Source of the DNA: Bacteroidota bacterium
GTDB lineage: Bacteria > Bacteroidota > Bacteroidia > Chitinophagales > LD1
Direction: 5' to 3'
DNA: 32,238 nucleotides
Assembly (NCBI GenBank): GCA_947478005.1
Contig: CANJVG010000027.1
Span: 1 to 32,238 of the forward strand
Positions 1 to 32,238 of this stretch are shown here, in pieces. The notes beneath the pieces were generated by a model. The model had not been told where the DNA came from, searched no databases, and saw nothing but the letters and a program-made list of their open reading frames with translations. Numbering within the stretch: position 1 is the stretch's first letter; the number at the start of each line of letters is the position of its first letter. Made by a program: the position numbers and the translations under genes.

Positions 1-536
1 GCAAACTTCCAGCAATTGTCAAATTTATCAGGGTTTGATTTTATTCTGAATTCAATCGGAATATCTACATATTGTAAAGTGATTTTGTTCACTTTATAAT
101 CACTCGGATTTGCCAATGCCTCTAAATGTGATCCTACAGAGTCCTCTACTAAACCATGTCTGCTATAAATATTCGAACAGCTATAGCCAATGCCTGGCGC
201 AAAACTGAAACGAGAATGCTTGATTCTAAAATCCCAGGAGAAATAAATGTTTACACCGCGCGAATACCATTTTGGCTTCAGGTCACCTCCGGTAATTCTT
301 GAATCATTCTTGTTGTAAATCCAATTGCTGAAAATAAAGTCAAAAGCAAAGCGGTCTTTCGAAAACTTCTGATACTTCTTCTCAACCTCGTTACGCTTGG
401 CTTGTCTGGCTGCTTTTATAGCCTGCTCTTCGGGCGTAGCAGTCTTCGATTTCTTCATCACTTTTACAGAATCCTGCTCTGCGGCAAATGTACTAAGCGA
501 TAAAAAAAACGAAACGACAAACAATATTTTCTTCAT
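1..536 (-). CDS. Outer-membrane beta-barrel protein (PorT-like), 3' truncated by window edge
   Basis: Reading the minus strand from the ATG at 536, the frame is open to the window edge, giving about 178 residues. The protein begins MKKILFVVSFFLSLSTFAAE, a clear signal peptide. A charged segment rich in Lys, Arg and Glu (about residues 25-60) follows. After that come alternating aromatic and polar stretches such as FDFIFSNWIY, VNIYFSWDFRI and FSFAPGIGYS, which look like transmembrane beta strands of a small outer-membrane barrel. This is the usual look of Bacteroidota 'outer membrane beta-barrel' (PorT/OMP_b-brl) proteins; the exact role is unknown. The C-terminal part lies outside the window. 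A TACATTTG -7-like box lies just upstream, so it probably has its own promoter and is not simply read through from nadE. Confidence 0.75.
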   Translation of the reverse strand, partial: MKKILFVVSFFLSLSTFAAEQDSVKVMKKSKTATPEEQAIKAARQAKRNEVEKKYQKFSKDRFAFDFIFSNWIYNKNDSRITGGDLKPKWYSRGVNIYFSWDFRIKHSRFSFAPGIGYSCSNIYSRHGLVEDSVGSHLEALANPSDYKVNKITLQYVDIPIEFRIKSNPDKFDNCWKF

Positions 537-565
537 GATAGTTTTTTAAGCCCCTTTAAACGAGC

Positions 566-575
566 GGCAAATGTA
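566..575 (-). promoter_or_regulatory. Candidate -7 promoter box for the barrel-protein gene
   Basis: On the minus strand this reads TACATTTGCC, an exact match to the Bacteroidota -7 consensus TAnnTTTG, about 30 bases before the ATG at 536. I do not see a good TTG -33 box at the usual 19-21 base distance, so this is only a partial promoter match. Confidence 0.4.
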
Positions 576-614
576 ATTATTGTGGGCAAAGTCCCGTTCG
601 TGGATTTTAGCCGT

Positions 615-2261
615 TCAACCTAGGTATTTCCCCTCAATATTCATCCTGCGTCCCATGCCAAATGCTTTTGGCGAAACACGCAATATCGGAGGAGCCTGAA
701 AGCGTTTCCATTCGCTACCATTTACCAATTTCAATACACGGTCAACCAATGGCTTTTCAAAACCCAACGCTACTAACTCTTTCGGGCCTTGGCGTTTTTC
801 GATGTATTGATAAAGGATTTTGTCGAGCACATCATATTCAGGAAGCGAATCAGAATCTTTTTGATTAGGACGAAGTTCTGCCGAAGGTGCTTTTGAAATG
901 ATGTTTTGCGGAATTATTTCTTCGTTGCGATTAATGTAATGTGCCAGCTCATACACCTGTGTTTTGTATACATCACCCAGCACCGCCAATCCGCCACACA
1001 TGTCGCCATATAAAGTTCCGTAGCCTACCGATGCTTCGCTTTTGTTTGTTGTATTCAAAAGAATGTAACCAAACTTATTGCTGAAAGCCATCAACAAAAC
1101 TCCCCGCACCCGCGCCTGTAGGTTTTCTTCAGCCACATTGAATGGAAGGCCATTAAAGTGCGGCTCTAATGTTTCGAGAAACGACTGAAAGTTCTGTTCA
1201 ATCGGAATGGTTTCATATTTCGTTCCGAGATTTTCACAAAGCTGTATTGCATCAACCAAAGAATGGTCGCTTGAGTAGCCCGAAGGCAACAAGAGCGATA
1301 GGACATTTTCTTTCCCCAGCGCCTCCACTGCGAGATACAGAACAAGAGCCGAATCAATTCCCCCGCTTAAACCGAGGATTGCTTTCTTAAATCCAAGCTT
1401 TGAAAAGTAATCGTGGATGCCGAGTATGAGGGCATTGTGAACAAGTCCGATGTCCGATGTCCGATGTCGGGTGTTTGAATTTTCTTCAGACTTCGCACTT
1501 CGGACTTCGGACTCAAAAAAAAGAAGCTCTTCTTCAAAAAATTTCAGTTGCTCTACGATTTCTCCCATTTCATTCACCACTACGCTTCCTCCATCAAAAA
1601 TCAATTCGGTTTGGGCGCCAACCTGGTTTACATACACCATCGGGATTTTGTAGCGCGCCACATTTGCTCGAATTACTTTCAATCGCGCTTCGTGCTGAAT
1701 ATAGCTGAAGGGAGAAGCCGAGAGGTTGATAATTATGTCGGGTGATTGCTTTATTAATTCATCGAGTGGGCAGGCGGGGTAAAGAGGATTTTCATCGCCA
1801 ATATTCCAGATGTCTTCGCAGATGGTGACGGCAAGCCTCTTTCCTTTAAAAAGAACTACCTCAAAGGTTTTGTTGGGTTCGAAGTAGCGGTATTCATCAA
1901 ATACATCGTAAGTTGGCAACAGCGTTTTGTCTATAATCTGTTTCACTTTGCCCTCATACAGAAAGAAGGCGGAGTTGAATAAATCCTTGCCTTCTTTCAC
2001 CGGGTTTCTGCGCGGGCAACCAACTATGGCGGCTACCTTGGTGGTACGTTTTGCAATTTCATTAAGAGCCTCAGCGCATTGCGAAATGAAATCGTCAAAC
2101 TCTAAAAAATCGCGGGAGGGGTAGCCGCTTATGCAAAGCTCGCTGAAGACTATGAGGTCGGCCTGTTGCGCTTCGGCAGTTTGGATGGCGGCAATTATTT
2201 TGCCGGTGTTGGCAGCGAAGTTGCCTACATGGTAATTTAATTGGGCGAGGCAGATTTTCAT
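615..2261 (-). CDS. nadE: Glutamine-dependent NAD+ synthetase
   Basis: NadE makes NAD+ from deamido-NAD+, ATP and glutamine in the cytoplasm, the last step of NAD biosynthesis. The 548-residue protein has an N-terminal nitrilase-type glutaminase domain with the Glu-Lys-Cys triad at Glu41 (FSELCISGYP), Lys112 (DKTLLPTYD) and Cys148 (TICEDIW). The C-terminal synthetase domain carries the ATP-pyrophosphatase loop SGGIDS at 299-304 and the NTTNKSE stretch. The frame extends 23 codons upstream, but MKICLAQLNYHVGNF is the typical N-terminus of the family, so I chose the ATG at 2261. Oddity: residues about 250-271 (ESEVRSAKSEENSNTRHRTS...) are encoded by 7-bp tandem repeats and sit in the linker between the two domains, which looks like an inserted repeat tract (see findings). 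Function is secure; whether the insert is tolerated or selected is unknown. Confidence 0.95.
   Translation of the reverse strand: MKICLAQLNYHVGNFAANTGKIIAAIQTAEAQQADLIVFSELCISGYPSRDFLEFDDFISQCAEALNEIAKRTTKVAAIVGCPRRNPVKEGKDLFNSAFFLYEGKVKQIIDKTLLPTYDVFDEYRYFEPNKTFEVVLFKGKRLAVTICEDIWNIGDENPLYPACPLDELIKQSPDIIINLSASPFSYIQHEARLKVIRANVARYKIPMVYVNQVGAQTELIFDGGSVVVNEMGEIVEQLKFFEEELLFFESEVRSAKSEENSNTRHRTSDIGLVHNALILGIHDYFSKLGFKKAILGLSGGIDSALVLYLAVEALGKENVLSLLLPSGYSSDHSLVDAIQLCENLGTKYETIPIEQNFQSFLETLEPHFNGLPFNVAEENLQARVRGVLLMAFSNKFGYILLNTTNKSEASVGYGTLYGDMCGGLAVLGDVYKTQVYELAHYINRNEEIIPQNIISKAPSAELRPNQKDSDSLPEYDVLDKILYQYIEKRQGPKELVALGFEKPLVDRVLKLVNGSEWKRFQAPPILRVSPKAFGMGRRMNIEGKYLG
1446..1510. repeat. 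Two 7-bp tandem repeat tracts inside nadE
   Basis: On the plus strand TCCGATG occurs three times in a row (1446-1466) followed by a degenerate copy TCGGGTG. ACTTCGC-ACTTCGG-ACTTCGG fills 1490-1510. The two tracts are related (GTCCGAT versus ACTTCGG read as GTCCGAA on the other strand). The whole stretch is in frame with nadE and encodes a hydrophilic Ser/Glu/Arg/Lys-rich linker. Confidence 0.8.
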
Positions 2262-2740
2262 TGGGGCAAAGAGAAGAAAAACCTTTGAAACCCCTAAATT
2301 GGTTGAGAGGGACTTTGGCTGCCTGCGCAAAAATGGGTTGGGGGAGAGGTGGACAGAGGGTTTTATTTTATAAAGGGGGTTAGGTGGAGTGTTTTGGGGT
2401 GATCCTGAATGAATCAGTATTTGGTTTTTAGATTACAGAGGGGGTGGGGTGGGGTGTGAATTGGCTATTTTTTGAGATAAAATCGGTGTTTATGGATTAA
2501 TGAAGGCTTTGTGAGGTTGGTTGGCATGAGTTCTGCCGGATTTGGGACCGAGAGGAAGGTGGAAGGGGAGTCGACAAGGGATAGTAGTGGAAATCCTTTT
2601 TTTGCTTTCGGCTAAACAAAAAAAATACAAGGTGTTTCGCTTCGCAGAGCCTTAGCTCAACATGACAACAAGCAAAAAAGATTGTAACAGATAGCCCGAC
2701 CCCGACCGCTTTGGGGCGGGGATGCGGCATGTTTGTTATT
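2262..2740. other. Non-coding stretch between nadE and the permease; G-rich tract plus probable dispersed repeat
   Basis: I see no credible gene in these 479 bases. Positions about 2330-2460 are strongly G-rich on the plus strand, ending in GGGGGTGGGGTGGGG at 2440-2454, three long G-runs that could favour unusual DNA structure. Positions about 2570-2724 look like a dispersed intergenic repeat (separate entry). The nadE promoter must lie near 2262-2340 on the minus strand; a TCTCTTTG sequence just ahead of its ATG is the nearest, imperfect, -7-like box. Confidence 0.6.
2572..2724. repeat. Probable dispersed intergenic repeat with GC-rich hairpin
   Basis: On the minus strand this stretch begins with an imperfect hairpin (CCCCGCCCC...GGTCGGGG, plus-strand positions about 2699-2720). 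It continues GGGCTATCTGTTACAATC, then TGAGCTAAGGCTCTGCGAAG, and ends AAGGATTTCCACTACTATCC. From memory, very similar blocks recur between genes in many Bacteroidota genomes; I cannot run the search. The hairpin begins about 17-20 bases after the permease stop codon, and a T-run (CTTTTTTG) follows some 20 bases later, so the element could also end permease transcription. Confidence 0.45.
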
Positions 2741-4060
2741 TTATTTCTTGTCGCTCGAATTAAACATCTTGTAAAGCACAAAAGCCACCGCTATTACCGC
2801 AAAGTAAATGATGGCAAGTTGAAAGTTGTAGTAGGTCATAGCTACCAGTGCCACCGAAGCGATGGTCAGAGCAATCAACGGAAGCACCGGATAGAAAGGC
2901 ACATGAAAGGGCCGGTGCATATCGGGCTCGGTTTGTCGCAGGCGGATTATGCTGAGGCAGGAAACAATGTAGAGACAGATGGCCCCGAATACAGAAATGG
3001 TGATGATGTCGCCTGTGCGACCTGTGAAGAGCGCGGCAATGCCGAGCACCATATTGGCAACCAGCGCCCAGTGGGGTGTGTGAAACCGCGGATGGATTCT
3101 GCCCAACATGCGTGGAAACTGACCTACCTTGCCAAACTCATAAGTGACTCTACCGGCAGCGAGCAACAGACCATTGAACGAAGCTACAAAACCAAACAGA
3201 CCGACACTCACCAGCATGTGATACATAAAGCCACCGTTGCCGGTGATTTGGCCGAGAGCCATGGGTAGTGGCGAATCGGAAACGGCACCGGCTTTGTCAT
3301 ACACTACTTTCTCCCAGCCGCCCACACCTATGGCGCTGCAAAAAGTCATGGCGGCCAGGATGCCGAGGGTTATCATTGAATACATAAAACCTTTGGTGAT
3401 ATTCTGTTGCGGGTTGATTGTTTCTTCGGCTACGTTAGCCAGGCCTTCCATGCCCAGAAAAAACCAGATGGCAAAAGGAATGGCCGCAAAAATGCCGGAG
3501 ATGCCGTGCGGAAATGGATTGGTTTGCAGGTTCTGAATTTGAAAGTGAGGAAGGGTGAGTGCAGCAAACAGACTCAATTCACCCACGGCAATAATAGTGA
3601 TGATGAGCTCGAAGGTGGCAGAGATTTTTACACCGAGAATATTGATGCCCGTGAAAACGAAATAAGCTAAAATGGCGAAGACCATGGCATCGACAGCGGG
3701 AAAGAGTAAATGAAAATAGGCACCAATGCCGAGGGCAATAGCCGGTGGTGCAAAAACAAATTCAATCCACTGCGCCATGCCGGCTATAAAACCAATATCG
3801 CGACCAAAAGCACGACCGGCATAATCAAATGCTCCTCCAGCTTTGGGAATAGCACATGCCAATTCGGAATAAGAAAGCGAGAAGGTGATGTACATGATGA
3901 GAATGAAAATGGTAGCAATACCTAAGCCTACCGTGCCGCCTTTATCCAGCCCGATATTCCACCCGAAATACATACCCGAAATAACATAGCCCACACCTAG
4001 ACCCCAAAGCATAAGAGGGGTGAGTGTTTTTTGTAAGTGTCCGCTGTTGGTTTGTTCCAT
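2741..4060 (-). CDS. APC-superfamily permease, ethanolamine permease type
   Basis: The 439-residue product is an inner-membrane transporter with about 12 hydrophobic segments. The N-terminal stretch LMLWGLGVGYVISGMYFGWN is characteristic of the ethanolamine permease branch of the amino acid-polyamine-organocation superfamily. The family signature region around SYSELACAIPKAGGAFDYAG is also intact. Likely role: uptake of ethanolamine or a related small amine or amino acid by proton symport; the substrate is inferred from family resemblance only. The frame can be extended to an upstream TTG at 4081, but the ATG at 4060 (MEQTNSGHLQKTLTP) is the better start. It is transcribed divergently from the aldehyde dehydrogenase with 122 bases between start codons. 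No ethanolamine ammonia-lyase genes are in the window, so the link to ethanolamine breakdown is unproven. Confidence 0.85.
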   Translation of the reverse strand: MEQTNSGHLQKTLTPLMLWGLGVGYVISGMYFGWNIGLDKGGTVGLGIATIFILIMYITFSLSYSELACAIPKAGGAFDYAGRAFGRDIGFIAGMAQWIEFVFAPPAIALGIGAYFHLLFPAVDAMVFAILAYFVFTGINILGVKISATFELIITIIAVGELSLFAALTLPHFQIQNLQTNPFPHGISGIFAAIPFAIWFFLGMEGLANVAEETINPQQNITKGFMYSMITLGILAAMTFCSAIGVGGWEKVVYDKAGAVSDSPLPMALGQITGNGGFMYHMLVSVGLFGFVASFNGLLLAAGRVTYEFGKVGQFPRMLGRIHPRFHTPHWALVANMVLGIAALFTGRTGDIITISVFGAICLYIVSCLSIIRLRQTEPDMHRPFHVPFYPVLPLIALTIASVALVAMTYYNFQLAIIYFAVIAVAFVLYKMFNSSDKK

Positions 4061-4132
4061 AAAAATTGTTTCTAAAATCAAATGAAATTTAATTCGTGTG
4101 AATTATACAATTCGGCTCAGAGAAATTCGTCC

Positions 4133-4162
4133 TTTTGTAAGCAGAAATTATTTCTATTTTTA
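4133..4162 (+). promoter_or_regulatory. Candidate promoter for the aldehyde dehydrogenase
   Basis: TTTTG at 4133-4137 and TATTTTTA at 4155-4162 are separated by 17 bases, close to the Bacteroidota TTTG / TAnnTTTG arrangement, and lie 21 bases ahead of the ATG at 4183. The -7 box is imperfect. Confidence 0.35.
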
Positions 4163-4182
4163 GCAGCCTTAAAACAAACGTT

Positions 4183-5637
4183 ATGGAAACAGCTACAGCA
4201 ACAGCGGTAAAAAGCATACCCATCAGCCCTAACACCAAGCTCGAAGAGATATTCAGAATTTACGATGCGCAGAAAAGAAATGGTCAGCAGGTAAAAAACT
4301 CAACGGCCAAGGAGCGCAAATCAAAATTGAAGAAATTCATTGCCGTAGTAATGGAAATGCGTCCGCAGATTGAAGATGCAGTATTTGCCGATTTGCAAAA
4401 GCCCAAAGTTGAAACGAGCTACGCAGAAATCTATAACACGGTTTCAGAATGTCGTCATGCAATTGCCAACCTCGATGAGTGGATGGCTCCGCATGAAGTA
4501 GAAACTCCGATGCTGTATATCGGCTCTACTTCAAAAATTGTTTCTGAACCCAAGGGTATGGCATTGTTACTTACACCGTGGAACTATCCTTTTCAAATGC
4601 CCGCTCAGCACTTAGTGGCTGCCGTAGCTGCGGGTTGCACTGTTATTATTAAACCTTCTGAATTTACACCACGTACTTCAGCTATTGTGAAAGAAGTACT
4701 TGGAAAAGTGTTTGCTGAAAATGAAGTAGCAGTTATAGAAGGAGACCATTCGGTTTCTACCGAACTGCTGAAACTGAAATTCGACCATATTCATTTTACG
4801 GGGTCACCAAATGTTGGCAAAGTAGTAATGCACGCTGCCGCAGACCATCTCACTTCAGTTACGCTGGAACTGGGTGGTAAATCGCCTGTGATAATTGATG
4901 AAACAGCCAATATTGATGCGGCTGTGAAAAAAATTACCTGGGGCAAACTCATCAACTGCGGACAAACCTGCATTGCTCCTGATTATATTCTGATTCACGA
5001 AAGCAAGAAAGATGAATTTGTTTCGAAGTTGGTAGCCAACATCAAAAAAGTATTTGGGGAAGATGTGCAGAAAAGCAAGGATATCAGCCATATCATCAAC
5101 AACCGTCACTTCAATCGCATCAAACGTTTGCTGGAAGATGCCGTAAGCAAAGGCGCAAAAATTGAAACCGGTGGACAAACAGATGAAGCAGATAACTTCT
5201 TTGCACCAACCGTTCTAACAAATGTATCGCTTGATTCGAAAGTAATGGAAGAAGAAATCTTCGGACCTATTCTTCCCGTTATTGCTTACAACGATGAAAG
5301 CCAGGTTTTGAATATTATCAATGGAAAGGAGAAGCCATTGGCTCTTTATATTTTCTCGGCTAAAGGAAGTAAACAAGAGTTTTGGTTGAATAATACAACT
5401 GCAGGAGGGACTTGTATCAATGATAATCTGGTTCATATTTCTCAACCGAACCTGCCGTTTGGTGGGGTAAATAATTCGGGCATTGGAAAATCGTTCGGAC
5501 ATTTTGGATTTAAGGAATTCAGCAACGAACGCGCGGTGCTCAAAGCATTGCACAGCGGAAGTGTGGTAACTCCTTTATGGCAGCCTTATGGCAAGTTGGC
5601 GAAGACGGTTACGGATTTCATGATTAAATATTTGTAA
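4183..5637 (+). CDS. Aldehyde dehydrogenase, class 3 (fatty-aldehyde type)
   Basis: NAD(P)+-dependent oxidation of an aldehyde to the carboxylic acid. The 484-residue protein has the full ALDH fold. TPWNYPFQMP lies in the cofactor-binding half, FTGSPNVGK is the nucleotide-contact loop, the general-base Glu229 is in LELGGKSP and the nucleophile Cys263 in NCGQTCIAPDY. LPFGGVNNSGIGKSFG lies near the C-terminus. The NCGQTCIAPDY form and the moderate length place it in the ALDH3/fatty-aldehyde branch (AlkH/ALDH3-like) rather than the betaine- or succinate-semialdehyde branches. About 20 residues at the N-terminus are poorly conserved-looking, and the C-terminus ends in a short hydrophobic/basic tail (VTDFMIKYL) that might touch the membrane. 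The small lipoprotein gene begins 21 bases after its stop, so the two are probably cotranscribed. The natural substrate is not deducible here. Confidence 0.92.
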   Translation: METATATAVKSIPISPNTKLEEIFRIYDAQKRNGQQVKNSTAKERKSKLKKFIAVVMEMRPQIEDAVFADLQKPKVETSYAEIYNTVSECRHAIANLDEWMAPHEVETPMLYIGSTSKIVSEPKGMALLLTPWNYPFQMPAQHLVAAVAAGCTVIIKPSEFTPRTSAIVKEVLGKVFAENEVAVIEGDHSVSTELLKLKFDHIHFTGSPNVGKVVMHAAADHLTSVTLELGGKSPVIIDETANIDAAVKKITWGKLINCGQTCIAPDYILIHESKKDEFVSKLVANIKKVFGEDVQKSKDISHIINNRHFNRIKRLLEDAVSKGAKIETGGQTDEADNFFAPTVLTNVSLDSKVMEEEIFGPILPVIAYNDESQVLNIINGKEKPLALYIFSAKGSKQEFWLNNTTAGGTCINDNLVHISQPNLPFGGVNNSGIGKSFGHFGFKEFSNERAVLKALHSGSVVTPLWQPYGKLAKTVTDFMIKYL

Positions 5638-5658
5638 ACTTGCCGCAATAAAGTAACG

Positions 5659-6138
5659 ATGAAGAAAAGTTTGTTGGTAGTAACTCTTTCAGTTTTTATT
5701 GGAGCCATTGGCTTTCTCAACGGTTGCAAAAAGACGGAAGAGAGCGAACCGCTTGAACCAATTTCGTTGGTAAGTCCTGATACGGCTATCACCCGCAAGT
5801 TTGCCGGTGATGCATTACCCATTGAAATCAAGTTCACTACTGACCGCCCTATCAATTATATTCTCGGAAAATATGACATTGATACTATGTACAATACCCC
5901 GGGTTACGTTGCTACTTATCCCGACACTTTGTTTTTTCAACGGCTTGATACCTTGGAGCCTCGTGTAAACAGATACACTTATACAGGCACATATATCACT
6001 CCTGATACACTTCTTCCATTCGATGTGGTTCGTTTTAGAGTTACTTTCGAAGCGGGTTCTTCGGTGTTTAAAACCGGACAAAATTATCCCGCAGGAAAGG
6101 TTTCTTACACGAAAGAGTTTAAAATAAATGTGAGATAG
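5659..6138 (+). CDS. Small lipoprotein of unknown function
   Basis: The 159-residue product starts with a lipoprotein signal peptide ending in the lipobox LNGC, with Cys23 as the predicted lipidated residue. The mature part begins KKTEESEPLEP, a short acidic linker, followed by a Thr/Tyr/Asp-rich region with alternating strands (for example FDVVRFRVTFEAGS) that looks like a single beta-sandwich domain. I do not recognise the family. It follows the aldehyde dehydrogenase by 21 bases and is closed by a strong terminator, so it belongs to that transcription unit. It is probably anchored in the outer or inner membrane facing the periplasm. Confidence 0.75.
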   Translation: MKKSLLVVTLSVFIGAIGFLNGCKKTEESEPLEPISLVSPDTAITRKFAGDALPIEIKFTTDRPINYILGKYDIDTMYNTPGYVATYPDTLFFQRLDTLEPRVNRYTYTGTYITPDTLLPFDVVRFRVTFEAGSSVFKTGQNYPAGKVSYTKEFKINVR

Positions 6139-6166
6139 GAAACAACAAAAATTAATTCCATAGAGT

Positions 6167-6207
6167 AAACCTTCTGAGCAAAATCAAGCGCAGAAGGTTT
6201 TTTATTT
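6167..6207 (+). terminator. Rho-independent terminator after the lipoprotein gene
   Basis: AAACCTTCTG (6167-6176) pairs with CAGAAGGTTT (6191-6200), followed by a T-run (TTTATTT). It starts 28 bases after the lipoprotein stop and separates this unit from pdxH. Confidence 0.85.
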
Positions 6208-6236
6208 AAATAGTTTTGCTTCAGAAAAAATGTAGC

Positions 6237-6875
6237 ATGTCATCCTCCAAAGATTTACACCAAAACAGGCGCAACTATACAAGGCACGAATTAACCGAGC
6301 ATAAAATTTCACCTAATCCGTATGAACAGTTTGGCTGGTGGCTGGAAGATGCCGGCAACGATGGTATTCTTGAGCCTAATGCGATGACGCTTTCAACAGC
6401 CACCAAAGAAGGAAAGCCTTCATCCCGTATTGTTTTGCTTAAAGCATTCAGCGAAGAAGGCTTTGTTTTTTACACTAACTATCACAGCCGAAAGGGCAAA
6501 GAAATTTCGGAAAACAATTCGGCTGCCCTGCTTTTTTTCTGGGATAAATTAGAGCGCCAGGTTCGCATTGAAGGAACGATTGAAAAAATTGAAGCGCATC
6601 TTTCGGAAAAATACTTTTCCTCTCGTCCATATGAAAGCAAACTAAGTGCTGTAATTTCAGAACAGAGTGAAGAAGTTCCTTCGAGAGAATTTCTTGAAGA
6701 CCGGCTAGAGGCAGTAAAGGATTTGGGAGAAATTAATCGTCCTGAAAACTGGGGAGGCTATATTCTTAAAGCTAATTACTTCGAATTTTGGCAAGGCCGA
6801 GCCAGTCGGCTACATGACCGTATTGTGTTTGTCTGGGAAAATGATGCTTGGAAGATTAAACGACTTGCTCCTTGA
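6237..6875 (+). CDS. pdxH: Pyridoxamine/pyridoxine 5'-phosphate oxidase
   Basis: PdxH oxidises pyridoxine or pyridoxamine 5'-phosphate to pyridoxal 5'-phosphate using FMN and oxygen. The 212-residue protein has the expected FMN-binding split-barrel motifs: MTLSTATKEGKPSSRIVLLK, FVFYTNYHSRKGKE and LLFFWDKLERQVRIEG. The substrate-contact region SAVISEQS follows, and the C-terminal signature is WGGYILKANYFEFWQGRASRLHDR. The frame reaches back to a TTG at 6216, but the ATG at 6237 (MSSSKDLHQNRR) is the natural start; the upstream codons overlap a spacer just after a terminator. It stands alone between two terminators and is convergent with the OmpA gene. Confidence 0.95.
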   Translation: MSSSKDLHQNRRNYTRHELTEHKISPNPYEQFGWWLEDAGNDGILEPNAMTLSTATKEGKPSSRIVLLKAFSEEGFVFYTNYHSRKGKEISENNSAALLFFWDKLERQVRIEGTIEKIEAHLSEKYFSSRPYESKLSAVISEQSEEVPSREFLEDRLEAVKDLGEINRPENWGGYILKANYFEFWQGRASRLHDRIVFVWENDAWKIKRLAP

Positions 6876-6891
6876 TTTGAGGATTTATTTA

Positions 6892-6934
6892 AAAAGCAAA
6901 AAAGCCAATCAACTTGATTGGCTTTTTTGCTTTT
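6892..6934. terminator. Bidirectional terminator between pdxH and the OmpA-family gene
   Basis: A near-perfect 20-bp stem: AAAAGCAAAAAAGCCAATCA (6892-6911) pairs with the complementary arm at 6915-6934. A-runs on the left and T-runs on the right let it work in both directions, as suits a convergent gene pair. Confidence 0.9.
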
Positions 6935-6947
6935 ATCCTTTTTGCTT

Positions 6948-9062
6948 TTATTTATTTGAGCCTGCTTTTAATCCAGGATGCGGAGCAGGAGGATTGCTAT
7001 CTCCGGATTCTCCGTCATTGGCGTAACGGAACTCAACCTTATTCTTCATCTTTCTTTCGTAAGCAGTACCACTAGCAGCTTTCTTACCTCCTTGATACTT
7101 CACAATGAATCTATCTCTGGAGATTCCATACTTCTCAACCATATAGTCAACTGCAGCATTTGCCCGATTCCAAGCCAGTTGTTCATTATATTTCTGGTCG
7201 TTTCGCGATTCATCGTAACCCGTTACTACCAATTTCATATCAGGGCACATCTGCATTCTCTCTGCTGTCTGATGTAGGTTGCCGTAGTATTGAGGATCCA
7301 GATAATACTTGTCTTCATCAAATACCGTTGAAGGCAATTCAATTTTAGCGCAATCGTAGCCGCTGTTGCTCTTTCTTCCTCTTTTTGAGCCAAGCGCTCC
7401 ATCGCTATCAGGGCCGCCAGGTATTCCTTCGCCAATTCCTGCTGTATCGCAACATGGATTAGGAGGAATAATAGCCACACCATTCGAATCTATCGGGAAG
7501 CCAGGAGGTGAATATGGCTCTTTATCATCACAATCAATGATTCCATCGTGGTCGCTATCTAAAGCAACACCATGGGTATCGGTAGGACAGCCCTTCTTAG
7601 TATCCGGTTCCTTATCTAACGCGTTTATGACACCATCACCATCATCATCTTTCAAAATGTCATCTGCAATTGCCTTCGGATTCATATCCCCAAGCTTCTT
7701 GTAGGTGTGAACATTCGGGTTAAGCCAATACATCGGCTCTGTTCTTTTCTTTAAACCTAAATGGATATTGATATTAATGGAGGTATAAGAAACGTTGTCG
7801 TTGTCACGTGTGAAACCCGGGTGTTCATCCTGTTGCCATCTATAGCCATCTAACAAATCGCTACCTGTAATTAAAACTCGCTCTTCTATTCCTAAAGTAA
7901 CCCATTTCGAAATATGAAATTGAAGACCAAAGCCTGTAGTGAAAGAGGGAACGAATTGCCAATTTTTTATACCCGGAACGTTATTTTCCTTTTCTGCAAA
8001 AGACTCGTATTTGCCGTCATAAATTTTATTCAAGAGATCAAGCGACTTTTTTCGATTGTCTTTAATTCGTTGATCGACATTAGCATTGTGTGGCTTGAAA
8101 TATAAGGCGGCTACTTCTGAAAAATCATAGACATCTCCATTGGCATTTAAGGCATCCATATAAGTGGTGAACATCATGGCGCTTACTCCTGCAAGAATAT
8201 AAACGTTTACAAAGTTTCGCTCTCTATGATACTGGGCATTGCCAAAATTCATGACGATGGCAAGATGTGCTTCGTGCATGTAGGTTCTATAGTTGTAGAA
8301 AAAGAACCTATTCATGCTAATCGTGTCCTTGGTTTTACTAGCCACCAAGTTGGGGTTATTCCAGTAATTAACCCGTTTGTCGAATGAACCGTGTAGCGCA
8401 GCATTGAACTTTAAATTGGCATCTGGTTCCCAATTGCGACCTGTTGAGCAAAAGTAGTTATAGCCAAAACGACCTGAAAACATATAGTTAAAGGCTTTAC
8501 GTACCGTAAAACCAATACCAACATTCTGAATCAGCCCTTTGCCGGTAAAGTATGGCTTAACGTCACCACTTAAAAAAGCTGACCCAAAATTGATTCCAAG
8601 TTCCCATGCATCTTTAGGCTTAGCTGGGAAATAGTATTGGTTGTTTAAGTAGGCTTGTTGCTGTTTTGTTTTTTTCTTATCCTTTTGGTAAACCGCAGAA
8701 TCTAAATCGTAGCGCGGTTGCAGTGGAGTAGAAATTTTCTTGCGCTCGTAATAATTAAAGTTTTTGGACTCCTTATCTGCTTTGAAAAACTCGGTTTGAT
8801 TTTGACGATCTTTTTCGGGCTTGGATGTATCAGCAACAGCCGCATTGCTTGGTTTCGTAGAATCAATCGGTGTAGGGGTAAAGGCAACACCAGTATCTGT
8901 ATAAAGTGGGGCTGCTGCAGGTGTAGCCTGAAGGGAATCAGTGCCTGCTACCGCAGCCGAAGATGAGTCCTGCGTTGCATCCATCTGCTGGGCAGATAAT
9001 GCTGTCGCAACAACAGAAAACACCAGTAACAAAACCGTCTTTAAAAATACCTTCATTGCCAT
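6948..9062 (-). CDS. OmpA-family outer-membrane protein with calcium-binding TSP3 repeats
   Basis: The 704-residue secreted protein starts with a signal peptide (MAMKVFLKTVLLLVFSVVAT, cleavage near LSAQ). It continues with a Ser/Thr/Ala/Pro-rich linker (about 25-100), then a large barrel-like middle (about 140-450) with strands such as LGINFGSAFLSGDV and FVPSFTTGFGLQF. Next come thrombospondin type-3-like Asp-rich calcium motifs (DDDGDGVINALD, DSDHDGIIDCDD, about 480-530). The C-terminal OmpA domain (about 575-690) carries VVTGYDESRNDQKYNEQLAW followed by NRANAAVDYM, matching the peptidoglycan-binding loop with its conserved Asp and Arg. Likely an envelope anchor linking the outer membrane to the cell wall. 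The ATG two codons downstream (9056, MKVFLK) is an equally good start. It ends in a strong bidirectional terminator. Confidence 0.85.
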   Translation of the reverse strand: MAMKVFLKTVLLLVFSVVATALSAQQMDATQDSSSAAVAGTDSLQATPAAAPLYTDTGVAFTPTPIDSTKPSNAAVADTSKPEKDRQNQTEFFKADKESKNFNYYERKKISTPLQPRYDLDSAVYQKDKKKTKQQQAYLNNQYYFPAKPKDAWELGINFGSAFLSGDVKPYFTGKGLIQNVGIGFTVRKAFNYMFSGRFGYNYFCSTGRNWEPDANLKFNAALHGSFDKRVNYWNNPNLVASKTKDTISMNRFFFYNYRTYMHEAHLAIVMNFGNAQYHRERNFVNVYILAGVSAMMFTTYMDALNANGDVYDFSEVAALYFKPHNANVDQRIKDNRKKSLDLLNKIYDGKYESFAEKENNVPGIKNWQFVPSFTTGFGLQFHISKWVTLGIEERVLITGSDLLDGYRWQQDEHPGFTRDNDNVSYTSININIHLGLKKRTEPMYWLNPNVHTYKKLGDMNPKAIADDILKDDDGDGVINALDKEPDTKKGCPTDTHGVALDSDHDGIIDCDDKEPYSPPGFPIDSNGVAIIPPNPCCDTAGIGEGIPGGPDSDGALGSKRGRKSNSGYDCAKIELPSTVFDEDKYYLDPQYYGNLHQTAERMQMCPDMKLVVTGYDESRNDQKYNEQLAWNRANAAVDYMVEKYGISRDRFIVKYQGGKKAASGTAYERKMKNKVEFRYANDGESGDSNPPAPHPGLKAGSNK

Positions 9063-9244
9063 CTTGATTTAAAGCAGAGCCTAACTTCTGATTAATAAGC
9101 AGTCACTTCTGCTGAAAAGTTTTCAACAGAGAATGAACACTCAGGCGCCAAAATAATAGAAATTGTGGAACTGGGTAGCTGTGAAGAGGAAAATAAGCGA
9201 AATAATAAGTATCCGCTCTGAGGTCTTTAATAATTTAGGTCAGA

Positions 9245-11143
9245 TTAATAGGCTCTTTCGCTACGACCTTCAATATAATTCATGAAGGCTTTATTTACCA
9301 CTTTGTTTCCTCCCGGGGTCGGGTAATTTCCGGTGAAATACCAGTCGCCAAGGTTGTTTGGACAGGCTGTATGGAGGTCTTCTATCTTTTGATAGATGAT
9401 TTCGACATCGGCAAAAATGTGTTGTGGGCGAACGATTTCCGAAATCTTCTTGGAAATTTCTTCTGCAGAAAAAAGGTCGTAAAGTTCTTTTACGTGGTTT
9501 TTTACTTCAGCAGCAGGCTTTAAATTATCGATCTTGCATTTTTCATAAACCTCCTGCAATTTGTCGGAAAGGTTTCTGTCTTTCAGCAGTGCTATTAAGG
9601 CGCGGAAGGCGATGAAATCGTACATACGACTCATGTCTATTCCGTAGCAATCGGGATAGCGGATTTGCGGAGCGGAGGAAACCACGATTATTTTTTTCGG
9701 ATTCAGGCGGTCAAGAATGGAGAGAATACTTTTTTGCAAAGTTGTTCCGCGAACGATAGAATCATCCATCACCACCAGGGTATCTGTTCCTCCATTGATG
9801 GAGCCATAAGTAATATCATAAACATGGCTTACCATTTCATCGCGTGAGGTATCATCGGTAATGAAGGTTCTGGCCTTTACATCTTTCACCGCTATTTTTT
9901 CGATGCGCGGGTGAAGCGAAAGCACTTTGCGCAGCGCCTCGGGGCTGATGTCTTTATTCTCCGAAATGGTTTTTACTTTATGTTCTTTCAGGTGGTCTTC
10001 CATGCCTTCCATCAAACCATAAAAAGCCACTTCGGCTGTGTTGGGTATGAAAGAGAAAACCGTGTTTTCGAAATCGTAATTAATAGCCTTTAAGATGGCG
10101 GGTGAGAGCAGCTCACCCAGTTTTTTCCGCTCGCTGTAAATCTCCTGGTCAGTTCCGCGACTGAAGTAAATACGCTCGAAACTGCACGATTTTTTCTCCT
10201 GCGGTTCGCGGATTAAATCATGTTTTACTCTTCCATCTTTTTTAATCACGAGTGCGTGGCCAGGCTGCACTTCATGAATTTTTTCGAACGGAACATTAAA
10301 CGTGGTTTGAATAGCCGGGCGCTCGCTGGCTACCACCACTATTTCATCATCATAATAATAGTAAGCCGGGCGAATTCCATTCGGGTCGCGAAGCACAAAA
10401 GCATCGCCATGACCAAACATGCCTGCCATGGTATATCCTCCATCAAAATCACGAGCCGCGCGCGTAAGAATTCTGCGCACGCTTAGTTCTGTAATAATGT
10501 AATTGGTGATTTCGGTATTGCTATAGCCGCGGTCTTTATACTTATCGAAAATATGCTGTACCTCATCATCCAGGAAGTGGCCTATTTTTTCCATTACCGT
10601 AATGGTGTCGCTGCGCTCGCGCGGGTGCTGACCAAGAGTAATGAGCATATCGAACTGGTCATCTACATTCGTCATGTTGAAGTTACCCGCCAACACCAGG
10701 TTGCGCGTCATCCAGTTGTTTTCCCGAATGAAGGGGTGGCAATAACTATCGGTGTTTCGCCCATAGGTGCCGTAGCGCAAATGACCCAACAGCAATTCGC
10801 CAATGAAAGGACTGTTGCGTTTATACCAATCGGCTTCGGCACCGGGGTTGTCGAGGGGTTTGCGGTCTTTGGGAAAAGTGGCGAAGATTTGCCCGAACAC
10901 ATCGACAATACTTTGCTGGTCTATACTGCGCACACGGTTGATGAAATGGCTGCCCGGGTGCGGGTCGAGTTTAATAACGGCTGCTCCGGCTCCGTCCTGC
11001 CCGCGATTATGTTGTTTCTCCATCAGCAGGTATAGCTTGTTCAGCCCATACGCCACGGTGTGGTATTTCTCAATATAATAGTCAATCGGTTTGAGCAGGC
11101 GGATAAGTGCAATGCCGCACTCGTGTTTAATAGAATCGCTCAT
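9245..11143 (-). CDS. purF: Amidophosphoribosyltransferase (long Bacteroidota form)
   Basis: PurF catalyses the first committed step of purine synthesis: PRPP plus glutamine gives 5-phosphoribosylamine. The 632-residue protein begins MSDSIKHECGIALIRL, so the nucleophile Cys9 follows an 8-residue propeptide that must be removed. The class II glutaminase domain includes QHNRGQDGAG, LGHLRYGTYG and FDGGYTMAGM. The phosphoribosyltransferase domain carries the PRPP loop VVMDDSIVRGTT (about 457-468). It is longer than the roughly 500-residue E. coli enzyme, as is usual for this Bacteroidota subfamily. The frame extends ten codons further upstream, but the ATG at 11143 fits the family N-terminus. The XRE-type gene lies 54 bases upstream on the same strand; cotranscription is possible. 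Confidence 0.93.
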   Translation of the reverse strand: MSDSIKHECGIALIRLLKPIDYYIEKYHTVAYGLNKLYLLMEKQHNRGQDGAGAAVIKLDPHPGSHFINRVRSIDQQSIVDVFGQIFATFPKDRKPLDNPGAEADWYKRNSPFIGELLLGHLRYGTYGRNTDSYCHPFIRENNWMTRNLVLAGNFNMTNVDDQFDMLITLGQHPRERSDTITVMEKIGHFLDDEVQHIFDKYKDRGYSNTEITNYIITELSVRRILTRAARDFDGGYTMAGMFGHGDAFVLRDPNGIRPAYYYYDDEIVVVASERPAIQTTFNVPFEKIHEVQPGHALVIKKDGRVKHDLIREPQEKKSCSFERIYFSRGTDQEIYSERKKLGELLSPAILKAINYDFENTVFSFIPNTAEVAFYGLMEGMEDHLKEHKVKTISENKDISPEALRKVLSLHPRIEKIAVKDVKARTFITDDTSRDEMVSHVYDITYGSINGGTDTLVVMDDSIVRGTTLQKSILSILDRLNPKKIIVVSSAPQIRYPDCYGIDMSRMYDFIAFRALIALLKDRNLSDKLQEVYEKCKIDNLKPAAEVKNHVKELYDLFSAEEISKKISEIVRPQHIFADVEIIYQKIEDLHTACPNNLGDWYFTGNYPTPGGNKVVNKAFMNYIEGRSERAY

Positions 11144-11197
11144 AGGCAGCGCGAAAGTAAGTTTTCCCGCCACACACAGCTTAAAAAAATAGCGGTT

Positions 11198-11605
11198 TTA
11201 TGATATTGTGGGAAGTTGGGGATTGGGTTTCTCTTCACGTTTCTTCCCTCCTTCATTCTCTATCAACATACCAACCGCCAGGGTGCTGAGTTCGATGATT
11301 TGATCTTTGCTTAGCTTTTTCAACAGTTTAGGCAGGTTGGTTTCAATTTTTGGTAAGCGCACGGCTTGCAGCGGATGGCCGGGGTGGTCCACATATTTGC
11401 TGTCGGGTTCCCACTCAAAAAGCTCGTTGGGGGTGCAGGAAATATTCCAGCACAGCAATTCTATCTGTTCCACCTTCAAATTTTTGCAGCGGCTACTCAA
11501 AATTTTGGTAGCGGTGGTAGGGTTTATTCCATTTTTTACCAAAAAAGCATGAGGGTTAGAAATCCCCTTAGACACCATGAGCCTTTTTACACGTACACTT
11601 AGCAT
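11198..11605 (-). CDS. XRE-family (Cro/C1-type) HTH transcriptional regulator
   Basis: The 135-residue protein has an N-terminal helix-turn-helix of the Cro/C1 (HTH_26-like) type at about 1-70. Its recognition region includes NPTTATKILSS and its end has the pattern NLKVEQIELLCWNISCTPNELFEW, typical of regulators that end the HTH domain with 'L..ic..l.C.p.dLf.w'. The C-terminal half (KLLKKLSKDQIIELSTLAVG) is helical and ends in a charged tail. No ligand domain is visible. AT-rich repeats lie immediately upstream (11640-11820) and could be its operators. purF follows 54 bases downstream. Target genes unknown. Confidence 0.8.
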   Translation of the reverse strand: MLSVRVKRLMVSKGISNPHAFLVKNGINPTTATKILSSRCKNLKVEQIELLCWNISCTPNELFEWEPDSKYVDHPGHPLQAVRLPKIETNLPKLLKKLSKDQIIELSTLAVGMLIENEGGKKREEKPNPQLPTIS

Positions 11606-11982
11606 ATTTATCGGTTTGAGGGTTCAAAAATAAATTATTTATGGCAGAAGTACCATAAAGATTGGTAGTCTATTCTGCTATATTGATAGTATATTTTGGT
11701 AGTTTAATAGTAAAGGGTGCTTGTTTTATACTCTATGCTGTTAGTTTAATACTAAGGGCATTAATATTAATACTATAACACTAAAGATTGGTTGTGTTGT
11801 AACAAATATTGGTAGTCTTGTTTTAAAATGCAGCAATCGGAATCAGATAAGGAAGTAAATGACAAGGCTTATCTATCGGTGTCTTGCTGAATAGTTTGGA
11901 AATTTGTAAGCATTCTAAAACAAACGAGCCCCGGCAAAATATTTGCCAGGGCTCGTCTGTATCGTCAAATGTCTTGTGTCTA
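11606..11982. other. AT-rich intergenic region with recurring TTGGTAGT boxes
   Basis: No gene is supported here. Between 11640 and 11820 the AT-rich DNA repeats short boxes: TTGGTAGT at 11662, 11696 and 11809; ATTGGTAGTCT at 11661 and again at 11808; AAAGATTGGT twice; TAGTTTAATAGTA and TTAGTTTAATACTA once each. It lies directly upstream of the XRE regulator (start 11605), so these may be binding sites. The right-hand end holds the terminator of the head-GIN gene. Confidence 0.5.
11924..11956 (-). terminator. Rho-independent terminator after the head-GIN gene
   Basis: On the minus strand ACGAGCCC-T-GGCAAA pairs with TTTGCC-G-GGGCTCGT around a 3-base loop and is followed by TTGTTTT. It starts 27 bases after the stop of the gene at 11983-12717. 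Confidence 0.8.
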
Positions 11983-12717
11983 TTAATCCCCTTTCTCCAC
12001 CTTCCCAATCCCCTCACTCTTCAGCTCCTTCACCACGCCCCCGCCTTTATAATGCACATTGCCAAGTGCCGATGAGCGAATAAAGAAAGCACTGTCGGCA
12101 AAAATTTCGGCATTGCCCACAGCCGTGTTGTGCAGCATCATCGTCTTGGTTTTTAAATCATAAGCATTCAGCGTGCCCACACTCTTGTTGTTTATGCGTG
12201 CTTCGGTCACCTGCCCCTGCAAGTTGGTCACCCCCACCGAGTTCAGATTGGCGCGGAGGAACCTGGCATCCAAATCCAAATCAACCTTACCCACCGATTC
12301 TGAATTTATTTCGAACGAATCCAATTTCAGTTTACCATCCGTAGTCAAACTGCCCACCGATTTATAACTCAACTCACTGATGTTTTTCAAATTGATAAAC
12401 ACCTTCAGGCGCTTAGATCTGCGGATAGAAACATTGTCCTCCGTTTCCACCACTAGTTCATTGCCTTCGTTTCTCACCAAAATAAAGTCCTGCAAATTTT
12501 CATCGGCCTCCACCTTCACAAACTCCGGTCCGCCATCCTGACTAAGCACCACGGGAAAAATTCCTTCAATAGAAATTTTGTTGAACGAAGTAACCGGGCG
12601 GTTTTGTTTAATCACATGTCCGTTGCCGCGTTTGCCGTTGCAACCATTACATGCCGAAGTAGCAACGATGCCGGAAATACCGACTATGAGCAGAATGGCT
12701 ATTAAAAATTGTTTCAT
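11983..12717 (-). CDS. Head-GIN domain (DUF2807) lipoprotein
   Basis: The 244-residue product has a signal sequence ending in TSAC, so Cys23 may be lipidated, followed by a Cys/Gly-rich CNGCNGKRGNG segment. The rest is a repeated beta structure with the head-GIN/DUF2807 look: FNKISIEGIFPVVLSQDG, ADENLQDFILVRNEGNELVV, FEINSESVGKVDLDL, NNKSVGTLNAYDL and SALGNVHYKGG. This fold belongs to the 'toastrack' group (DUF2807/DUF4097/DUF2154) often found near PspC proteins. It is likely to act in the periplasm as part of an envelope-stress response, an inference from context. It has its own transcription unit: the PspC terminator precedes it and its own terminator follows. Confidence 0.85.
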   Translation of the reverse strand: MKQFLIAILLIVGISGIVATSACNGCNGKRGNGHVIKQNRPVTSFNKISIEGIFPVVLSQDGGPEFVKVEADENLQDFILVRNEGNELVVETEDNVSIRRSKRLKVFINLKNISELSYKSVGSLTTDGKLKLDSFEINSESVGKVDLDLDARFLRANLNSVGVTNLQGQVTEARINNKSVGTLNAYDLKTKTMMLHNTAVGNAEIFADSAFFIRSSALGNVHYKGGGVVKELKSEGIGKVEKGD

Positions 12718-12757
12718 GATGGTTGGGGTTTAATAACTTCTAAAGTAAATAAAAAAC

Positions 12758-12790
12758 ATAGAACGCTGATAATGACTATCAGCGTTCTAT
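12758..12790 (-). terminator. Rho-independent terminator after the PspC gene
   Basis: A perfect 14-bp stem, ATAGAACGCTGATA (12758-12771) with TATCAGCGTTCTAT (12777-12790), 5-base loop, followed on the minus strand by GTTTTTTATTT. It separates the PspC unit from the head-GIN gene. Confidence 0.9.
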
Positions 12791-12797
12791 TCTCTTC

Positions 12798-14537
12798 TTA
12801 ATAATCTTCCTTGGCCTTATCCTTCTCTTCTTTCTTCAACACTTTTTTCTTCTCCTCCAGTATTCTCACTTGCTTCTTCAATTTCTTGCCGTCTTTCTCT
12901 ACCGAACTTATATCTTCGGTAATCACCTCTTCTTTCTCATCGTTGTAATGATTTTCTCCTCCCATACATTTTACCTTGCCGCCTTGGGCAGTCCAAACGG
13001 TGTTGGCAAAATAAGTGTCATCAAAATTTCTGTCGCCTTTCACGGTGGCCACCCACAGGTCAATATTATCGCCAAAGCTCAATCGCTTTCCTTCGGGAAT
13101 AGAGAGGCGAATGCGCACATTCTGCGCGCGGTATTTTCCTGTTTTATCAAGCCAAGCCACAGACGGCAAATTCAACACCGAATCTTTCTGGCTGAAATTA
13201 TACCGCACATACTCGGTGTTTTTCACCGCATCCGTTTTCGATTTGCCGCGGCTCGTAATTATTTTATCTACATAAAACGAATCGTTGGGCGAAGCCGCCA
13301 ATTGCAATTCGGGTTTACCTACATTGATGCTGGTAGCGTCTTTAAAATCCACCCCATTGATAAATACTCCATGAAAACCCACATTCACATCCTGCTCGCT
13401 TTCATCTTCACCCGGCAAAAGCGGATTGCCAACTGAGTCGGTCAACTGCACCTGAATATTTCCGTTGGAAGGTTGCATTAAGGCAAAGCGGTCGAGTTTG
13501 GTTCCCGAAGAACTGAAGTTACCGATGTTTGTAAGCACCGAATAGCCGATTAAGAAAACACCAATCCACCAGGCACCGAGCAAAGTCCACTTTAACCAAG
13601 GTGTTCTACCCTTTGCCCCAAGGATGGCTCGAAGAGCAGCGTAAATAATTCCAATAACAGGAGCCGCTACAAAAAGCACTACACCTATATTAAAGAGCGT
13701 AATCGTAAACGGATTATCTACCAAAAGCTTAGGTGCTTCCGAAAACAGCACATTCCCTGCTATCGAAACACCGAGCAGTCCGGCAATCAGCGCAAACAAA
13801 ACTACCAGTCCAATAAAGATGATGATACCCGCAATGAATTTGGCGAAGAATGTGAAGATGGCAATTATAATATGCCCGATTTTGGCAACGATGCCATCCT
13901 CTCTTCTTAAATTATTCAGCGATTCACCGGTGCGGTGTGCCGCGTCTTTAATTTCTTTTTCAATGGTCGAGATATTCACCGGCTCGCCCTTCATTTGCAA
14001 TTTCTCAGCTGATGTCATTGCTTTAGGAATTACAATCAGCAACAGAAAATAAATCAGAATCATCGTTCCGAAACTCACGAAGCAAAGTATCACCACTGCC
14101 AACCGCACCCAAACAGGGTCGTTGATGCCAAAGTAATGGCACAAGCCCGAAATCACCCCGCCCACCTTTGCGTCATCCGGGTCGCGGAATAATCGTCTCT
14201 TCACAGGAATGCTGGATGTATAAGGAATAGAAGAAGTGGAAGCCGTAGAAGTTGTTTCGTTTGCTGAACTATCTTCACCTGCAATATCCTCAGGCTTGCC
14301 CATAATGCCGGTTACATATTGCACATCTTCTATGCTCACCACCTGTTTGCGGTCGCCTAACTTTTGGCTCAGCATTTCAGCTATGCGCGCTTCAATATCA
14401 TTGATGATTTCATCACGCTCTGTTTCGCTCTTGAATTTTGCTTTCAAAGCTTCCAGATAATTATGAAGCAGTTCAAAGGCGTTCTCGTCTATTATAAAGG
14501 CAATACCGCCAAGGTTTATGTTTAATGTTTTTCGCAT
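12798..14537 (-). CDS. PspC-domain membrane protein with C-terminal toastrack-like region
   Basis: The 579-residue protein starts with a conserved Bacteroidota N-terminal module (MRKTLNINLGGIAFIIDENA to about 90). The PspC domain spans about 112-185 (KRRLFRDPDDAKVGGVISGL, then CHYFGINDPVWVRL and a double hydrophobic segment). Further membrane segments lie at about 225-275, 285-315 and 325-350. A soluble beta-rich part (about 370-530) with patterns such as GVFINGVDFKDATSINVG resembles the toastrack fold. A very Lys/Glu-rich tail ends the protein. It is presumably an inner-membrane stress or partner-sensing protein like PspC/LiaX relatives; the mechanism is not established here. It starts 3 bases after the padR stop, so the two form one operon. 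Confidence 0.88.
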   Translation of the reverse strand: MRKTLNINLGGIAFIIDENAFELLHNYLEALKAKFKSETERDEIINDIEARIAEMLSQKLGDRKQVVSIEDVQYVTGIMGKPEDIAGEDSSANETTSTASTSSIPYTSSIPVKRRLFRDPDDAKVGGVISGLCHYFGINDPVWVRLAVVILCFVSFGTMILIYFLLLIVIPKAMTSAEKLQMKGEPVNISTIEKEIKDAAHRTGESLNNLRREDGIVAKIGHIIIAIFTFFAKFIAGIIIFIGLVVLFALIAGLLGVSIAGNVLFSEAPKLLVDNPFTITLFNIGVVLFVAAPVIGIIYAALRAILGAKGRTPWLKWTLLGAWWIGVFLIGYSVLTNIGNFSSSGTKLDRFALMQPSNGNIQVQLTDSVGNPLLPGEDESEQDVNVGFHGVFINGVDFKDATSINVGKPELQLAASPNDSFYVDKIITSRGKSKTDAVKNTEYVRYNFSQKDSVLNLPSVAWLDKTGKYRAQNVRIRLSIPEGKRLSFGDNIDLWVATVKGDRNFDDTYFANTVWTAQGGKVKCMGGENHYNDEKEEVITEDISSVEKDGKKLKKQVRILEEKKKVLKKEEKDKAKEDY

Positions 14538-14540
14538 GGC

Positions 14541-14882
14541 TTATAAGTTTTTGTTGGTTTGTTTAATAATGTCATTCACCGAATCCGTCAGTTCCTTCCA
14601 GCTTGCCAAAAGTTCTATCAGAAACTTCTTGCCCTCGCTGGTCAGCGTAAAATATTTTCTCGGTGGCCCCGAAGTAGATTCCTCCCAACGATAGGAGAGA
14701 AGTCCGTCATTCTTTAGCCGGGTGAGAAGAGGATACAAAGTTCCTTCTACTACCAGCAGCTCGGCCTTCTTCATGCGTTCAATAATTTCTGTCGGGTAAT
14801 GTTCTCCATCCGACATAATTGAGAGAATGCAGAACTCCAGCACCCCTTTACGCATCTGCGCTTTTGTGTTTTCTATGTTCAT
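14541..14882 (-). CDS. PadR-family transcriptional regulator
   Basis: The 113-residue protein is a small PadR winged-helix repressor. The visible landmarks are MRKGVLEFCILSIMSDGEHY, TEIIERMKKAELLVVEGTLY, PLLTRLKNDGLLSYRWEES and SGPPRKYFTLTSEGKKFL (wing and dimer region). The order padR-pspC with a 3-base gap is a recurring Bacteroidota arrangement, so it most likely represses its own operon and responds to membrane state or a hydrophobic ligand; the effector is unknown. The hairpin 32-60 bases upstream of its start belongs to the preceding gene's terminator. Confidence 0.9.
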   Translation of the reverse strand: MNIENTKAQMRKGVLEFCILSIMSDGEHYPTEIIERMKKAELLVVEGTLYPLLTRLKNDGLLSYRWEESTSGPPRKYFTLTSEGKKFLIELLASWKELTDSVNDIIKQTNKNL

Positions 14883-14914
14883 GCTATTTTGATTTAATTG
14901 TTTATTTAAAAATT

Positions 14915-14940
14915 GCGGAGCCGATCCATGCCGGCTCCGC
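14915..14940 (-). terminator. Terminator between the small secreted-protein gene and padR
   Basis: GCGGAGCCG (14915-14923) pairs with CGGCTCCGC (14932-14940), an 8-base loop. On the minus strand it is followed by AATTTTTAAAT. It lies 12 bases after the stop at 14952 and 33 bases ahead of padR. Confidence 0.75.
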
Positions 14941-14951
14941 GCGCTTTTGAT

Positions 14952-15305
14952 TTACACCACACGAAACTTCACCACGATTACAAATTTTTCGGTAGGAACA
15001 ACGCTTTTCAAATTCATCTCCTTCAGCGTTTTCTCTACATAAGTTTTCAGTTCAGCATTACCCGAATTGATTTCATATAAACTCACCTTTCCATTTTTGT
15101 CAACCGATACGAGAGCCTTCACATCGTTGACTTCTGTATTTGTATTTACAAAATCAGGACAGGTGATGTTGCGCATAATTTCTCTGCGCACATTTTCCTT
15201 AGCCGCCTTTTCTACATTTCCCGGAACCGCAGCAATTATTCCGAAAGCACTCATCAGCAAAAAGTAAGTGGTGATGAAGAGCGAGGTTGTGATTGTTTTT
15301 TTCAT
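14952..15305 (-). CDS. Small secreted protein, unknown; TonB C-terminal-like pattern
   Basis: The 117-residue protein has an N-terminal signal peptide or membrane anchor (TTSLFITTYFLLMSAFGIIA). The mature part (EKAAKENVRREIMRNITCPDF, then VKALVSVDKNGKVSLYEINS and YVEKTLKEMNLKSVVP) has the beta-alpha-beta rhythm seen in TonB-C-like secreted proteins of Bacteroidota. The single Cys in ITCPDF is often present in these. No function can be assigned. It sits directly upstream of padR-pspC on the same strand but is separated from them by a hairpin terminator. It is divergent from the DUF3078 gene. Confidence 0.75.
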   Translation of the reverse strand: MKKTITTSLFITTYFLLMSAFGIIAAVPGNVEKAAKENVRREIMRNITCPDFVNTNTEVNDVKALVSVDKNGKVSLYEINSGNAELKTYVEKTLKEMNLKSVVPTEKFVIVVKFRVV

Positions 15306-15346
15306 AACTATTGTTTTATTGTTTGTTTAATCAATTACTTGACGAT

Positions 15347-15379
15347 GCAATGATACGGTTATTGGATGGTATTATGCAA
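15347..15379 (-). promoter_or_regulatory. Candidate promoter for the small secreted-protein gene
   Basis: On the minus strand TTG (15377-15379) and TATCATTG (15348-15355) are separated by 21 bases, with one mismatch to TAnnTTTG, about 42 bases ahead of the ATG at 15305. Confidence 0.35.
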
Positions 15380-15504
15380 CACATACTACTATGTTTTTGC
15401 TATGATCGAACGTAAAGCCTTGATTTTAAGGGAGAAAAAATTTTTGAAAAAGTGAAGCGTATTCAAAAATGTGCTACAAAAGATGGACTTTGTTCAAAAC
15501 TCAG

Positions 15505-15535
15505 TTGCAATTTTTGGCAACAAAAAAGACTTTTG
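15505..15535 (+). promoter_or_regulatory. Candidate promoter for the DUF3078 gene
   Basis: TTG at 15505-15507 and GACTTTTG at 15528-15535 with 20 bases between them, one mismatch from the Bacteroidota -7 consensus, 22 bases ahead of the chosen ATG at 15558. This placement supports the internal start. Confidence 0.35.
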
Positions 15536-15557
15536 GCTCGAATCAAAACTTGATATT

Positions 15558-16724
15558 ATGAAGAAAACAATTCTACTCTCTGCACTTATAATGATGATAG
15601 GTGCAACTATGGCTCAGGACTCTGCCCGTGTTAAGAAAAGACCAACCTTTGTATTAGGAGGCGATGGCATTTATGTAAAGGACTCCACCTGGAAAATTGG
15701 TGGTTATATTGGGGTTACCATTAGTCAAACTGCCCTTTATCAATGGGGCCCGGGCGGCAACAACAACTTCGCCTTTCTTTTAGGAGCGAGTTTATACGCC
15801 AACTATAAAAAAGGCAAGGCAATGTGGGACAACAGCTTAGATGCTAAATGGGGAATGGTTGCCAATGGATTAATTCGAAACAAAGCTTTAGCAAGAAGCA
15901 ATTTGCAAAAGAATATTGATGTTTTCGCCATCAAAACCAACGTAGGATACGAGGTTTCGAAATCGCTCTACGTTTCTGCACGTTTAGGTTTTGAAACGCA
16001 AATCACTCCAAGTTACGATTATTCATTAACGGACACAACAAACAGTGGCTTTAGAAGGTACACCGTTTCAAAATTTGCAGCACCGGCTGTGTTAAGCATC
16101 GGTCCTGGCTTAACCTACAAGCCTAAAGATTATTTCACACTCTTCTTCTCTCCGGTAGAAGGCAAAATGACTTTTGTGACAAAGGATAATCCGGGCAGAA
16201 ACATGGATACGTTGCCAAATGGAAAGTTTACCGATGGTTATTACAACAATGTTGATGAAACCCGATTTGGTTTGAAGAAAGGTTCCTATTTCATGGGTGA
16301 ACTGGGTTGGGAACTTGATTTGCTTTTCCAAAAGGATATTGTGAAGAACGTAAACTGGAAATCGCACTTGAATGTTTTCGGAGCCTATATGAACGATAGC
16401 TACAATCAGTATTTACCTTCTTATAATTCTACCCTTAATGCCGTTGGTACCGACACAATTAAGTTAACCACTAAACACATTCCGGTGGTGAAATGGGAAA
16501 ATGATATTGTGTTTAAAGTAAACAAATGGTTGAGCGCAACGCTTTCCTGCAAATTTGTTTATCAGTACAATGCTCAGGTGCCAATTGATGTGCGCAATAA
16601 CGACACAAATAAAAAGGGTCCAGATGGTATCACAGATAAAGATGCAAAGGGCAATACGGTGAAAGGATATAACAAGCTGCAAATTTTCGAGCAGTTTGGT
16701 TTGGGCTTATCGGTGAAGTTTTAA
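15558..16724 (+). CDS. DUF3078 outer-membrane protein
   Basis: The 388-residue product begins MKKTILLSALIMMIGATMAQ, a signal peptide. It continues with the DUF3078 hallmarks: WKIGGYIGVTISQTALYQW, GGNNNFAFLLGASLYANYKK and WDNSLDAKWGMV. The remainder is barrel strands, including FKVNKWLSATLSCKFVYQY and the last strand FGLGLSVKF ending in Phe, as outer-membrane barrels do. The frame extends 29 codons further upstream, but that stretch lacks signal-peptide character and overlaps a candidate promoter, so I use the ATG at 15558. DUF3078 proteins are common in Bacteroidota and have no assigned function. It is divergent from the 14952-15305 gene and has its own terminator. Confidence 0.9.
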   Translation: MKKTILLSALIMMIGATMAQDSARVKKRPTFVLGGDGIYVKDSTWKIGGYIGVTISQTALYQWGPGGNNNFAFLLGASLYANYKKGKAMWDNSLDAKWGMVANGLIRNKALARSNLQKNIDVFAIKTNVGYEVSKSLYVSARLGFETQITPSYDYSLTDTTNSGFRRYTVSKFAAPAVLSIGPGLTYKPKDYFTLFFSPVEGKMTFVTKDNPGRNMDTLPNGKFTDGYYNNVDETRFGLKKGSYFMGELGWELDLLFQKDIVKNVNWKSHLNVFGAYMNDSYNQYLPSYNSTLNAVGTDTIKLTTKHIPVVKWENDIVFKVNKWLSATLSCKFVYQYNAQVPIDVRNNDTNKKGPDGITDKDAKGNTVKGYNKLQIFEQFGLGLSVKF

Positions 16725-16745
16725 GTAACAAGAATTACATAATTG

Positions 16746-16780
16746 AAACGTCCTGCACCATTTAATGCAGGACGTTTTCT
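16746..16780 (+). terminator. Rho-independent terminator after the DUF3078 gene
   Basis: AAACGTCCTGCA (16746-16757) pairs with TGCAGGACGTTT (16766-16777), followed by TCTATTTT. It starts 22 bases after the stop codon. Confidence 0.9.
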
Positions 16781-16806
16781 ATTTTGCACCCTCTTAGAAA
16801 ACAATC

Positions 16807-18054
16807 ATGAGCGAAAAACCCAAATTTAAAGTTGACAATACAACCGTGCACATAGAAACGGCTGTGTTAGTGGCTTTAGTTCCCCAAAATCAAAGCGATG
16901 AGCAAACCACCGAGTATTTAGATGAGCTCGAGTTTCTGGCCGAAACCGATGGTGTGCAAACGCTGAAACGGTTCACACAAAAATTGCCGCATCCTGACAA
17001 CAAGACCTACGTGGGCAAAGGGAAACTCGAGGAAATAAGAGCGTATGTAGAGGAAAAGGGAGTGGATTTGATTTTAATTGATGATGAAATTTCTCCGTCT
17101 CAACAGCGCAATATTGAAGAAGTGGTGAAAAAGCGCGTGCTTGACCGGAGCATGTTAATCCTGGATATTTTTGCTCAACGCGCCAGAACTGTGCAGGCCA
17201 AAACACAGGTTGATTTAGCGCAATTGCAGTATATGTTACCGCGCCTCAAAGGAATGTGGACGCACTTAGAGCGTCAACGCGGAGGAACGGGCACACGGGG
17301 AGGAGCCGGTGAAAAAGAAATAGAAACTGACAGGCGGATGGCCGAAAAGAAAATCTCGTTGCTGAAAGACAAACTAAAAGAGATTGACAAACAAAACGGG
17401 GTGAGAAGGAAAAACCGCAGCGAAATGATTCGTGTGGCGCTGGTTGGCTACACCAACGTAGGCAAATCAACCCTGATGAATTTGCTGTCGAAAGAAAATG
17501 TGTTTGCCGAAAACAAATTATTCGCCACGGTAGATACCACGGTTCGAAAAGTAACTTTCAATACAGTTCCGTTTCTGCTGAGTGATACTGTTGGTTTTAT
17601 TCGGAAACTTCCCCATCATCTTGTAGAAAGTTTTAAATCTACGCTCGATGAAGCCATTGAAGCCGATATTCTTTTACACGTGGTGGACATCTCTCACCCT
17701 GCCTTTGAAGACCAGATGAATGTGGTGAATGAAATTTTGAAAGATTTAAAATGCGAAGACAAACCGGTTATTGTTATCTTCAACAAAATGGATTTATACG
17801 AGCAAAAGAAGTTTGACGAATTTCTACCACAGGAAATCAGAACCAATTTGCTAAACGAACTAATGGAGAGCTGGATGGCGAAAACGCACGACAACTGTAT
17901 TTTTGTTTCAGCTACCCAAAACCGCAACACAGCTGACCTACGGGAATTGCTATTTCAAAAGGTGAAGAAGCTCTACCTGGAACGCTATCCGTATAAAGCT
18001 GGCTACTGGCAGGACTATCTCAGTCACTCAGACCCAACAGCCTTCGAATCCTAA
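16807..18054 (+). CDS. hflX: Ribosome-associated GTPase HflX
   Basis: HflX binds ribosomes and splits or rescues stalled 70S particles under stress. The 415-residue protein has the N-terminal HflX domain (DELEFLAETDGVQTLKRFTQ; THLERQRGGTGTRGGAGEKE before the coiled linker). The GTPase domain follows, with G1 GYTNVGKS at 214-221, G3 DTVGF at 260-264 and G4 NKMD at 326-329. Length and order match the family. The stop codon lies inside a 14-bp dyad that may be the operator of the next operon, so hflX and the TetR-paa operon are only 51 bases apart. No terminator is obvious between them apart from a weak AAAAGAAA/TTTCTTTT hairpin, so some read-through is possible. Confidence 0.95.
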   Translation: MSEKPKFKVDNTTVHIETAVLVALVPQNQSDEQTTEYLDELEFLAETDGVQTLKRFTQKLPHPDNKTYVGKGKLEEIRAYVEEKGVDLILIDDEISPSQQRNIEEVVKKRVLDRSMLILDIFAQRARTVQAKTQVDLAQLQYMLPRLKGMWTHLERQRGGTGTRGGAGEKEIETDRRMAEKKISLLKDKLKEIDKQNGVRRKNRSEMIRVALVGYTNVGKSTLMNLLSKENVFAENKLFATVDTTVRKVTFNTVPFLLSDTVGFIRKLPHHLVESFKSTLDEAIEADILLHVVDISHPAFEDQMNVVNEILKDLKCEDKPVIVIFNKMDLYEQKKFDEFLPQEIRTNLLNELMESWMAKTHDNCIFVSATQNRNTADLRELLFQKVKKLYLERYPYKAGYWQDYLSHSDPTAFES

Positions 18055-18102
18055 CAGTTGTTAGTTTCAAAAGAAATTGTTTCTTTTGCTGCCAATTGTT
18101 AG
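18051..18102 (+). promoter_or_regulatory. Candidate TetR-type operator pair and promoter of the paa operon
   Basis: CTAACAGTTGTTAG (18051-18064) is a dyad with perfect 6-bp arms. A second related site, CTGCCAATTGTTAG (18089-18102), matches it at 11 of 14 bases, 38 bp downstream. They flank a promoter-like arrangement: TTG at 18058-18060, 20 bases, then TTCTTTTG at 18081-18088. Binding at both sites would cover the -33 box and the transcription start. This arrangement suggests autoregulation by the TetR protein encoded at 18106; not tested. Confidence 0.5.
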
Positions 18103-18105
18103 TTT

Positions 18106-18681
18106 ATGGCAGCAGCACAATCAACCAAAGAGAAAGTAAAACAAACCGCTCAAAAACTTTTTCGCGAACGCGGCTATGCAGCGGTAGGTATGCGTGAGCT
18201 TGCTAAGGAAGTCGGAATACAGGCCCCCAGTTTATACAATCATTACAAGAGCAAAGACGACCTGTTGCGCGAAATATGCTTCGATATGGCGCAACACTTT
18301 TTTGCGGCTTTTGATAAAGCCATAGCTACGGAGGAAAAGTTTCCGCGAAAGCTTAAGGCAGCTATCAAAGCTCATATTGGTGTAATTGCTGCTAACCTCG
18401 AAGCCTCGGAAGTGTTTTTTAACGAGTGGATGTTTTTAGAACAACCACATTTAGGCAAATTCAAAAAACAGCGATTAGAATACGAGTTGAAATTTAGGGA
18501 GATCATTGATAAAGGAATTAAGAAGGGCGATTTCAAGAAAATGAATTCGAAACTTATTGCCTTTGCTATCTTCTCTGCGCTGAATGCGACTTATGATTTG
18601 TATCAATCGAGCGAAAAGTTATCGCAGGAAGAAATTGCTGAAGATATTTCAGACTTACTATTAAAAGGACTTAAATCTTAA
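18106..18681 (+). CDS. TetR/AcrR-family regulator of the phenylacetate operon (PaaR-like)
   Basis: The 191-residue protein has an N-terminal TetR helix-turn-helix (about 10-55): TKEKVKQTAQKLFRERGYA, then MRELAKEVGIQAPSLYNHYK, the classic recognition helix ending in YNHYKSKDDLL. The rest is an alpha-helical ligand domain without assignable pocket residues. It is followed by paaA after only 3 bases, so it is the first gene of the operon and very likely its repressor. By analogy with known TetR-type PaaR proteins, the effector would be phenylacetyl-CoA; that is inference. Two dyads in the upstream region are plausible operators. Confidence 0.88.
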   Translation: MAAAQSTKEKVKQTAQKLFRERGYAAVGMRELAKEVGIQAPSLYNHYKSKDDLLREICFDMAQHFFAAFDKAIATEEKFPRKLKAAIKAHIGVIAANLEASEVFFNEWMFLEQPHLGKFKKQRLEYELKFREIIDKGIKKGDFKKMNSKLIAFAIFSALNATYDLYQSSEKLSQEEIAEDISDLLLKGLKS

Positions 18682-18684
18682 ACT

Positions 18685-19671
18685 ATGTACGGAAGCACAA
18701 ACCTCTCGGAAGAGGATGCAAGGCGCATGAATACAACCGTGGAGGATCCCGAGAAACTCGAAGCATTTGAAGCGCGCATTGCGCGCGGAGAAAAAATTGA
18801 ACCACAGGATTGGATGCCGGTAGAGTATCGCAAGCAATTGATTCGGATGATAGAGCAACATGCACATTCTGAAATTGTTGGTGCTCTTCCGGAAGGAACC
18901 TGGATCACTCGTGCTCCAAATTTCAGAAGAAAATTAGCCTTAATTGCGAAAGTGCAGGATGAAGTTGGCCATGGTCAGCTACTATATTCAGCAGCGGAAA
19001 CTCTGGGCAAAACACGGGAAGAAATGATGAATGATTTGCTTAGTGGCAAATCGAAATACTCTAATGTATTTAATTATCCGGCAAATACCTGGGCCGATAT
19101 TGCGGTGATAGGATTTTTAGTTGATGGTGCAGCTATCGTAAATCAAACCATCAATTCAAAGGGCAGCTATGGACCATATTGTCGTGCTTTGGAGAGAATT
19201 TGTTATGAAGAAAGCTTCCACTTAAAACAAGGACACGACAACGTGGTTTATCTTGCGACTGGAACAAAACATCAACGCGCCATTTTGCAGGATGCAATTA
19301 ATCGGTGGTATCGTCCCCTTCTGCATTTTTTTGGTCCTCCTGATGTACAAAGCGCGCACAGCGAAAAGCTGATGAAATGGAAAGTGAAGCTGGCAAGTAA
19401 TGATGACATGCGAAACCAGTTTTTGGATATGTATGTGCCGAAAATTCTGGAACTGGATATTACTTTCCCTGATCCGAATCTGAAAAAGAACGAGGATGGT
19501 ATTTGGGAATTCAGTGACCCCGATTGGGATGAGTTCAAGCGGGTTATTAATGGGGATGGTCCTTGTAATGCCGAAAGAATTGCTGTTAGAAAATTTGCAG
19601 AGGAAGCAGGTCGTTGGGTGCGTCAGGCACTGATGAATCCTTCAGAAAAATATCAGGTTCCTTTAGCCTAA
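18685..19671 (+). CDS. paaA: 1,2-phenylacetyl-CoA epoxidase, catalytic subunit PaaA
   Basis: PaaA is the di-iron oxygenase subunit that epoxidises the ring of phenylacetyl-CoA, the entry step of the aerobic hybrid phenylacetate pathway. The 328-residue protein shows the expected carboxylate-bridged di-iron ligands: Glu63 (HAHSEIVG), Glu93/His96 (QDEVGHGQ) and Glu175 or Glu176/His179 ([11 protein letters not shown]). [20 protein letters not shown] is also present. Length and N-terminal start ([14 protein letters not shown]) fit the family. It lies 3 bases after the TetR gene and 11 bases before paaB, in the order paaA-B-C-D. Confidence 0.96.
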
Positions 19672-19682
19672 AACAAAACAAT

Positions 19683-20054
19683 ATGAGTTCGTTAGATCCA
19701 AGAGTAAATCGTCTCGATTTTAAAAAAGCAACGGATGGGGAAGTGCATACTAATTCCCATTTAATTACGTGGGAAGTGTTTCATCAGGATAAGCGCGGCA
19801 AACAGGCGGTGCACGTAGGTATTGTTCATGCATCTACCCCTGAAATGGCTTTGATTTTGGCTAAGGAACAATATGCCCGCAGAGGTAAGACCACTAATTT
19901 GTGGGTGGCAAAAACAAGTGATGTCTACACGTTCAGTACGCATGACGAAGATATTTTCGAAACAACTCCCGAAAAAACATTTCGAGACCCTGCATTTTAT
20001 AAGGTAAGAGATAGAATTGAGAAATTTCAGAACAGAAATAAAGTTACGATATGA
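19683..20054 (+). CDS. paaB: 1,2-phenylacetyl-CoA epoxidase, subunit PaaB
   Basis: PaaB is a small structural or bridging subunit of the phenylacetyl-CoA epoxidase complex. The 123-residue protein contains the family core: TWEVFHQDKRGKQAVHVGIV, HASTPEMALILAKEQYARRG, TNLWVAKTSDVY. It is longer than the roughly 95-residue E. coli protein at both ends. The frame runs further upstream into paaA, but MSSLDPRVNRLDFKK at 19683 is the sensible start, 11 bases after the paaA stop. Its stop overlaps the paaC start by 4 bases (ATGA), indicating translational coupling. Confidence 0.93.
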   Translation: MSSLDPRVNRLDFKKATDGEVHTNSHLITWEVFHQDKRGKQAVHVGIVHASTPEMALILAKEQYARRGKTTNLWVAKTSDVYTFSTHDEDIFETTPEKTFRDPAFYKVRDRIEKFQNRNKVTI

Positions 20055-20812
20055 ATAACTTAGCGATAAAAGATTTGCTATTGAAAATGGCTGACGATGC
20101 TCTTATTATCGGCCATAGAAACTCCGAATGGACCGGCATTGGACCAATTCTGGAAGAGGACCTTGCGTTTTCATCCATGGCACAGGATAAAATAGGACAT
20201 GCGCAAGCGCTCTACAGTATTCTACACGAAACTTTTGGTGAAGCGGATGCTGACACGCTTGCTTTTAAGCGTGAAGAGAAGGATTTTAAATGCTGCCAGT
20301 TCGTGGAGCAGCCTATTGGCGAATATGATTTCAGCATTGTTCGCCACTTTCTGTTTGACCATGCTGAACTGATTCGGTATGACATGCTAACTCTATCTTC
20401 CTTTCAGCAATTAGCTCAGCTGGCAAGGAAGGTGAAAGGAGAAATCAAATATCACGTGATGCATGCCGATATTTTTGTAAAGAAACTAAGCCTGGGAACA
20501 GAAGAAAGTAAAGCCCGCATGCAATCTTCCTTAAATTATGCCTGGCATATGGCGTTGGGAATTTTTGAGAAAGGAGAGTTTGAAGGAGAATTAGCTTCCG
20601 AAAATATTTTTGCAGGTGAAGAAGAATTGAAAAAACGCTGGCTCGAAAAAATAACTCCAATTCTTGAAGCGGCCGGTTTGAAAGTTCCTTTAACAGAGGA
20701 CTCTAAGATTGTATATGGGGGAAGAAAGGGCTTTCATTCAGAATATCTAAAACCTTTGCTGGATGAAATGTGTGAGGTGGTTAGAAGTGATGAGGCTACC
20801 GCTGAATGGTAA
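20051..20812 (+). CDS. paaC: 1,2-phenylacetyl-CoA epoxidase, structural subunit PaaC
   Basis: PaaC is the non-catalytic partner of PaaA with the same ferritin-like helical fold. The 253-residue protein starts MNNLAIKDLLLKMADDALII and shows the family patterns GHRNSEWTGIGPILEEDLAF, SSMAQDKIGHAQALYSILHE and LFDHAELIRYDML. FHSEYLKPLLDEM stands near the C-terminus. It overlaps paaB by 4 bases, and its stop lies close to or inside the start region of paaD. Confidence 0.95.
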   Translation: MNNLAIKDLLLKMADDALIIGHRNSEWTGIGPILEEDLAFSSMAQDKIGHAQALYSILHETFGEADADTLAFKREEKDFKCCQFVEQPIGEYDFSIVRHFLFDHAELIRYDMLTLSSFQQLAQLARKVKGEIKYHVMHADIFVKKLSLGTEESKARMQSSLNYAWHMALGIFEKGEFEGELASENIFAGEEELKKRWLEKITPILEAAGLKVPLTEDSKIVYGGRKGFHSEYLKPLLDEMCEVVRSDEATAEW

Positions 20813-20817
20813 TTAAT

Positions 20818-21321
20818 ATGGCCGAAGTTCTAAACATAAAAGCGGAAGAAGTTTGGGCAATACTTGAAAACGTAAAAGACCCGGAAATTCCCGTAATTTC
20901 TGTGGTAGAAATGGGTATGATTACCGGCATCCAAATTTCAGACAGTCCGAACATTGCGTGCATTACTATGACGCCAACCTTTGTCGGTTGCCCGGCTATA
21001 GACCTGATAAAAAAATCCATTCGCGAGGAGGTTTTGAAACTTGGATTTGATAAGGTGGAGGTGATGGTTGACTTCGAAACCAAATGGACTAGCGACCGGA
21101 TGAAACCTGAAGCAAAAGAAAAACTTGAAAAATTCGGGTTAGCTCCGCCAACCATTTTAAATGACGAGGAATTAACTGAGGTACAACTCAATAAAGTGCG
21201 TTGTCCTCATTGTCACAGTACGGATACTACATTGCGTTCTGCTTTTGGTTCTACTCTATGCCGCGCTATTCGTTTTTGTTTTTCTTGCCAGCAAGGATTT
21301 GAACAATTCAAGCCGATATAA
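20818..21321 (+). CDS. paaD: 1,2-phenylacetyl-CoA epoxidase maturation subunit PaaD
   Basis: PaaD belongs to the MIP18/DUF59-type iron-sulfur assembly proteins and is needed to build an active epoxidase. The 167-residue protein has the DUF59 core (VKDPEIPVISVVEMGMITGI, MTPTFVGCPAIDLI) and a C-terminal zinc-ribbon-like segment with CPHC and CFSC pairs around TLRSAFGSTLCRAIRF, as in family members. A second in-frame ATG at 20806 overlaps paaC by 7 bases; MAEVLNIKAEEVW at 20818 looks more natural, but the choice is open. It is the last gene of the operon in view; a weak terminator follows and paaE is absent. Confidence 0.93.
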   Translation: MAEVLNIKAEEVWAILENVKDPEIPVISVVEMGMITGIQISDSPNIACITMTPTFVGCPAIDLIKKSIREEVLKLGFDKVEVMVDFETKWTSDRMKPEAKEKLEKFGLAPPTILNDEELTEVQLNKVRCPHCHSTDTTLRSAFGSTLCRAIRFCFSCQQGFEQFKPI

Positions 21322-21335
21322 CGTAAAAACCGTTC

Positions 21336-21358
21336 AATAGCTTATCGCTATTTTTTGA
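21336..21358 (+). terminator. Weak terminator after paaD
   Basis: AATAGC (21336-21341) pairs with GCTATT (21347-21352) around a 5-base loop, followed by TTTTGATTTT. The stem is short, so termination may be partial. Confidence 0.5.
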
Positions 21359-21444
21359 TTTTATTGCGTGGACAAAAGACGGGAATCGAAAATAGATTTG
21401 GCGTTCTGTCTATAAACTTTAATTTCAAATCATAATTTGCAGGA

Positions 21445-23343
21445 ATGAGGGCTTTCTGTTTTACTCTACTTCTTTTTCTTTTGAATATTGCTACAGGCAT
21501 AGCCAGTACAAATCCTGCCGCTGCATTATTAAATCAACAGGCTGAACTGAAACTAAATCAAAATCCCAAAGAAGTTATTGTATTGGCTGGAAAAGCAAAG
21601 CTTTTGGCGGACCAACATAAGGACAAAAAAAACTCAGCTTTAGCCACCATCCTTTTAGGAGTAGCCAATTTCAAAATTGACAATTACGAACGCGCCAGAA
21701 TTTTGCTTCCCGAAGCTCTAAAGTTGAGCGAAGCATGTGACGATTCTTCTACTCTGGCTTATGCTTATTATTGGAATGCTAACATTGAAGTAAACAAAGG
21801 AGAATATTCCAAAGCATTGGAGCACTACGAAATAGCTAAAACCATTGCCACTGAAATTAAGGATTCTAAAAATTTGGCCCGTTGTTTAGATGGTTTGGGC
21901 GGTATTTATGAAATGCTAAATCAAAATGATAAGGCAATGACTTATTATAAAGAGTCACTCAAAACGGCCTCTGAAGCAAACTTTAAAGAATGGATACCGA
22001 CTATTCTTTCCTCCCTGGGTAATCTCGCTTTGAAAAACGGAAAGACAGAGCAGGCCATTGCGAAATTTAAAGAAAGTGCTTCAAAATCTGAGGAAGCGGG
22101 CAACCTAAATAATAAAGCGAATTGCCTTCAGCAACTGGCCTCCATTTATTATGATAAAAATGACACTAAGCTGGCTATGGAATATGTTCAGGGGGCTATG
22201 ATGCTGTTTCAGCAAACGGGAGCATTGGTTTCTTATAGCCGAAGCCGGTTGCAGTTAAGTTTGATTTTGATGAGCAACCGCGAGTATGACAAAGCAATAA
22301 GTTTAGCCAAATTGAGTTGGGATTTTGGGAAGGAAAAGAAGGATATAGGCTTGCAAAAGGACGCCTGCGAAGTGCTTTACTTCGGCTATTATAACAAAGG
22401 TGACAAAAGCAATGCGCTTAACTACCACATTCAGTTTTATGATTTATCGCAAAAGAATCAGGTGGAAGAGCTTGCAAAAAAACTTACCCAAATGGAGTTG
22501 AAAGATAAGTTTGAAAACGAGCAAAAAATAAACCAGGCGCTTCGCGAGAAAGAACGAGCCGAAATGAACGCACAAATCGGGCAACAGAAGTTCGTGAAAA
22601 AAGCCTCCTTTATTGTACTTGGATTGTTTGCAATTATAGCCGGGCTCTCTGTTTTTGCATTTGTTCAAAAGCGAAACGATACTAGGTTAATTGCCTCAGA
22701 GAAGCAAAAATCAGATGATTTACTGCTGCATATTTTACCTAAGGAGGTAATGATGGAACTAAAAGAAAGTGCAAAATCGGAAAACAGACAATACGATTTA
22801 GCAACCGTTCTTTTTGCAGATCTGAAAGTTATTTCCGGAATGACGGAAGGCATGAACTCGCAGAAATTGTTGGAAGAGATTGATTTTAATTTCAAAAAAT
22901 TTGATGAAATTATTGCCCGCTATGGAATCGAAAAAATAATGACTATTGGCGATGCTTATCTATGTGTAAGCTCGTTGCCTAATGCCGATAAAGAAAATGC
23001 CGTGAATGTTGTGAATGCTGCCTTCGAAATGCAGCAGTTTATTGCGCAAACAAGCCAGCTTCAAAGGCAACAGGGGTTGCCTTATTTTGAAATCAAAATT
23101 GGAATTAATTCGGGACCGCTTATAGCCGGCATTGTGGGATTGAGAAAGGTTGACCATGATATTTGGGGTGATACTGTGAACATAGCGGCACATATGGAGC
23201 AGCATGGGGAGGTAAAGAAGATAAACATTTCGGGAGGCACATTTGAATTGGTGAAGGATACCTTTTTTTGCCAACCCCGGGCTACTGATGAGACCCAAAG
23301 TAAAGGCTACATGCCCATGTATTTTGTAGAAGGGCTGTTATAA
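21445..23343 (+). CDS. TPR-sensor class III nucleotide cyclase with degenerate active site
   Basis: The 632-residue protein has a signal peptide (MRAFCFTLLLFLLNIATGIA). TPR repeats at about 30-340 include YAYYWNANIEVNKGEYSKAL and LDGLGGIYEMLNQNDKAM. A transmembrane helix lies at 387-409, followed by a linker (SDDLLLHILPKEVMMELKE) and a class III cyclase domain (about 450-632). The TPR part is therefore periplasmic and the cyclase cytoplasmic. Both metal-binding aspartates are present (Asp459 in LFADL; Asp503 in MTIGDAY, 44 apart as in the family). Asp572 and Asn579 (DIWGDTVN) also remain. The adenine-reading Lys is Met499 and the transition-state Arg is His583. As a homodimer it should be impaired or altered. 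The paralogous cyclase begins 60 bases downstream. It could act as a C1-like half of a heterodimer, a pseudocyclase or a cyclase with changed substrate. Confidence 0.88.
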   Translation: MRAFCFTLLLFLLNIATGIASTNPAAALLNQQAELKLNQNPKEVIVLAGKAKLLADQHKDKKNSALATILLGVANFKIDNYERARILLPEALKLSEACDDSSTLAYAYYWNANIEVNKGEYSKALEHYEIAKTIATEIKDSKNLARCLDGLGGIYEMLNQNDKAMTYYKESLKTASEANFKEWIPTILSSLGNLALKNGKTEQAIAKFKESASKSEEAGNLNNKANCLQQLASIYYDKNDTKLAMEYVQGAMMLFQQTGALVSYSRSRLQLSLILMSNREYDKAISLAKLSWDFGKEKKDIGLQKDACEVLYFGYYNKGDKSNALNYHIQFYDLSQKNQVEELAKKLTQMELKDKFENEQKINQALREKERAEMNAQIGQQKFVKKASFIVLGLFAIIAGLSVFAFVQKRNDTRLIASEKQKSDDLLLHILPKEVMMELKESAKSENRQYDLATVLFADLKVISGMTEGMNSQKLLEEIDFNFKKFDEIIARYGIEKIMTIGDAYLCVSSLPNADKENAVNVVNAAFEMQQFIAQTSQLQRQQGLPYFEIKIGINSGPLIAGIVGLRKVDHDIWGDTVNIAAHMEQHGEVKKINISGGTFELVKDTFFCQPRATDETQSKGYMPMYFVEGLL

Positions 23344-23403
23344 AAACTTGTTGTATTTCGTTTATTTGCACGGCTAAAGGGTTTACCTATTTTTAATCTC
23401 CTT

Positions 23404-24693
23404 ATGAAACACAAAGCGTTTATCTTTCTTTTATTGGCTTTTGCAGGGCTGATGTTGCATGCACAAACGGCATCGGATACGAAAGCAAAGCAACTGGAGG
23501 AAATGCGGAAGTTGCAAAAGGATATACAACAGGAAAATCGCCTGATTCAGCAGCAAACCGAGTGGAATAACCAATCATCGCAGCAGGAAATAAAGAAGCT
23601 TAATCAGGAAAATCAACAGAAGAATTTTGAAATTGCATCGAGCAAGGATGAGGCACAACGAGCACGGGTCGAGGTTTTAAAAGCCAAACAAATTCTGGAA
23701 GCCAAGATGCGGGAGTTGAATCAGACCCAGATTTTGATTGATTCGGCCAAAATACAATTGGCTATCACGCGCGGACAACTAAGCGAAGCCGAGGTGGTAA
23801 ACAAGCGTATTAAGGAAGAACTCCAACACCAGGAGGACAGCGTAAAATATTTGAAACAAGCACAGGAATTTCAGGATTTGCGGTTACAAAATCAGCAAAT
23901 AGAGTTGGATGCTCAGAAACAAAAGAACCGGCTATACATTATAGCTGCTGCCCTAGCCCTTTCGCTGCTGGTGGTACTCTTTGCTTTGTTATTTACCCGC
24001 CAAAAAGCGCTAAGAGAGTTGGCAGAGAAAAACAAAATTATTCAGGAAGAGAAGAAGCGCAGCGATGATTTATTGCTGAATATCTTGCCGGAGGAGGTGA
24101 TGCACGAATTAAAAGCACATGGGAAAACCAAACCCCTTAATTATTCCAAAGCCACCGTTCTTTTTGCCGATATAAAAGACTTTACAAAAATCAGCGAACA
24201 GCTTTCTCCCGATGATTTGATTGAAGGATTGGATGCTTACTTCGAGCGATTTGACAAAGTCATTGAGAAGTACGACATTGAGAAGATTAAAACTATTGGT
24301 GATGCTTATGTATGTGCCGGTGGAGTGCCGACTAAGAGTGAAGGCAATCCACACATAGTGGTACAGGCAGCGCTTGATTTTATGTATGAAATTGACAAGC
24401 TGCGGAGGGAAAGACTGGCAGTGGGTAAAATTCCGTTTGAATTCAGAATTGGTATCCATACCGGGCAATTGGTGGCGGGGGTTATCGGTATTCGTAAATT
24501 TGCCTACGATATTTGGGGCGATACGGTAAACATGGCCGCCCGTATGCAACAAACGAGCGAAGCCGGAAAAATAAATATTTCGGGTGCTACCTATGAACTG
24601 GTTAGAGACAAGTTTGCCTGCGTGTATCGCGGAAAAGTAGAGGCTAAGAATAAGGGAGAGATAGACATGTATTATGTGGAGAAGGCCCTGTAA
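23404..24693 (+). CDS. Membrane class III adenylate/guanylate cyclase with periplasmic coiled coil
   Basis: The 429-residue protein starts with a signal peptide (MKHKAFIFLLLAFAGLMLHA). A Gln/Glu/Lys-rich coiled coil follows (about 25-170; KQLEEMRKLQKDIQQENRLI at its start), then a transmembrane helix at about 177-198 and the SDDLLLNILPEEVMHELK linker. The class III cyclase domain covers about 245-429. The catalytic set is complete: metal-binding Asp256 (LFADI) and Asp300 (KTIGDAY), purine-reading Lys296 and Asp369, and transition-state Asn376 and Arg380 (DIWGDTVNMAARM). The Lys/Asp pair predicts ATP as substrate and cAMP as product; guanylate activity cannot be excluded. It is a close paralogue of the upstream cyclase from the linker onward, and the HD-domain gene starts 30 bases after its stop. 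Confidence 0.92.
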   Translation: MKHKAFIFLLLAFAGLMLHAQTASDTKAKQLEEMRKLQKDIQQENRLIQQQTEWNNQSSQQEIKKLNQENQQKNFEIASSKDEAQRARVEVLKAKQILEAKMRELNQTQILIDSAKIQLAITRGQLSEAEVVNKRIKEELQHQEDSVKYLKQAQEFQDLRLQNQQIELDAQKQKNRLYIIAAALALSLLVVLFALLFTRQKALRELAEKNKIIQEEKKRSDDLLLNILPEEVMHELKAHGKTKPLNYSKATVLFADIKDFTKISEQLSPDDLIEGLDAYFERFDKVIEKYDIEKIKTIGDAYVCAGGVPTKSEGNPHIVVQAALDFMYEIDKLRRERLAVGKIPFEFRIGIHTGQLVAGVIGIRKFAYDIWGDTVNMAARMQQTSEAGKINISGATYELVRDKFACVYRGKVEAKNKGEIDMYYVEKAL

Positions 24694-24723
24694 AAACAAA
24701 AAGGGGACTTTTATTTTAATTAA

Positions 24724-25311
24724 ATGAAGAACTACAGCGCGGTAGAAAAATTTGTTACGGAGCGATTGCAGCGGGAGCTGCCTAAGGATCTGTATTATCA
24801 TGGGTTTCACCACACTATGGATGTACTTCGGTCAGCTATCATGATTGCCACCGAAGAAAAAATAACAGAGGAGGAAATGACCTTGCTGAAAGTGGCGGTG
24901 CTCTATCACGATATCGGATTTACCAAGGTTTACAAAAACCATGAGGAAATAGGCTGCAACCTGGCTAGGGCAGAATTGCCGGGATTTGGTTTTAATGCTC
25001 AGGAAATTGAAAGCATTTGCGGAATGATTTTGGCTACCAAAATTCCTCAGCAACCTCAAAACAAGTTAGAATACATCATTGCCGATGCCGATTTGGAATA
25101 TTTGGGCACCGAAAGGTTTCAAGAAATAGGCCGAACACTTTTTGAAGAAATAAGAATTTATCTGCTGGTAGAAAGCGAGCGCCAGTGGAACATCATTCAA
25201 ATGAATTTTTTGAAGAACCACCGTTACTTTACCGATTTCTGCAAAGAAAACCGCGAACCTCAAAAGCAAAAACAGCTAAAGGAAATTGAAAAGATTGTAG
25301 CTTCTTATTAA
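24724..25311 (+). CDS. HD-domain metal-dependent phosphohydrolase
   Basis: The 195-residue cytoplasmic protein has the HD superfamily metal motifs: His26/His29/His30 (YYHGFHHTMDVL), the HD doublet His62-Asp63 (LYHDIGF), His73 (YKNHEEIG) and a distal Asp at 121 or 123 (IIADADLEYLG). This pattern fits predicted metal-dependent phosphohydrolases; no known substrate-specific subfamily is obvious. It begins 30 bases after the complete cyclase with no terminator between, so it probably shares a transcript. A role in cyclic-nucleotide or nucleotide turnover is suggested by position only. A strong bidirectional terminator follows. Confidence 0.85.
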   Translation: MKNYSAVEKFVTERLQRELPKDLYYHGFHHTMDVLRSAIMIATEEKITEEEMTLLKVAVLYHDIGFTKVYKNHEEIGCNLARAELPGFGFNAQEIESICGMILATKIPQQPQNKLEYIIADADLEYLGTERFQEIGRTLFEEIRIYLLVESERQWNIIQMNFLKNHRYFTDFCKENREPQKQKQLKEIEKIVASY

Positions 25312-25321
25312 AATAGGAGAG

Positions 25322-25346
25322 CTCCCAGGTTTTTAAAACCTGCGAG
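25322..25346. repeat. Short palindrome, probable dispersed repeat
   Basis: CTC-C-CAGGTTTT-T-AAAACCTG-C-GAG is a 25-base palindrome with one C/C mismatch and a single central base. It sits between the HD gene and the real terminator. Palindromes built on CAGGTTTT/AAAACCTG are, from memory, widespread intergenic repeats in Bacteroidota; not verified here. Confidence 0.5.
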
Positions 25347-25362
25347 GTATTGATAAGACTAA

Positions 25363-25395
25363 AAAAGGCGCATCCAGTGAATGGGTGCGCCTTTT
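25363..25395. terminator. Bidirectional terminator between the HD gene and the 25421 gene
   Basis: AAAAGGCGCATCCA (25363-25376) pairs with TGGGTGCGCCTTTT (25382-25395) with one T/G wobble. A-run and T-run flanks allow use by both convergent genes. Confidence 0.88.
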
Positions 25396-25420
25396 CAATT
25401 TTATTCCTAAAAAACTGTGT

Positions 25421-26416
25421 TTAGTTTACTTCATAAATCTCCAACTCCACGGCCACCGGTGAAGAGGTGGCAATATTCAAAAATAGTTTGGCCGGCTCAA
25501 AACCAAGCTGTGCGGCTGTAACAATTTTGTTATCGCCCGGGTTAAACACCATACCCACTGGCGCATCGCCCGGGTCGGTAGAGGTGCTGGCAGCAAAATA
25601 GACAATCGCGAGTTCGCCCGGATTGGTGTTCAGATTTTTTATGCGGAACTTAGTAGTAGCTGTAACCGCCACATCCACCAGCGGCACATTTCTCACGCCA
25701 CCGCCCGGTGGCATAATTATATTTTCAATCAGTTCTTCCTGTTTGTGGTCATAAAGCAATCCAAAGTCAATATATTGACCAATGATAGCCGGAGTGGCAT
25801 AATAAAGACCCAGCAAACCGCCATACACCAAACCCCAGTAAGCACCCATTGTGGCAACGCGCTGCGCCTCGCGCTGAATGCGCAAAGTGCCGTCTCCGCC
25901 CTCCTTGCCCTGCTGCACCTGGCGAGTGGTATGGGCCAGGGTGTGAAAAGCCGCCACATCGGCCTGCACCGGCACCAGCGAAGGATGCGCCACTGTATAT
26001 TCCAACAGTTTTACACTCAGCGCCTTTATTGCCAGCAGGCGGGTTTCATAAGTGCCGTCATAAAATATTTTTCTTTTTTGAGGAAAGATTTCAATCTCTT
26101 CCGGTGTGTCTTCGGGAAAAATCGCGTGAATTCCTCCCTCCCAAACTTTCAATTTCTTAGGCACATCACTCATCACTTGTTCAAAGCTGGCGGTTTTGCC
26201 CTTATAGGTTCCTTCGGCAATTTCTACCGCCACATTCAGCGCAATGTAGGCATCAAAATGCGGTTCGAAATTATTGAAAAGGAGTTGCTCCGCAAGGATG
26301 GCCGATGGCCTTAGCTTGTCCATAGTATCAGTAATAAGACTGATGGCTTTTTTGTGGCTTTTTGCCGTTTGGCTGTCAAAACCGTTTTGTAACATTCGAT
26401 AGGTTATCTCTGCCAT
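25421..26416 (-). CDS. Unrecognised cytoplasmic protein with helical N-terminus and beta-rich C-terminus
   Basis: The frame extends to 26551 through AT-rich, low-quality sequence; MAEITYRMLQNGFDSQ at 26416 is the likely start, giving 331 residues. There is no signal peptide or obvious anchor. Residues about 1-200 are helix-rich with hydrophobic heptads (AYIALNVAVEIAEG; TRLLAIKALSVKLLEYTVAH). A Gly/Tyr-rich segment follows (MGAYWGLVYGGLLGLYYATP, about 205-225). The C-terminal 80 residues, after a GGGVRN linker, are beta-rich (KFRIKNLNTNPGELAIVYFA; LFLNIATSSPVAVELEIYEV) and resemble a small beta sandwich. I do not recognise the family. It is convergent with the HD gene and divergent from the giant surface protein across a 1.1-kb non-coding region. 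Confidence 0.75.
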   Translation of the reverse strand: MAEITYRMLQNGFDSQTAKSHKKAISLITDTMDKLRPSAILAEQLLFNNFEPHFDAYIALNVAVEIAEGTYKGKTASFEQVMSDVPKKLKVWEGGIHAIFPEDTPEEIEIFPQKRKIFYDGTYETRLLAIKALSVKLLEYTVAHPSLVPVQADVAAFHTLAHTTRQVQQGKEGGDGTLRIQREAQRVATMGAYWGLVYGGLLGLYYATPAIIGQYIDFGLLYDHKQEELIENIIMPPGGGVRNVPLVDVAVTATTKFRIKNLNTNPGELAIVYFAASTSTDPGDAPVGMVFNPGDNKIVTAAQLGFEPAKLFLNIATSSPVAVELEIYEVN

Positions 26417-26568
26417 AATGTTTCGTTTTTTGTTTTTGTTTGAAAAAATTTGATGCGGCAAAACTATGGCGTATCGGTTTTTCGGCAAAAAATAGAGGTT
26501 TAATAAATCTTCAAATTTTGGATAAGAAAAGTTTGATGAATTGTTAAACAAGGATTAAGGAATCAAGG

Positions 26569-26837
26569 GAGCTATTCCGAGATGTTGGAATAGCTCTACT
26601 GAAACAGTGGAAGGGTTCCAAGATGTTAGAATAGCTCCACTGAAACAGTGGAAAGGTTCCAAGATGTTAGAATAGCTCTACTGAAACAGTGGAAGGGTTC
26701 CAAGATGTTAGAATAGCCCCACTGAAACAGTGGAAAGGTTCCAAGATGTTGGAATAGCTCCACTGAAATGGTGGAAGGGTTCCAAGATGTTGGAATAGCT
26801 CCACTGAAACAGTGGAAGGATTCCAACATCATCGAAA
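26569..26837. repeat. 41-bp tandem repeat array, six full units plus a partial one
   Basis: Units start at 26592, 26633, 26674, 26715, 26756 and 26797, exactly 41 bp apart, with a truncated unit at 26569-26591. Each unit contains two stem-loops: CCACTG-AAA-CAGTGG and TTCCAA-GATG-TTGGAA. Copies differ by a few transitions. The array contains no spacers and no transposase. Since 41 is not a multiple of three, the short minus-strand frame across it is not a real gene. Confidence 0.92.
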
Positions 26838-27511
26838 CGCGCTACCATACTTCTTCGGCTAATACCTTTGCGGACTTACCGTTTGCAAACATAGCATGAA
26901 ACAAAAGCCCTGGCTATTTTGTGCTGGCCAACCCCATGCTTAAGCGGGGCTCCGAGTAAGAAATACAAGCCGGGCTTTGGCCCCAAGCACACATTACTAT
27001 TTTCCGAAAAGGTCCAATATTTAAACACGAACATTCGGCAGCTGCGGTGCAAGGTTCTGCGACAAAAGAGGGACCCTGAATTTCTCGTGACAGGCCAGAT
27101 AGCTAAAGTCTTGATTGAACTATATTGAATCTTTAACTTCCTGCAAAACCGAAGCTTTTTATCTATTCTGATATATCAATGATGGTCTTTCTTTTTACCA
27201 CCGACTCTCAACGTAAAAGGGCCATAATGGTTACAATTACGGGGATAAAGGCTTTGAATGATGCACGGCAAGCACCTTATTGACCTACCTTATATGGGAC
27301 AGAAATGATTCGCTGCTTTTTGGCTTGCATGGCGATGGAAGGGGATTTTTAAGCACTTAAAACTTTTGTGGCATCTTATTGTTATAATTCTATTGAAGGT
27401 TTAAATGTTACCACAGGCATTTTTTTTTAAAAAACAGAATTTATTTTTACCACCCATTTGACAACCACCAATTGGCAAATTATATTTAGATACACTCTAA
27501 ACAGTTAAATT
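26838..27511. other. Non-coding leader region ahead of the giant surface-protein gene
   Basis: No gene is supported in these 674 bases: open frames are short and unrecognisable. Visible structure includes the palindrome GTTTGCAAAC (26881-26890). A long-range inverted repeat pairs AAAGCCC-T-GGCT (26904-26915) with AGCCGGGCTTT (26968-26978), enclosing a CCCC...GGGG pair. From about 27130 the sequence becomes AT-rich, ending in a promoter-like block. Confidence 0.5.
27457..27488 (+). promoter_or_regulatory. Candidate promoter for the giant surface protein
   Basis: TTTG at 27457-27460 and TATATTTA at 27481-27488, 20 bases apart, match the Bacteroidota -33/-7 layout with one mismatch in the -7 box. 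The ATG at 27512 lies 23 bases downstream. Confidence 0.45.
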
Positions 27512-30500
27512 ATGAAGAATTTTACTCGGGCTTTTAAGACAGCAATCATTTTTATTGCTCTTTCTACTACCACTTTCTTGGGTGCTTCGGCTCAGGCAGT
27601 CACTACCAACTCTGCATCTGGTCTGGCAGCGACCTATGGTAGTTTAGCATTAGCGATTACAGCTCTAAATGGTGCTACGATTACCGCGCCTGTGGTGATA
27701 ACACTCAACCAGGCCGAAACAGCGCCTGCTTCGGGATATGTAATTACCAAAACAGGTACGTCTGTCAACACTATTACCATCCAGGGGGTGAATACCACCA
27801 CGGCTGTGGTAACAGCATCTACCCAAACAGCGGGTGGTATAGGTGATGCGGTGTTTAAAATTGTAGGGGCCGATTATATTACCCTTCAGAACTTTACCAT
27901 TAAAGAAAATGCAAGCAATGTAGTAACCACCACGGGTGCCACCAACACAATGACCGAGTTTGGTGTAGCCCTCTTCCTTACTTCAGCTACTGACGGTGCT
28001 CAAAACAATACGATTCAAAACAACCTAATTTCATTAAACGCCAGCTATCCTAATAGCGTGGGTGTTTTCTCTACTTCGTCTAACTCATCTACAATTGGTG
28101 TGTTGGAGGCTACTGCCACTACAGGAACCAACTCTAACAATAAGATCTACGGCAATACTATTTCAAACGTGGCTTTCGGGGTTATGTTTATTTGTCCTCC
28201 TGTAACCTCCACTATAAATGAAGCGGGAAATGATATCGGAGGTTCTTCAGGAGCTACAGCCAACACTATTACTTTCGGTTGCGCTACGGTTAATGCAAGC
28301 GGTTGGAATCGGGTTTCGGTAAATACACATGCCGGGGTATATTATAGAAACGGTGCGGGAGTATCTGTACGTTTTAACTCTATTACTTCTACCAGTTTGG
28401 CTTATGGAGGCGCTTCGGGTGTTTTTGGTATAGCTATCAGTAGTGGTTCAGCGCCAACTACCGGCTATTCAGCAAACCTGAGCAGCAATACGATTAACCT
28501 TACCAGCACCAGTGTGACTCCTATTATAGGGGTTGATTTTGGCCATAGCATTGCAAGTACCGGTCTTCTAACCGGTAGTTCGAATAATATCACCATCAAT
28601 CAAAACTCCAGCCTTGCTACCACCAGCGGTGCTTTAACCGGTATTAAAGCCAGCTACACAGCTGGAACCAGTTCTTTAAATACGAATACTATAACCATCA
28701 ACCAAACCTATACTCCTTCTGCTACCAATACAAACAGCAGTCCTATTATAGGTATTGGAATGCCTAACGGAACTACCGGTACGCCTACCATGACAGCTAC
28801 CGGCAATACCATTACTATTAACAGAAGCTCTTCTCCTACTACCGGTACCTCTACGATGTCAGGAGCTGTAACAGGTATTTCTGCTCCAACAGCGACAACC
28901 ACTTTGACCATAGGAGCAACCGGAGTTGGTAATAATAACACGATTACTATTAAAGAGGCGCAGGGCGGAGCAGGTACTACCAGCTACACCAGTGCAGTTA
29001 CTTATGTTGATTTAGGTACTGCAGCCCACGGAACAGCTAACGTTGTTAATAATACTTTTAATACCACCGGATCTACCATTCGCTCCACAGGTCAGCTTTC
29101 CGGCATTATTTGTAATGGTACGGTAACCGGCCTTTACTTTATTAAGGGAAACACTTCTAATATCGACCGCGTAGCTACTACCGGTGCAGTTTATTTTACT
29201 TATCAGACAACCACTCCGAGCAATCCGGCAGATACAGTTTCTGAAAACAGCATTACTTTTACAAACTTAGCAACCAGCGGTGCTATTACAGCTATTTCGC
29301 AGATAGGTGGAGCATCTTCAACAAGTTCAAAGAAGATTGGAGGAAATACAATTAGCATTAGCGGAACCGCAACAGGAACTGTAATTGGAATTAACTTCGG
29401 GTATATTACCGGTAGTATTTATGGCAACTCAATTACCGTAAGTACCGCCTCGCCTTCTGTTAGCGGAATGGTGCCCAGTACCAGTGCCGGAACCGTATCG
29501 ATTACCGGCAATACTTTATCTTTAAGTTCTTCCACTACCTCACCTACAGCCATGACCGGAATTTCGACAAGTATTGGTACGGCCTATACCATCACCGGAA
29601 ACAGCATTACAGCTATGAATTTTTCGGGAATAATTACCGGTGCTCCGGTTATTTCAGGTATTTCTATAGGTATCAGCGGCACCCATACTGTTTCGGGCAA
29701 TATTATTTCTTCAGCTACCATAGGCGCAGCCACCAGTACAGCCAATCCGGTAGTGGACGGAATTCTTGTATCTCTAGGAACTACCGTTAACGTATTCCAG
29801 AATAAAATATATGGACTAACGTCTAACTGTACCGGTGCTACAGGCGTTGTAAACGGTATTCGTATTTCAGCTCTTACAACAACGGCCAATTTCTACAATA
29901 ACTTAATCGGCAATTTAACCGCTCCGGCTTCTACCAATTCCGATGGTGTTCGCGGTATCAGCATTACATCCACTACCGCCACTACCACCCAAAATATTTA
30001 TTACAATACGATTTATCTGACCGGAACTTCTTCCGGTGCTACTTTTGGTTCATCGGGTATTTTTCACACCACTAGTGTAACAGCCACTACTGCTGCCTTA
30101 AATTTAAGAAACAACGTGATTGTAAATACCGGAACCCCAAAAGGTGCCGGATTATGTGTGGCTTACCGCAGATCGAGCACTACCCTTACTAATTACTCGG
30201 CCACTTCTAATAATAATGACTTCTTTGGAACTTCAGGCTTGTTTACAGATGGTACCAATACCGATGCCACTTTGGTAAACTATAAAGCCCGTGTTTCTAC
30301 GCGTGATAACGTTTCGGTTTCTGTAAGCCCCGCTTTCCTAAGCACTACGGGTTCAAGTTCAACCTTCTTGCATTTAGACGGAAGTAATAGTGCAAACGCT
30401 ACCCTTAATCAGGGGGCATCGGCTATTGCCACCTTTACTTCGGACTATGATAATGATGTCCGTTGTGCCAGCGCTTGCTCGGGTGCTACCATTCCTGATA

Positions 30501-32238
30501 TTGGAGCCGATGAATTTACCTACACCCCACCACCGGCAGATATGTCTGTTTCGGCTTTAGCTAATCCTACTTCTACCAGTTGCCATGGTGCAACCGAAGC
30601 GGTAACGGTTACTATATTAAATGGTGGCGGAAGCACGGTAGATTATTCGGTTAATAACGTAACGGTTTCGGTTACCGGGAGTGGTGCAGCATCAGGCTAC
30701 AACAGCAGCGTTACGCTTACTTCAGGTACCATTATTTCTACCGGAACTCAGAATGTAACCATGCCTGCTACCTTAAATACTACAGCAGCAGGTACCTATA
30801 CGCTTACTTATACCGTATCTATTGCCGGAGTAACAGATGCTAACAGTGCCAATAACTCTGCCAGCAGCAGCCCTGTTTCCAGCGGTCCTTTGGCTGTGAC
30901 TATAGGAGGTGCAGCCGGTATTTGCCCGGCCGGTGCCAATATTACTTTGACAGCTACACCTACCGGAGGTCAATCGGCCTTTACATGGTCTACAGGTTGG
31001 TCAACCCCTGGCGCAACCTCCACCCGTTCGGTGGGTACAGGTACTTATAATGTAACCGTTACCGATGCCTGCGCAGCTACAGCTTCGGCAGTATCTGATT
31101 TTGTAGTGGCTTCTTATAGTGCCCCTACCGCTAGCATCACTACCAGCAATACCCCTGCGGCAGTGTGTGGAACATCTCCGGTTACTTTAACAGCAGGTGC
31201 AGGAGCTGGATATGTATTTAAATGGTCTGTAACCGGTGCCTCTACAACCTATACCGGTTTAACTCAAACCGCGGGAGGAGCAGCTTATGCAGGAACTAAC
31301 CTAAGTCCGGTTTATGCAGCACCGGCAGCTACTACTGCCTATACCTTAACGGTAACGGATGCCAATACCTGTACAGCTACAGCGGCAGTTACAACAACTG
31401 TTTATGGAGCTACTACTGTTTCGGCTTCGGCAACTCCTTCTACGGTTTGTGCCGGAGGCAGCACACAGTTGCAGGCAACAGGTGCTCAGGTTTCTACAGC
31501 GTTGGCCAGTACCTACAGCTTTGCCGGTTCGACCGGTTCGTATACAGCTATCACGGGTACTACATTAGGGGCTGGTGCTATAGGTGATGATGTGGGTATA
31601 GGTAACCTTCCTATTGGATTTACTTTTCCTTATAATGGTAGCACGTTTACTATTTTCGGAGCCAGGTCAAATGGTTTAATTGAATTAGGTCAGGCTACCG
31701 CTACCCTTTCGGGCTTTAGCGCGAATGCCTTGGCTTCTACTGCCAATTGTATCGCACCATTATGGGATGATAACAATACGACAGGTGGTTCCATCATTTA
31801 TGCAACAACAGGCTCGGTGGGCAGCAGAATATTAACCGTTCAGTGGACGGGTATGAAAGTTGGAAACGCGGGTGCCGGTACCACTACCATTAACATGCAG
31901 GTTATATTATATGAGGCTACCGGAGTTATTCAATTTATATATGGTTCAACCAGTGCAGCCTTTGCAACCACAACTGCATCCATAGGAATTTCAGGCGCAG
32001 TAGGCAATTACAAAAGCGTAACACCGCTTAGTCCTGCAAACACATCTACTGTAAGTTCTTCTACGGAAAACACCAGCATTAGTGCAGCTACCAATTTCCC
32101 AACCGGTACTATATATACGTTTACCCCACCTGCTATTAGCTTTACCTATCAGTGGGCGGCATCACCATCGTTTACCACAGCTACTAATATTGCCAATCCT
32201 CAGGCCTCTCCAACAGGTAATACAACTTATACAGTTAC
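27512..32238 (+). CDS. Giant secreted beta-helix/Ig-like surface protein, 3' truncated by window edge
   Basis: From the ATG at 27512 the frame appears open to the window edge, giving 1575 residues without reaching a stop; I checked the frame at several points, not every codon. A signal peptide (MKNFTRAFKTAIIFIALSTT, cleavage near ASAQA) starts the protein. Residues about 50-1000 are Thr/Ser/Gly/Asn-rich, with recurring strands such as NTITINQ, SITGNT and VSGNIIS, typical of a right-handed parallel beta-helix. The helix region ends in the motif DIGADEF (996-1002), a common closing motif in Bacteroidota helix proteins. Next come CARDB/Ig-like segments (about 1010-1320). A further beta domain (about 1335-1520; LPIGFTFPYNGSTFTIFGAR, IAPLWDDNN) is followed by an Ig-like stretch with TNIANPQASPTGNTTYTV. 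Likely exported to the surface as an adhesin or matrix protein; a type IX secretion C-terminal domain would lie beyond the window. Confidence 0.88.
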   Translation, partial: MKNFTRAFKTAIIFIALSTTTFLGASAQAVTTNSASGLAATYGSLALAITALNGATITAPVVITLNQAETAPASGYVITKTGTSVNTITIQGVNTTTAVVTASTQTAGGIGDAVFKIVGADYITLQNFTIKENASNVVTTTGATNTMTEFGVALFLTSATDGAQNNTIQNNLISLNASYPNSVGVFSTSSNSSTIGVLEATATTGTNSNNKIYGNTISNVAFGVMFICPPVTSTINEAGNDIGGSSGATANTITFGCATVNASGWNRVSVNTHAGVYYRNGAGVSVRFNSITSTSLAYGGASGVFGIAISSGSAPTTGYSANLSSNTINLTSTSVTPIIGVDFGHSIASTGLLTGSSNNITINQNSSLATTSGALTGIKASYTAGTSSLNTNTITINQTYTPSATNTNSSPIIGIGMPNGTTGTPTMTATGNTITINRSSSPTTGTSTMSGAVTGISAPTATTTLTIGATGVGNNNTITIKEAQGGAGTTSYTSAVTYVDLGTAAHGTANVVNNTFNTTGSTIRSTGQLSGIICNGTVTGLYFIKGNTSNIDRVATTGAVYFTYQTTTPSNPADTVSENSITFTNLATSGAITAISQIGGASSTSSKKIGGNTISISGTATGTVIGINFGYITGSIYGNSITVSTASPSVSGMVPSTSAGTVSITGNTLSLSSSTTSPTAMTGISTSIGTAYTITGNSITAMNFSGIITGAPVISGISIGISGTHTVSGNIISSATIGAATSTANPVVDGILVSLGTTVNVFQNKIYGLTSNCTGATGVVNGIRISALTTTANFYNNLIGNLTAPASTNSDGVRGISITSTTATTTQNIYYNTIYLTGTSSGATFGSSGIFHTTSVTATTAALNLRNNVIVNTGTPKGAGLCVAYRRSSTTLTNYSATSNNNDFFGTSGLFTDGTNTDATLVNYKARVSTRDNVSVSVSPAFLSTTGSSSTFLHLDGSNSANATLNQGASAIATFTSDYDNDVRCASACSGATIPDIGADEFTYTPPPADMSVSALANPTSTSCHGATEAVTVTILNGGGSTVDYSVNNVTVSVTGSGAASGYNSSVTLTSGTIISTGTQNVTMPATLNTTAAGTYTLTYTVSIAGVTDANSANNSASSSPVSSGPLAVTIGGAAGICPAGANITLTATPTGGQSAFTWSTGWSTPGATSTRSVGTGTYNVTVTDACAATASAVSDFVVASYSAPTASITTSNTPAAVCGTSPVTLTAGAGAGYVFKWSVTGASTTYTGLTQTAGGAAYAGTNLSPVYAAPAATTAYTLTVTDANTCTATAAVTTTVYGATTVSASATPSTVCAGGSTQLQATGAQVSTALASTYSFAGSTGSYTAITGTTLGAGAIGDDVGIGNLPIGFTFPYNGSTFTIFGARSNGLIELGQATATLSGFSANALASTANCIAPLWDDNNTTGGSIIYATTGSVGSRILTVQWTGMKVGNAGAGTTTINMQVILYEATGVIQFIYGSTSAAFATTTASIGISGAVGNYKSVTPLSPANTSTVSSSTENTSISAATNFPTGTIYTFTPPAISFTYQWAASPSFTTATNIANPQASPTGNTTYTV

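Follow-up and report, generated by a model that had tools for sequence, protein, structure and literature searches.

The locus raises the question of whether a membrane-bound bacterial class III cyclase that has lost part of its active site still works by pairing with an intact paralogue encoded beside it. The two genes concerned, P1 and P2, lie in tandem in the window, by which the whole analysed stretch of 32,238 nucleotides is meant (contig CANJVG010000027.1, positions 1 to 32,238, of the Bacteroidota assembly GCA_947478005.1). The initial annotation had regarded them as a pair with complementary active-site loss, resembling a C1/C2 heterodimer. Class III cyclases that work as heterodimers are well documented in eukaryotes. 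Among the matches listed and in the accessible parts of the open-access literature, no natural bacterial cyclase pair with a degenerate subunit was found.

Both cyclase reading frames were confirmed at the coordinates that the initial annotation had assigned to them (Table 1). In the window, P1 and P2 are separated by 60 bases, and P2 and the following gene for an HD-domain protein by 30 bases. Across the genus, the P1-P2 spacing ranged from a possible overlap up to 60 bases, with the exception of genome G008 (455 bases), and the P2-HD spacing ranged from 23 to 34 bases. The three genes are probably co-transcribed. The stem found downstream of the HD gene possibly marks the end of the transcription unit; two terminator-like sites were detected in the region against 3.9 expected from shuffles.

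In BLASTP, P1 and P2 shared 47% identity across 222 residues comprising the linker and all that follows it, and only chance-level matches were obtained outside this part. Considering that PF00211 scored 131.9 bits in P1 and 177.8 bits in P2 against a Pfam cut-off of 21.9, both proteins are class III nucleotidyl cyclases. The N-terminus of P1 matched TPR families in Pfam; the coiled-coil-like N-terminus of P2 matched no Pfam family above its cut-off, and the coiled coil was judged by eye. Because both proteins have a signal-peptide-like start and one predicted span before the shared linker, their sensors should be periplasmic and their cyclase domains cytoplasmic. In the AlphaFold model of P1, the TPR region consisted of eight helical hairpins with pLDDT mostly above 90, residues 376-450 were of low confidence, and the cyclase domain had class III topology with pLDDT mostly 70-91 and lower values at about 461-470, 561-580 and 611-620.

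Table 1. Features of the cyclase locus, with positions in the window
Feature	Position	Strand	Description
TetR regulator and paaA/B/C/D-type genes	18106..21321	+	upstream of P1; neighbourhood common to relatives
P1 (cyclase 1)	21445..23343	+	632 aa; TPR sensor and degenerate class III cyclase domain
P1 parts (residues)			signal-peptide-like start; TPR ~24-340; long helix; predicted span ~387-406; linker; cyclase 448-629; topology predicted
P1 Asp459	22819..22821	+	first metal aspartate; kept in 16/16 P1s
P1 Met499 (ATG)	22939..22941	+	adenine-reading Lys position; Lys in 13/13 P2s
P1 Asp503	22951..22953	+	second metal aspartate; kept in 15/16 P1s (G007: Glu)
P1 Asp572	23158..23160	+	codon read directly; substrate Asp kept
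P1 Asn579	23179..23181	+	codon read directly; Asn kept
P1 His583 (CAT)	23191..23193	+	transition-state Arg position; Arg in 13/13 P2s
P2 (cyclase 2)	23404..24693	+	429 aa; coiled-coil-like region and complete class III cyclase domain
P2 parts (residues)			signal-peptide-like start; coiled-coil-like region; predicted span ~178-198; linker; cyclase 246-426
HD-domain protein	24724..25311	+	195 aa; third member of the triad
Terminator-like stem	25363..25395	+	14 pairs; 3' of the HD gene; consensus match only

The roles of the six class III active-site residues were taken from the available part of a published account (PMC4174876), which for the mammalian enzyme assigns the metals to C1 and the substrate residues to C2. 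Reading of the codons confirmed that P2 carries the full set (Asp256, Lys296, Asp300, Asp369, Asn376 and Arg380) and that P1, as had been claimed, has Met499 and His583 at the Lys and Arg positions with both metal aspartates kept; the residue set of a self-sufficient homodimer is present in P2 and, owing to these two changes, absent from P1. P1 also keeps Lys620, which we take to be the phosphate-side residue. The Lys296/Asp369 substrate pair of P2 is that of adenylate and not guanylate cyclases, and by this pair P2 would be an adenylate-type cyclase. Because P2 has lost none of the six residues, the loss is one-sided and the term complementary overstated it: residues were lost by P1 only, and P2 retains both metal aspartates. 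A sequencing error behind the Met and His codons is unlikely, since about 40% of the P1 cyclase domain differs from that of genome G004 and the frame is open.

Both window domains matched C1 and C2 of mammalian adenylyl cyclases (AC5, AC8 and AC9), with which they share the class III fold. The window's P1 resembles C1 in retaining the metal side while lacking substrate and transition-state residues. In the alignment, C1 of AC5 likewise carries His in place of the Arg; unlike P1, it has Lys at the position of Met499, and Thr in place of Asn. In the mammalian enzyme, as far as the accessible part of the source describes it, C1 and C2 form one chain and C2 is without the metal residues (PMC4174876), whereas P2 is complete, with Asp256 and Asp300 present in the window and likewise in all 13 P2s. 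A further difference is that the Met/His pair is limited to one lineage of the genus. The chytrid rhodopsin guanylyl cyclase NeoR/RGC1 is similar in having separate clustered genes, membrane sensors and homologous cyclase domains; according to the available part of its description, one subunit is inactive alone, one site is active and catalytic, and the other is apparently regulatory (PMC12264004). However, that heterodimer, which is eukaryotic and of guanylate type, was shown experimentally, whereas P1-P2 is known from sequence and P2 looks self-sufficient. Bacterial single-chain cyclases of the Rv1625c/Cya type matched P2, which has all six residues; they are described as homodimers, and P1 lacks two of the residues. 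The chains of soluble guanylate cyclase alpha/beta, a guanylate-type enzyme whose specificity residues differ, matched both window domains, and the descriptions available present it as a heterodimer of paralogous class III subunits.

The occurrence of the genes was studied in 18 genomes of the genus, including that of the window. P1 was present in 16 of them, and the triad in the order P1-P2-HD was found in 12 (in G016 with a P1 truncated at the contig edge). With P2 and the HD gene adjacent at 12 of the 16 P1 loci, the tandem pair is conserved across the genus, which supports the initial annotation on this point, and the partner is not absent from most genomes, the other four genomes with P1 having no P2. 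P2 and the HD protein occurred in the same 13 of the 18 genomes, and none of the five genomes without P2 had the HD protein. P1 stands alone in G002, G006, G010 and G013, where searching of the genomes revealed neither P2 nor a relative of the HD protein. By parsimony on the species tree, from which G016 was left out because of its truncated P1, these four genomes represent two separate losses of P2-HD. In G012, P2 and the HD gene were on separate contigs and no P1 was found; G003, which is 69% complete, had none of the three genes. The TetR gene and the four paa-type genes precede P1 at 12 of 14 loci in relatives, the exceptions being G010, with the last paa-type gene only, and G008, with none in 2.8 kb, and this common upstream gene order supports the orthology of the P1s. 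Loci L086 and L087 of the sister genus g4 have the HD protein adjoining a P2-like cyclase; no P1 lies beside them at L087, and the contig of L086 begins too near to tell. Relatives that carry names are MAGs of uncultured Bacteroidota or Chitinophagales, and some isolate names hint at lake or bog.

All six residues were present in 12 of the 16 P1s, and the other four were broken, each in a different way: Lys to Met and Arg to His in the window, second metal Asp to Glu in G007, Lys to Glu and substrate Asp to Glu in G009, and Asn to Thr in G013. Since G008 has all six residues in a very diverged domain and is sister to G007 and G009, the losses look like four separate events. The initial annotation had named orthologues with Lys and Arg as evidence against its heterodimer design. 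The Met/His changes were found in none of the other 15 P1s, which carry Lys in 14 cases (Glu in G009) and Arg in all 15; therefore, the pair does not represent a conserved C1/C2 arrangement, and the comparison suggests that the window's loss may be recent and lineage-specific. A fixed C1-like polarity does not hold either, because G007 has lost a metal Asp and keeps Lys/Asp/Asn/Arg, which is the reverse of C1; the division of labour is not conserved in the P1 family.

The search for cyclases yielded 77 matches (16 P1, 13 P2 and 48 others), and 42 of the 48 were examined, among them L115, which was unreadable since the match carries a stop. Left out of the residue comparison were G033:C167 (complete in a separate reading), G035:C58, G023, G020, G019 and the partial G014:C6. 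P2 was complete in 13 of 13 cases and the other readable class III cyclases in 41 of 41. The comparison set thus comprised 54 cyclases (13 P2, 31 others of the genus and 10 of the order outside the genus), of which none was broken, against 4 of the 16 P1s (Fisher p 0.002, a guide only since the rows share ancestry). Among the class III cyclases compared, decay is concentrated in P1. That one cyclase orthogroup has eroded repeatedly while the seemingly co-transcribed paralogue next to it has stayed intact is considered real. A tie between this decay and the presence of P2 was not accepted as evidence, as 3 of 12 P1s beside P2 and 1 of 4 standing alone were broken. Tyr571, beside the substrate Asp, changed to His in parallel in the window, in the ancestor of G007-G009 and in G011, and in no P1-only genome; because 26 site/residue combinations showed three or more parallel changes, it was not taken as a special signal.

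The explanation favoured here, tentatively and at somewhat less than even chances, is that P1 is a membrane sensor that is losing its own cyclase chemistry and still serves P2 as a pairing partner, either regulatory or half-site. P1, P2 and the HD protein would form one signalling operon. P2 would be a competent membrane-bound class III cyclase, for which a homodimer with two sites is feasible in principle, and P1 would be a second membrane sensor with a periplasmic TPR domain, one span, the same signalling linker and a cyclase domain of the same family. A homodimer of the window's P1 would have no normal site, since both sites would be without the Lys that reads adenine and the Arg that stabilises the transition state, and P1 would most likely have been retained through continued pairing with P2. 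In a P1-P2 dimer, one site would be complete, with the metals of P1 and the Lys/Asp/Asn/Arg of P2, the other would be dead or regulatory, and the TPR signal would thereby tune P2. The dimerisation of P1 with P2, the membrane topology, the product and the direction of regulation are presumptive. In our view, a heterodimer is the most likely single reading, as a recent lineage-specific state and not as a conserved bacterial C1/C2; an enzyme built from two subunits in the mammalian manner is a possibility.

In favour of pairing are the conserved order P1-P2-HD with its mostly short gaps, the completeness of every P2 beside the repeated breakage of P1, and the rate jump in the window's P1 cyclase, whose domain has nevertheless stayed full length with its core motifs; C1/C2 and NeoR/RGC1 offer parallels. 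Judged by the residues, each of the 12 P1-P2 pairs would retain one complete composite site or more, which is expected by chance because the losses are so few. Against pairing, P2 is complete and needs no partner, and the P1 of G013 (Asn to Thr) is the only match in its genome at E 1e-20 and 1e-30. When the P1 cyclase domain and P2 were modelled as a read-through chain, no docking was seen (pTM 0.35), a result that says little since the alignment held only 11 sequences; the best Foldseek alignment of this model was to AC9 over both domains, with an rmsd of 25.4 Å.

Pairing has a serious rival in simple lineage-specific decay, which is possible without being probable. P1 and P2 would then be independent homodimers, and P1 would be dispensable and drifting to a pseudogene, with no role in the site of P2. 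The window's changes are private and its branch is fast: under a fixed topology, its end branch was 0.650 for the P1 cyclase, 0.349 for the P1 TPR region and 0.050 for the P2 cyclase, so that the P1 cyclase changed 13 times as much as the P2 cyclase, with P1 still full length. Different lineages lose different residues, and the loss in G013 occurs in a P1 without P2. Either P1 or P2-HD can be absent: P1 is alone in four genomes and P2 is without P1 in G012, and in g4 the P2-like cyclase and HD protein lack an adjacent P1 at L087. However, the P1 frame is intact over 632 codons, and the TPR region, span and linker are still conserved; compared with G004, the membrane-linker stretch was 70% identical, against 61% for the TPR region and 59% for the cyclase on either side, and the P2 cyclase was 94% identical.

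Rates of change were compared in 11 of the 12 triad genomes, with G016 left out. Relative to the TPR region, the P1 cyclase was slower in G004, G014, G015, G017, G005 and G011, with ratios of 0.19-0.93. It was faster in the window, G008, G007 and G009 (1.29-2.10), as well as in G001 (1.62); all five members of this faster group have the full triad, which speaks against decay. Between G004 and G017, the P1 cyclase was 79% identical though the TPR region was only 50% identical. Because the P1 of G001 is fast and keeps all six residues, speed and loss do not fully coincide. Common to all nine diverged P1s were V455, F457, D459 (FxD459), GIxxG, AGxxG and WGDT/W574-T577, among others. In simulations of neutral change at 20% or 30% of residues, the frame was stop-free in 11% or 5% of runs; this argument for constraint is weak, above all at 20%. 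The open frame and the kept motifs speak, not strongly, against a long neutral phase of the P1 cyclase.

The diverged P1s of G007-G009 also argue against decay, since their domains are full length at pN of 0.31-0.41 and pS of about 0.8, that is, through saturated synonymous divergence. For the window's P1, pS was 0.79 against G004 and 0.69 against G017, and dN/dS was rejected as a measure because synonymous sites are near or at saturation. In the cyclase tree, in which long-branched rows were retained and one 135-aa fragment was dropped, P1 and P2 formed separate, well-supported clades; within the P1 clade, the position of the window's sequence was unsupported (88/16) and differed from that in the species tree.

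It appears rather unlikely that paired homodimers are turning into one-site heterodimers in this genus, with species at different stages and even in opposite C1/C2-like polarities, and with the HD protein removing the signal. With P2 as a backup, the TPR subunit would then be free to shed either half of its active site.

Another explanation, which we consider improbable, is that P1 acts alone, as a homodimer with altered chemistry or as a non-catalytic nucleotide-binding receptor. Active class III cyclases with deviating substrate residues are known, P1 keeps both metal aspartates as well as Asp572, Asn579 and Lys620, and G013 has retained a P1 with an altered residue as its genome's only match. 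However, Arg and Lys are both gone from one protein in the window, and neither change was found in any readable cyclase outside P1. Very improbable is pairing of P1 with one of the genome's two other class III cyclases, on contigs C33 and C42, or signalling elsewhere: both carry full residue sets, but they are unlinked to P1, the C42 cyclase has no obvious signal peptide or span by eye, and P2 alone among the cyclases compared shares the P1 locus genus-wide.

If P1 and P2 pair, as favoured here, the genus would offer a graded natural series of complete, partly eroded and heavily eroded P1s beside a constant P2, in which the evolution of a one-site, two-sensor cyclase could be tested. If they do not pair, the genus would cleanly illustrate the repeated loss of chemistry within a single cyclase orthogroup.

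The HD protein is, as a guess, a second-messenger hydrolase that removes the cyclase product; it matched one predicted HD hydrolase weakly (E 0.024), and PDEase_I was below the cut-off. An anti-phage Pycsar system was rejected, because PycC matches reached at most 56.4 bits (P2), a level that a class III domain may reach, and the adjacent HD protein matched no PADLOC model. Among 20 further HD loci, chosen for a high score or long frame, a cyclase-like match was found nearby in 11: HD is fused behind a cyclase at L082, L084 and L097, it adjoins one at L081, L086, L087, L094, L098 and L099, and a weak or partial match lies near it at L080 and L083. The other nine, including that of G012, had no cyclase-like match in the stretch available; therefore, the link between HD and cyclase is frequent and not general. 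Five cyclic-nucleotide-binding domain matches above the cut-off were found in the window's genome, which makes a receptor plausible.

Relatives of the HD-domain protein encoded behind the two cyclases P1 (TPR sensor) and P2 were found at E 1e-15 in 172 of 298 sampled genomes. A cyclase-like match lay near the HD gene in 11 of the 20 further HD loci fetched for high score or long frame. The family may represent uncharacterised cyclic-nucleotide hydrolases. In part of the order, class III cyclases were fused to or adjoined its members (e.g., loci L082, L084, L094, L097, L098 and L099).

The TetR and paaA/B/C/D-type genes preceding P1 were also found 5' of it in 12 of 14 loci of relatives; phenylacetate breakdown may be linked to the cyclases at the level of regulation. 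For the convergent ORF, a Pfam search at 1e-4 returned no match.

Features in and around the P1-P2-HD triad
Feature	Position	Strand	Remark
TetR + paaA/B/C/D-type genes	18106-21321	+	upstream of P1
Portion of P1 TPR region	21604-22197		NF053520 match
HD-domain protein gene	24724-25311	+	
376-aa ORF	25421-26551	-	convergent to triad

Part of the P1 TPR region matched NF053520, a FimS sensor histidine kinase model, at 59.8 bits, far under the cut-off of 600, as if one sensor type served different outputs.

The cyclase-cyclase-HD order was found a second time in a different family of the order (L098, G147:C17), where the cyclases formed long branches in the cyclase tree. Further adjoining class III cyclase pairs within the genus (G014:C77, G015:C1 and G009:C13) carried full catalytic sets by residue comparison.
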